DNA of 45,865 nucleotides. Origin: an uncultured Chlorobiaceae bacterium. GTDB lineage: Bacteria > Bacteroidota > Chlorobiia > Chlorobiales > Chlorobiaceae. Positions 1-45,865 of this stretch are shown here, piece by piece (within the stretch, counting starts at the first letter, position 1; the number at the start of each line of letters is the position of its first letter). The position numbers were made by a program, and so were the translations under genes. The stretch is taken from NCBI GenBank assembly GCA_903866255.1, contig CAIPMW010000080.1, positions 1-45,865 on the forward strand, in the 5' to 3' direction. The notes beneath the pieces are model-generated. The model ran no database searches. It had not been told where the DNA came from and was given only the letters and a program-made list of their open reading frames with translations.

Positions 1-165
1 AAAGGACGGGTTGTGCCAGAACTCTCAATCGCTGCTTTTCGTGAAATTCTTGTAGGTCATTATAGGCTTATATACTATCGCTCTGCAGAGCGAATAGATA
101 TTTTAACCGTTTTTGAAGGTCATCGCTTACTTCGTTTAGAAAAACTTATGCATAACCCTTCGTAG
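1..165 (+). CDS. RelE/ParE-family toxin, C-terminal part (partial)
   Basis: An open frame enters from the left window edge and stops at a TAG at 163-165, giving 54 visible residues. The visible part has the usual end of type II RelE/ParE toxins: a GRVVPE strand, REI, then GHYRLIYYR and a final strand with FEGHRLLRLEK. In this family the protein is a small toxin that acts on ribosome-bound mRNA (RelE) or gyrase (ParE); which applies cannot be told here. The start and any antitoxin gene lie outside the window. The family call rests on the GxYRLIY pattern and position of the stop; it is fairly secure, the target is not. Confidence 0.75.
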   Translation, partial: KGRVVPELSIAAFREILVGHYRLIYYRSAERIDILTVFEGHRLLRLEKLMHNPS

Positions 166-228
166 CGCGAAGCACATATCGAGGCGATCTGATTGCCGTA
201 GGGCTGCAACGCATTCCGCTCTGACGAG

Positions 229-245
229 GGTGTTTGTGAAACACC
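229..245. other. Perfect 7-bp inverted repeat
   Basis: GGTGTTT at 229-235 pairs perfectly with AAACACC at 239-245 around a 3-nt GTG loop. No T-run follows on either side, so it is not a typical terminator. It lies downstream of the toxin gene tail and just before the inverted repeat of the insertion element. Confidence 0.4.
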
Positions 246-263
246 GGTATAAAAGATCACTAC

Positions 264-532
264 TGTCCGGTTATAAGTCAAACAAATTTAACTGGTTACA
301 GGTATTGGTCTCCTGAGCGGGGCCAGCAGAATTCTTAACTAATTGTAAAATATCGACTTTCTCAAAAACACTGACACTCAAGATTTGTAGGAAAGTGTAG
401 AGAGTTATATCCAAATTCATGCGCTTTTTAACCAAAGCTATAAGCACATAAGCTGATATTGCTGTCCAGATTTGTGTTTTAACTGCATTTTCAGAATTCC
501 CATAAAACGCTTTTATTCGTAAATGTTGTTTA
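264..532 (-). pseudogene. IS4-type transposase, C-terminal remnant (left)
   Basis: Reading leftward from the intron 3' end, the frame encodes IKQHLRIKAFYG then about 70 more residues, ending NQLNLFDL at a TAA at 271-273 inside the inverted repeat. It aligns by eye with the right-hand copy (IKQNLKIKSFLG..., ending QLSLF) in the region just after the catalytic glutamate of DDE transposases. Everything upstream, including all three catalytic acidic residues, is missing: the sequence before it is the 3' end of the class-C intron. The N-terminal half is not found on this strand beyond the intron, so this was not simply an intact gene split by intron insertion. Confidence 0.8.
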
Positions 533-577
533 ATCGGGATAGGGGACGGCCAGAAATCCTGTCCGTTCCCCTCCCAG

Positions 578-611
578 ACCACCCGGCATGCGGGTCCGCA
601 CCGGGCGGTTC
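578..611 (-). ncRNA. Domain V of outer class-C intron
   Basis: A 34-nt hairpin beginning GAACCGCCCGG at 611 and closing with CCGGGTGGT at 578. All helix positions pair, including the expected G.U wobble in the triad region, so this catalytic domain looks intact. Domain VI (about 570-535) follows and leads to the 3' end at 533. Confidence 0.75.
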
Positions 612-1217
612 GAGTAGTTGAGGTCATGAGAGTCGGGGTACGCCAAGTTTATCGAAGTAGGCAATGGGCATAACGCGGTTCATCTCGTAACGGCTCTTGT
701 GCCACCAGCGGCACACATTCAACGCCACTCTTCCGGCTTGTTCTTCACTCGCACCCATTCTCCGTATTTCACGATATACCGTCGTTCCCCGTCGCCATTG
801 CTTGAGTTGCAACGCACGCAGTCGGTGCCGCAGCCATCCATCCAATTTCTGAAATATACTGGGCGTTTGAGCCAATTTGAAATAGGCTTTCCAGCCCGGC
901 ATGTAACGCCTCAGTTCTTCAGCAACCTCATTCAGACTGCGCCCGCACGTTCGGCGTGTAATCTGCCGAATGCGCTTCTTGAAAGTAGCTATCGCTTTGT
1001 AGGCTACGGCGCGTCTTATCTCCCCTCCGGGCCCTTGCCAGAAGTGGAAGCCCAGAAACTTCCTGCCATAAGCACGCGTCACTGCCGTTTTGCTTTCGTT
1101 CACTTTCAAATGAAGTCGGTCGTAGAGCTTCCGCATTCCCACCAGCACCCGTTCACCCGCCTTCTCGTAAACGTTACGTCGAGTCACCCCAGGGAACCGC
1201 CCCCCAAGGTGCTCACA

Positions 1218-1251
1218 GATACGGACGTGAACGTCTCCGCTCATCCGGCTC
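1218..1251 (-). ncRNA. Domain V of inner group II intron
   Basis: A 34-nt hairpin beginning GAGCCG at 1251 and ending TATC at 1218, directly after the maturase stop codon. It is the catalytic domain of the ribozyme. The 3' strand reads CGTATC, where the usual partner of GAGCCG is CGGTTC. This leaves mismatches opposite G3 and C4 of the catalytic A-G-C triad. Confidence 0.8.
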
Positions 1252-2500
1252 CTCCTATTCCAGCCTGTCCATATAGTAAACGCCAGTGCGCGAACAATTG
1301 AGTGTTTTGCCGAGCTATACGCTCCAACCAGTGCATTGCTTGGCGTTTATGGCCTTTCAAACGCTTGAACTTTCGCGTAGCCCACAGCATGAGTTTGCGA
1401 TCTATGTGTCGCAAGGTTGGATAGAGTGCAGATTGATAATATGCACTGTAGTAGTTTACCCATCCATGGATTACCGCGTTAAACATTCGGGCCAAGTCAT
1501 CCAGTGCTTTATCACTGCGGAGAGGCAGTTTCCAGCTTCGGACTTCCTGCCGGATTGCTTTTGTGGCTTTGTTGCTGACCGCCGGACTGAAGTTGATAAA
1601 GAACTTCCCCCACCGGTTCTTTGACCGTCGCGGCCTGAATGTAAAGCCCAAAAAGTCAAAGCTGGTTTCCGAATAGTCCCCACGCCGATCACCATCTTTA
1701 CAGTAGACAATCCGGGTTTTCTCTGGGTGAAGCTCTAATTTACAGTCTTTAAACCGTTGCTTCAGTGCTGCCAGTAGCTCCTCTGCCTGTTCTTGTGTCT
1801 GACAGTGGCAAACACCATCATCCGCGTATCTCTCAAATGAAATCTGCGGATAATTTCGCTGCATCCACACATCAAACGTGTAATGCAGAAACACATTGGC
1901 CAGGAGTGGACTGATGACTCCCCCTTGGGGCGTACCTCTATCCCTTTTCTGCAAGGTTCCGTCCGGCATTTGCACGGATGCTTTCAGCCACCGCTCGATA
2001 TAAAGCAACACCCAAGGTTCTTGGGTATGCCGACGCACTGCCAGCATCAGGAGTTCATGATCAATTGCATCAAAGAAACCCTTGATGTCGAGTTCAACAA
2101 CCCAGTTGTTACGCCAGCAGCGCTTGCGCGCTTGCCCTATCGCTTGATGTGCTGATTTGCCGGGACGGTACCCGTACGAATCAGGATGGAAGTATGGCTC
2201 CACCTTTGGTTCCAGTGCTTGTTTAACCACCATCTGGGCTATCCGGTCGGCTATCGTTGGCACTCCTAATGGGCGAATGCCTCCGTCTGCCTTGGGTATC
2301 TCTACCCTTTTTACCGGTGGCGGCATATAGCTTCCTGATGACAACCGATTCCAGAGCTTGTAAAGATTATTTTTTATCTCTTTGTCAAACTCTTCTATCG
2401 ACTGCCCGTCCACTCCCGCCCCGCCCCGATTGGCTTTCACTCTTTTGTACGCATCCCATACCTGACGTTTGGCTATGGAAAACGACTTTGTCTGATTCAT
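1241..2500 (-). CDS. ltrA: Inner group II intron reverse transcriptase/maturase
   Basis: A complete 419-residue intron-encoded protein. RT motifs run in order: KANRGGAGVDG, GIRPLGVPTIADRIAQ, YGYRPGKSAH, VELDIKGFFDAIDH, GTPQGGVISPLLANV and the catalytic FERYADDG. FDFLGFTFRPR and the maturase domain with GWVNYYSAYY follow. Such proteins bind their own intron RNA to help splicing and copy it into DNA at a target site. There is no C-terminal HNH endonuclease. GGAGG lies 6 nt before the ATG at 2500, supporting this start. The frame shows no lesions, so the protein could still be made even if its ribozyme is impaired. Confidence 0.93.
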   Translation of the reverse strand: MNQTKSFSIAKRQVWDAYKRVKANRGGAGVDGQSIEEFDKEIKNNLYKLWNRLSSGSYMPPPVKRVEIPKADGGIRPLGVPTIADRIAQMVVKQALEPKVEPYFHPDSYGYRPGKSAHQAIGQARKRCWRNNWVVELDIKGFFDAIDHELLMLAVRRHTQEPWVLLYIERWLKASVQMPDGTLQKRDRGTPQGGVISPLLANVFLHYTFDVWMQRNYPQISFERYADDGVCHCQTQEQAEELLAALKQRFKDCKLELHPEKTRIVYCKDGDRRGDYSETSFDFLGFTFRPRRSKNRWGKFFINFSPAVSNKATKAIRQEVRSWKLPLRSDKALDDLARMFNAVIHGWVNYYSAYYQSALYPTLRHIDRKLMLWATRKFKRLKGHKRQAMHWLERIARQNTQLFAHWRLLYGQAGIGGAG

Positions 2501-4236
2501 GCAAATCCTCCCATTGCTGGTTGTTCACCCGTTTCAGACCGAATAGGGTAACCCCTTCGCTCCAGTTCCATTACAGAACCTTCATCACTACTACAGGTTA
2601 CTCCGCCCCTGTACCCCGCCTCGGTACTCTGACACTTGGAGGATCTCTCCTTGTGTTTCTCCCTTAACATCGGGGTGACAGGTTCCCACGTTCCGCACAA
2701 GAGCCTGAACCGTGTTCTCGCCACCTTTATGCCGGATGCCGTCTGGCCAGTAAGCAGGTTGCTTCCAGACTTATCCCGGGTTAACGACTCCCTCCCGGTT
2801 TTGACATCGTTCCTACGCTTTCGGCACGTCATCAGTGGTTCATTTGCATTCGACTCCACGGTTCTTATCTGACAGGGTCTTGCCCCGCCTTTTCCTGACT
2901 CGCTCACCACCACATCTCTTAAATGCAGCAGCAGCAGGTGATTTGAAGTCTCCGCCTGTACGGCGACTCCGAAGGGCCCACCTTCATCTCTTGTGCAGCA
3001 TGGCGGCACAGAGGACTTTCGTCCTCCTGTGCGCCTTCGTGGCGCACAGTCATCGGTGTATTTCACGAATTTATGGCCGCGTCGCTCCAGTTCCCGATCT
3101 ACTTCGTCCAGCAACACGTTTGCCAGTAGCGGCGACAGTGGCCCGCCTTGCGGTGTCCCCTCGTGTCGCTCTTTGGTTACGCCTTGTGCCATAATGCCTG
3201 CCTCAAGGTATCGACGTATCAGCCGTAACACAGCTTTATCGTTAATCCTTTTCGACAGTCTATCCATGAGCACATCATGATTGACCCTATCGAAAAATCG
3301 CTCCAAATCGACATCCACTACAACCCGGTATCCTTCTTGCACGTACCGTTGCGCTTGCAACACTGCATCTTGTGCTCTCCGGCCAGGTCGAAAGCCGTAA
3401 CTTGATTTGGAGAATGTCGGGTCAAACAATGGTTGCAGGATTTGCAACAGGGCCTGTTGAATCAGACGATCAATAACGGTCGGTATGCCAAGGTCACGCT
3501 TGTCACCACCAGATTTGGGAATTGCTACCCAGCGTACCGGTTTTGGCCAGTATAGGCCCGTTAATAGCTCTTCCCGTATCCGTGACCATTCGCTTTTCAG
3601 ATACTCTATCGTTGCCTCAATCGTCAATCCATCTACCCCTGCACTTCCGCGATTGGCCTTGACATGTTTCCATGCCTTGACCATATTCTCCCTTTCGACG
3701 ACCTGCAACAGCAAGTCGTTTCGTCCTAAACCTTTGGTTTCATGTTGCGCCAATCCTGCTTCATCGCGTCCAATACCAGACAAGGCTTCACCCTGCCCTC
3801 CCTTGGCTCGCTCCGGTTGCCCGGACTTCTGATGCAATGCACAATTAAGCAACATATCCTCCAGTTTTCCTTCTCGTTCGGCCCTTCACTCTTTACGAGC
3901 TATTACGGCCTCTGCTGACTTCTCGCCCCACATTGCTGCGTCGCCCTTTCAGGCATAAGGCGAGACCTCCCCAGGTAAGAGTTCGATCCTTCCCCGCACA
4001 ACCGCCGGATTTACGCAGCCTGACCCTTGACCACAAGAGCTTCGCAGTTAGATGCCTGCTCGCCCTGATCGGCTTCGCCTCGTATCCGATTTTTGTTCAT
4101 CGGCTCGCGGTTTCGTTTCACGCTTCCTCTCCACACTCGGTCACCCTCATGCAGTTGCGCTTCCCTTCGTTCGCTGTGGTCAACTCACGGGAGGACTTTC
4201 ACCTCCAAGATCTTGCCCATGTGGGGGCACATCAAC

Positions 4237-4307
4237 TACCCCGCAGCAGAGCTACGGGGTATGAATTCATGTTTAAGATTTTCTTCCCGAAGCAAAGCTT
4301 CGAGGAA
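4237..4307. repeat. Two tandem REP-like palindromes
   Basis: Palindrome one spans 4237-4261: TACCCCG, one mismatch, AGC, loop AGA, GCT, CGGGGTA. Palindrome two spans 4284-4307: TTCCCGAAGC, loop AAA, then GCTTCG-A-GGAA with one bulged A. They share the pattern CCCG-AGCA-AGCT-CG-GG, so they look like two units of one repeat family 22 nt apart. The first sits 6 nt upstream of the 5' splice site of the outer class-C intron. Whether the family is dispersed in the genome cannot be seen here. Confidence 0.65.
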
Positions 4308-4315
4308 TATGTCCT

Positions 4316-5062
4316 ATAGCGATTAAATTGTGCATTATCTGTATGATCACCGGGGTTCTTTGCCATCATTCATGGTCATGACGGATGGCAAGAAGTCAGA
4401 CATTCGAGTCGCAAAAAGTGAGGCGAAACTTGATTTGCACCTTCTGGCGGACAGCATTATTTCTGTTGACCGGGCATATATTGACTTCGAATGGCTGTAG
4501 AGCCTTGATCAACGTCACGTCTGGTTTGTCACACGCGCTAAAACCTCAATGCAGTACCGTATTGTCGGACAGCATCAACCAATTGATCATCCTCAAGTAA
4601 CTCGGGATGATGAAATCGAGTTAATCGTTGAGAAAACCAGAAAAAAATATCCAAAAACCTTTCGCCTGGTCTGCTATACGCATCCTGAAACCAAGAAAGT
4701 TTATACATTTATCACCAACAATATGAAACTCCCTGCAGCAACGATTGCAGAGATTTACAAGTCTCGTTGGCAGATTGAACTCTTTTTCAAGTGGATCAAA
4801 CAGAACCTGAAAATCAAGTCATTCCTTGGAACAAGCCAGAATGCTGTGTTATCCCAGATATGGGTGGCTATGTGCTATTATTTGTTATTATCGTACATCA
4901 AATTTCAGACAAAATACAGTTACTCTTTGCAGGCTTTGACAAGAATGATCGCTTCTGTGATCATGGAGCAACGATTGCTTATTGATATTTTGTCGTTGGA
5001 TGAGCGCTCACTACAAACAGTACGGGATCCTGTTGCACAGCTCTCTTTATTTTAACCGGACA
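4316..5062 (+). pseudogene. IS4-type transposase remnant (right)
   Basis: The frame contains YDHRGSLPSFMVMTDGKKSD, then VDRAYIDFEW (second catalytic Asp), the YKSRWQIELFFKWIKQ block with the catalytic Glu, and ends QLSLF at a TAA (5053-5055) in the inverted repeat. The gene is broken: the N-terminal part with the first catalytic Asp is missing, about 2 extra bases near 4331 shift the start of the homology, and an in-frame TAG at about 4498 replaces a residue after DFEWL. An open stretch from 4549 to 5055 remains. It faces away from the left remnant and is a related but diverged copy. Confidence 0.85.
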
Positions 5063-5219
5063 CTACTGTTGATGAAACGGATAATCTGGATACAGCAAAG
5101 AAATGCCAGAGCGTATCTGTCGCACCGGAAAAAATTGTTCAAAAACTTAGACTAACTGATCAAATGACGTTGTAGGGATAAGAGACCAACATATTTTTGA
5201 GCCATTAAACCCAAAGCAC

Positions 5220-5873
5220 CTATGACACATGGCAACCTCCGGTACAGCAGCACAATTTGCCTGTGCGGGAATTTTCGAGCGATTCTTTTCCCTCCCTCCA
5301 TGCAAACCAGGCAACGCCAAGCGACCCCGCGACATCAACCAAACCGATATGAAAAAATTCATACAGGACACTGCTGACAAGCAGCACAACAGATAGCCAG
5401 AGACAGGTTTTTGTGCAATTGGCATCTGCCATAATAGCCTCAGAGTGCAACGCCTTGCCTGCCTTCATCTTAGCACTCATGAGCCACCACATCGTGGCAA
5501 TCGAAACCAGAGAGACCACAATTCCGGGAACCGTTGTTGCCGGACGACTCCCCTGAAACAGGTTGAGAAGTGCACCAAAAACCATGCCTGTGGTAAGCAG
5601 ATAAAAAGCCAAACCGGTAATCCGCAGAGCCTGTTGTTCAAACTTGTCACGCAATTCAACAGGGCTTTTACGCATTCTCGCGACCATGTGCACAATTCCC
5701 GCTCCAGAAATCACCTCCACAAGACTATCGAATCCGAATCCAAGCAGTGCAAAAGTATCATCGCTAAATCCAAACCAAATAGCGACGACAGCCTCAATGA
5801 TATTATACACGATAGTCACCAAGCCCAGAACCAGAGCAATATTCAGAAGTGATAAGGTCGTTTTTACTTTCAT
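5220..5873 (-). CDS. CDF-like integral membrane protein
   Basis: From the ATG at 5873 the product has about 217 residues and begins MKVKTTLSLLNIALVLGLVT; a longer frame from 5924 adds 17 residues and neither start has a clear ribosome site. Hydrophobic segments suggest five or six membrane spans. The layout, with FGFDSLVEVISG in the second span and SEAIMADANCTKT before the last spans, resembles the membrane domain of cation diffusion facilitators. The metal site of active transporters normally has HxxxD or DxxxD pairs: FGFDSLVEV keeps one Asp and EAIMADA another. There is no cytoplasmic C-terminal domain; it ends with a Cys-rich tail (LCCCTGGCHVS). Metal transport is an inference. Confidence 0.65.
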   Translation of the reverse strand: MKVKTTLSLLNIALVLGLVTIVYNIIEAVVAIWFGFSDDTFALLGFGFDSLVEVISGAGIVHMVARMRKSPVELRDKFEQQALRITGLAFYLLTTGMVFGALLNLFQGSRPATTVPGIVVSLVSIATMWWLMSAKMKAGKALHSEAIMADANCTKTCLWLSVVLLVSSVLYEFFHIGLVDVAGSLGVAWFAWREGKESLENSRTGKLCCCTGGCHVS

Positions 5874-5924
5874 AACTGACGGTAATTTACCCAAAAATGG
5901 TACGGGAGCTATCACAAGCGCCAT

Positions 5925-6116
5925 TACTTACCACAATAACCGCACCGTTCCGGCCGTGGTTACATCCCTGATTCGTGTGCTGTAGAGCCTGATATTGAGT
6001 TCCTCCTCCTCTTGGGGTAATACGATCAGTCAGACTACCGGAAAATATTTTTTGTTATAGAGATAACAACAGAACAGAATTGAATCAATCTGTAAACGTA
6101 AGAAAAAAATGAAAGA
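5925..6116. other. Intergenic stretch, nothing recognised
   Basis: About 190 bp between the CDF-like gene and the decayed four-helix-bundle gene. No coding frame, RNA gene or strong hairpin was seen. It presumably contains the promoter of the leftward membrane-protein gene. Confidence 0.3.
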
Positions 6117-6478
6117 TTAAGCTTCGAAGTTGACTCCGGGGTCGCATCCCGGCTTTCTCACATAACGGGCCGGGTGCGACTCTTTTGCCCAGATGACACC
6201 ATCCCGAACCCCGGGATAATCACGGCAGTCCTCCAAAAGCTCTTCAAGGCCAGCACGTGCCACATTATTCAGCTTTACCCTCCATCTCTTTGGAGGTAAC
6301 TGATACCCAGCTCCCTTCAACGATGGTCAACAGGACTGTCTCCCCGGTCAAGAATCCTCCGGCAAAACCGAAAAGGGAAGTCAAAAAAATCTATGACTTC
6401 TTGTAAGAGCTCCTCCCCATAAGTCCCGTGCTTGGGCAAAAAATGCCGATTTGAGTTTTTCCTATGTCGTGAATGCAT
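6117..6478 (-). pseudogene. Four-helix bundle protein (S23/IVP-like), frameshifted
   Basis: Three frames together give the conserved order of the four-helix bundle family that includes proteins encoded in 23S rRNA intervening sequences. NRHFLPKHG and FRFCRRILDRGDSPVDHR lie in the first (6478-6317). TIVEGSWVSVTSKEMEGKA is in a second frame overlapping the break. KLNNVARAGLEELLEDCRDY and IWAKESHPARYVRKPG are in the third (6320-6117). The canonical protein has NIAEGS, TSKE and KLTNVARASLEELL blocks in one frame. At least two frameshifts and a lost stretch of around 10 residues before the NIVEGS block make it non-functional. The family role is poorly known. Confidence 0.75.
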
Positions 6479-6539
6479 TATGAGTCCTACAGGTCGCACA
6501 ACATAGTAATACAAGAATATCAGTCAAAAACAACAAACC

Positions 6540-7367
6540 CTACTGCCAGCCATTAACCATCTTGAAGATCTCCCTGTCACCAATCGGCACAGGAATTGAC
6601 GCTATGGGGGCATCCTGAACAAGGGTGTCAGCAATTTCGTTGTATGGTACCAGGCACTCGGCTTTTCCCTCAGTGTCATCCATGGCAAAAAGCGTTTTAC
6701 CGGCAAAGCGGCTTTTGCGGATCAGTTCGTGATAGGGCACTTTGGCGAGAAGCCTGGTTCCAACTTTTTCGGCGAACTGGTCGAGCATGTTGGTGCCGCC
6801 GCCTGTGGTATAATCAACTCGGTTGGCAACAATACCGGCAAGTTTCACCTTGTAACGAACACTTTTTTGCTGGATGGCCATACAGAGACGATTGGCAGCA
6901 AAAATGCTGTCGAAGTCGTTGGTGGCAATAATAATGGCATAGTCTGCATAGTTGAGCGGGGCGCTGAAACCGCCGCAGACGACATCACCAAGAACGTCAA
7001 AAAGGATAACGTCATATTTTTCGTAGAGGCCAAGCTCCTGTAGCAGGGTGACTGATTCACCAACAACGTAGCCACCGCAGCCGCTTCCTGCGGGAGGTCC
7101 ACCAGCTTCAAGGCAGTCTATGCCTGCAAACCCAGTTTCGATAATATCCTCTGCACTCAGCTCCTCGTGGTGAAAATCAACCTCTTCAAGAGCTTCGATA
7201 ACAGTTTTCTGAAGTTTTCCGGTAATGGGAAAGGTACTGTCATGCTTGGGATCGCAACCGATCTGCAGTACCTTGGCGCCTTTCAGAGCAAGCGCCGCTG
7301 AAATGTTGGCACTGGTGGTGCTTTTTCCTATACCGCCCTTTCCATAAACCGCTAAGACTAAACTCAT
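6540..7367 (-). CDS. bchL: Light-independent protochlorophyllide reductase, iron protein BchL
   Basis: The 275-residue product is the ATP-driven electron donor of dark-operative protochlorophyllide reductase, which reduces ring D of protochlorophyllide in bacteriochlorophyll synthesis. It is a NifH relative. The P-loop GKGGIGKST spans residues 9-17, and the two cysteines that hold the inter-subunit [4Fe-4S] cluster are C97 (GSGCGG) and C131 (VVCGGF). Length and both switch regions are normal, so it should be functional. It is the last gene of bchN-bchB-bchL, 36 nt after bchB. The dimer hands electrons to the BchN-BchB complex. Confidence 0.97.
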
Positions 7368-7403
7368 AATAATTAACAGAAGAATATGATTGATAGAAAA
7401 ATC

Positions 7404-9014
7404 TTATCCGCCGAGCGACTCTTTAGCCTTTCTGAAGACCTCAACGGTAACCACAGGTTCGCCAATACTGCGTGCAAAGGTGTCAGTGTTCTTTCTCACC
7501 TTTTTGCGAACGAAAAACGGCACCTTCTTGAGCATGGTTTCAGCCTCATCAGTCCATTTCATCTCTCCATCTTCAGAAAGAACGAGGGGCTCAGAGGTAA
7601 CTGGCGCACCAGCTTGTGAGACCTCAGCAGGAATACTGTCGGATGGGGCAACCCGTAACTCTTCAGGAGAAGCGCTCTCTTCATACTCCAGACCGGCATC
7701 ACCAAAAAAGTCAATGAGGTGCTTTTCGAGGCCAAGTTTGCAGGAAAGATAGACTCTGTCAGCAATAACATCAGCTCCGGCAAAACCGAAAAACGGATAA
7801 TAGCCAAGCAGATGGTTTTCGATATGGGTTGGGGGACAGACAACCATACAGGGCACATCAAGCTTGCGGCAACTATGGCGCTCCATCTGTGTTCCGCAGA
7901 CCAGGTCAGGCATCTCATCCTCAATAACCCTGGCAACATCCTGAAACCGATCAGTGACCATAAGCGCTCCGGGAAGGTACCCCTCCAGCTCCTTGCGCAC
8001 CCAGTCGGCATGCTGTTCGAGATAGGTACCAGCACCGATAATCTGCATACCAAGCTCATCGCGCAAAAACTTTACAATACCAACCGTATGCGTGGCATCT
8101 CCAAAAACAAAAGCCTTTTTATTGCTGAAACTCTCCATGTCAGCCGTGCGGGCAAACCATGGAACACCGCTCGGAGCACTAAGACCATCAAGCGAAAACG
8201 CCTTGAGATTCGGCATGACAAGAGGAGAAGCGCTCCTCTGGGCGCCAATGGTATTCAGTTTTTCAAGAAGTGAGCGCAGCCATGCCATAGTAGGTTGGAC
8301 TCCAAGAGGCGCTTCTGTGAGTGATGGCATAGAGAACGTCTCTTCAAGATATGCGGCAGCATTGACACCAATTTCCCGATAGGGCGCAATATTGAGCCAT
8401 GCAGCAGGAAGTTTGCGGAGATCCTCGATGCTGCTTCCCCATGGAGCAACCACATTCACCGTGATACCCAGCGTCTGCAACATTCGGGTGATACTGGTCA
8501 GATTGGCTCGAAGGTGAAAACCAAGTGAGGTAAAACCAAGAATATTCACCGACGGCAATGCCGTTTTGTCCTGGGTAACAGCATAACGCTTCACCAGTTC
8601 AGTAAACAGGCCATCCGCCGCCTCATTTTCCGAAACCCTGAAGGGATTGAGCGCATAAACCATCAATCGTTCATTCGACACACCGGAATGGGCGGCAAGC
8701 TGATGGAGATCCTCCTGAAGCAGAGCGGTACTGCAGCTCGGCGCAATAACGATAAGTTCAGGATTGTAGTGGTGATCAACCTGCTGCAAGGTGGTCGGAA
8801 GTCGTGAAACTCCCTGTGCAAGATCTCTGCCGCGAACGACGCTGATGGACAGACCAGGGAATTGAGGAGTTCTTTCAAGCATGGTGTAGGTGGCCGTAAT
8901 GTAATCATCGCCTTGCGGTGCGTGATAAACGGTGTGAACCCCTTTCATACTGTTGGTGACCCGGCTGATACCATGAAGGGCGGTTCCTTCATAGAGCCAA
9001 AAAGCTAAGCGCAT
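7404..9014 (-). CDS. bchB: Light-independent protochlorophyllide reductase subunit B
   Basis: The 536-residue product is one half of the catalytic BchN-BchB heterotetramer, related to NifK. BchB binds protochlorophyllide and supplies the unusual Asp ligand to the [4Fe-4S] cluster shared with BchN. The N-terminus [16 protein letters not shown] is typical, and QGDDY around residues 34-38 contains the conserved Asp36. The APSCST motif has C94. The acidic linker near residues 430-470 and the C-terminal [20 protein letters not shown] domain are those of the family. It lies 39 nt after bchN and 36 nt before bchL, in one operon. Confidence 0.97.
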
Positions 9015-9053
9015 ACTTCTATAACGTTTGTTGTTGCATTTTCTTGCAGTGAA

Positions 9054-10316
9054 TTATTCGGCACTCGGCATAACACCTTCAAGCCATACTTTTTCATCAA
9101 ATGCCAGCAGCTTGCTGCGACGCTGGAGCGGTGACACAAAGAGATTGGCAAGAGAGATCACTCCTGACCAACTGTGAATGGGCATAAGCATGAACTCCAT
9201 GCTCCACTTCACCACAAAACCGTTACCAACAAACGGGTTGGCTGTCATCAGCGAGGTGACAATCAGATCGGGTTTAATGCGCCTGACATCCTCAAGCTGG
9301 CGATGAAAGTTGGGCTGTTCAACAACACGCACACCGTCAAGAGCCTCAAGCTCACGAGCATGAAACTTTTTGATGATATACGCACTGCTGCACTCGACAA
9401 CATCAGCACCGGCATTGTGGAGAAAACGTGCAAGCGGCAGCTCCATCATGGTATCGGCGGTCAAAAAGACTTTTTTGCCTTTCAGAAGATCGGTCTGTGT
9501 GCGAATCTTCTCCCATGCAGCTTTTTCCCGATCGCGAAGATCGACAGTAATGCCGAATTCGCGGGCCAAATCCTCCCAGAATGCTCTGGTGCCATCGGGA
9601 CCAAAGGGAAAGAGCGAGTGAAGAACGCTGGATCCACGCTCTCGGGAAAGCTTGACGGCAACTCTTGAAAGATAGGGCTGTATCGACGCAAGAACAGTAT
9701 CAGGGCCAATAGCGGGCATCCTGTCGAAGCGCGATTCAGGAAGAAATCCGCCAACAGGAATACCGAGCTCTTCTGCCTCGGCCCTGAGATCATCAGCCGT
9801 TGAATCATTGACGGAGCCCAGGAAAACCACCTTTTTCTCTCCGGCAGGTGCCTGGGGACAGAATGGCACAAGTGCAGCAAGCACAGAATCTTCAGCCTGG
9901 GTAAAATTATAGACGAGGCCGCTGGCAGGAACAAAGAGAACAGGAACTTGCGGAGTACTGAGATGGTGAGCCAGCCCTTTGAAGTCAACCTTCATCACCT
10001 CGGGAGTACATGAAGAGAGGAGAAATATAACGGACGGGTTATGATCAGCCTTGATTTCACTGATAATTTCCTGAAGGGTAGGCTCATTCTTTGAAAGATC
10101 CCCCTCCTCCATAAGAGCAATGCCAAAGCGCGGTTTGGCAAAAATCATCATACCAAGAGCATTCTGCAAAAAATGGGCGCAGGTATGCGTTCCAAGGATG
10201 AGAAAAAAGCTGTCCTTGATCTTCTGATACATCCAACCAACACAGGCCAGACCACAAAAACTGTGCGTAACGTTATCTTCCTTGATTATCTGAATATCAC
10301 CGGGAACCTGCATCAT
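9054..10316 (-). CDS. bchN: Light-independent protochlorophyllide reductase subunit N
   Basis: The 420-residue product is the NifD-like half of the BchN-BchB catalytic component. It supplies three cysteine ligands to the [4Fe-4S] cluster: C21 (HSFCGLAC), C46 (GTHTCAHF) and C103 (LLSSCTPEV), all present. A tight [15 protein letters not shown] helix and the [12 protein letters not shown] block near the end match the family. It is the first bch gene transcribed. The 94-bp gap upstream is the largest in the run from engB and is the likely place for a bch promoter, though no convincing one was identified. Confidence 0.97.
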
Positions 10317-10410
10317 TACTGTTTTCTATTGAGAGTTACTGCCCGAAATAACCCATGTTACAACGGCCAGAAATAAAGAAGGTGAAGATAAAATATTTTC
10401 GACAATCCCC

Positions 10411-10731
10411 CTACTCTCCCGACTCGCTTGTCGGGGCTATTTTGGCTTTAACAGACGCTGTCTTCTCTCCGAGTCGGACTGCACGATCACGACGGTCATC
10501 TATTTTCATGACAGTATAGACACGCTTGCCCCCCTGACTGAACGAATAATCATGGAGCTTCAAGGCAAGTTCGAAAAGCAGTTGCGCCGGACCTTCCACG
10601 GTTGTACCCATATCATGAAGTCTATAGCTGCAACCGCTTGCTCCGAGAATCTCCTGCAACCCGGCAATAAAGCTGCTCAAGCTCCCCTCCTTGCTGTCGA
10701 GGGGGATAACTGCAATATCCATCAACGCCAT
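10411..10731 (-). CDS. MTH1187/YqgV-family (DUF77) thiamine-binding-like protein
   Basis: From the ATG at 10731 the product is 106 residues: MALMDIAVIPLDSKEGSLSS followed by a ferredoxin-like beta-alpha-beta-beta-alpha-beta fold with YRLHDMGTTVEG and KRVYTVMKIDDRRD. These are the signature strands of the MTH1187 family, some members of which bind thiamine or a related ligand. An upstream in-frame extension to 10815 overlaps purA and is unlikely. A start at the second Met (10722) is possible. It follows purA by 16 nt, so both are probably on one mRNA. The biochemical role in this organism is unknown. Confidence 0.8.
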   Translation of the reverse strand: MALMDIAVIPLDSKEGSLSSFIAGLQEILGASGCSYRLHDMGTTVEGPAQLLFELALKLHDYSFSQGGKRVYTVMKIDDRRDRAVRLGEKTASVKAKIAPTSESGE

Positions 10732-10747
10732 GACAATACACTGTGCA

Positions 10748-12645
<1,898 letters not shown>

Positions 12646-12786
12646 ACAAAGGTGAGCGGTCTCGAAAAAAGAGCAATAAAAGGAAGCTAAAAACCTTGCG
12701 TTAAAAAACCAAATGTTTAACTTTCATCCAGATTTTTAAAGGCAATACCATTCACGTCACTCCAAGAAAACGCAGAGCAGCAGAAG

Positions 12787-14241
12787 ATGTCACTCTTCAT
12801 TTATAATTCCCTCAGCAGAACAAAAGAAAAATTTGAAACTCTCCATCCAGAGATCGTGAGTATGTATGTGTGCGGACCAACCGTGTACGGCCATGCTCAT
12901 CTCGGCCACGCCAAAAGTTATGTATCATTTGATGTTGTTGTCCGCTGGCTCAGGCAGAGTGGCTACAGGGTGAAGTATGTGCAGAACATAACCGATGTAG
13001 GCCACCTCACTGATGATGCCGATGAAGGTGAAGACAAGATCATAAAGCAGGCCTCTCTTGAAAAAACAGATCCTATGGAAATTGCCCAGTTCTACACTCG
13101 CAGTTTTTATGAAGATATGGATCGGCTTGAGGTTCTCCGCGCAAATATCGCGCCCGCAGCCACCGCACACATTCCTGAACAGATTGCCTTGATCGAAAGA
13201 TTGGTCACCAGTGGTCACGCATACGAAGTAAATGGTAATGTCTACTTTGCTGTCAAGTCATTTCACGGTTATGGTAAACTGTCAGGAAGAACAGATCAGA
13301 ATGCACTTCAATCAGGTATAAGGGCAGTTGTGCGATCAGATAAAAGAGAATCATCTGATTTCGCACTTTGGAAAAAGGCTGATGAAGGACACCTGATGAA
13401 GTGGAACTCTCCATGGGGCATCGGCTATCCTGGATGGCATCTGGAATGTTCTGCTATGTCTATGAAATATCTTGGGGAGTCAATTGATATTCACGGTGGA
13501 GGCATGGAGAACAAGTTTCCTCACCACGATTGTGAGATCGCCCAGTCTGAAGCAGCAACAGGCAAACCTTATGTCAGGTTCTGGATGCACAACAACATGG
13601 TGACGATCAATGGAATAAAGATGGGCAAGTCATTGAAAAACTCTGTTAATCTGAAAGAGCTATTCGGTGAAACCGATCCACTCGTTATTCGATTTTTCAT
13701 CCTTCAATCCCATTACCGCTCCCAGCTCGACTATTCCGAAACTGCCATCAAGGCATCAACAACCGGACTGGAAAAGCTCCGTGAGACACAAAAGAGAGTA
13801 CGGGAACAAAAACCTGGTACCGGAATATTTGACATCAAACCTTTTGCGGATCGATTTGCAGAGGCAATGAATGACGATTTCAACACACCAATAGCTGTCG
13901 CGGTGCTTTTTGAACTCTCAAAAGCCATTAACACCGCGCTTGATCATCCTGAAGGAATCTCCACAGATTCAAGAAAGGAGGCTGAGAAGTTCCTGGAAAG
14001 CGCAGGAAGTAATACGCTTGGAATCCTGAATCCAGAGAACTCAAATGGCCATGGAGAAAACAGAGAGAACCTGAAAAAACTGGGCGAGGTCATGCTTATT
14101 CTCCTTGAACTAAGAAATGAAGCAAGAAAAAACAAAGATTTTGCTCTCAGCGACAGAATACGAAACCGACTCCTTGATGCAGGGATAGAGATAAAGGATA
14201 CAAAAGAGGGAGTAAGCTGGTCGGCAAAATCAAGATACTAA
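12787..14241 (+). CDS. cysS: Cysteinyl-tRNA synthetase
   Basis: The 484-residue class I synthetase charges tRNA-Cys. The HIGH motif appears as HLGH at about residues 38-41, the KMSKS loop as KMGKS near 278-282. Zinc ligands include C29 (YVCGPT) and the Cys of WHLECSAMS. The LDIHGGG-like block reads SIDIHGGGMENKFPHHDCE. The DALR anticodon-binding helices and C-terminal domain are complete. Its stop overlaps that of the convergent nucleotidyltransferase gene by 3 bases, leaving no room for a terminator between them. Confidence 0.97.
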   Translation: MSLFIYNSLSRTKEKFETLHPEIVSMYVCGPTVYGHAHLGHAKSYVSFDVVVRWLRQSGYRVKYVQNITDVGHLTDDADEGEDKIIKQASLEKTDPMEIAQFYTRSFYEDMDRLEVLRANIAPAATAHIPEQIALIERLVTSGHAYEVNGNVYFAVKSFHGYGKLSGRTDQNALQSGIRAVVRSDKRESSDFALWKKADEGHLMKWNSPWGIGYPGWHLECSAMSMKYLGESIDIHGGGMENKFPHHDCEIAQSEAATGKPYVRFWMHNNMVTINGIKMGKSLKNSVNLKELFGETDPLVIRFFILQSHYRSQLDYSETAIKASTTGLEKLRETQKRVREQKPGTGIFDIKPFADRFAEAMNDDFNTPIAVAVLFELSKAINTALDHPEGISTDSRKEAEKFLESAGSNTLGILNPENSNGHGENRENLKKLGEVMLILLELRNEARKNKDFALSDRIRNRLLDAGIEIKDTKEGVSWSAKSRY

Positions 14242-15359
14242 AGATATTCATCAAGCCCTTCACGCCGGAGTATATCAACGACTTCACGAACCCTGTGCGA
14301 TTTGCCTTTACGACAAATCAGCAAAGCATCTTCAGTCTCAACAATGATAACATCATCAATTCCGATGGTACAAACAACCTTGCCCGCAGGATTTTTTACA
14401 AAAACATCCTTACAATCAATCTGTACGAGGCGATTATCGGGATGCTCACCTGAAAAAACACTCCGGCTTCCGGCAACTTTAAGCACTTCATCCCAGCATC
14501 CAAGATCAGTCCAGCCAAACTCTCCAATCAAAACAAAAACCTTGTCGGCCTTCTCCATTATACCATAATCTATGGAATGTGGATGAATCCACGAATAGAC
14601 ATCCTCAATAACCTTATGCTCCCGATCAGTACCAAGACTCTCATAAATGCTGAGAAGATCCTTATAGAGATCGGGCATGGAGCGCTCAAACTCTCTTGAT
14701 ATCGCATCAATATGCCATATAAAGATGCCACTGTTCCAGTAAAAATCCTTACTCTCAAGAAAGACCTCAGCAGTTGCATAGTCTGGTTTTTCAGCAAAGG
14801 CCTTTACGTTGAAAAGTTGACAATCAAGACTCATCGTAAAAGAGGAGGGAAGGGAAAGCTCTCCATCAGCCTGAATATACCCATAGGCCGTCTCTGGCCT
14901 GTCTGGTTTAATTCCCAAAGTCACAAGCACTTTTTGTTCTCGCGCAATCTCAATGCCAGCTTCGACAATCTTGATAAATGCCTGTTCGTCAAGCACAAGA
15001 TGATCTGAGGGCAACACAACGGTCACGGCATCAGAATCCCGCTTTTTAATATGAGCCGTCGCAAGGGCAATGCAGGGAGCTGTATTGCGACTTGAAGGTT
15101 CAACAATAATATTGTCCTCTCTAAAACTTCCTAATGTGCCAGCAAGAAGAGTACTGCCCAACTCACTTGTTATTATAAAAATATTCTCCTCGCTTACTAA
15201 TCCAGAAATACGTCGTACTGTTTTGGCAATCATTGTTCCATCATCAAGCAGGTCAACAAACTGCTTTGGCATTTTTCTTCGTGAAACTGGCCAGAGTTTC
15301 TTGCCAAAACCGCCTGCCATGATTACCGCATACACATGATTCCGTGAACCGTTAGTCAT
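14238..15359 (-). CDS. manC: Mannose-1-phosphate guanylyltransferase
   Basis: The 373-residue product is a nucleotidyltransferase that makes GDP-mannose from mannose-1-phosphate and GTP for surface polysaccharide. The nucleotide-binding signature is AGGFGKKLWPVSR (residues 15-27); the usual GTRLWP arginine is a lysine here. PSSRNTAPCIALA, LPSDHLV, RPETAYGYIQ, the sugar-binding FAEKPD and WNSGIFIW all fit the GMP family. There is no C-terminal isomerase domain, so it is the short monofunctional type. It converges on cysS and diverges from rsmG across 185 bp. Confidence 0.9.
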   Translation of the reverse strand: MTNGSRNHVYAVIMAGGFGKKLWPVSRRKMPKQFVDLLDDGTMIAKTVRRISGLVSEENIFIITSELGSTLLAGTLGSFREDNIIVEPSSRNTAPCIALATAHIKKRDSDAVTVVLPSDHLVLDEQAFIKIVEAGIEIAREQKVLVTLGIKPDRPETAYGYIQADGELSLPSSFTMSLDCQLFNVKAFAEKPDYATAEVFLESKDFYWNSGIFIWHIDAISREFERSMPDLYKDLLSIYESLGTDREHKVIEDVYSWIHPHSIDYGIMEKADKVFVLIGEFGWTDLGCWDEVLKVAGSRSVFSGEHPDNRLVQIDCKDVFVKNPAGKVVCTIGIDDVIIVETEDALLICRKGKSHRVREVVDILRREGLDEYL

Positions 15360-15544
15360 AACTCATCTTTTCTTGAGTGCTTTTATCTGAATACAATTGA
15401 TCTCTTTTATAATCCTCGCCCAATTTACAATTATTTTCTTTCAAATGGGGTATAACGCCACCCCAAATAACATAACCGATTTGTCAATCACGCTAAAATA
15501 TTGTTTTTTGGTGTAAAGAACTGAATAAACAAGGATTTGCAGCA

Positions 15545-16207
15545 ATGGACAAGCAGAGGGATGAGTTGACAATACTTGGGACGTTATGTGCTGAACAGGG
15601 CATAAAAATGCTCCCTTTCATGGTTGAACAACTGGTACGTTATCGAGATTATCTTGAACACTGGAACCGAAAAATAAATTTAATAAGCAGAAAAGAGGAT
15701 GCTCCTGTCATCATCAAACATATTTTTCACTCCTTGCTGATCACCCTGCACCATTCTTTCCTTGAAGGTGAAAAGAACCTCGATCTCGGCACTGGTGGTG
15801 GACTTCCAGGAATACCTCTTGCTATCCTCAACCCTCACACTAACTTTATTCTTATTGATGCCACTGGCAAAAAAGTAGAGGCTTGTCGGGACATGATCAA
15901 GCAACTCGGGCTGAATAATGCAGTGGCAATACATACAAGAGCGGAAGAAATGAAAGGAGTTGTATTCGATACCGTCTTGTCAAGACAAGTTGCCCCCCTT
16001 GACATGCTCTGCAACTGGGCAGGAAGATTGCTCAAACCAAAAGGAGTTTTGATTTGCCTCAAGGGTGGAAATCTTGAAAGTGAAATAGCAAAAGCACTTG
16101 AGACAAGCAAGGAACACCGTAATTTTCCTGCAGAAATTGAGCTACACCCTATTCAGGAAGTAAATCCTTATTTCACCGAAAAACAGATAGTCGTTGCCCG
16201 GGGATAA
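15545..16207 (+). CDS. rsmG: 16S rRNA (guanine-527 N7) methyltransferase RsmG
   Basis: The 220-residue product methylates N7 of G527 in 16S rRNA using S-adenosylmethionine; loss in other bacteria gives low-level streptomycin resistance. The SAM-binding motif NLDLGTGGGLPGIPLAI lies near residues 78-94. HWNRKINLISRKED and the SRQVAPL block follow the family. It stands alone on the plus strand, converging on rplQ. It is also known as gidB. Confidence 0.95.
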   Translation: MDKQRDELTILGTLCAEQGIKMLPFMVEQLVRYRDYLEHWNRKINLISRKEDAPVIIKHIFHSLLITLHHSFLEGEKNLDLGTGGGLPGIPLAILNPHTNFILIDATGKKVEACRDMIKQLGLNNAVAIHTRAEEMKGVVFDTVLSRQVAPLDMLCNWAGRLLKPKGVLICLKGGNLESEIAKALETSKEHRNFPAEIELHPIQEVNPYFTEKQIVVARG

Positions 16208-16210
16208 CCA

Positions 16211-16246
16211 GGTATCTCATTCAGTAAATGACTACCAGGGGTTTTT
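16211..16246 (+). terminator. Weak hairpin plus T-run after rsmG
   Basis: GGTA at 16211-16214 and CATT just after can pair with AATG and TACC (ending 16236), with internal mismatches. A GGGG and five Ts follow at 16238-16246. It lies just past the rsmG stop, but the stem is poor. Confidence 0.3.
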
Positions 16247-16375
16247 CTTGAGATTGCAAAAAAAGGCCTGTACCATTAAAACTCAAATGCAAACGCGTAC
16301 ACAAGTAATTAGTGCGGGTTGACAGGAACTTTTCTGAATTACTTCCCGAATAAAGGTACTTTTCAAAAAAGTCTG

Positions 16376-16822
16376 TTACTCAGCAGAATCAATGTTTTTT
16401 TTGGAACCTTTAACTCGTTTTGCCCTATCCTGCTTGCCGATTTTCTGGGTTGTTAATGGAGCTTCATTGTAATCGACCAACTCAAGAACAGCCATCTTGG
16501 CTGCATCTCCATACCGGGGAGCAAGCTTAATAACACGGGTGTACCCCCCATTTCTTAAACCTACTTTACCAACGATCTCTTCAAAAAGAATTCTTATTGC
16601 CTGCTTGTCGCGTATATCCTTGAAAATTTCACGCTGAGCATGAACCGTTCCCTTGCGAGCTTTGGTTATGATTTTTTCAACCACCCTTCGGGTCTCTTTT
16701 GCCTTCGCTTCCGTCGTCTCAATACGCTTATAAACAAACAGTTGTGTTGACAGATTACTGAGTGTGGCCTTTCTATGGGCAGCGGTTCTTCCGAGTTTTC
16801 TTGCTGGCTTAACTTTACGCAT
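16376..16822 (-). CDS. rplQ: 50S ribosomal protein L17
   Basis: The 148-residue protein is L17 of the large subunit, with the family start [20 protein letters not shown] and the [18 protein letters not shown] block near the middle. It is about 20 residues longer than the E. coli protein because of a basic C-terminal tail ([14 protein letters not shown]). It is the last gene of the superoperon, 47 nt after rpoA, the standard alpha-operon order. No clear terminator follows. Confidence 0.96.
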
Positions 16823-16869
16823 GACTGTTTACTGATGTCAATAATTCAAAAAAAAGGTTACTAATCCTC

Positions 16870-17853
16870 TTATTTCATCTGATATCTGGTAATATCCATA
16901 CCAAACTTCAAATCAAACTTTTCAAGCTGCTCTTTCAATTCTGTCAGCGACTTCTTACCAAAATTTTTGTAGTTAAGCAATTCGTCCTCCTTATGGGAAA
17001 CAAGCTCGCCAATAGTGTCTATCTCTGCAAGTCTAAGACAGTTATGTGATCGTACAGAAAGATCAAGGTCTTCGATCTTGGTATGAAAAAGCCGTCGCAT
17101 GGTCTCAAACTCGTCGTCCTGCTGCTTGAACTCCTCCTCGGTAAACTCATCTTCAGTTGGAGAGAAATTTGCAAAAAAAGTTACATGATCTGTTATGATC
17201 TTCCCGGCAAGACTGATGGAGTCATCGGGAGAGACAGAACCATCCGTTTCAACATCAAAAATCATCTTCTCATAATCAGTGCGCTGCCCTACTCGGGTAT
17301 TCTCAACCGTAAACTTAACGTTCCTGATTGGGGTGTAGATGGCATCAATCGCGATATAACCAATCGGCATACCTTCGGGTCTATTTTCCTCCGCAGGCAT
17401 ATAACCTCTCCCACGTCCAACATATATGTCGATATTTAGCGTCACCCCCGCATTAATGGCAGCAATGTGCATATCCTTGTTCAACACCTCAAACTCACCT
17501 TCCTGGGCGATAATATCTCCTGCAGTAAAATCCTTGGGGCCAACAAGAGTAAGGGATGTCTTGCAATTTCTTTTACAGGTTGACCTGAAACGTACTCTCT
17601 TCAGGTTAAGTACAATTTCGGGTACATCTTCACGAACACCCTCAATAACGGCAAATTCGTGATAAACATTTTCGATTTTAATTCCTGTTATTGCAGTTCC
17701 CGGAAGTGAGGCAAGCAAAACCCTTCTCATGACGTTACCGAGCGTTACTCCATAACCGCGCTCCAACGGTTGTGCAATAAACCTGCCGAAACGATCGGTA
17801 TGGGTAGTTTCATCGACCTCTATTTTTGCAGGCATCTGCATCTGGTATATCAT
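16870..17853 (-). CDS. rpoA: RNA polymerase alpha subunit
   Basis: The 327-residue alpha subunit starts polymerase assembly and contacts promoter DNA and activators. The N-terminal domain has [21 protein letters not shown] and covers about residues 1-230. An acidic linker ([15 protein letters not shown]) follows. The C-terminal domain has [20 protein letters not shown] and [15 protein letters not shown], the DNA- and activator-contact helices. It sits between rpsD and rplQ, as in most bacteria, so its expression is tied to ribosomal proteins. Confidence 0.97.
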
Positions 17854-17881
17854 AATATTTATACCTTAGAATTCATTAAAT

Positions 17882-18493
17882 TCACTTCGAATATAACTCA
17901 ACAACCAACTGTTCGTTAAATTGCTCCTGTATATCCACTCTGTCTGGAACGCTGAGAAAAACCGCTTTCTTGTTTGCCTTGTCTACCTGTATCCATGAAG
18001 GAATTCGGGATTCAGGAGCTTTATTTAGAGAATCAGTAACAGCTCCCATATTCCTGCTCCTCTGGCGGAATTCAATAATCTCCCCTGAAGAGACGATATA
18101 AGAAGGAATATCAACCTTCTTTCCATTGATCAGAAGATGACCGTGTGTTACAAGCTGTCGTGCCGCCGATCTTGATGGTGCAAAGCCTGCACGATAAACA
18201 ACATTGTCGAAACGTCGTTCGAGTAGCTTGACAAGGTTATCACCGGTAATCCCCCTCTGGGCCACAGCCTTCTGGTAGTAATTACTGAACTGCTTTTCAA
18301 GAACACCATAAAGATATTTCATCTTCTGTTTTTCCCTGAGCTGTAGCGCATATTCAGAAACTTTTCCTTTCCGACCCTGACCATGCTGACCAGGAGGAAA
18401 AGGGCGTCTTTCAAGATATTTTTCAGCCTTTGGTGCAAGCGCAATACCTAACCTGCGGGATACTTTTGTTATTGAGCCTCTGAATCTTGCCAT
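17882..18493 (-). CDS. rpsD: 30S ribosomal protein S4
   Basis: The 203-residue primary 16S rRNA-binding protein starts 30S assembly. It has the N-terminal [19 protein letters not shown] segment and the S4 RNA-binding domain [40 protein letters not shown]. The zinc-binding Cys cluster of some S4 proteins is absent. In other bacteria S4 represses its own operon; no leader structure was identified. It lies between rpsK and rpoA, 28 nt before rpoA. Confidence 0.97.
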
Positions 18494-18531
18494 GTCAATT
18501 ACTTCATTGAAATTCTATGAATAGTATAAAA

Positions 18532-18915
18532 TCAGACTCTTCTGCGCTTAGGAGGTCTGCAGCCATTATGCGGGAGGGGGGTTATATCCTTGATAGTTCG
18601 CACATCAAGGCCAGCTCCCTGCAACGCCCTTATTGCAGCATCGCGCCCCGCGCCGGGCCCTTTGATAAATACGTTAACATGCCTCATGCCAAGATCATAA
18701 GCCTCCTTCGCGGCAGCTTCAGAAGTCACTTGTGATGCATAAGGTGTATTTTTTTTAGAACCCTTAAAGCCATTCTTGCCTGCGCTGGACCAGGAAACCG
18801 TATTTCCCAGAACATCGGTAATCGTTACCATAATATTGTTAAAGGAGGCCTTTATATGAACCGCTCCTTCAGGGGTAACCTTTACTTTCTTTTTCTTCCT
18901 GCTTATTGTAGCCAT
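18532..18915 (-). CDS. rpsK: 30S ribosomal protein S11
   Basis: The 127-residue platform protein of the 30S subunit contacts mRNA near the E site. The family blocks are [29 protein letters not shown] and the final [13 protein letters not shown]-like end, here [15 protein letters not shown]. Length is normal. It follows rpsM by 44 nt and precedes rpsD. Confidence 0.97.
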
Positions 18916-18959
18916 GAACTTACATTCTTTAGTAATCGAAGATTATTGCCTGCACTCTA

Positions 18960-19337
18960 CTACTTCTTGACAGCCTTCTTCTTGCCCGCGACTGTCTTGC
19001 GCTTACCCTTCCTGGTCCTTGAGTTTGTACGTGTCCTCTGTCCACGAACAGGCAGAGAGCGACGATGACGCAAACCCCTGTAACAACCGATATCCATCAA
19101 ACGTTTAATAGCAGTCTGCTGCTCTCCACGAGCCTGCCCTTCAACTTTGTATTCTTCGGCAATAATCTCTCTGATGGCATGTGCTTCTTCATCATTCAAG
19201 TCAGAGATCTTTCTGTCAGGCGCAATACCAGCTCGCTTCAAAATACTTTCTGCTGATGCTCTCCCAATACCATAAACATGCGTCAATGCAATAACGGCAT
19301 GCTTATTCAACGGCAAATTTACCCCAGCTATCCTCAT
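18960..19337 (-). CDS. rpsM: 30S ribosomal protein S13
   Basis: The 125-residue head protein contacts the P-site tRNA and forms intersubunit bridges. It begins [20 protein letters not shown], contains the helix-two-turn-helix [11 protein letters not shown] and the [22 protein letters not shown] signature, and ends in a lysine-rich tail. It follows rpmJ in the alpha block. Confidence 0.97.
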
Positions 19338-19372
19338 ATTCTCTTTAAAGTTCTATTGTTTTTTTCTGAAGA

Positions 19373-19489
19373 TCAACCCTGGCGCTGCTTATGGCTGGGA
19401 TTTACTTTACAAATCACATATCTTTTGCCTTTGCGCTTAACAATCCGGCAATGCTCACAACGCTTTTTGATAGAAGAATATATTTTCAT
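19373..19489 (-). CDS. rpmJ: 50S ribosomal protein L36 (zinc-ribbon form)
   Basis: A 38-residue gene between infA and rpsM, starting at an ATG at 19489 and ending in a TGA at 19373-19375. The peptide begins [20 protein letters not shown] and ends NPSHKQRQG. Cysteines at 11, 14 and 27 and a histidine at 33 form the zinc ribbon of the C+ type L36, so it should bind zinc. Position next to infA and rpsM is the usual one. Confidence 0.95.
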
Positions 19490-19599
19490 AATAAAACCTG
19501 CATGCAATAATTAATTCCAACTCGTCCGAAATGTGAAAAGGCTCTCAATGTAATAAATAAAGATCGTAATAGCAACATAACATCTACCCGTTTCATCTC

Positions 19600-19818
19600 T
19601 TATTTATATCGATAGGTGATCCGCCCTTTTGTGATATCATAAGGTGAAATCTGGACTTTCACCTTATCACCCGGCAGGATCCTTATATAATGCATACGTA
19701 TTTTCCCGGAAACATGCGCCAAAACCTCAAGACTATTCTCAAGCCTTACCTTGAACAGTGCATTCGGTAGTGCATCAAGAATAACGCCCTCAATCTCAAT
19801 TGATTCTTCTTTTGCCAA
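19600..19818 (-). CDS. infA: Translation initiation factor IF-1
   Basis: The 72-residue OB-fold protein occupies the A site during initiation. The sequence [20 protein letters not shown], then [40 protein letters not shown] and the RITYRYK end is the standard bacterial IF-1. It lies between map and rpmJ with gaps of 54 and 110 nt; the latter is one of the larger gaps in this block. Confidence 0.97.
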
Positions 19819-19872
19819 ATTGTCTGCTCCTTAATTTCAATAATATGTTGTAAACGATCAAGTGCGTAAACC

Positions 19873-20655
19873 TTAAAGAAAAGTGCCGGTCAGTATTTCA
19901 GCTTTTCCAGACCTTACTACTATCGTGTGCTCAAAATGAGCAGAAGGTTTTCCATCTTCTGTTACAGCAACCCAGCCACCACGCCGACTGACTGCCCTGC
20001 GCGATCTCCCTAGCGCAATCATCGGTTCAATAGCAAGAGTCATACCTTCCCGTAACTTTACCCCCGTATTTTTTCTGCCATAATTTGGTACAGCCGGATC
20101 TTCATGCAACTCACTGCCGATACCATGACCTACCATGTTTTCAATAACACTGAATCCGTACGAACGGGCATAGTCCTCAATTGCTGATGAAATATCATGA
20201 AGACGATTACCAGCAATCGCCATAGCAATTCCCCTGGCAAGACACTCACTGGTTGCATCAACAAGTAACTGTACCTTTTCATCAATCATGCCAAGAACAA
20301 AAGTACGTGCAGCATCACCATGATACCCACCCTTGTAAACACCACAATCGACCGACACAATGTCGCCTTCGCGAACAACCCGCTTGGCACTGGGAACACC
20401 ATGCACAACCTCTTCATTGATAGATACACAGAGTGTTGAGGGATATGGCGTTACACCAGGATCGCCCTTGGGAACATAATTGAGAAAACTTGGTATGGCC
20501 TGGTGATCACGAATATACTCTTCGGCCATTATATCAAGCTGTTTCGTGGTCATACCAGGTCGAATCTCTGATTGAAGCAGATCAAGTACCTGTGCAACAA
20601 GAGCTCCTGACTCTCTCATCAAATCAATTTCGCGTTCGCTTTTAATCGTGATCAT
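19873..20655 (-). CDS. map: Methionine aminopeptidase, type I
   Basis: The 260-residue enzyme removes the initiator methionine from new proteins. All metal ligands are visible: D103, D114, H177, E210 and E242, with the catalytic H85 in EEVVHG. No N-terminal extension is present. A basic stretch (GRSRRAVSRRGG, residues 216-227) replaces the common flexible loop before the last strands. It follows secY by 10 nt. Adenylate kinase, often between secY and map elsewhere, is absent here. Confidence 0.97.
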   Translation of the reverse strand: MITIKSEREIDLMRESGALVAQVLDLLQSEIRPGMTTKQLDIMAEEYIRDHQAIPSFLNYVPKGDPGVTPYPSTLCVSINEEVVHGVPSAKRVVREGDIVSVDCGVYKGGYHGDAARTFVLGMIDEKVQLLVDATSECLARGIAMAIAGNRLHDISSAIEDYARSYGFSVIENMVGHGIGSELHEDPAVPNYGRKNTGVKLREGMTLAIEPMIALGRSRRAVSRRGGWVAVTEDGKPSAHFEHTIVVRSGKAEILTGTFL

Positions 20656-20665
20656 AAGAGTTGTA

Positions 20666-21997
20666 TTACCTGCTCTGCCGGCCGCGCGTTTTGCCTGACT
20701 TCATGAAGCCATCATAATGACGCATGAGCAAATGGCTCTCAACCTGCTGAAGGGTATCAAGACCTACTCCAACAATAATAAGCAAACTGGTTCCTCCAAA
20801 AAACTGGGCAAAACCCGGCGTTACGTTGCCGAACTTGGTCAGAAAAGTAGGAAGAATGGCTATAATAGCAAGTGATATGGCACCAGGAAGTGTAATGCGT
20901 GTCAGAATGTTATCTATAAAGTCTGCAGTGCTTTTTCCAGGTCGAACGCCTGGAATAAAGCCACCCTGCCTGCGCATGGTATCTGCCACCTCTTTTGGAT
21001 TAAAGGCTATAGCAGTGTAAAAATAGGTAAAGAAAACAATCATGGTTCCAAACATAAGCGCATACCACCATGAGTCGTAGGCGAATAATCCGGAGATACT
21101 CTGCATCACCTCATTTTCAGGAAAAAAAGATAAAAACGTACCAGGAAGAAACATGATGGACTGAGCAAAAATAATCGGCATTACTCCGGCCGTATTAATC
21201 TTCATCGGTATATACTGTGTACTGCCACCATAAACTTTTCGCCCTACAACACGTTTGGCATGCTGGACAGGAATTCGCCTCGTTCCGACGGTGAGTACCA
21301 CAACAAAAGCAACGATTGATGCCATCATGGCAAGAATGATGATCTCAATAATCCAGTTCTTGCTTCCAAGTGATACAGAGCGAAATTCAGAAACCAGGGC
21401 TTGCGGGAATCGTGCAAGAATTCCAATCATGATAATAAGAGATATGCCATTACCAATGCCGCGTTCAGTAATCTTTTCACCAAGCCACATAACAAAAACT
21501 GTCGCAGAGGTAAGAAGTATAACTGCTGTTACTGTAAAGAAAAAACCTGGATCGGGCACAACTACCTTACCGAATGAAGCTGGACTGGAAAGACTGACAC
21601 TCACACCCCATGACTGGAGAAGAGCAATAACAACAGTACCGTAACGAGTCATCTGGCTTATTTTCTGTCGTCCGTCTTCGCCCTCTTTTTGCAGCTTCTG
21701 AAAATAAGGAGTTACAGCTCCAAGCAACTGAACAATAATTGAGGACGAGATATAGGGCATGATACCCAAAGAGAAAATTGAGGCCCTGGCAAAAGCACCG
21801 CCAACAAAAAGATCAAACAATCCAAAAAGATCGTTGGAATGGGTCTGTGATGCGCCCGAAACTGCAGCCGCATCAACTCCCGGAATTGTAATGTGAGAAC
21901 CAAGTCTGTAGACAAATAAAAGAAGAAGCGTATAAAGTATCCGCTGACGGAGTTCAGGGATTTTATTAATGTTCCTTATACTTTCTGTAAGCTTCAT
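20666..21997 (-). CDS. secY: Protein translocase subunit SecY
   Basis: The 443-residue channel subunit of the Sec translocon has the ten expected membrane spans. It contains the N-terminal NINKIPELRQRILYTLLLL and plug-region block ITIPGVDAAA, as well as the GIMPYISSSIIVQLL and GIGNGISLIIM blocks. The cytoplasmic loop PVQHAKRVVGRKVYGG binds the ribosome and SecA. It is co-transcribed with r-proteins, starting 18 nt after rplO and ending 10 nt before map, the spc-operon location. Confidence 0.97.
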   Translation of the reverse strand: MKLTESIRNINKIPELRQRILYTLLLLFVYRLGSHITIPGVDAAAVSGASQTHSNDLFGLFDLFVGGAFARASIFSLGIMPYISSSIIVQLLGAVTPYFQKLQKEGEDGRQKISQMTRYGTVVIALLQSWGVSVSLSSPASFGKVVVPDPGFFFTVTAVILLTSATVFVMWLGEKITERGIGNGISLIIMIGILARFPQALVSEFRSVSLGSKNWIIEIIILAMMASIVAFVVVLTVGTRRIPVQHAKRVVGRKVYGGSTQYIPMKINTAGVMPIIFAQSIMFLPGTFLSFFPENEVMQSISGLFAYDSWWYALMFGTMIVFFTYFYTAIAFNPKEVADTMRRQGGFIPGVRPGKSTADFIDNILTRITLPGAISLAIIAILPTFLTKFGNVTPGFAQFFGGTSLLIIVGVGLDTLQQVESHLLMRHYDGFMKSGKTRGRQSR

Positions 21998-22015
21998 AGC
22001 GTCCTTTTAAGGAAT

Positions 22016-22570
22016 TCAGGCCTTGATTGTTTTTTTGCTTCTCTTGACCAATTTTGCTTTTGGTTTCAGGAGGGCCTCTTCATAGGGAAGATCATTCACC
22101 TTGCAAGCCTCCTCAAGTGTGCGGAACGCCCTGACAACTTCGCCGCCCGCTGCAATAATTTTTTCCTCAGCACTCTTGCTGAATGCGTGAGCCGTAATCT
22201 TGATCGCACTCGTCAGCTCACCGTTACCCAAAACCTTAAAATAGCCTGCATTGCTGGCATGAAGAAGAGCTTTAAGATCAAGAACCGAAATCTCACTCTC
22301 CAGCACACCATCCTGAAGCCATTTTTCAATCTGGGAAAGATTGACCGTGTTTACCGGTTTTTTATCAACCGGTGTAAAACCAAATTTTGGTAACCTCCGA
22401 TATACGGGAACCTGTCCGCCTTCAATGAGTGGTCTCTTATAGCCACTTCTTGACTGCTGTCCGTTGTTTCCCTTGCCCGCTGTCGTGCCGTTACCAGATC
22501 CCTGACCACGACCGACACGCTTTTTATTTTTTACTGCGCCTTTTGCTGGACGAAGTGAACTTAAATCCAT
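22016..22570 (-). CDS. rplO: 50S ribosomal protein L15
   Basis: Chosen start ATG at 22570 gives MDLSSLRPAKGAVKNKKRVG, the usual N-terminus, with GGGGATT upstream; a longer frame from 22585 adds five unlikely residues. The 184-residue product has the GRGQGSGNGTTAGKGNNGQQSR and YKRPLIEGGQVPVYRRLPKFGF blocks of L15. It is longer than the E. coli protein by a basic C-terminal extension (LLKPKAKLVKRSKKTIKA). It lies between rpmD and secY. Confidence 0.95.
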   Translation of the reverse strand: MDLSSLRPAKGAVKNKKRVGRGQGSGNGTTAGKGNNGQQSRSGYKRPLIEGGQVPVYRRLPKFGFTPVDKKPVNTVNLSQIEKWLQDGVLESEISVLDLKALLHASNAGYFKVLGNGELTSAIKITAHAFSKSAEEKIIAAGGEVVRAFRTLEEACKVNDLPYEEALLKPKAKLVKRSKKTIKA

Positions 22571-22603
22571 GATTTCAATCCCCACTTGCTATTAGTAAAA
22601 ATC

Positions 22604-22789
22604 CTATACCTCTTCAACCTTGACAAGGTGCTGAACCACCCTGATCTGCCCCCGTGTGCAGGGATTATCCTGCCGATCAACACTGTAATTCGGTCTGCCA
22701 AGCCCAAGTGCCTGAATGGTAGCTTTCTGTTTTTTGGTTCCACCAATAACGCTACGCACCTGGGTAATTTTTAATGTTTTTTCACTCAT
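22604..22789 (-). CDS. rpmD: 50S ribosomal protein L30
   Basis: The 61-residue protein begins [20 protein letters not shown] and contains the [17 protein letters not shown] block and [10 protein letters not shown] end of bacterial L30. It sits in the usual place between rpsE and rplO. Confidence 0.95.
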
Positions 22790-22806
22790 GTTCGTATTTG
22801 CCTCTT

Positions 22807-23325
22807 TTAGCTTTCAAAAACCTCTGTCAGGCTCTTTGACCGTCTCTCACCGACATCATAAGCATCGGACATACTCTGAAGACCCTTAATGGCAGCCTTC
22901 ACAACATTATGCGGATTGGAAGAGCCGAGCGATTTCGTCAAAATATCGTGAATTCCCGCCATTTCAAGAACAGCCCTTACCGCTCCACCAGCAATAAGAC
23001 CAGTACCGGGTGTCGCAGGCTTCATCATGACCTTGGCTGAACCATACTTGACAATAATCTGATGCGGTATAGTACCTTTTACGATTGGTACCTTGATAAC
23101 ATTCTTTTTGCCATCCTCAATACCTTTAGCAATTGCATCCTGAACTTCATTTGCCTTTCCAAGCCCATATCCTACATGTCCCTCCTTATCTCCAACAACA
23201 ACAATTGCGTTAAAACCAAAACGCTTGCCGCCCTTGACAACTTTAGCAGTTCTGTTGATATGAACAAGCTTTTCCTTAAGATTTAATTCTCCGGGCCTGA
23301 TATTTTTAGCCGATGTTTTCACCAT
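22807..23325 (-). CDS. rpsE: 30S ribosomal protein S5
   Basis: The 172-residue protein helps decoding accuracy at the mRNA entry site. The N-terminal dsRBD-like fold has [20 protein letters not shown] and [20 protein letters not shown]; the C-terminal domain has [20 protein letters not shown] and [13 protein letters not shown]. It lies between rplR and rpmD with a 17-nt gap to the latter. Confidence 0.97.
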
Positions 23326-23346
23326 TTACATTCTCATTGAAACGTT

Positions 23347-23706
23347 TTAAAAGATCAGTCCAGCTTCTCTCGCACCATCAGCCAACGCCTTGACCCTGCC
23401 ATGATAACGAAACCCATTTCTGTCAAAAACAACAGTTGTTATTCCTGCGGCAAGAGCCTTTTCGGCCAATTGTGTCCCGATAATACGGCATCGTTCAGAT
23501 TTAGAGCCATGAAGAGCTCTGTTGTCTTTTGACATCGTTGAAACAGCCAGAACCGTTCTGCTGTTTTCGTCATCTATCAATTGGGCATAAATCTGGGAAA
23601 GGCTTCTGTACACACAAAGCCGCAACTTATTTTGAGTACCGCGTACACTGGCTCTGCTTCTATCCTTGATTTTCTGCCTCCTGGAGGCTTTATCGATTTG
23701 ACTCAT
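23347..23706 (-). CDS. rplR: 50S ribosomal protein L18
   Basis: The 119-residue 5S rRNA-binding protein has the [19 protein letters not shown] strand pair, [20 protein letters not shown] helix and the ending [20 protein letters not shown]. It sits between rplF and rpsE in the spc block. Confidence 0.96.
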
Positions 23707-23765
23707 TCTTCTTGAACCGTTGAATAATTTTATAACCTGACTAATTGAGCAAACAACATTACCAT

Positions 23766-24305
23766 TTACTTGCCTGCGGCCTTACCTTCCTTACGACGGA
23801 TAACTTCACCTTCATACTTGATGCCCTTGCCTCGATATGGTTCTGGTTTCCTGAATGAACGTATCTTTGCTGCGACCTGCCCAACAATGGATTTATCAAT
23901 ACCACTCACAAGAATGGTCACCTGATCTGGAACCTCAATCTTCACTTCATCAGGCGCCTTAAAATATATCATGTGAGAATAACCAAGCGTCAGTGCAAGA
24001 AGATCATTTTTCAGTTCTGCCCGGTAACCTACACCAGCAATCTCCAGTTTTCTTGTAAACCCCTTTGTAACCCCTTCAACCATATTGTTGACAAGCATAC
24101 GATACAAACCATGCTGTGCTTTTGCCCTCTTGCTGTCGTCTATTCTTGTCACTGTAACGAGACCGCCCTTTTCTGTAAGCCTCACCTGGTCTGTAAGCCT
24201 CTGTTCAAGTGTACCTTTGGGTCCAGAAACTTTTACATGTAAATCGCTGATCTCTATCGTTGCCTGATTAATCAGGGTTATGGGCATTTTTCCTATTCTT
24301 GACAT
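23766..24305 (-). CDS. rplF: 50S ribosomal protein L6
   Basis: The 179-residue protein with two similar domains binds near the sarcin-ricin loop. [11 protein letters not shown] opens it; [20 protein letters not shown] marks the second domain; [20 protein letters not shown] is the C-terminal signature. Spacing is 28 nt after rpsH and 59 nt before rplR. Confidence 0.97.
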
Positions 24306-24333
24306 GGTATTCTGATGCTCTCTGGCTTATAAA

Positions 24334-24729
24334 TTAATAGATACGGAACAGGATTTCACCACCAACTCCCTGCGCCCTTGCCTCTTTATCTGTTATAACA
24401 CCTTTCGATGACGAAAGTATGTATAAGCCGAGGCCACCGAGATATTTTTTAATCTCCTTCCCGTCATAAACACGACGACCGGGCTTACTGACTCTTGTAA
24501 TTTCCTTTATGGCTGGATCACCTTGCGCTGTATACTTGAGGTCAATCCTGAGAAATGGGAATTTTTCTGTAGTTATGACAGTAAAACTTTTAATGTAACC
24601 TTTCTCAACGAGTAGTTGAGAAAGATTTTCCCGTAATTTGGAATAGGGAATATCAGTGGTCTTGTTTTTTGCTCTCCCCGCATTTCTGATACGGGTGATA
24701 TAATCTGCAATAGAATCCGTTACAGGCAT
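24334..24729 (-). CDS. rpsH: 30S ribosomal protein S8
   Basis: The 131-residue protein binds the central domain of 16S r[20 protein letters not shown] is the N-terminal signature, and the end [20 protein letters not shown] is the conserved RNA-binding site. In other bacteria S8 represses the spc operon at rplE; no such site was assessed here. It lies between rpsN and rplF. Confidence 0.97.
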
Positions 24730-24792
24730 AGCTAACGTTGGTTACTTTCGAAAATGAACAAATACCCTTCTTTTACTAGAAAACAAGCGAAT

Positions 24793-25062
24793 CTACCAGC
24801 TTGCTTTTTTAACACCAGGAAGTTTCCCTTCAAGCGCAAACTTGCGGAACATCTGCCGGCACAACCCGTATTTTGCATAAACACTCCGTCCTCTCCCTGT
24901 AAGCACGCAACGATTGCGGACTCTTGTTGCCGCGCTATCTCTGGGCAGCTTTCGTAGAGCTTCATAGTCTCCAGCTTTAACGAGTTCTGCACGCAGGACG
25001 GCATATTTCGCCACAAGTTTGATTCGTTTTTCGTTCCTTGCTATAACGCTTTTCTTGGCCAT
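24793..25062 (-). CDS. rpsN: 30S ribosomal protein S14, zinc-free form
   Basis: The 89-residue protein has [16 protein letters not shown] at the start and the [20 protein letters not shown] and [17 protein letters not shown] blocks at the end. The CxxC pairs of the short zinc S14 are absent, so this is the longer zinc-independent form. It starts 15 nt after rplE. Confidence 0.96.
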
Positions 25063-25077
25063 CTTGTTTTGAATTAT

Positions 25078-25668
25078 TTAATTGTTCTTCTTTTTGAATG
25101 GCATTCCAAGTTCTGAAAGCAGAACGTAGGCCTCCTCATCAGTAGTGGCAGAGGTTACAAAGCTGATATCCATTCCGGAAATTCTCGGGACTTTGTCTAT
25201 ATCAATTTCCGGAAAAATAATCTGCTCTCTGACTCCAGTCGTATAATTTCCACGACCGTCAAAACTGGTATCGCTGAGACCACGAAAATCACGAATCCTT
25301 GGAACGGCAAGACTGACAAAACGGTCAAAAAACTCATACATGGCCTTGCGACGAAGTGTTACTCGACACCCAATAGCCTGGCCCTCACGTAGTTTGAAGT
25401 TCGATATAGCCTTCCTTGATTTTCGAATCTGTGGTTTTTGACCCGTAATCTGGGCAAGCTCCTGCAGGGCGACTTCCAGCAACTTTGGTTCTGCAGCGGC
25501 AGCACCAACACCAATATTAATAGATATCTTCTCAAGCCGGGGAACTCTCATCACATTTTTGTACTGAAAGCGCTCAATGAGAGCTGGTGTTACTTTCTCT
25601 TTATAGAAGGTCTGAAGTCTTGCTATGGAAGAGTCTGCCTGTTGTGTCATCTCGTTTTTCTGCTTCAT
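25078..25668 (-). CDS. rplE: 50S ribosomal protein L5
   Basis: L5 binds 5S rRNA and the P-site tRNA. The chosen ATG (25668) gives 196 residues beginning [10 protein letters not shown]; an ATG at 25707 adds 13 residues and one at 25650 removes 6, and no ribosome site decides among them. The conserved core is [49 protein letters not shown] and [18 protein letters not shown]. The 10- to 15-residue N-terminal tail is longer than in E. coli. Confidence 0.93.
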
Positions 25669-25733
25669 CTTTTTCTTTAATCTATTGTTCAGGATGGTCT
25701 TGGTCATCCTGATGATTAGTACATAACATTAGG

Positions 25734-25976
25734 TCAACTTTTCTTCACATTGGAAGAATGAATAGGAAATTCACGCTCAATAATTGAGCCCTGGGTCTGA
25801 CCCTGTGCAGCACGCGTATGACGTTTCCTGATATTAACTCCTTCAACAATTACTCGACTCTTGACAGGGAATACTTTCAGAATCTTTCCCACTTTACCTT
25901 TATCATTGCCACTTATAACAACGACCGAGTCGTTCTTTTTGACGTGCAACTTAACCTTTTTAATCCCTGTTTTCAT
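25734..25976 (-). CDS. rplX: 50S ribosomal protein L24
   Basis: The 80-residue assembly-initiator protein has a KOW motif, [20 protein letters not shown] near the start, then [20 protein letters not shown] and ends with SNVKKS. It is shorter than the E. coli protein but has the whole core. It is separated from rplN by the tRNA-Gly gene rather than being adjacent as in the usual order. Confidence 0.95.
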
Positions 25977-26011
25977 TTTTCACTGATATGATAGTATTTC
26001 ATAAAATCCTG

Positions 26012-26084
26012 AGCGGGAGACGAGACTCGAACTCGCGACCAACAGCTTGGAAGGCTGTGACTCTACCAACTGAGTTACTCCCGC
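26012..26084 (-). tRNA. tRNA-Gly (anticodon TCC)
   Basis: The 73-nt sequence folds as a full cloverleaf. The acceptor stem is GCGGGAG (26084-26078) with CTCCCGC (26019-26013). The D-arm contains AGTTGGTAGA, the anticodon stem is ACAGC/GCTGT and the loop is CTTCCAA, with TCC read from 26051-26049. The T-arm is GTTCGAGTC. No CCA is encoded. It lies on the coding strand between rplN (start of gene to the right, stop at 26095) and rplX (start 25976), so it must be cut out of the r-protein transcript or have its own promoter. Confidence 0.95.
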
Positions 26085-26094
26085 CTGAAACGCC

Positions 26095-26463
26095 CTATAA
26101 AACTTCTGGCGCCAACGAGACAATCTTCATAAACTTTCTGTCGCGCAGCTCTCTTGCAACAGGACCAAAAATACGGGTACCCCTTGGCTCGCCCTGAGCG
26201 TTAAGAAGAACTACTGCATTTTCATCGAAACGAATATAAGAACCATCTTTTCTTCTTGACTCCTTGACACAGCGCACCACAACTGCCCTGCATACATCCT
26301 TCTTCTTAACAATTCCACCAGGAACTGCAGCCTTGACAGATACTATAATCTGATCACCCAATGAGGCATACCGCCTCCCGGTTCCACCGAAAACATGAAT
26401 ACAACGTACCCTTTTTGCACCACTATTATCGGCAACAACCAGATTTGTTTCTTTCTGGATCAT
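26095..26463 (-). CDS. rplN: 50S ribosomal protein L14
   Basis: The 122-residue intersubunit-bridge protein starts [20 protein letters not shown] and has the [20 protein letters not shown] and [19 protein letters not shown] blocks, ending [10 protein letters not shown]. Length matches E. coli. Its stop is only 10 nt from the 5' end of the downstream tRNA-Gly gene. Confidence 0.97.
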
Positions 26464-26501
26464 CCTGTTTCAAACTTTAATAAATGTATAAAAAACCTTT
26501 A

Positions 26502-26801
26502 TTACTTGGCCTTTTCGAGTATTTCAAGCAAACGACAGCTTTTTCTTTTGCTCAAGGGACGACACTCAACAACTTTGACCAAATCACCAATCCCCGCTTC
26601 ATTCTTTTCATCGTGGGCCATGAGCCTCGTCGTCTTCTTGAAATACTTCTTATAAACCGGGTGCTGGACACTGCGCTCAACAGCAACAATACAAGCCTTA
26701 TCCATCTTGTTACTGACAACCTTGCCTGACCAACTTTTTTTTCTTCCCCTTACCGGAGCACTCTGTTCCATAGATACACTGCCCATTTTATTTTCTTCCA
26801 T
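26502..26801 (-). CDS. rpsQ: 30S ribosomal protein S17
   Basis: The 99-residue OB-fold protein has the core KSWSGKVVSNKMDKACIVAV, then HPVYKKYFKKTTRLMAHDEK and the RPLSKRKSCRLLEILEKAK end. About 18 residues precede the core, so the start may be the second or third Met (MGSVSMEQ). It lies between rpmC and rplN. Confidence 0.94.
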   Translation of the reverse strand: MEENKMGSVSMEQSAPVRGRKKSWSGKVVSNKMDKACIVAVERSVQHPVYKKYFKKTTRLMAHDEKNEAGIGDLVKVVECRPLSKRKSCRLLEILEKAK

Positions 26802-26835
26802 GTATAGTAAACAAATTTATCACTTGACTCTACAG

Positions 26836-27042
26836 TCAAACAGTCTGTTTTTCCGCTGTGGCAAGCTGGTGAAGACGTTTCTTCATACGCGAAATATCAC
26901 GTCTTGAATTACGAAACACCATCGGGTTCTGTGGCTGTTCAATAACCCTGATAAAATTAATATCGGCAAGTCTCTCTTCAAGCTCCTTGAGTCGATCAAC
27001 CAACTCCTGCCTGTTCAATGCCGCAATTTCATACTTTTTCAT
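26836..27042 (-). CDS. rpmC: 50S ribosomal protein L29
   Basis: The 68-residue two-helix protein near the exit tunnel reads MKKYEIAALNRQELVDRLKE, then FRNSRRDISRMKKRLHQLAT, with a short tail. It contains the family pattern NP...RRDIAR as NPMVFRNSRRDISR. It lies between rplP and rpsQ. Confidence 0.95.
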   Translation of the reverse strand: MKKYEIAALNRQELVDRLKELEERLADINFIRVIEQPQNPMVFRNSRRDISRMKKRLHQLATAEKQTV

Positions 27043-27075
27043 AATAAGTAACCCTCTTGTCGAATTAGTTGCACA

Positions 27076-27495
27076 TCAATCTTCGTAATCAGGACGGACA
27101 ATAAATCTGGTTTTAATTGGCAGTTTTTTGGCAGCAAGCCTGAAAGCCTCGGTAGCCACCTCTCTTGGAATACCATCAGCCTCAAACATAATTCTCCCTG
27201 GTTTAACGACTGCTACCCAGAACTCGGGTGAACCTTTACCGGAACCCATTCGCGTCTCTGCTGGTTTTTGTGTTACCGGCTTATCAGGGAAAATCCTTAT
27301 CCAGATTTTTCCATCTCTCTTCATAAACCTGGTCATAGCAATACGGGCAGCCTCTATCTGGCGACTCGTAATCCATGCCGATTCAACAGCTTTTAAACCA
27401 AAGGAACCAAAAGAGACCAAAGTACCACGTCCTGAATTGCCTTTCATCCGGCCTCTTTGTGTCTTTCTATATTTAACTCTTTTCGGCATTAACAT
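27076..27495 (-). CDS. rplP: 50S ribosomal protein L16
   Basis: The 139-residue protein near the A site begins [20 protein letters not shown]; a start two codons later is possible. [40 protein letters not shown] and [19 protein letters not shown] are standard. R81, hydroxylated in some bacteria, lies in the ETRMGSGKG segment. It follows rpsC by 42 nt. Confidence 0.97.
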
Positions 27496-27537
27496 ACAGG
27501 CAACTCCATTCTTTTTCTTATTGTATGGTACTTGATA

Positions 27538-28299
27538 TTATGATCGTTTTGTCCGATTACGACGTTTGGAACGTGGATCACGGCTTTCACGACCTCTCGC
27601 CCCAGCGTCTCCTCTTCTATCTTTCATCTTCTTTGCTTCCTCTTCCTCAATCGCATCAATACGCTGAACAAGAACTTCTCCTTTATACACCCATACCTTT
27701 ATACCTATAGTTCCCGCAATGGTATGAGCAGTTACGCTGGCATAATCAACATTGGCACGAATCGTGTGAAGGGGTATTTTGCCCTCTTTATACTGCTCTG
27801 AACGTGCAATTTCAGCGCCACCAAGACGACCTCCACATTTAACCCTGACTCCCTCTGCTCCAGAACGCATTGCCTGCTGAATAGATTGCTTCATCGCCCT
27901 TCTGAAAGAAACACGATTCTCAAGCTGATAAGCAATATTGTCACCAATAAGCTGAGCCTCAATCTCCGGCTTTACAACTTCGACAACATCTATCTTTACC
28001 TCTTTGCCAGTAATACGGCTGAGTTCCTGAGAGAGGTTGTTAATCTCTTCACCTTTTCGTCCAACAACAGCTCCAGGACGAGCAGCATAAATATTAATTT
28101 TAACGTGCTTGGTTGTTCTTTCAATAATAATTCGGGCTATACCAGCACGCTCCTTCTTTAACCTTGCTAGAACGTATGTACGGATAACATGGTCTTGCTT
28201 GATCTTTTCCGAAATAACCGGACTGTCATCATACCACCGTGAAGCCCAATCCCTGATAATTCCAAGTCTGAATCCAGTAGGATTAACTTTCTGACCCAA
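27538..28299 (-). CDS. rpsC: 30S ribosomal protein S3
   Basis: The 253-residue protein at the mRNA entry channel has an N-terminal KH type-2 domain with the loop VVGRKGEEI near residues 78-86. The C-terminal domain has [20 protein letters not shown] and [15 protein letters not shown] highly basic tail ([19 protein letters not shown]) extends beyond the E. coli protein. It sits between rplV and rplP. Confidence 0.97.
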
Positions 28300-28314
28300 T
28301 GCTCACTCCTTGTT

Positions 28315-28674
28315 TTATTTGGTTACTGGATTTTTAACTCTGTCAATGACGATTGTAAGATGATTCGATCTTTTCCTAATCCGGAATGCACGACCCATTG
28401 GAGCTGGAAGTGTTCTTTTCAATGTCATTCCTTCATCTACAAAAACAGACTTTATGAAAAGCTCCTGATCACTCGCCCTCTCGTCAGGATTCTGCTGTGA
28501 ATAATTGGAGACAGCCGATTTGAGTGTCATCATAACATTTCGAGAAGCAGCTTTTGTTGAGTTCAGGAGAATGGCCTTGGCCATATCAACTTTCTTTCCT
28601 CGAACAAGCCCTGCAACAAGACGCATTTTCCTTGGAGATGTCGGCGTATTCCGTAAAATTGCTATTGCTTCCAT
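28315..28674 (-). CDS. rplV: 50S ribosomal protein L22
   Basis: The 119-residue tunnel protein has [20 protein letters not shown] near the start and the long hairpin [20 protein letters not shown] with [16 protein letters not shown]. This loop lines the exit tunnel where macrolides bind. It starts 29 nt after rpsS. Confidence 0.96.
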
Positions 28675-28703
28675 GATATCGTTACCCTTTCGCGTTATTC
28701 TGA

Positions 28704-29003
28704 TTACTTTTTTCTTGGCGCCGATCCGCCTTTTTCGGCCTTTCCACCACCAGCGTGGCCGCGAAATGATCTTGTCGGTGCAAACTCTCCAAGCTTGTGA
28801 CCTACCATATTATCACCCACATAGACCGGAACATGGCTTTTACCATTGTGTACAGCAACAGTGTGACCTACAAAATCAGGAGAAATCATTGAACTTCTGG
28901 ACCAAGTCTTGATAACCTTTTTCTCTCCCTTACTATTCATATCAAGGATCCGTTTTTCCAGCTTTAGATCAATGAACGGTCCCTTTTTAAGTGATCTTGG
29001 CAT
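28704..29003 (-). CDS. rpsS: 30S ribosomal protein S19
   Basis: The 99-residue head protein begins [20 protein letters not shown] and contains [20 protein letters not shown] and [16 protein letters not shown], all canonical. A short basic tail ends GSAPRKK. It lies between rplB and rplV. Confidence 0.97.
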
Positions 29004-29036
29004 ATTATCTCTGCTTGTTGTTATTAACCGGTATAA

Positions 29037-29876
29037 TTATTTGGCGTTTCTGCCGCGTACAATTAATTTCTGCGAAGCCTTCTTCTTATTTCTCGTCTTC
29101 TGCCCTTTTGCAAGTTGCCCCCAAGGTGACATAGGATGCTTTCTACCACCACCAGACTTCGACTTACCTTCTCCACCACCCATCGGATGATCTACAGGGT
29201 TCATGGCCATACCTCTTGTCTGAGGCCTGATTCCAAGCCAGCGTGATCTGCCTGCCTTGCCCAAAACAACATTTTCATGATCTGCATTACCCACAACACC
29301 AATTGTTGCACGGCACTCTACCCTGAGTTTGCGAATTTCGCCAGAAGGAAGCTTCAATGTAACATAATCACCCTCACGGGCGGCAAGCACTGCAAACCCT
29401 CCGGCTGACCTTACAATCTGACCTCCCTTACCAGCCTTCATTTCAATATTATGAATGTCAGTACCCAGTGGAATGTTCTTTAATGGCATGGTATTCCCTG
29501 CCTTAATCTCTACTTTCTCCCCACTTTCTACCTTGTCACCAACGGTCAAACCTTTCGGCGCGAGAATATAACGTTTTTCTCCATCATTGTAATGCAATAA
29601 TGCAATTCTTGACGAGCGATTTGGATCATACTCAATTGCAGCAACTGTTGCGGGAACGCCATCTTTATTGCGTTTGAAATCAATAATCCGGTAATGCCTT
29701 TTGTGCCCACCACCCCTATGCCTTGAAGTTTTGCGGCCAGCGCTGTTGCGACCACCCGATTTACTGAGGGGCACAAGCAAACTTTTCTCAGGCTTGGACT
29801 TTGTGATTTCATCGAATGCAGGGTATGACATAAACCTTGACCCTGGGGTAACCGGCGCTAATTTCCTTATAGCCAT
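29037..29876 (-). CDS. rplB: 50S ribosomal protein L2
   Basis: The 279-residue protein helps form the peptidyl-transferase region. [20 protein letters not shown] and [20 protein letters not shown] are typical. The conserved loop reads [16 protein letters not shown]: the first His, the important one, is kept, while the next is Met, as also seen in Bacteroidetes. It lies between rplW and rpsS. Confidence 0.97.
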
Positions 29877-29907
29877 TTGAATATATGATCTATCCTTTTT
29901 ATTATTT

Positions 29908-30219
29908 CTATCCTTCGCTCTTTTGGGCTGAACCTGAGTAGTAGTCTATTGAGTGACCCTTTTCAAGGGTGATAACAGCTTTCTTCCAATCACTCTTTTT
30001 ACCGAAAATCCTGCCCCGCTTCGTATTCTGAGCCCTGGATTTACCAAGGCATATAGCGGTGCGAACTGATTTTACCTCAACACCAAATTTCTTTTCTACA
30101 GCTTTTTTTATGTCACTCTTGTCTGCATCCGTTTTGACAACGAAGACATACTGTCCTTTTTTTTCTGTCAGCCCTGTACTTTTCTCTGTCAACAACGGGC
30201 GCAACAACGGGTTTATCAT
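29908..30219 (-). CDS. rplW: 50S ribosomal protein L23
   Basis: The 103-residue tunnel-exit protein, a docking site for trigger factor and SRP, has [20 protein letters not shown] at the start and [20 protein letters not shown]. The tail after [14 protein letters not shown] is a little longer than the usual end. It follows rplD by 31 nt. Confidence 0.95.
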
Positions 30220-30250
30220 CTCATTAACTCCTTTTTCTCAAAACTGAAAG

Positions 30251-30877
30251 TTACCCTAACGTCTCTTCTATTTTCTTCAGTGCTGTCTTCTGAACAAGCA
30301 CTATTTTACTGTGAAGAATATCGTATGTTGATGCCTTTTCGGCACTCATAAGAGTAAGTGCTTCGATATTCCTTCCAGACCTTGCCATAATCATATCATA
30401 TTCCGGAGTCAACATTAGAGTTTTTTTATCTGAAAGACCAAGGTTTTTCAGGATATCAGCAAAAGGCTTTGTCTTTATCGCTTCGAGACTGAAATCCTCT
30501 ACGACAATAATTTGCCCCTCTTTTGCCTTGGAACTCAACGCTGAACGTCTTGCAAGAAGTTTTACCTTTTTATTGACCTTCTGATCATACGAATGGGGCA
30601 CCGGTCCGAATATAGTTCCACCACCGATATGCAATGGTGAACGACTGGAACCCTGACGAGCGTTACCAGTTCCCTTCTGACGCAAAGGCTTTTTTCCTCC
30701 ACCTCTTACCTCTCCACGGGTCTTGGTCTTGTGCGTACCCTGCCTTTTATTCGCCAGAATCGACTTGACATCAAGGTACATTGCGTGTTCTGATATTTCA
30801 GCGCCGAATATATCGTCACGGAGCGTTACCACTTCACCAGTTTCAGTACCGGCAGTATTTAAGACTTTAAGTTCCAT
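30251..30877 (-). CDS. rplD: 50S ribosomal protein L4
   Basis: From the ATG at 30877 the 208-residue protein begins MELKVLNTAGTETGEVVTLR; an in-frame ATG at 30889 adds four unlikely residues and touches rplC. The extended loop KTKTRGEVRGGGKKPLRQKG reaches the exit tunnel. In E. coli L4 also represses the S10 operon through its leader; a possible control hairpin here lies upstream of rpsJ at 31889-31921. Confidence 0.95.
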   Translation of the reverse strand: MELKVLNTAGTETGEVVTLRDDIFGAEISEHAMYLDVKSILANKRQGTHKTKTRGEVRGGGKKPLRQKGTGNARQGSSRSPLHIGGGTIFGPVPHSYDQKVNKKVKLLARRSALSSKAKEGQIIVVEDFSLEAIKTKPFADILKNLGLSDKKTLMLTPEYDMIMARSGRNIEALTLMSAEKASTYDILHSKIVLVQKTALKKIEETLG

Positions 30878-30896
30878 AGCTTCGCACATTCAGCAT

Positions 30897-31526
30897 TTAC
30901 TTTTTTGTAGAAACAATCTTGACATAGGAATTCCTCGGACCTGGAACTGAACCTTTTATCACAATAAGATTTGACTCAGCCATTATTTTAAAGATCTCAA
31001 GATTCCTGACCGTAATATTATCGGACCCCATGCGGCCAGCCATCCTTGTACCCTTGAAGACCCTCGAAGGATCAGATGAACCACCTACTGATCCCGGGGC
31101 TCTCTGCCTGTCCGACTGACCATGCGTTCTCTGAGAGCCGGAAAAGTTATGACGTTTCATAACACCAGCAAAACCTTTCCCTTTTGACACACCAAGAACA
31201 TTAACCTTCTCGCCCTCCTTGAACGACTCAACACTCACATGACTGCCAAGCTCAAGCATCTGACCCATTTCCAAAAAATCAAACTCGGCAAGCCTGTAGC
31301 CAGGTGTTACCCCAGCCTTTTTATAGTGTCCCTGAAGGGGCTTTGAAATCTTGCTCTCTTTCCTTTGACCGATACTAACCTGATAAGCATCGTAACCATC
31401 TTTATCAGAACGTTTAACCTGTGTTACAAAGCATGATCCTGCTTCAATAATCGTGCAGGATACAGCCTCGCGTTTCTCATTGAATAAACGGGTCATGCCG
31501 ATTTTTTTCCCAAGAATCGCACCCAT
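30897..31526 (-). CDS. rplC: 50S ribosomal protein L3
   Basis: The 209-residue protein reaches the peptidyl-transferase centre. [15 protein letters not shown] opens it. The long loop has [20 protein letters not shown] followed by [20 protein letters not shown] and MAGRMG. The Gln that is methylated in E. coli falls in this loop region. It lies between rpsJ and rplD, with a 24-nt gap from rpsJ. Confidence 0.97.
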
Positions 31527-31550
31527 ATATAGATTACCTTTTCAAATTCT

Positions 31551-31862
31551 TTAAGACTTAATTTCAACATCAACCCCACTTGGAAGCTCAAGCTTCATAA
31601 GCATATCAATGGTCCTGGATGTCGGGTTTATAATTTCAATCAACCTCTTGTGAGAAGAAAATGAGAACTGCTCACGTGATTTCTTGTCGACATGTGGAGA
31701 CCGGTTAACGGTATAGACATGCGACTTTGTGGGCAACGGTATTGGTCCAAAAATAATAGCATCCGTCTGTCTGACCACGTCAATAATCCTTAAGGCCCAC
31801 TTATCAACCAAGCTATGGTCGTAAGATTTGAGCTTGATCCTTATCTTTTGCTGTACAGCCAC
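31551..31862 (-). CDS. rpsJ: 30S ribosomal protein S10 / NusE
   Basis: The 103-residue protein has [20 protein letters not shown] and the [20 protein letters not shown] loop. Besides its 30S role, S10 works as NusE in antitermination and in coupling transcription to translation. Its ATG lies 27 nt after the T-run of a strong terminator-like hairpin that follows tuf, so its expression depends on readthrough or on control at that hairpin. Confidence 0.97.
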
Positions 31863-31888
31863 TTGTCAACCCTGTTTCGTGTTATCAT

Positions 31889-31921
31889 AAAAAAAAGGGG
31901 CGGGATTTTCGGCCCCGCCCC
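31889..31921 (-). terminator. Strong intrinsic terminator-like hairpin between tuf and rpsJ
   Basis: On the minus strand, GGGGCGGG (31921-31914) pairs perfectly with CCCGCCCC (31904-31897) around a 9-nt loop, followed by eight Ts (31896-31889). It begins 18 nt after the tuf stop. It should end the str part of the transcript, yet only 26 bp remain before rpsJ, too few for a separate promoter downstream of it. It may be an attenuator. The stem is among the strongest in the window. Confidence 0.85.
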
Positions 31922-31939
31922 GGGACGCTATACAATCAA

Positions 31940-33121
31940 CTATTCGATAATCTTTGTTACGGAACCGGCGCCAACGGTACGACCGCCTTCACGGATAGCA
32001 AAACGAAGACCCTCATCCATAGCGATAGGAGCAAGCAACTCTACTTCAACAGCAAGGTTATCACCCGGCATAACCATCTCAACTCCTTCTGGCAAAGTCA
32101 CAGAACCTGTAACATCTGTGGTACGGAAATAAAATTGGGGACGATACCCATTAAAGAAAGGTGTATGACGACCACCCTCCTCTTTTTTCAAAATGTAGAC
32201 CTCAGCCTTGAACTTGGTATGTGGCTTGATGGTTCCCGGTTTGGCGATAACCATTCCACGCTCAAGCTCCGTCTTGTCAACACCTCTAAGAAGAAGACCA
32301 GCATTATCACCAGCCTGTCCCTCTTCAAGAAGCTTCTGGAACATCTCAATACCGGTAACAACCGATTTACGGGTTGGTTTCAGACCAACAATTTCGACCT
32401 CCTCATTGATCTTGATGCGACCTCTCTCAATCCTGCCTGTACCAACTGTTCCACGGCCTGAAATTGAAAAAACATCTTCAACGGGCATAAGAAACGGCTT
32501 ATCGATATCACGAACTGGGTCCGGAATAAAGGAATCAACCGCATCCATAAGCTCCATGATCGCTTTTTCACCCTCAGCATCACCCTCAAGAGCCTTCAAT
32601 GCGGAACCTTTAATAATCGGAATATCATCACCAGGAAAGTTATACTGGGTCAGGAGTTCTCTGAGCTCAAGCTCAACGAGTTCAATAAGTTCCGGGTCTG
32701 CAATATCAACCTTGTTCAGAAATACAACCAGCGATGGAACATTCACCTGTCGGGCAAGCAGAATGTGCTCACGAGTCTGAGGCATAGGACCATCTGTACC
32801 CGCGACAACAAGAATGGCACCATCCATCTGCGCCGCACCGGTAATCATGTTTTTAATGTAATCAGCGTGACCTGGACAGTCGATGTGTGCATAGTGACGC
32901 TTTTTCGTCTGGTACTCAACGTGCGCCGTTGAAATGGTGATACCACGCTCCCTCTCTTCAGGAGCTTTGTCGATACTGCCGAAGTCACGCGCTGCAGCAA
33001 GTCCCTGCTTGGCAAGAACAGAAGTAATCGCAGCGGTCAAGGTTGTCTTACCATGATCAACATGACCAATGGTACCTATATTGACGTGGGGTTTATCCCT
33101 TTTGTAGGACTCTTTTGCCAT
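31940..33121 (-). CDS. tuf: Elongation factor Tu
   Basis: The 393-residue GTPase delivers aminoacyl-tRNA to the ribosome. [20 protein letters not shown] leads into the P-loop GHVDHGKT (19-26). G2 RGITI, G3 DCPGHADY and G4 NKVD are intact. Domains 2 and 3 are complete, ending AGSVTKIIE. It follows fusA by 61 nt, as in a str operon, and is directly followed by the hairpin before rpsJ. It is the only tuf copy in the window. Confidence 0.98.
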
Positions 33122-33182
33122 AACTTTATCTCCGTGTCGGTTATTGTTTGTAGTAATTAAAATTGATACTGCGAGTGCTTGC

Positions 33183-35297
33183 TTAATCTGAATCCTTGCT
33201 CACCCTCTTCTCCTGTAAAGATTCTGCAATATTCCTGGGAACTTCGCGATAGCAGTCAAACTCCATAGAATAATTAGCTCTTCCCTGACTCATGGAACGA
33301 AGATCGGTCGAATATCCAAACATAGCAGAAAGCGGAACTTTGGCATTAACAAACTGAGCGCCCGCTCTCTGACCCATACCTTCAATATGACCACGACGAC
33401 TCGACAAATCACCCATGACGTCGCCTAGATACTCCTCCGGGGTAACAACTTCTACCTTCATGATCGGCTCAAGCAAAACTGGGGAAGCCTTTTTAGCAGC
33501 GCCCTTGAACCCGATTGAGCCAGCAATTTTGAATGCCATTTCCGAAGAGTCAACCTCATGATATTTTCCATCCAGAAGGGTAACCTTGATATCCTGCATC
33601 GGGAATCCGGCAACAACACCACTCTTCATCGCCTGCTGCACACCCGCATTTACCGCAGGAATATACTCTCTCGGAATAACTCCACCCTTGACAGCGTCAA
33701 CAAACTCGTACCCTTTTCCCTCTTCAAGCGGCTCAACGCGGAGTACAACAAGACCAAACTGGCCTTTGCCACCTGATTGACGGACAAATTTACCTTCAAA
33801 CTCCACAGATTCCCTGATTGTTTCACGGTAAGCGACCTGCGGCTTACCCACGTTTGCCTCGACCTTGAACTCGCGCTTGAGGCGATCAACCAGAATCTCA
33901 AGATGAAGTTCACCCATACCAGCAATAAGCGTCTGACCAGTTTCATCATCGGTCTTTACCTTGAAGGTTGGATCCTCCTCAGCAAGCTTGGCAAGCGACA
34001 TTCCAAGCCTGTCAGAATCACTTTTGGTTTTCGGCTCAATAGCAATCTCAATAACCGGCTCAGGAAACACCATCTTTTCCAGCACCACAGGATGATTTTC
34101 ATCACAAATTGTATCACCCGTCCTCACATCTTTCAACCCAACTGCTGCAGCGATATCACCGCAATACACACAATCGATATCCTCTCTTTTGTTTGAATGC
34201 ATCTGAAGCACCCTGCCTATCCGCTCTTTTTTCCCGGTCATGGTATTGAGTACATAACTGCCAGCCTTGAGAAAACCGGAATAAACCCTGAAAAATGTAA
34301 GCTTTCCGACAAATGGATCAGTCGCGATCTTGAAAGCAAGAGCTGCAAATGGCTCCTCATCTTTTGGCTCGCGAGTCACCTGCTCCTCGGTACGTGGATG
34401 ATGCCCCTCAACTGCGCCAACATCAACAGGTGATGCGAGGTATTCAACAACCGCATCAAGCATGAACTGCACGCCCTTATTCTTGAAAGAAGAGCCACAC
34501 AGCACAGGAATGATGGTCACCTTGAGCGTGGCCTGCCGCAATACATTCCGGACCTCTTTTTCGGTAATATCTTCACCGTTCAGATATTTTTCAAGGAGAG
34601 TATCATCATGCTCGGAAACAGCCTCAAGCATGTTGATACGCCACGTCCGCGCCTCATTCTGTAAATCATGAGGAATCTCAACCTCATTATAAGTGCTTCC
34701 ATCCTCCTTATCATAGATAATCCCCTTCATCCTGATAAGATCAACAAAGCCCGCAAAAATCTCGCCCTCACCAATTGGAATCTGAAGAGGAACCGGATTA
34801 GCTCCGAGCCTTTCCCTGATTGCCTTGACGGTATCAAAAAAATTTGCGCCGGTCCTGTCCATCTTGTTGATGTAGGCAATTCTCGGCACCCCATACTTAT
34901 TCGCTTGACGCCACACAGTCTCGGACTGTGGTTCAACTCCGCCTACGGCACAAAACAGCGCCACAGCACCATCCAGCACACGCAAAGATCGCTCAACCTC
35001 TACCGTAAAATCAACGTGGCCCGGTGTATCAATAATGTTAATCCTATGGTTGATTCCGGTATAATTTCCAAACTTTGGAATCCAGAAACAGGTTGTTGCA
35101 GCAGAGGTAATAGTGATACCCCGCTCTTTCTCCTGCTCCATCCAGTCCATCGTCGCGCCACCATCATGCACCTCACCCATCCGGTGTAGACGCCCCGTGT
35201 AGTAGAGAATCCTCTCTGTCGTTGTCGTCTTGCCAGCATCAATGTGGGCCATGATACCGATGTTCCGTACTTTATCTAAATCAACCAGCCTCGCCAT
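33183..35297 (-). CDS. fusA: Elongation factor G
   Basis: The start at 35297 gives 704 residues beginning [20 protein letters not shown]; a frame from 35321 adds eight residues. EF-G drives translocation. The P-loop AHIDAGKT is at 17-24, G2 RGITIT, G3 DTPGHVDF and G4 NKMD follow. Domain IV is marked by [10 protein letters not shown] and PREYIPAV, and the end has [19 protein letters not shown]. It lies between rpsG and tuf. Confidence 0.97.
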
Positions 35298-35335
35298 AAA
35301 AAAATTTTGACCTTTTATCACACTTTAACAAACAC

Positions 35336-35803
35336 TTAGAATCTGAAATGCGCAAACGCCTTGTTGGCATCAGCCATCCTGTGCACTTCGTCGCGCTTCT
35401 TGACTGATGCACCCTGCTCATTGGCAGCATCCATCAATTCAGCAGCAAGTTTCTCAGCCATAGATTTACCACCACGCCTTCCGGCATAAGTCTTGAGCCA
35501 GCGGAACGCAAGCGCACCACGCCTCGAAGCCTTAACTTCCATAGGAATCTGATATGTTGCCCCGCCAACCCTTTTACTGCGAACCTCAACGACCGGAGCA
35601 ATGTGCGACATCGCCCTCCGATAGACCTCCAGCGGATCCTCTCCATTCAATTTTTCAGCAATAATAGCAAACGCATCATAGACTATCTTTGTAGCAACAG
35701 CCTTCTTGCCATCCAGCATCACCGCGTTGATAAAACGGGCAACGCTTTCATCACCGTAACGAAAATCAACACCGATTCTTTTATAGCCAACTTTTTTGGG
35801 CAT
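35336..35803 (-). CDS. rpsG: 30S ribosomal protein S7
   Basis: The 155-residue protein starts assembly of the 30S head. The RFINAVMLDGKKAVATKIVY, VEVRSKRVGGATYQIPMEV and HRMADANKAFAHFRF blocks are typical. In E. coli S7 represses the str operon between rpsL and rpsG; here the gap between those genes is 30 nt. It lies between rpsL and fusA. Confidence 0.97.
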   Translation of the reverse strand: MPKKVGYKRIGVDFRYGDESVARFINAVMLDGKKAVATKIVYDAFAIIAEKLNGEDPLEVYRRAMSHIAPVVEVRSKRVGGATYQIPMEVKASRRGALAFRWLKTYAGRRGGKSMAEKLAAELMDAANEQGASVKKRDEVHRMADANKAFAHFRF

Positions 35804-35833
35804 GTTCTTCTCTGAGTTTATAATTCGACTTAT

Positions 35834-36244
35834 CTACCTTTTACCCTTACCCTTGACTGGAGCGGCAACACCAGCCTTAGGCTGCTTGGCTCCATACTTC
35901 GACCTGCTCTGCTTGCGATCTGCAACACCGGAGGTATCAAGCGAACCACGCACAATATGATAGCGCACACCTGGAAGATCCTTTACCCGGCCACCCCTGA
36001 TAAGAACAATTGAATGTTCCTGCAGATTGTGACCTTCTCCAGGAATATATGCCGTCACTTCAATCTTGTTGGACAACCTGACACGCGCTACTTTCCGTAA
36101 CGCTGAGTTAGGCTTTTTGGGTGTAGTTGTATAAACACGAGTACAAACGCCACGTTTCTGGGGGCATTTCTCAAGCGCCGGTGACGCTGTTTTTGACACT
36201 TTTACACTTCTTCCGAGCCTGATGAGCTGCTGAATCGTCGGCAT
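35834..36244 (-). CDS. rpsL: 30S ribosomal protein S12
   Basis: The 136-residue decoding-centre protein is first in the superoperon. [20 protein letters not shown] holds the two lysines linked to streptomycin response (K43, K44 here), and [17 protein letters not shown] has the Asp (D89) methylthiolated in other bacteria. The basic tail after KYGAKQPK is longer than in E. coli. Nothing in the sequence suggests a resistance mutation at the usual lysines. Confidence 0.97.
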
Positions 36245-36412
36245 ACTGAAACTCTCTTTCTTTTTAAAAACCTCTGATTACAAAAAAACAAATGCGAAAA
36301 ATCCATAAGGACAGTCAATGTAAGCGAATTATGTAAAAAAACAAAACCTGTTTTATATATTTCTCCTCTACGGAGCGCGATTCTGTTTTCCACACCGAGC
36401 AGCTCCAGCCAC
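36245..36412 (-). promoter_or_regulatory. Presumed promoter/leader of the superoperon
   Basis: This region between the macB-side terminator and rpsL must hold the main promoter. One weak candidate on the minus strand is TTGTTT with TACATT 16 nt on (around 36345-36318); TTGACT at 36318-36313 is another -35-like word. Neither is convincing. AAAAAGAAAGAGAG before the rpsL ATG provides a purine-rich ribosome site. Confidence 0.3.
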
Positions 36413-36455
36413 AAAAAAAAGGACAGCAAAAAGAGACAATCCCCCCTTGCTGTCC
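36413..36455 (-). terminator. Intrinsic terminator after macB / small ORF
   Basis: On the minus strand GGACAGCAA (36455-36447) pairs with TTGCTGTCC (36429-36421), followed by eight Ts (36420-36413). The loop is 17 nt. It should stop transcription of the efflux operon before it runs into the rpsL promoter region, and it lies 24 nt after the stop of a possible small gene. Confidence 0.8.
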
Positions 36456-36478
36456 TTGGCAACAACCAGCCTGACCAA

Positions 36479-36581
36479 TCATATCATCTCTTCAACCATC
36501 CTTTCGGTATCTTGTTCGTCATCCTTTGCATCGTAAAATCCGACCTGTTGTTGAGGGTTTTTTTACTTCTTTACCCGCCAT
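36479..36581 (-). pseudogene. Possible small gene with one frameshift
   Basis: An ATG at 36581 opens MAGKEVKKPSTTGRI, 20 codons in all. A single extra T in the run ATTTTAC would explain why the downstream acidic segment YDAKDDEQDTERMVEEMI, ending in a TGA at 36481-36479, is in another frame. The joined peptide would be about 33 residues, with an AAAGG ribosome site upstream and a terminator 24 nt after the stop. The charged, compositionally regular C-terminal segment is the reason to report it. It may be chance. Confidence 0.3.
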
Positions 36582-36642
36582 TCGTGAGACGACCTTTTTT
36601 TGGAAATCTTGCGGCAAGATATACTACTTTTCTTCTCTTACC

Positions 36643-38616
36643 CTACTCGTAGCGAAGCGCCTCTACGGGCTTGAGTTCTGCAGCTTTTCTGGCAGGCCAG
36701 AGACCAAAAAAAATACCGGTAAGCGCTGAAAAGAGTGTAGCAAGAACAACCGATATCAGTGATGTTTTTACAGCCCAGCCTGCAAAAATTGACAGTACCA
36801 TGGAGATACCAATACCGGTCAATACCCCGATAAAGCCACCGCTGATAGTCATGCCGACCGATTCAACAAGAAACTGCATCATGATATCATTTTTTCTAGC
36901 CCCGATTGCCTTGCGCAAACCAATCTCCCGAGTTCTTTCGGTTACGGAGACAAGCATGATATTCATAATACCGATACCTCCTACCAAAAGGGAAATTGCC
37001 GCAATCGAGCCAAGCAGAAGACTCATGGTCTGCGTGGTACTGCTGAGCATTTTCTGAATTTCGGTCATGTCCCTGATATTGAATGAATCGTCGTCATCCT
37101 TCAGTCGGCGCTTTTTTCTGATCAGGTCAGTAATTGCTTTTTTGGCCTGGTCAATTTTACCCGACTCGCTCACCTCAACAAATATTCCACCGAGATACTC
37201 TTTGCCAAGTACGCGATACATGGCCGTCGTCACAGGAATAATAACAACATCGTCTTCATCCTGCGGCCCTGAAAAGCCTTTTGCAGGAGCAATACCGATA
37301 ACCTTGAAATTTATTCTGTTTATCTTTACGGTCTTTCCAAGGGGATTACTGCTGCCAAACAGCTCCTTCGCAACCGTAACACCGATAATGGCTGACTTCT
37401 CCCGCGTCTGAATCTCTTCAGGGGTAAACCACCGCCCAACTGTCGGCATCACAGCGCGCATGGTACCATATTCATATCCAGCACCGGTAACCGTAGAACT
37501 CCAGTTTTTATTCCCATAAACAATACGGCCGCCACCGTTGACCACTCCACTGGCATTTTTGACGAGCGAACGCAACAAAACAATATCATCTACATCCTTG
37601 AAAGTAAACCGGGCAACCGCTCCAGCCCCTTGGGCCGCTCCCCGGATTTTGGCTGAGCCACCCCTGACCGAGAGCATATTTGAGCCCATTGATTTCAGAT
37701 CCTCCTGCATGGCAGCCTTTGCGCCTTCGCCAAGCGCCATCATGGCAATGACGGAGGCAACTCCGACAAGAATTCCAAGCACAGAGAGAAATGAGCGCAT
37801 CTTGTTTGCAAGAATAGACTGAACTGCCTGTGCCATAAACCCGGTAAAACGACCATTACGCCATAAGGTGCTATTTCCGACCAGATGTGTTTGAAACTCA
37901 CTCTCCTGAACTGTTGCCGCTGATAAATCTAACCCTGCCTTGCGATCATCGGCAAGTATAACCCCGTCCCTCATGGTGATCACTCGACCAGCCCAGGCGG
38001 CAATCTCCTGTTCATGTGTCACCATGATGATGGTCTTTCCCTCGTCATGAAGTCCCTTGAGGATCTTCATGATTTCGCCAGAATTTTTTGTATCAAGGTT
38101 GCCTGTCGGCTCATCAGCAAAAATGATGAGAGGATCACGAATCAACGCCCTTGCTATTGCCACACGCTGCTGCTCTCCCCCCGAAAGTTGGCTGGGGGTG
38201 TGATCCATCCTCTTTTCAAGCCCAACCAGCTTCAGGCGCTCTATCGCCTCATGACGAAAATCACCCTTCAGGCCACTGTAAATGTGTGGAAGCCGCACGT
38301 TATCAACAATAGTCATTCGCTTCAACAGGTGAAACTGCTGAAACACAAACCCTGCAACATTATTGCGCAGTCCAGCCTTCTCATCCTCAGAGAGGTTGTT
38401 GACATTGTTGCCAAAAATACGGTACTCGCCCTTGTCGGGGTTATCAAGAAGCCCCAAAATATGAAGAAGGGAGGATTTGCCAGACCCCGAAGAGCCCATG
38501 ACAGCAACAAACTCACCCCGATCAATAGTCAGGGAGACTCCGCACAATGCGTTAACGGTGCTTTCACCTATACGGTATGTCCGGTGAACATCAACAAGCT
38601 CAAGCAGTGGTTTCAT
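36643..38616 (-). CDS. macB: MacB-type ABC transporter, fused ATPase and permease
   Basis: The 657-residue protein has an N-terminal ATPase with Walker A GSSGSGKS (41-48), signature LSGGEQQ (144-150) and Walker B IIFADEP (164-170). Four membrane spans follow: one near residues 272-298 before a large periplasmic domain and three at the C-terminus, the last ending at [12 protein letters not shown]. Such proteins use ATP to drive export of macrolides, peptides or other periplasmic molecules through a TolC channel. It overlaps macA by 4 nt, so translation is coupled. The substrate cannot be read from the sequence. Confidence 0.93.
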
Positions 38617-39581
38617 CTCTTCGTTCTGTTTCGCTGGGGTGCAAAGGGATTTGAACCGCCATTTTTTCCGGGAAGAACGAAGGTCGTATCGGGAAGAAGT
38701 ACCGCTTCGTTGTCAGATAAACCTTCAAGAATCTCAATATTCCGACCATCCTGCAAACCCGTACGCACCGCTCTGTAACGAACACCTTTCTCAGTACCAC
38801 CTTTTTTCAGAAGCACCACTGTTTTGCCCTTCCTGCTCTGTACTGCGCCAATCGGCAAAAGCAGCACACCCTGCTTTTCCTGCACCAGAATCTCAATATT
38901 GGCACTCATTCCAGAGCGGAAAACTTCAGGAATGCGTTCGGGGATAACATCGACATTGTATATGTTCACATTGTTCTGCAAATGCGATTCGTAATAGATA
39001 TGATCGACCACCCCATTCACCCGGATGTCTGGATAAGCATCGAGCCCGATGACCGCCTTTTGCCCGATCTTGACTCTGCCAATATCGGTTTCATCAACGT
39101 AAGCCTTGACGATTAAATGGTCAGAGAGCACAAACAGTGAATCACTTGCCGTCACGGCCTGACCGGGATCAATGCTGCGTACAATAATTTGCCCGTCAAG
39201 TGGCGCAATAATTGCCGTCTCCTTGTAGACCTTTTTCCAATAACTCTCTTCACTCTTTCCCTGCACCCTGGCTGCATCAAGAAGCGCTGCCCGTTCAGTT
39301 GAACTGAGCAGGGCAAGCACCTCCCCTTTCTTCACATGCTGACCCTCAGCAACCAGAATCTCCTCAACCCGGCCCCCGATGGAGGACTGAATTTTAAGGC
39401 GATTTTTTGGTTCAACAACTCCTGTTGTCGATACTGCTGAACTTATGCTGCCTCTGGCCACCAGAATCTCTTCAACACTCCTCTCCGTTGCTCCGTTTCC
39501 CTTCAAAAAGAAGAACACTCCCAACGCGACAAGTGCGACCACACCAATACCAACCCACACAAACTTACTCCTGTTGACCAT
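38613..39581 (-). CDS. macA: MacA-type periplasmic adaptor (HlyD/RND MFP family)
   Basis: From the ATG at 39581, with GGAGG 5 nt before it, the protein is 322 residues. One N-terminal membrane anchor (about residues 7-26) is followed by the lipoyl-like half [20 protein letters not shown] and [11 protein letters not shown]. After a short hairpin come [20 protein letters not shown] and beta-barrel segments. It links the MacB pump to TolC. The coiled-coil hairpin is short compared with E. coli MacA. It overlaps tolC upstream by 17 nt and macB downstream by 4 nt. The longer frame to 39623 is unlikely. Confidence 0.9.
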
Positions 39582-40830
39582 CAAGCCCTCCACCTTTTGA
39601 CTGAATCCATTGCGCCTCGGCAATCAACATATCTGCTCCGGCATTGAGATACTCTTTTTTTGTACTGACAAGTTTATCCTCAATCACCACCCAATCATTG
39701 AAAGAGATGAGACCATTCGAATATTGCGCCGTAGCAATGGTTGCGCGCTCAACGGCAGCATCAAGAAATTTTTTGCGCACCACAACCATCTGGCTCGCAT
39801 CCTGAAAACTTTTCCAACTCTGCTCAAGAAGATCAAGAATCTGGAAATACCCACTCTTTTCCTGCGCATTGCGCTGCTGAACAACAGCTTTCGCCTTCGC
39901 CACCCGGCCACCACCACTACCCCCTTCATAAATCGGCAGTGAAAGTGTTACTCCGGCACTCCAGTCTACTCCATCAAATTCCAGGCGGTCAGGAGATGTT
40001 CTGCCAACAGATGAGGTAAGATAGAGCTGAGGGGAAAAAGCGTTTCTTGCAGCGTCCAGATCATACTGTGCAGCTCTGCTACTTGCGTCAAGTTGCTGAT
40101 AGAGAGGATGCTTTTTCGCCAGCGGAGCAATATCAGGTTTTTGGGATGTCAAAAAGCTGGCAGTAAAAGTGCCCGTCACAGCGATCGGATAATAAATATC
40201 ACGCCCAAGCGCTGTGGCAAGTGTTGTCCGGGCAAGCTGAAGACCCCGTTCAGCCTGGGCAACTTCAAATGTAGCCTGTGCCAGATCGGCCTCCGCCTGA
40301 CGCAATGAACCGATATTTTCGCGTCCGCCCTGGTATCGGAGGGTGATTAATCTGACATTCTTCTGCCGTCTCTCTGCAATTTCAACGGTTAGCCCCACAA
40401 GGTTCTGTGCCTTGAGCAACGCAGTAAATGCCGATCTCAGTGCAAAACGGACATTGGCTGAAACTGCACTGTAATTGTTTTGAGCTGCCTTGATCGCCTC
40501 TTTGCTACCGGCAACCTGGCTTGAGGTTTTGCCTCCGTCAAACAGGAGTTGCTGTGCTGAGAGTGAGTAAGAAAACAGCGAAGAGGAGCCAGCATTGGCT
40601 ACCCCTCGCTCCTGCGAACTCAACCCGAGACTGAGCTTGGGGAAGATCCCCCCTTTTGTGATACGTGTATCCGCTTCCGCCTGCTGCAACAGCGCCAGAG
40701 CAGATGCAAGATCAGGATGTGCCTCTCTGGTTTCACTGACACACTGCTGCCAAGTCAGCGAATCAGCACCATACAGCGGCAGAGCCAGCAGAGAAAACAG
40801 CAGCAAAGCCAAATAAACTCTTGATTTCAT
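39565..40830 (-). CDS. tolC: TolC-like outer membrane efflux protein
   Basis: The ATG at 40830 gives 421 residues beginning with a clear signal peptide, MKSRVYLALLLFSLLALPLY, cut near GAD. AGGAG lies upstream. The two-fold repeated outer membrane factor pattern is seen: long helical segments with ALALLQQAEADTRITKGGIF and ARNAFSPQLYLTSSVG, and strands such as WSAGVTLSLPIYEGG. It forms a trimeric exit channel in the outer membrane. It is first in the operon, before macA and macB, whereas tolC is often unlinked in other bacteria. Confidence 0.9.
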   Translation of the reverse strand: MKSRVYLALLLFSLLALPLYGADSLTWQQCVSETREAHPDLASALALLQQAEADTRITKGGIFPKLSLGLSSQERGVANAGSSSLFSYSLSAQQLLFDGGKTSSQVAGSKEAIKAAQNNYSAVSANVRFALRSAFTALLKAQNLVGLTVEIAERRQKNVRLITLRYQGGRENIGSLRQAEADLAQATFEVAQAERGLQLARTTLATALGRDIYYPIAVTGTFTASFLTSQKPDIAPLAKKHPLYQQLDASSRAAQYDLDAARNAFSPQLYLTSSVGRTSPDRLEFDGVDWSAGVTLSLPIYEGGSGGGRVAKAKAVVQQRNAQEKSGYFQILDLLEQSWKSFQDASQMVVVRKKFLDAAVERATIATAQYSNGLISFNDWVVIEDKLVSTKKEYLNAGADMLIAEAQWIQSKGGGLDGQQE

Positions 40831-41057
40831 ACTAAAGACAATCTCCTTATAAATAACCCTTATTTTCTCGTTGGACGATTTTCCCATGAAAACCTTGCGA
40901 CCTGATTGCATTATGTTTGAATAATTAACAATGAGCGACAAGCGCTCTTTCATGCATCATGATCAAGAATCATGATGCTTTCTTGAAATATTGTATTTTG
41001 GCCCTTATTCTAAAATCTTTTCGATGATGTCGATCATTTCACCAGTTCTCCCTATTC
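40831..41057. promoter_or_regulatory. Divergent control region between tolC and ABC-F gene
   Basis: 227 bp separate the two divergent starts. The sequence is AT-rich, and contains ATCATGA / TCATGAT inverted words near 40958-40975 (CATGATCAAGAATCATG), which could be an operator. No regulator gene is adjacent. Promoters for both directions presumably lie here but none is clear. Confidence 0.35.
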
Positions 41058-43016
41058 ATGCTTGAAGCCCGTAATCTCTCACTCACTGTCGGATCCAAAC
41101 AACTCCTTGCCGATACCTCATTCCGCGTCGGCGACAAAGACCATGTCAGCCTTGTTGGCCTGAACGGCACCGGAAAAACAACCCTGCTGCGCCTTATCAG
41201 TGGACCATCCAAAGACACCTCTCTTATTACCGAGGGACATTTTCTCAAATCGGCAGAAACCACGATCGGTTATCTTCCCCAGGAGATATCTTTTGATGCC
41301 GACCTTGAAAGAACTGCCCTGCAGTATGCGCTTCAGGCCAACGCAAGACTGTTCGAACTGTCGGGCAAAATAGCAGAGATGGAACATGAACTTGCTCTGC
41401 CTGAGCAGGATTATGAGAGCGAAGCCTACCATAGCCTGATCGAGCGATTTTCTGATGCCATGCACGAGTTTGACCATCTCGGCGGCTACACCATGCAGTC
41501 CAATGCCGAAAAGGTGCTCGCCGGTCTTGGATTCAGCGAAATAGATTTTCATAAAAAGGTGAAGGCATTCTCAGGCGGATGGCAGATGCGCCTGCACCTC
41601 ACCAAGCTGCTGCTGCAGAACCCGACACTGCTCCTGCTCGATGAACCAACCAACCACCTCGATATCGATTCGCTTCGCTGGCTCGAAAATTATCTTCTCA
41701 ACTACGAGCACAGCTATATTATTGTCTCGCACGACCGCTTTTTTCTCGACAAGCTCACCACCAAAACCCTCGAAATCGCCTTTGAGCGTATCAACGAATA
41801 CAAGGGGAACTACTCTTACTACGAAAAGGAGAAGGCTGAGCGCTACGAGCTGATGATGGGCCAATATACCAATGACCTGAAGAAAATGGCGGAGCTTAAG
41901 GCCTTTGTCGACCGGTTCCGCTACAAGGCCACCAAGGCGCGCCAGGCACAGAGCCGCCTCAAGCAGATGGAGAAGATGGAGAAAAACATGTTCTCGCCCG
42001 AGGAGGATACTTCACGCATCTCTTTCCGCTTTCCAAAGGCCAACCCTTCCGGACGTGAGGTGATGCGGCTTGACGGAGTCAAAAAAGCCTACCTGCTGCC
42101 CGACGGCTCCAAAAAGCAGGTGCTCAACAACATCAACCTTGAGGTGATGCGCGGCGACCGGATTGCCATTGTCGGGTCAAACGGCGCAGGCAAAACCACC
42201 TTTTGCAAAATTCTGGCCGGAGAGATCGACTTCGAGGGCAAATTGACCACAGGCCACAATGTGACCCTCAACTACTTTGCCCAGCACCAGACCGAAAACC
42301 TTGCGCAAGACAAAAGCGTCTACATGGAGATGATGGACTCTGCGCCATCGTCCGAAGCACAGAAAAAGGTTCGGGACATTCTCGGTTGCTTCCTCTTCAG
42401 CGGTGATGCCGTCCAAAAAAAGATAAGAGTACTCTCAGGAGGAGAAAAATCGCGGGTCGCCCTCGCAAAAATCCTGTTGCAGGCATCGAACCTTCTGATT
42501 ATGGATGAACCGACCAACCATCTCGACATGCGATCAAAAGAGATGCTGATCGACTCGCTTGAATATTATGACGGCACGCTCCTGATTGTCAGCCACGATC
42601 GCTACTTCCTCGACAGCCTTGTCAACAAAGTAGTAGAGATCAAAAACGGTGCTCTTCAGCTTCACCTCGGCACCTACGCCGAATACCTTGAAACCGCCGA
42701 AAAAGCCATTGAAGCTGAGCGCAAGCTCGAAGCAAACGCAAAGCAAAAAAGCCAGTCGGCTCCTGCAAAATCTGTTGAAAAAGAGAAAGAGCTGAGCAAA
42801 ACAACCGCAGCCTCAAAGAAAGACAAAAAAAGAATCGCAGAGGTTGAGCAGAAAATCAACCGTCTTGAGCAGAGGAAAGAGTCGCTTGAAACCATGATGG
42901 CAACAGAAGATTTCTATAAGAAGAGCCAGCAGGAGAACACTAAAACTCTCGACGGCTACCACTCCCTCTGCAATGAACTGAATACTCTCTTTGCTGAGTG
43001 GGAAAAAATATCATAA
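41058..43016 (+). CDS. ABC-F family ATPase
   Basis: The 652-residue soluble protein has two ATPase domains and no membrane spans. The first has Walker A GLNGTGKT (34-41) and the FSGGWQMR signature with [12 protein letters not shown]; the second has GSNGAGKT (about 373-380), [15 protein letters not shown] and [12 protein letters not shown]. The linker around residues 245-320 is long and charged (P-site tRNA interaction motif), and a C-terminal coiled coil with [20 protein letters not shown] follows, as in Uup-like members. ABC-F proteins act on stalled or antibiotic-bound ribosomes. The subfamily was not settled. Confidence 0.93.
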
Positions 43017-43106
43017 AAGGAGAGAGACAAGAAGGCATGACACGGCCAAAAAAATCCAGGATGATATACAAATAATGTGTTACCCTGCTATACAGCAGTG
43101 GGCCTT

Positions 43107-43156
43107 CCAGATTTTTTTCACCATGATGATGGTGTGAAAAGCCTCTGGACTTTTTA
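43107..43156 (+). terminator. Hairpin and T-rich end after ABC-F gene
   Basis: CCAGA (43107-43111) and TTTTCACCAT pair with ATGGTGTGAAAA and TCTGG (43144-43148), with a GATG loop and some internal asymmetry. TTTTTAATTTTTT follows. It fits a terminator for the upstream gene, though it lies about 90 nt past the stop and could instead act in the leader of the next gene. Confidence 0.5.
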
Positions 43157-43247
43157 ATTTTTTCATTACATTATTGGTCATATGCCAAGAAATAGGCGTC
43201 GTGCAGCAGAAATAAACACAAGACTCTCTATCCAGGAAGCAAAAACA

Positions 43248-43832
43248 ATGAAGAAAATAGTATTGATCGCATTAAGCCTTTTCCCCTTGACAACCTTCGC
43301 AGGTGTTAAGAACAATGAAAGCGACCGACTCCCTGAATTATTGAAAACAACCAAAGTGGTTGTTGACCCAATGCCAGGGAAATTAAAAACCTTGCTTGTG
43401 AATGAGATTACAAACAACGGCCCGGTTAAAGCGATAGAGGTATGCAGTAGCATATCCCCCGCTATGGCTAAAGCTGCAAGTGAAAAAACTGGCTGGAACA
43501 TTAAAAGAGTCAGTCTCAAAAACAGAAACCCTGAAGCTCAGGCTGACAAATGGGAATCCAAAGCAATGAAAGACTTTGAAAAAGAGCTAGCCGCTAATAC
43601 GGATGCACTCATGGAAAAAGGTGAGATCGTAAAGGTCAATAAAAAACAGTACTTCAGATATGCAAAGGGCTTAAAGACTGGGAAAGAGTGCTTGCTTTGC
43701 CACGGTAAGACCGAAAACATTACACCAGAAGTCAAAGCGAAGCTGGAAGAGGTATACCCAAAAGATTTGGCAACAGGGTATGAGATTAATCAGGTCAGAG
43801 GCATTGTATCCGTGATACGACCAATCGATTAA
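43248..43832 (+). CDS. Secreted c-type heme protein, DUF3365 (Tll0287-like) family
   Basis: The ATG at 43248 follows AGGAAG and opens a signal peptide, MKKIVLIALSLFPLTTFA, cut before GVKNN; an in-frame ATG at 43182 would bury it. The mature part has the DUF3365 pattern: AIEVCSSISPAMAK, then RRVSLKNRNPEAQADKWE-like RVSLKNRNPEAQADKWE. A single covalent heme site CLLCH is at residues 148-152, and ATGYEINQVRGIVSV closes it. Relatives are heme-binding periplasmic or sensor domains. No kinase is attached or adjacent, so it is a stand-alone periplasmic heme protein. Its redox role is unknown. Confidence 0.85.
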   Translation: MKKIVLIALSLFPLTTFAGVKNNESDRLPELLKTTKVVVDPMPGKLKTLLVNEITNNGPVKAIEVCSSISPAMAKAASEKTGWNIKRVSLKNRNPEAQADKWESKAMKDFEKELAANTDALMEKGEIVKVNKKQYFRYAKGLKTGKECLLCHGKTENITPEVKAKLEEVYPKDLATGYEINQVRGIVSVIRPID

Positions 43833-43926
43833 CGTCACATCCTGCATGGCATAATAATTCAGACGGGTATCATGGCACCTTTTTCGTACACCGCACCAGC
43901 CGCAGCCCATTTCGGGGCGTGTTGAT

Positions 43927-44129
43927 TCATGCTGAAGGAGCGTCATTAACAAAGGGGCGAGGCAGGATCGCCTTCGGGGCAGTGTGGATAATTTCGTAGT
44001 CAGTGGCCCCTTCTGCCACCAGGGCACCGCTCCCCAATGCCCCATCACCCACAGGCGAAACAAGGGGCACTCTTGATTCAACGATGCCAGTTCCGGTGCC
44101 AAATTCAATACGTCCGGACACCTGTTTCA
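43927..44129 (-). CDS. Small hypothetical frame coupled to the antitoxin gene
   Basis: A 67-residue frame starts with a GTG at 44130-44128 that overlaps the antitoxin stop as GTGA, and ends APKAILPRPFVNDAPSA. The overlap suggests translational coupling, and toxin genes often sit there, but the sequence shows no toxin fold I recognise and is rich in Gly, Val and Ala. It may be a decayed toxin or non-coding. Confidence 0.3.
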
Positions 44130-44519
44130 CTTCTCAACCTGAAAGACAATATCATCCAGCGTAACGTTCTGCGCTTTGGCCACCGCCAATAAGACTTCCG
44201 TCGTTCCAGTCCGTTTTCCATTTTCGATTTGCGACAAATATGGTGTACTTATCTCCGCGACTTCCGCTAATTGCTGTTGAGTCAGACCGCGATATTCACG
44301 CCATACTTTAACTGGATTTTCACCATCAAGCAAAGCAAACGTAACTTCACCGGGAACAAGCTCTTCTTTGCCTTGCTTAATTGCAGTTTTTACCGCGTCA
44401 TCATCGCGTACATCCTGCAACATTTCCGATTCTTCAACAAGTTGGACGTATGCGTCATAGGGCAATACTGCCCATTCCGGCTTACCATCACGTTCGATTA
44501 CCTGGACAGGTGCATTCAT
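44127..44519 (-). CDS. XRE-type antitoxin with helix-turn-helix
   Basis: From the ATG at 44519, preceded by AGAGG, the product has 130 residues. The N-terminal half (MNAPVQVIERDGKPEWAVLP, YDAYVQLVEESEML) is like Phd-type antitoxin N-domains. The C-terminal half is a classic HTH: WREYRGLTQQQLAEVAEIST, YLSQIENGKRTGTTEVLLAV. Antitoxins of this build partner RelE-type toxins, usually encoded just upstream. No RelE-type gene is next to it, so it seems orphaned. The upstream extension to 44567 is unlikely. Confidence 0.82.
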   Translation of the reverse strand: MNAPVQVIERDGKPEWAVLPYDAYVQLVEESEMLQDVRDDDAVKTAIKQGKEELVPGEVTFALLDGENPVKVWREYRGLTQQQLAEVAEISTPYLSQIENGKRTGTTEVLLAVAKAQNVTLDDIVFQVEK

Positions 44520-44663
44520 CGGTAGACCTCTTTGCGTTGCGCTATTTTTAAGACCAAAACAACTCATAAAAAAATTTTGCTTCTCTATGCGAAGAGTAGC
44601 ATATTTTCAGGACAAAGTATTGAGCATTGATTGTTTTACAAAATCATCACTTTTCAGAGCATA

Positions 44664-44879
44664 ATGCCAGCATCTATCGACACAACAAGTCTTCCGCTTC
44701 CGGCCTCTTTGGTAGGTACCTGGCGTCGTTTTGGCTTGTTTGGCCCCGTTTATGAGATTATCAGCGTTGGAGATAATCTGGCGAATGGCGATAACTTGAT
44801 GCGTGTTCGTGTCGTTGAATCCGGTGAAGAGTTGGACTACCGCTTTGCTGACATTCTTGATGACCCCAAGGAACGCTAA
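44664..44879 (+). CDS. DUF5397-family protein (VapD partner)
   Basis: The ATG at 44664 gives 71 residues: MPASIDTTSLPLPASLVGTW, then RFGLFGPVYEIISVGDNLAN, MRVRVVESGEELDYRFADIL. This resembles DUF5397 proteins, which are commonly encoded just upstream of vapD and are presumed antitoxins. Its stop overlaps the vapD start as TAATG, so the pair is translationally coupled. A longer start at 44631 is less likely. The gene itself looks intact. Confidence 0.7.
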   Translation: MPASIDTTSLPLPASLVGTWRRFGLFGPVYEIISVGDNLANGDNLMRVRVVESGEELDYRFADILDDPKER

Positions 44880-45137
44880 TGTTTGCCATTGCTTTTGATC
44901 TTGTCGTTGCAGACACCTCACAAAACCACCCCAAAGGTCATTGGTAGTACTCTTGCTAATTTTGGATTTAATCGCGTTCAGGGCAGCCTGTACACAACAA
45001 ACTCGGAAGACCTTGCTAACCTTTTTGCAGCAATTACCGCACTAAAGGCTTTGCCATGGCTTCCTGCATCAGTTCGTGACATTCGCGCCTTCCGTGTCGA
45101 ACAATGGTCAGATTTCACCAATCTGATAAAGTCGTAG
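44879..45137 (+). pseudogene. vapD: VapD toxin, frameshifted by a small deletion
   Basis: The ATG at 44879 opens MFAIAFDLVVADTSQNHPKG, the exact VapD start. After KG the frame hits TAG. The rest, IGSTLANFGFNRVQGSLYTT followed by NSEDLANLFAAITALKALPW and FRVEQWSDFTNLIKS, lies in another frame. A deletion of about 20 nt at about 44938, removing roughly VSQAYTD, explains this. VapD proteins are Cas2-like ribonucleases. The toxin should be dead while its presumed antitoxin remains intact. Confidence 0.85.
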
Positions 45138-45202
45138 ATACTTTACTGTGACAGTTCTACAATAGCCAGAACGATCATACAATAACCGATGGGGAGAAAA
45201 GG

Positions 45203-45463
45203 ATGAAAACATGGCAACTGCAACATGCAAAAAATCATTTGAGCGAAGTGGTCCGCAACGCCCTCAACGAGGGTCCACAGGCTATTACCCTGCATGGCAA
45301 GCCTTCAGCAGTGGTTATCTCTTTTGACGAATACAACAAGGCTATGAATGTTCGAAAGCCGGGTGAGCCCCTCTCAAGTTTTTTTCATAACTCCCCGCTC
45401 CGAAATTCAGGGATAGACATCAAGAGATCAAAAGATTCTGGCAGAAATGAGGTGATTCTGTGA
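45203..45463 (+). CDS. Phd/YefM-type antitoxin
   Basis: The 86-residue protein starts MKTWQLQHAKNHLSEVVRNA and contains EGPQAITLHGKPSAVVISFD, the standard Phd/YefM DNA-binding N-domain. A longer variable tail (SGIDIKRSKDSGRNEVIL) would wrap the toxin. GGGGAG lies 6 nt before the ATG. Its stop overlaps the downstream GTG start of the VapC gene (GTGA). It probably represses its own operon. Confidence 0.88.
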   Translation: MKTWQLQHAKNHLSEVVRNALNEGPQAITLHGKPSAVVISFDEYNKAMNVRKPGEPLSSFFHNSPLRNSGIDIKRSKDSGRNEVIL

Positions 45464-45620
45464 AGTCAGGGGTAGGTTACCTGTTGGATACCTGCGTGAT
45501 CTCTGAGCTGATCAGAGCGGAGCCGTCACCGAAAGTTATGGAGTGGATTGATGGTCAGGATGAAGAGAGCCTGTATCTGAGTGTCATCACGCTTGGTGAA
45601 GTTGAAAAAGGAATTTCAAA
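45460..45620 (+). pseudogene. vapC: VapC-type PIN toxin, truncated by IS630 remnant
   Basis: The GTG at 45460 opens VKSGVGYLLDTCVISELIRA and continues EWIDGQDEESLYLSVITLGE with VEKGISKLAEA. The first two acidic residues of the PIN nuclease site (LLDTC and the E of SEL/LGE) are seen. After about residue 58 the sequence changes to IS630-like, so the last part of the PIN fold, with its remaining acidic residues, is lost. The open frame does not stop: it runs on through the IS sequence to the window edge. The end point given is approximate. Confidence 0.8.
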
Positions 45621-45865
45621 GCTGGCGGAAGCTTGCGCCGGACAAGAGACATACGAAAACCGATGTCGACGCACAGATAGAGTGGAAAAAAAACTCCAGT
45701 CCCTCCTCTCCCTGATCAACACGAAGTGGCCAGGTACCAAGCCACTTCGGTTGATGTTTCAGGATGAAGCACGTTTTGGCCGTATTACCGACACGCGTCA
45801 ATGCTGGTGTCCGCGACCGGTTCGCCCGCTGAGTATGGTCACGGTGACCCAAGAGTACACCTATG
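45621..45865 (+). mobile_element. IS630-family transposase remnant (partial at window end)
   Basis: In one frame the sequence reads KRHTKTDVDAQIEWKKNS. After about 45700 the homology moves to another frame: PGTKPLRLMFQDEARFGRIT, then DTRQCWCPRPVRPLSMVTVT and QEYTY at the edge. LMFQDEARFGR carries the second acidic residue region of IS630/Tc1-type DDE enzymes. The N-terminal half with the HTH domain and the usual start are missing, so it is a frameshifted fragment. The left boundary with vapC is approximate. Confidence 0.8.

Follow-up and report, generated by a model that had tools for sequence, protein, structure and literature searches.

Introduction

Twintrons are already known, and in the archaeon Methanosarcina acetivorans group II introns home repeatedly and site-specifically into others of their kind (PMC4424553). 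Among bacterial cases, the TeI3/TeI4 introns of T. elongatus include insertions in the IEP gene that the outer intron carries (PMC2882425); the inner introns of TeI3 are ORF-less and located between two start ATGs, and the inner intron of the Trichodesmium twintron is placed in domain 1 (PMC4649490). The likeness of all three organisms to the present locus is that one group II intron lies within another; compared with TeI3 and Trichodesmium, the intron described here encodes an IEP and sits at reverse transcriptase (RT) catalytic codons, and relatives of it are also found in a retron-type RT and in a diversity-generating retroelement (DGR) RT.

Other described introns resemble this one in their targets. 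RmInt1 and RmInt2, class D introns of Sinorhizobium meliloti, have an endonuclease-less IEP and home into mobile-element sequences (PMC5894124), two features in which they resemble the present intron, but RT codons are not among their reported canonical targets, ISRm2011-2 and ISRm17. Ll.LtrB/Ef.PcfG invade a conserved motif encoding relaxase catalytic-histidine motifs (PMC5072309)—catalytic codons, as here, but those of relaxases, a single enzyme class. In Hamiltonella defensa, three copies of c-Ha.de.I1 lie at a specific position within other copies of the same intron (PMC3522654); its target is its own family, and the accessible portion of that paper makes no mention of an RT motif. A literature search, whose reach did not extend to the key M. 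acetivorans paper, returned no report of RT catalytic codons serving as a homing site across RT classes.

Results

Two nested group II introns

The DNA analyzed here, referred to as the window, is a stretch of 45,865 nucleotides from an uncultured Chlorobiaceae bacterium. A first-pass annotation had proposed that it holds a group II intron nested in the maturase gene of another, of a different type, at the RT active site, and this nesting is confirmed. On the minus strand, an inner intron (3047-1178) lies complete within the RT gene of an outer one (4230-533), a twintron in the sense of a complete group II intron within another intron, and cuts that gene directly after the Tyr-Thr-Asp-Asp codons. 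Removal of the inner intron (1,870 nt, GTGCGCC...ACTCGAC) joins YTDD through a restored Cys codon (T|GT) to NVYEK in a single frame of 453 amino acids, just as had been predicted. Among 15 trial 3' ends (1170-1184), four left an open frame, and YTDD-CNVYEK was obtained from 1178 only. Rfam covariance models match both introns and place the inner one independently of frame restoration, at D1-D4 (RF01999; 2868-2985, 106.8 bits, E 4.8e-22) and D5-D6 (RF00029; 1178-1253, 37.7 bits against a gathering score of 40, E 7.7e-5), the final base of the latter being the predicted last base, 1178. An assembly artefact, which would have undone the proposal, is unlikely, because the pair lies within one contig (G000:C80) and a natural empty site exists elsewhere (L142); the ends are also precise.

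The outer intron is IIC-like, with D1-D4 matches at 4150-3979 and 3955-3881 (Rfam), and begins with GTGCCCCC at 4230 and ends with ...CCCCTATCCCGAT at 533. These termini come from comparison with the relatives L142, L143, and L144, similarity to which ends at 533 in all three cases and starts at 4266, 4235, and 4230, respectively; the earliest start reflects part of the 5'-exon hairpin, which L142 has in common with the window. This exon (4231-4264, minus strand) comprises the hairpin (CCCCGTAGCTCTGCTGCGGGG) followed by TAGTTGAT; neither here nor in L142 does a T-run accompany the hairpin. Group IIC introns typically insert directly 3' of rho-independent terminators, a setting recognizable by eye in L143 and L144, where T-runs precede GTGCGCC. 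The 5' part of the outer RT gene (3048-3855) carries the RT motifs (RVT_1) through YTDD and ends one base into the Cys codon, and the 3' part (624-1177) runs from the second base of that codon to the stop and encodes the maturase domain (GIIM); an endonuclease domain was not found in this IEP. Without splicing, the outer frame would extend into inner-intron sequence as far as 2497, within an ATGA (2497-2500) in which its stop overlaps the inner start codon.

The inner IEP (1241-2500, minus strand; 419 amino acids) likewise matches RVT_1 and GIIM in a Pfam scan, which found no endonuclease domain and also gave an RdRP_1 match under its cut-off. Five plasmid relatives have 61-67% identity to it. 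We take the intron to be probably of class D/IIB3 and RmInt1-like, and presumably akin to the RmInt1/RmInt2 class. An open frame in its 5' region is present in only three of 19 introns (window, L015, and L011), and was rejected as a coding extension, as differences between the window and L011 fall evenly over the codon positions (25/23/20).

The empty site and the altered outer RT

L142, from the same genus, has the site uninterrupted (...GATACGCCGATGACT|GTAACG..., encoding RYADDC), and its RT is 97% identical to the joined outer RT over 453 amino acids. Compared with L142 and the likewise uninterrupted L146, the outer RT has YTDD instead of YADD and lacks three residues beside the site; relative to L142, a net 9-nt deletion shortly 3' of the site changes VRSQR to EK. 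With these alterations, the outer RT may have ceased to be an active RT. Outside the deleted stretch, its differences from L142 number 6/4/11 by codon position (1/2/3) upstream and 2/3/9 downstream, a pattern that hints at constraint at some time.

Guide sequences match the catalytic codons

The EBS1 of the inner intron, AGTCGTT (RNA AGUCGUU; intron nt 259-265, 2783-2789, minus strand), pairs at all seven positions, two of them as G-U, with the IBS1 GATGACT (3048-3054, minus strand), that is, with the two Asp codons plus one base. A candidate EBS2, GCGTA (RNA GCGUA; intron nt 230-234, 2814-2818, minus strand), is complementary to Tyr-Ala codons and fits the TACGC of the empty site in L142; its counterpart in the window, the candidate IBS2 TACAC (3056-3060, minus strand; Tyr plus two Thr bases), has one mismatch. 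Elsewhere, a mismatch at -1 occurs in L015 and L136.

Across 19 introns, a set that contains near relatives (window/L015 and L137/L140/L141), EBS1 covaries with the target, scoring 6.13 against an intron's own target and 2.39 against others, a difference reached in none of 300 permutations. Where EBS1 is altered, it tracks other targets (L140, L133, L134, L014, and L045). The candidate EBS2 is the best column for exon bases -9 to -13 (own 3.45, other 1.84). AGTCGTT or TGTCGTT is the EBS1 of 10 of the 19, nine at RT sites and one, L011, at a RAYT-like site. The inner intron thus belongs to a proposed RT-codon-homing group, defined by insertion at YxDD+1 and an EBS1 that can pair with GAYGAC and one further base, and relatives apparently occupy the same RT codons because their guide sequences are complementary to them. 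The introns' own YADD codons read GAT GAT G in seven of 10 RT-site introns scored, and their second Asp codon is GAT in nine of 10 compared with 20 of 33 others (L085 unscored). This might spare the introns themselves, as such codons would pair poorly with the guide, but since they are also common in relatives at other sites, the point is only suggestive.

The same codon position is interrupted in 17 RT genes

The annotation had singled out this particular pair for its position at the RT active-site codons. The position holds, and the site is a recurrent one for the family of the inner intron. In all, 31 insertions of this family (the inner intron plus relatives; not a random sample) were resolved, and 17 of them interrupt as many distinct RT genes in identical codon phase: the window, L015, L019, L013, L012, L017, L016, L085, L126/L121, L135/L174, L136, L138, L175, L176, L178, L155+L170, and L156+L168. 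Three of these (L012, L017, and L016) are seen from the 3' side only, with YxDD out of view and RT resuming at the next residue, and two (L176 and L178) from the 5' side only. All but L085 and L126/L121 (15 of 17) came from queries without an Asp-codon requirement. Loci with an unresolved insertion site (L139, L179, L006, and the more distant L046-L049 and L051-L070) were not counted.

As independent evidence, Rfam detects the 5' and 3' parts of both an inner and an outer intron in L138 and L136 (outer D1-D4-5 and D1-D4-2, respectively), and in L135 the whole inner intron with the 5' part only of the outer one (D1-D4-6); in L126, L135, L136, and L138, the RF00029 match stops exactly at the base where the inner intron was predicted to end. 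The joined host RTs of L015, L136, L138, and L155+L170 are open through to the normal end, and the host 3' parts terminate after 27 codons in L019 and 25 in L135, although the L174 copy of the latter host continues. In viral contigs, three of 61 loci with the junction pattern carry the intron (L085, L121, and L126, representing two distinct insertions), and none of the remaining 58 resembles the inner IEP or intron at E 1e-3. A search of the viral collection with the IEP gave six stretches that fit a pattern and no relatives; as it missed the 57% relatives L121/L126, this search was insensitive.

The host RTs, 10 of which (or parts of them) were scanned with profiles, include, besides several group II RTs, one of retron type that is encoded on a phage-like contig and one that belongs to a DGR. 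The retron-type host, L126, has RT_II-A as its best PADLOC match (6.3e-53), and matches NCBIfam retron_St85 at 1.7e-54 and 185 bits, below the cut-off of 235. The DGR of G193 has a bAvd match (5.6e-22) and a template/variable repeat in which all 21 mismatches fall on template adenines; these repeats look active.

Insertions outside RT genes

The remaining 14 of the 31 insertions lie outside RT genes, 11 with a 5' junction and three with a 3' junction only (L027, L018, and L167). The former comprise L011 in a RAYT-like gene; L137, L140, and L141 in IS66-type genes; L133 and L177 at transposase-like WHLDE sites; and further the insertions of L134, L014, L050, and L045 as well as that of L136's outer intron. 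Some occupy motifs like the RT site, namely KYADH of the IS66-type and FADG of the RAYT-like genes, with matching EBS1.

In an IEP tree from 47 loci (L006, with 90 residues, was dropped; L027 and L071 have residues in fewer than half of the columns), the RT-site label takes five changes and the starred branches force five, so the RT-site introns are not one clade. The IS66-site introns form the sister group of the RT-site introns L085 and L135.

Discussion

The inner intron is very probably an endonuclease-less bacterial group II intron that prefers the codons of the RT catalytic motif as its homing site. EBS1 and the candidate EBS2 together would be complementary to TACGC-x-GAYGACT, the Tyr-Ala-Asp-Asp codons plus one base, and by reverse splicing at these codons the intron would have retrohomed into the RT gene of a resident IIC-like intron. 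RT genes of different retroelement classes would be open to one intron family, always in the identical codon phase. With splicing, the reading frame of the host RT would be restored, and without it everything beyond the active-site codons would be lost.

An ordinary twintron, formed when a class D-like intron entered the RT gene of a IIC-like intron on a single occasion and met YADD by coincidence, has precedents among known bacterial twintrons (PMC4424553, PMC2882425), but 17 distinct RT genes hit in identical phase and an EBS1 complementary to the site make this highly improbable, and chance position was rejected on the former ground. A far closer contender is that the introns recognize a short DNA motif (about TAYGC-GAY) of several mobile-element genes, RTs simply being common among its carriers and nothing in the recognition being specific to them. 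It shares ground with the preferred explanation and differs solely in what makes RTs frequent; it could well be right, although we stop short of favoring it. The KYADH and FADG sites with their matching EBS1 and the sister position of the IS66-site introns speak for it, as does base pairing being the only basis for the choice of RTs seen here. However, three of the four TAYGCNGAYGAYT sites in the window's own genome lie outside RT genes, yet RT genes hold six of eight 3' junctions in the genus and four of five 5' junctions in a phylum sample (small numbers). None of the four sites, one of which is in an RT gene, bears an intron, so pairing alone does not explain the RT preference.

The annotation had also read the pair as a system in which the inner intron controls the outer one, and the inner intron might accordingly be retained as a switch that gates the outer maturase through splicing. 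Control would follow in principle, as the unspliced frame stops early, and the exact frame restoration, the mainly third-position differences from L142, and the open joined host RTs are consistent with such a symbiosis. Yet the window copy reads YTDD and lacks three of the residues next to it, and the L019 and L135 host 3' parts stop early (that of L174 does not), which leaves a regulatory role improbable. On the whole, the initial interpretation is partly supported.

Few parts of RTs are as constrained as the catalytic motif, and because of this constraint a single intron family could gain access to RTs of several retroelement classes. We tentatively suggest, at less than even confidence, that the family uses YADD, which RTs can hardly change, as a homing address, and so may prey on retroelements generally, from group II introns of several classes to retron-type RTs and DGRs, and render invaded RTs dependent on splicing. 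Guide complementarity to catalytic-motif codons would give a mechanistic reason for one retroelement parasitizing unrelated retroelements, and the insertions physically connect group II introns with both a retron-type RT and a DGR. Gating of retron-type RT and DGR systems by splicing thereby becomes testable, and the family may provide a natural RNA-guided means of probing the active-site codons of RTs.

The nested introns

The first-pass annotation had placed a group II intron inside the maturase frame of another, and this reading holds: joining 3048 to 1177 gives a single frame of 453 amino acids, which starts at 3855 (reverse strand) and is interrupted directly after Tyr-Thr-Asp-Asp, and Rfam covariance models, which are independent of the frame, detected both introns. 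For the inner intron (3047-1178, reverse strand), D1-D4 spans 2985-2868, and a match scoring slightly below the gathering threshold places D5-D6 at 1253-1178; the IIC-like outer intron (4230-533, same strand) gave D1-D4 matches at 4150-3979 and 3955-3881. The maturase ascribed to the inner intron was also recovered, as an intron-encoded protein (IEP) of 419 amino acids with reverse transcriptase (RT) and maturase domains.

The unspliced outer frame (2497-3855) stays open across the first 547 nt (5') of the inner intron, and its TGA overlaps the IEP start codon (ATGA). Open frame and overlap recur at two loci in other records, L015 and, with a GTG start, L011; such an open frame is absent from the remaining 16 introns checked, appeared in 1 of 2000 Markov resamples, and shows no visible coding constraint. 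The outer intron is flanked by what we take to be remnants of an IS4-type transposase (271-530 and 4327-5055), among which only the ORF at 4549-5055 gave a Pfam match (DDE_Tnp_1); ORFs at 6540-10316 presumably correspond to bchL, bchB, and bchN.

The empty site

When the joined outer protein was compared with 65 genomes of the genus, 6 matched at E <= 1e-100, including the window's own. In genome G209 (locus L142) the gene is uninterrupted, with 97% identity across 453 amino acids and RYADDC at the site; the window copy departs from L142 in reading YTDD and in having CNVYEKAGE in place of CNVYVRSQRAGE, and locus L146 (genome G338) is the same as L142 at the YxDD site and the following stretch. 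Because the window differs from L142 in these two places, the sequence indicates an outer RT whose frame is restored and yet is altered beside the insertion site. By codon position (1/2/3), the window copy differs from L142 at 6/4/11 places upstream of the site and at 2/3/9 downstream, leaving aside the stretch that it has lost. IIC introns are typically inserted after terminator-like hairpins with T-runs, and L143 and L144, which are related to the outer intron, lie, as judged by eye, directly 3' of such hairpins; the hairpin that precedes the intron in L142 and in the window lacks a T-run.

Insertion at RT catalytic codons

Homology to the IEP identified relatives of the inner intron in genome_contigs (32 loci, the closest being Chlorobiaceae MAGs), in a phylum sample (30 of 394 genomes at E <= 1e-100), and on plasmids (many matches, 15 of them retrieved); a junction pattern identified others in viral contigs. 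The 31 resolved insertion sites are a non-random convenience sample, in which 17 distinct RT genes are cut directly after YxDD plus one base; two of these 17 (L085 and L126/L121) were found only through a pattern requiring Asp codons. Both junctions lie on a single contig in the window, L015, L019, L013, L085, L126 (L121 being the 5' side of the same element), L135/L174 (counted once, since both share one host intron), L136, L138, and L175. For L155+L170 (G370) and L156+L168 (G193), the two halves come from separate contigs of a single genome; L039, in a named bin, is the same insertion as the latter. With the 3' side only (L012, L017, L016), YxDD is not visible and the RT resumes at the next residue; with the 5' side only there are L178 and L176, the latter copy diverging ahead of the intron 3' end. 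Hosts were identified as RTs by family models for the window and 10 scanned hosts, and by tblastn, record annotation, or by-eye motifs for L013, L085, L017, L175, L176, and L178.

Two identical intron copies lie head to tail within one S. meliloti RT gene (L175, 1463-5184). The inner IEP of L085 is split between RY and ADD by a 2876-nt stretch (1631-4506, reverse strand), for which phage integration and mis-assembly are the alternatives.

In a census without a target requirement, the 5'-end pattern of the lineage occurred once in each of 5 genomes among the 394 of the phylum, with 4 copies inside RT genes and 1 inside a RAYT-like gene. The 3'-end pattern gave 8 junctions, spread over 7 of the 65 genomes of the genus (RT genes 6, RAYT-like 1, no gene assigned 1). 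The IEP tree (46 rows) requires 5 changes of the RT-site label, and the sister group of the RT-site introns L085 and L135 consists of IS66-site introns. No account of homing into the catalytic codons of RTs appeared among the listed titles and first lines of abstracts, with few subscription journals covered; related papers are PMC4424553, PMC2882425, PMC4476101, PMC3522654, PMC5894124, PMC5072309, PMC4649490, and PMC8919778.

Host elements

TIGR04416 (group II) was the best match for 8 of the 10 host RTs or parts scanned, above cut-off in L155+L170, L015, L138, L019, and L136, and below it, partial or truncated, in L135, L012, and L016. In L138 (outer D1-D4-5) and L136 (outer D1-D4-2), Rfam independently located the 5' and 3' parts of each of the two introns; in L135 it covered the inner intron completely and the outer one by its 5' part only (D1-D4-6). 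Inner 3' ends coincide with the predicted bases in all three.

The host RT of L126, on a phage-like contig, best matched PADLOC RT_II-A (6.3e-53), with NCBIfam retron_St85 at 1.7e-54 under cut-off, and is classed from its sequence as retron-type. Thg1-like and GIY-YIG homing endonuclease-like ORFs, recognized by eye, adjoin this interrupted gene (L126, 1-8717).

The G193 RT, its halves on two contigs, scored 135 bits with TIGR04416 (cut-off 300) and 2.1e-112 with phrog_1423. The gene order is an FGE-sulfatase/NACHT protein whose C-terminal end is a variable repeat, bAvd (5.6e-22), a template repeat of 123 nt with 83% identity to the variable repeat and template adenines at 21 of 21 mismatches, and the RT cut at RYVDD. 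Because of these neighbors (variable repeat, bAvd, and template repeat), the RT is assigned to a diversity-generating retroelement. In the diversity-generating retroelement at L171 (1260-6403) and L172, the variable protein is of metallophosphatase-NACHT-FGE type, and a further FGE protein is encoded downstream of the RT.

Guide pairing and targeting

Columns of 19 aligned intron 5' regions were scanned for base pairing between each intron and positions -1 to -7 of its own exon. The best column, EBS1 (intron nt 259-265, AGTCGTT in the window, assigned by covariation), scored 6.13 with its own exon and 2.39 with others, a difference of 3.74 against 0.97 for the runner-up column; the score was matched by 0 of 300 permutations, each taken at its best column, and the 19 introns are not 19 independent events, since some are closely related. 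For exon bases -9 to -13, the top column was GCGTA at nt 230-234 (own 3.45, others 1.84), which we propose as a candidate EBS2. Together, EBS1 and the candidate EBS2 are complementary to TACGC-x-GAYGACT, that is, the Y-A-D-D codons plus one base. At other targets EBS1 is altered to fit: GGTGGTC matches GATCACC in L140, CTTAGTT matches GACTAAG in L134, and TCCTGAC matches GTCAGGA in L045. A mismatch at -1 occurs in L015 and L136.

Recognition of the YADD codons by EBS pairing is supported by covariation, and most likely the intron RNP would recognize these codons through that pairing, reverse-splice there, and later splice from the host mRNA. Retrohoming and splicing would follow the established behavior of endonuclease-less group II introns such as RmInt1 (PMC5894124). 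The window's genome has four TAYGCNGAYGAYT sites, one in an RT gene (contig C6), one at an rpsL-like ORF start, and two outside long frames. Because one of these four sites is in an RT gene and none carries an intron, pairing alone cannot account for the targeting.

Insertions outside RT genes

The remaining 14 of the 31 resolved insertions are not in RT genes, 11 having a 5' junction and three (L027, L018, L167) the 3' side only. Those with a 5' junction lie at FADG codons of a RAYT-like gene (L011/L043), KYADH codons of IS66-type genes (L137, L140, L141), WHLDE codons of transposase-like genes (L133, L177), and further non-RT sites (L134, L014, L050, L045, and the outer intron of L136). The IS66 label is backed by neighboring annotations, and the names RAYT, IS3 (L050), and transposase-like (L133, L177) are our own presumptive assignments. 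The introns at WHLDE codons stand directly after them at position 2501 of L133 and 1446 of L177, and these codons are possibly another catalytic-codon homing site.

Follow-up and report, generated by a model that had tools for sequence, protein, structure and literature searches.

The stretch of DNA analysed here (the window; 45,865 nt of contig CAIPMW010000080.1, from an uncultured Chlorobiaceae bacterium) carries on its minus strand a ribosomal-protein operon in which rplN (ribosomal protein L14; an ORF of 122 aa at 26095-26463, recognised by its rplN relatives) and rplX (L24; an ORF of 80 aa at 25734-25976, recognised by tblastn in relatives) are separated by a tRNA gene, with rplN as its upstream and rplX as its downstream operon neighbour. 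ARAGORN called a single tRNA in the window, a tRNA-Gly with the anticodon TCC at 26011-26084 of the minus strand, and the Rfam family RF00005 gave a full-length match at 26012-26084 on the same strand, scoring 68.1 bits where the cut-off is 29 (E 7e-13). Both programs agree with the original prediction of a complete tRNA-Gly(TCC) between rplN and rplX, lying 10 nt past the rplN stop; its placement on the coding strand was also right, since the operon runs on the minus strand and the tRNA likewise. The genes are tightly packed. The 10-nt spacer between the rplN stop and the tRNA (26085-26094, minus strand) is not conserved and holds no promoter-like element, and the AU-rich spacer of 35 nt between the tRNA and rplX (25977-26011, minus strand) is kept in the alignment of loci from family f1 and is a candidate for both a 3'-processing site and the rplX initiation region. 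The gap between rplN and rplX measures 118 nt and exceeds every other gap from tuf to rpsE (7-77 nt).

The tRNA is near-invariant among relatives and the spacer on its 5' side is variable; together, the covariance score and this conservation exclude a chance match. Its CCA tail is not encoded, and the 3' end reads ...CTCCCGCT-CAGG. Many other tRNA genes of this genome (among L002-L034) also lack an encoded CCA and show 'CA' directly after the discriminator base. The folding of the tRNA with its flanks was not unusually stable (z -0.73). A leader peptide within the 3' spacer, considered by eye, was dropped because the length of the spacer (mostly 34 or 35 nt) and its stops differ between relatives.

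The source genome (2.8 Mb in 117 contigs, 99% complete) gave 44 tRNA matches. When the junction was used as a DNA query, the only matches elsewhere in the genome were Gly-GCC, Gly-CCC and a weak Pro match, from which the junction tRNA is the only tRNA-Gly(UCC) found; this count of one, the number that the original prediction had left to be established, stands beside about a dozen of the 44 tRNAs whose anticodons were not read individually. By the usual decoding rules, none of the other glycine tRNAs found should read GGA, a codon that makes up 118 of the 501 glycine codons in the 30 genes counted. In this context, the junction tRNA should be an ordinary elongator, and the supply of GGA-reading tRNA should rest on this isoacceptor alone among those found. 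Its charging with glycine and its use in translation are likewise inferred from the sequence and from its status as sole copy. The same tRNA in Salmonella, glyT, is that organism's sole predicted reader of GGA and has been called probably essential (PMC6134099).

Two further loci were noted in the same genome. On the minus strand of the window, parts of group II introns occupy 1241-4150, with Rfam matches to D1D4-3 and D1D4-1 at 3881-4150 and to D1D4-2 at 2868-2985. This region has two reverse-transcriptase ORFs on the minus strand: the one at 2497-3855 loses the sequence of its family right after the KYTDD motif, and the other, at 1241-2500, is apparently complete. The arrangement resembles a twintron, in which one group II intron would have entered the reverse transcriptase of another. 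On another contig (L005; G000:C76, about 112200-112700, minus strand), downstream of an apparent rho, a very basic ORF of 35 aa with no Pfam match is followed by tRNA-Lys(UUU), tRNA-Leu(GAG) and a terminator-like hairpin, possibly a second unit of tRNA and mRNA in this genome.

Across 98 surveyed genomes of the order, taken from record titles to be Chlorobiales, the junction tRNA was detected in 84 of the 84 genomes of families f1, f2 and f3 in which rplN was found, with 13 f1 genomes without an rplN match being uninformative for the junction. A single BLAST match spanned rplN through the tRNA in 73 f1, 2 f3 and 3 f2 genomes, and in 6 further f2 genomes rplN and the tRNA were separate neighbouring matches. 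Moreover, ARAGORN placed a tRNA at the junction in all 50 loci of f1-f3 that were read, including 2/2 f3 and 9/9 f2 genomes. Being common to three families of the order, the junction tRNA is a lineage trait. In the single genome of family f4 (G039), rplN and rplX are 30 nt apart with no tRNA between them, and no junction tRNA was found in any of the 78 other rplN loci examined, of which 73 came from a species-level genome collection (Ignavibacteria, Rhodothermales, Bacteroidia, Gemmatimonadota and others) and five more from the same phylum. Viral contigs searched for rplN returned no relatives. A metagenome-assembled genome titled Chloroherpeton thalassium (L138), a candidate for a member of the order without the tRNA, was rejected as such: its ribosomal proteins group with those of L086 and L091, titled Ignavibacteria and Kapaibacterium, so that its title is probably wrong, and it was counted among the loci outside Chlorobiales. 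Consequently, the direct adjacency of L14 and L24 that had been assumed to be normal is the rule outside the order among the rplN loci examined, and the comparison of this junction in relatives, also proposed at the outset, gave a divided answer, with the tRNA present in f1-f3 and absent from the f4 genome and from the other loci of the phylum.

The likely source of the gene is an old tRNA cluster. In Salmonella and Escherichia coli this tRNA lies within thrU-tyrU-glyT-thrT-tufB (PMC6134099, PMC8046335). Similarly, the f4 genome and 10 of the 11 loci from other families of the phylum have tRNA-Gly(UCC) within a Thr-Tyr-Gly-Thr cluster that is either complete or interrupted by the end of a contig, the eleventh locus being a match to Gly-CCC; in two of those genomes the cluster and rplN share a contig and are about 21 kb apart. 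The corresponding cluster of the window genome is Thr-Tyr-Thr-Trp, without Gly, and Gly is missing from it in 15 of 15 further f1-f3 genomes as well. Furthermore, most cluster copies in relatives share 92-97% identity with the junction tRNA, and this identity and the absence of Gly from the window genome's own cluster make the junction tRNA the orthologue of the Gly gene of Thr-Tyr-Gly-Thr. Both observations indicate that the tRNA was relocated, either directly or via duplication and loss of the old copy. The likeliest history is a single relocation, possibly through duplication and loss, in which the tRNA would have moved between rplN and rplX in the ancestry of green sulfur bacteria and their sister families. 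The ancestral copy, which stood between tRNA-Tyr and tRNA-Thr in the Thr-Tyr-Gly-Thr-(tuf)-Trp cluster, is gone.

How this relocation came about depends in part on the position of f4, because a basal f4 would favour one clean move and an f4 placed beside f2 would favour duplication with differential loss. In trees built with iqtree from ribosomal and neighbouring proteins, f4 stood beside f2 in most cases, and in the best trees it fell inside the group with the junction tRNA. A junction copy arising by duplication, with both copies coexisting before differential loss and f4 keeping the original, is consistent with this placement. Copies do arise and decay at the junction, as judged from a degenerate tandem copy of tRNA-Gly in one genome (G042). 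However, a basal f4 with a single move after the f4 split was not rejected (p-AU 0.088), and f4 is sampled by one genome; on balance, we consider the history of coexisting copies neither favoured nor disfavoured. The degenerate tRNA-Gly(UCC) of G042 (L155) is a tandem duplicate with its flank, upstream of position 1566 on the rplN strand and before the intact gene.

The original prediction had left two routes for the release of the tRNA, processing of the ribosomal mRNA or an internal promoter. For the window genome, a -10-like motif (TATATT) was trained on the 60 nt upstream of 20 other tRNAs that are first in their units. These 20 units, each scored when left out of the training, had a median of 6.8, and windows of the ribosomal-protein operon averaged 1.95. 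The best score in the 60 nt upstream of tRNA-Gly(UCC) was 2.6, and over 41 orthologous loci of f1 and f3 (a few of them duplicates) the mean was 2.9. Since 3 of the 20 units fall at or below the value for tRNA-Gly(UCC), the missing motif is suggestive and not proof. No motif common to the 41 f1 and f3 loci was found upstream of the tRNA, and the 5' spacer in these families measures only 5-13 nt. Scans for sigma-70 promoters and terminators around the junction called no more sites than in shuffled sequence, and none on the operon strand. A literature search found nothing on transcription starts in Chlorobaculum tepidum. As a promoter-like element is absent here and present at most other tRNA units, processing from the ribosomal-protein mRNA is the likeliest route in Chlorobium, and an internal promoter finds no support in the window genome. 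Indeed, the background motif score, the unconserved 5' spacer and the 3' spacer conserved in the f1 alignment favour read-through from the operon promoter.

Family f2 differs in that the spacers around the tRNA are mostly longer. In four genomes of its genus g2 (L151-L154), elements resembling TTG-N19/20-TAnnTTTG, the Bacteroidota promoter type, were seen by eye 25-30 nt before the tRNA, with -10-like motif scores of 4.0-6.2, and in another f2 genome (L156, G043) TATCTTTG was seen, also by eye, further upstream of the tRNA. These f2 genomes may have given the tRNA a promoter of its own. Between the tRNA and rplX, genus g2 (L151-L154) also has a conserved hairpin, GCGTCAATCT...AGATTGACGC, and the folding of this spacer gave -19 to -28 kcal/mol. 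To the eye, an intrinsic terminator seemed likely after the g2 tRNA; it was rejected, as the T run lies 4 nt beyond the stem and a terminator scan of L153 did not report it.

The f2 elements lend some support to an alternative in which a promoter hidden at the end of rplN would drive most of the tRNA, which would then overlap the operon as a unit of its own instead of being processed from the operon mRNA. In f1, synonymous codon identity rises slightly near the 3' end of rplN (ratio 1.42-1.64 for codons 91-115, vs about 1.2 mid-gene), which could hide a weak signal. However, the short f1 and f3 spacers, the upstream score at the level of coding windows and the lack of a motif shared by the 41 loci speak against such a promoter, and we regard this alternative as unlikely.

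Overall, we are fairly confident in a relocated, GGA-reading elongator that is read through from the operon and released by processing. In Chlorobium, transcription of the ribosomal-protein operon would read through tRNA-Gly(UCC), RNase P would cut at the 5' end of the tRNA, RNase E/G with 3' exonucleases would produce the 3' end, and CCA would be added after 3'-end formation. Once the tRNA is released, the upstream mRNA would end at rplN and the downstream mRNA would begin about 35 nt before rplX, and the supply of GGA-reading tRNA would be tied to how the ribosomal-protein operon is transcribed. We infer co-transcription and the cuts, as well as any effect on expression. RNase P RNA and a gene for RNase E/G are both present in the genome. 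The canonical RNase Z model TIGR02651 had no match in the window genome and nothing above its cut-off in any searched genome of the order (G000-G048); it matched in 14/14 controls, and seven genomes from other families of the phylum scored above the cut-off. Should RNase Z be truly absent, RNase E/G and exonucleases probably generate the 3' end, and the AU-rich stretch conserved downstream of the tRNA becomes a candidate site. The 3' ends of tRNAs in the order may, more generally, be matured another way.

A further possibility is that the tRNA acts as regulatory punctuation, its regulated excision allowing S10-rplN and rplX onward to be expressed at separate levels, for instance if rplN were thereby freed from S8-type feedback on the spc mRNA; the retention of the junction in three families, the conserved 3' spacer running into rplX and the hairpin 3' of the tRNA in the four g2 genomes are compatible with it, but the tRNA is required for translation and its retention needs no regulatory reason, the spacer may be just the rplX initiation region, and no intrinsic terminator was called at the junction on the operon strand, so that we find this improbable. 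The fuller version, in which regulated excision, kept in three families, would set this boundary and also couple the supply of GGA-reading tRNA to ribosomal-protein output, appears very doubtful.

S10-spc is one of the best-conserved gene orders of bacteria, and an insertion in it that is fixed in three families of one order and holds the only GGA-reading tRNA found provides a clean marker of shared descent. The junction also offers a natural test of a ribosomal operon mRNA that must be cut for a tRNA to be released. Moreover, it is an example of a tRNA gene moving within the translation gene set and leaving an empty site behind.

A tRNA embedded in an mRNA operon is a known general arrangement; for the rplN-rplX position, our literature search found no paper describing it, and the tRNA is probably visible there in existing Chlorobium genome annotations. 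In the thrU-tyrU-glyT-thrT-tufB unit of Salmonella and E. coli, tRNA-Gly(UCC) shares one unit with an mRNA gene (PMC6134099, PMC8046335). The likeness lies in the same isoacceptor, the sole predicted reader of GGA, being joined to a gene of the translation machinery, whereas there four tRNAs precede one mRNA gene and in Chlorobiales one tRNA stands in the middle of a long ribosomal-protein operon with a coding gene on either side, and the corresponding tRNA cluster of Chlorobium, unlike that unit, is without Gly. In Bacilli, tRNA-Trp has been described with rpmG in the secE operon (PMC8046335). That case resembles ours in having a tRNA gene next to translation and secretion genes within the same large cluster, but it concerns another tRNA and another junction, the rplN-rplX position having been found here in this order only. 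The secG-leuU transcript of E. coli reportedly joins mRNA and tRNA, the tRNA being cut from an RNA that also carries a protein gene, with the tRNA located after the mRNA gene. Both tRNAs would be released from the transcript of a protein gene, but the Chlorobium tRNA is flanked by coding genes on both sides. In mitochondria, the cuts that release the mRNAs fall at tRNAs lying between the coding genes; such punctuation is a genome-wide principle there, whereas the order described here has a single tRNA in one bacterial operon.
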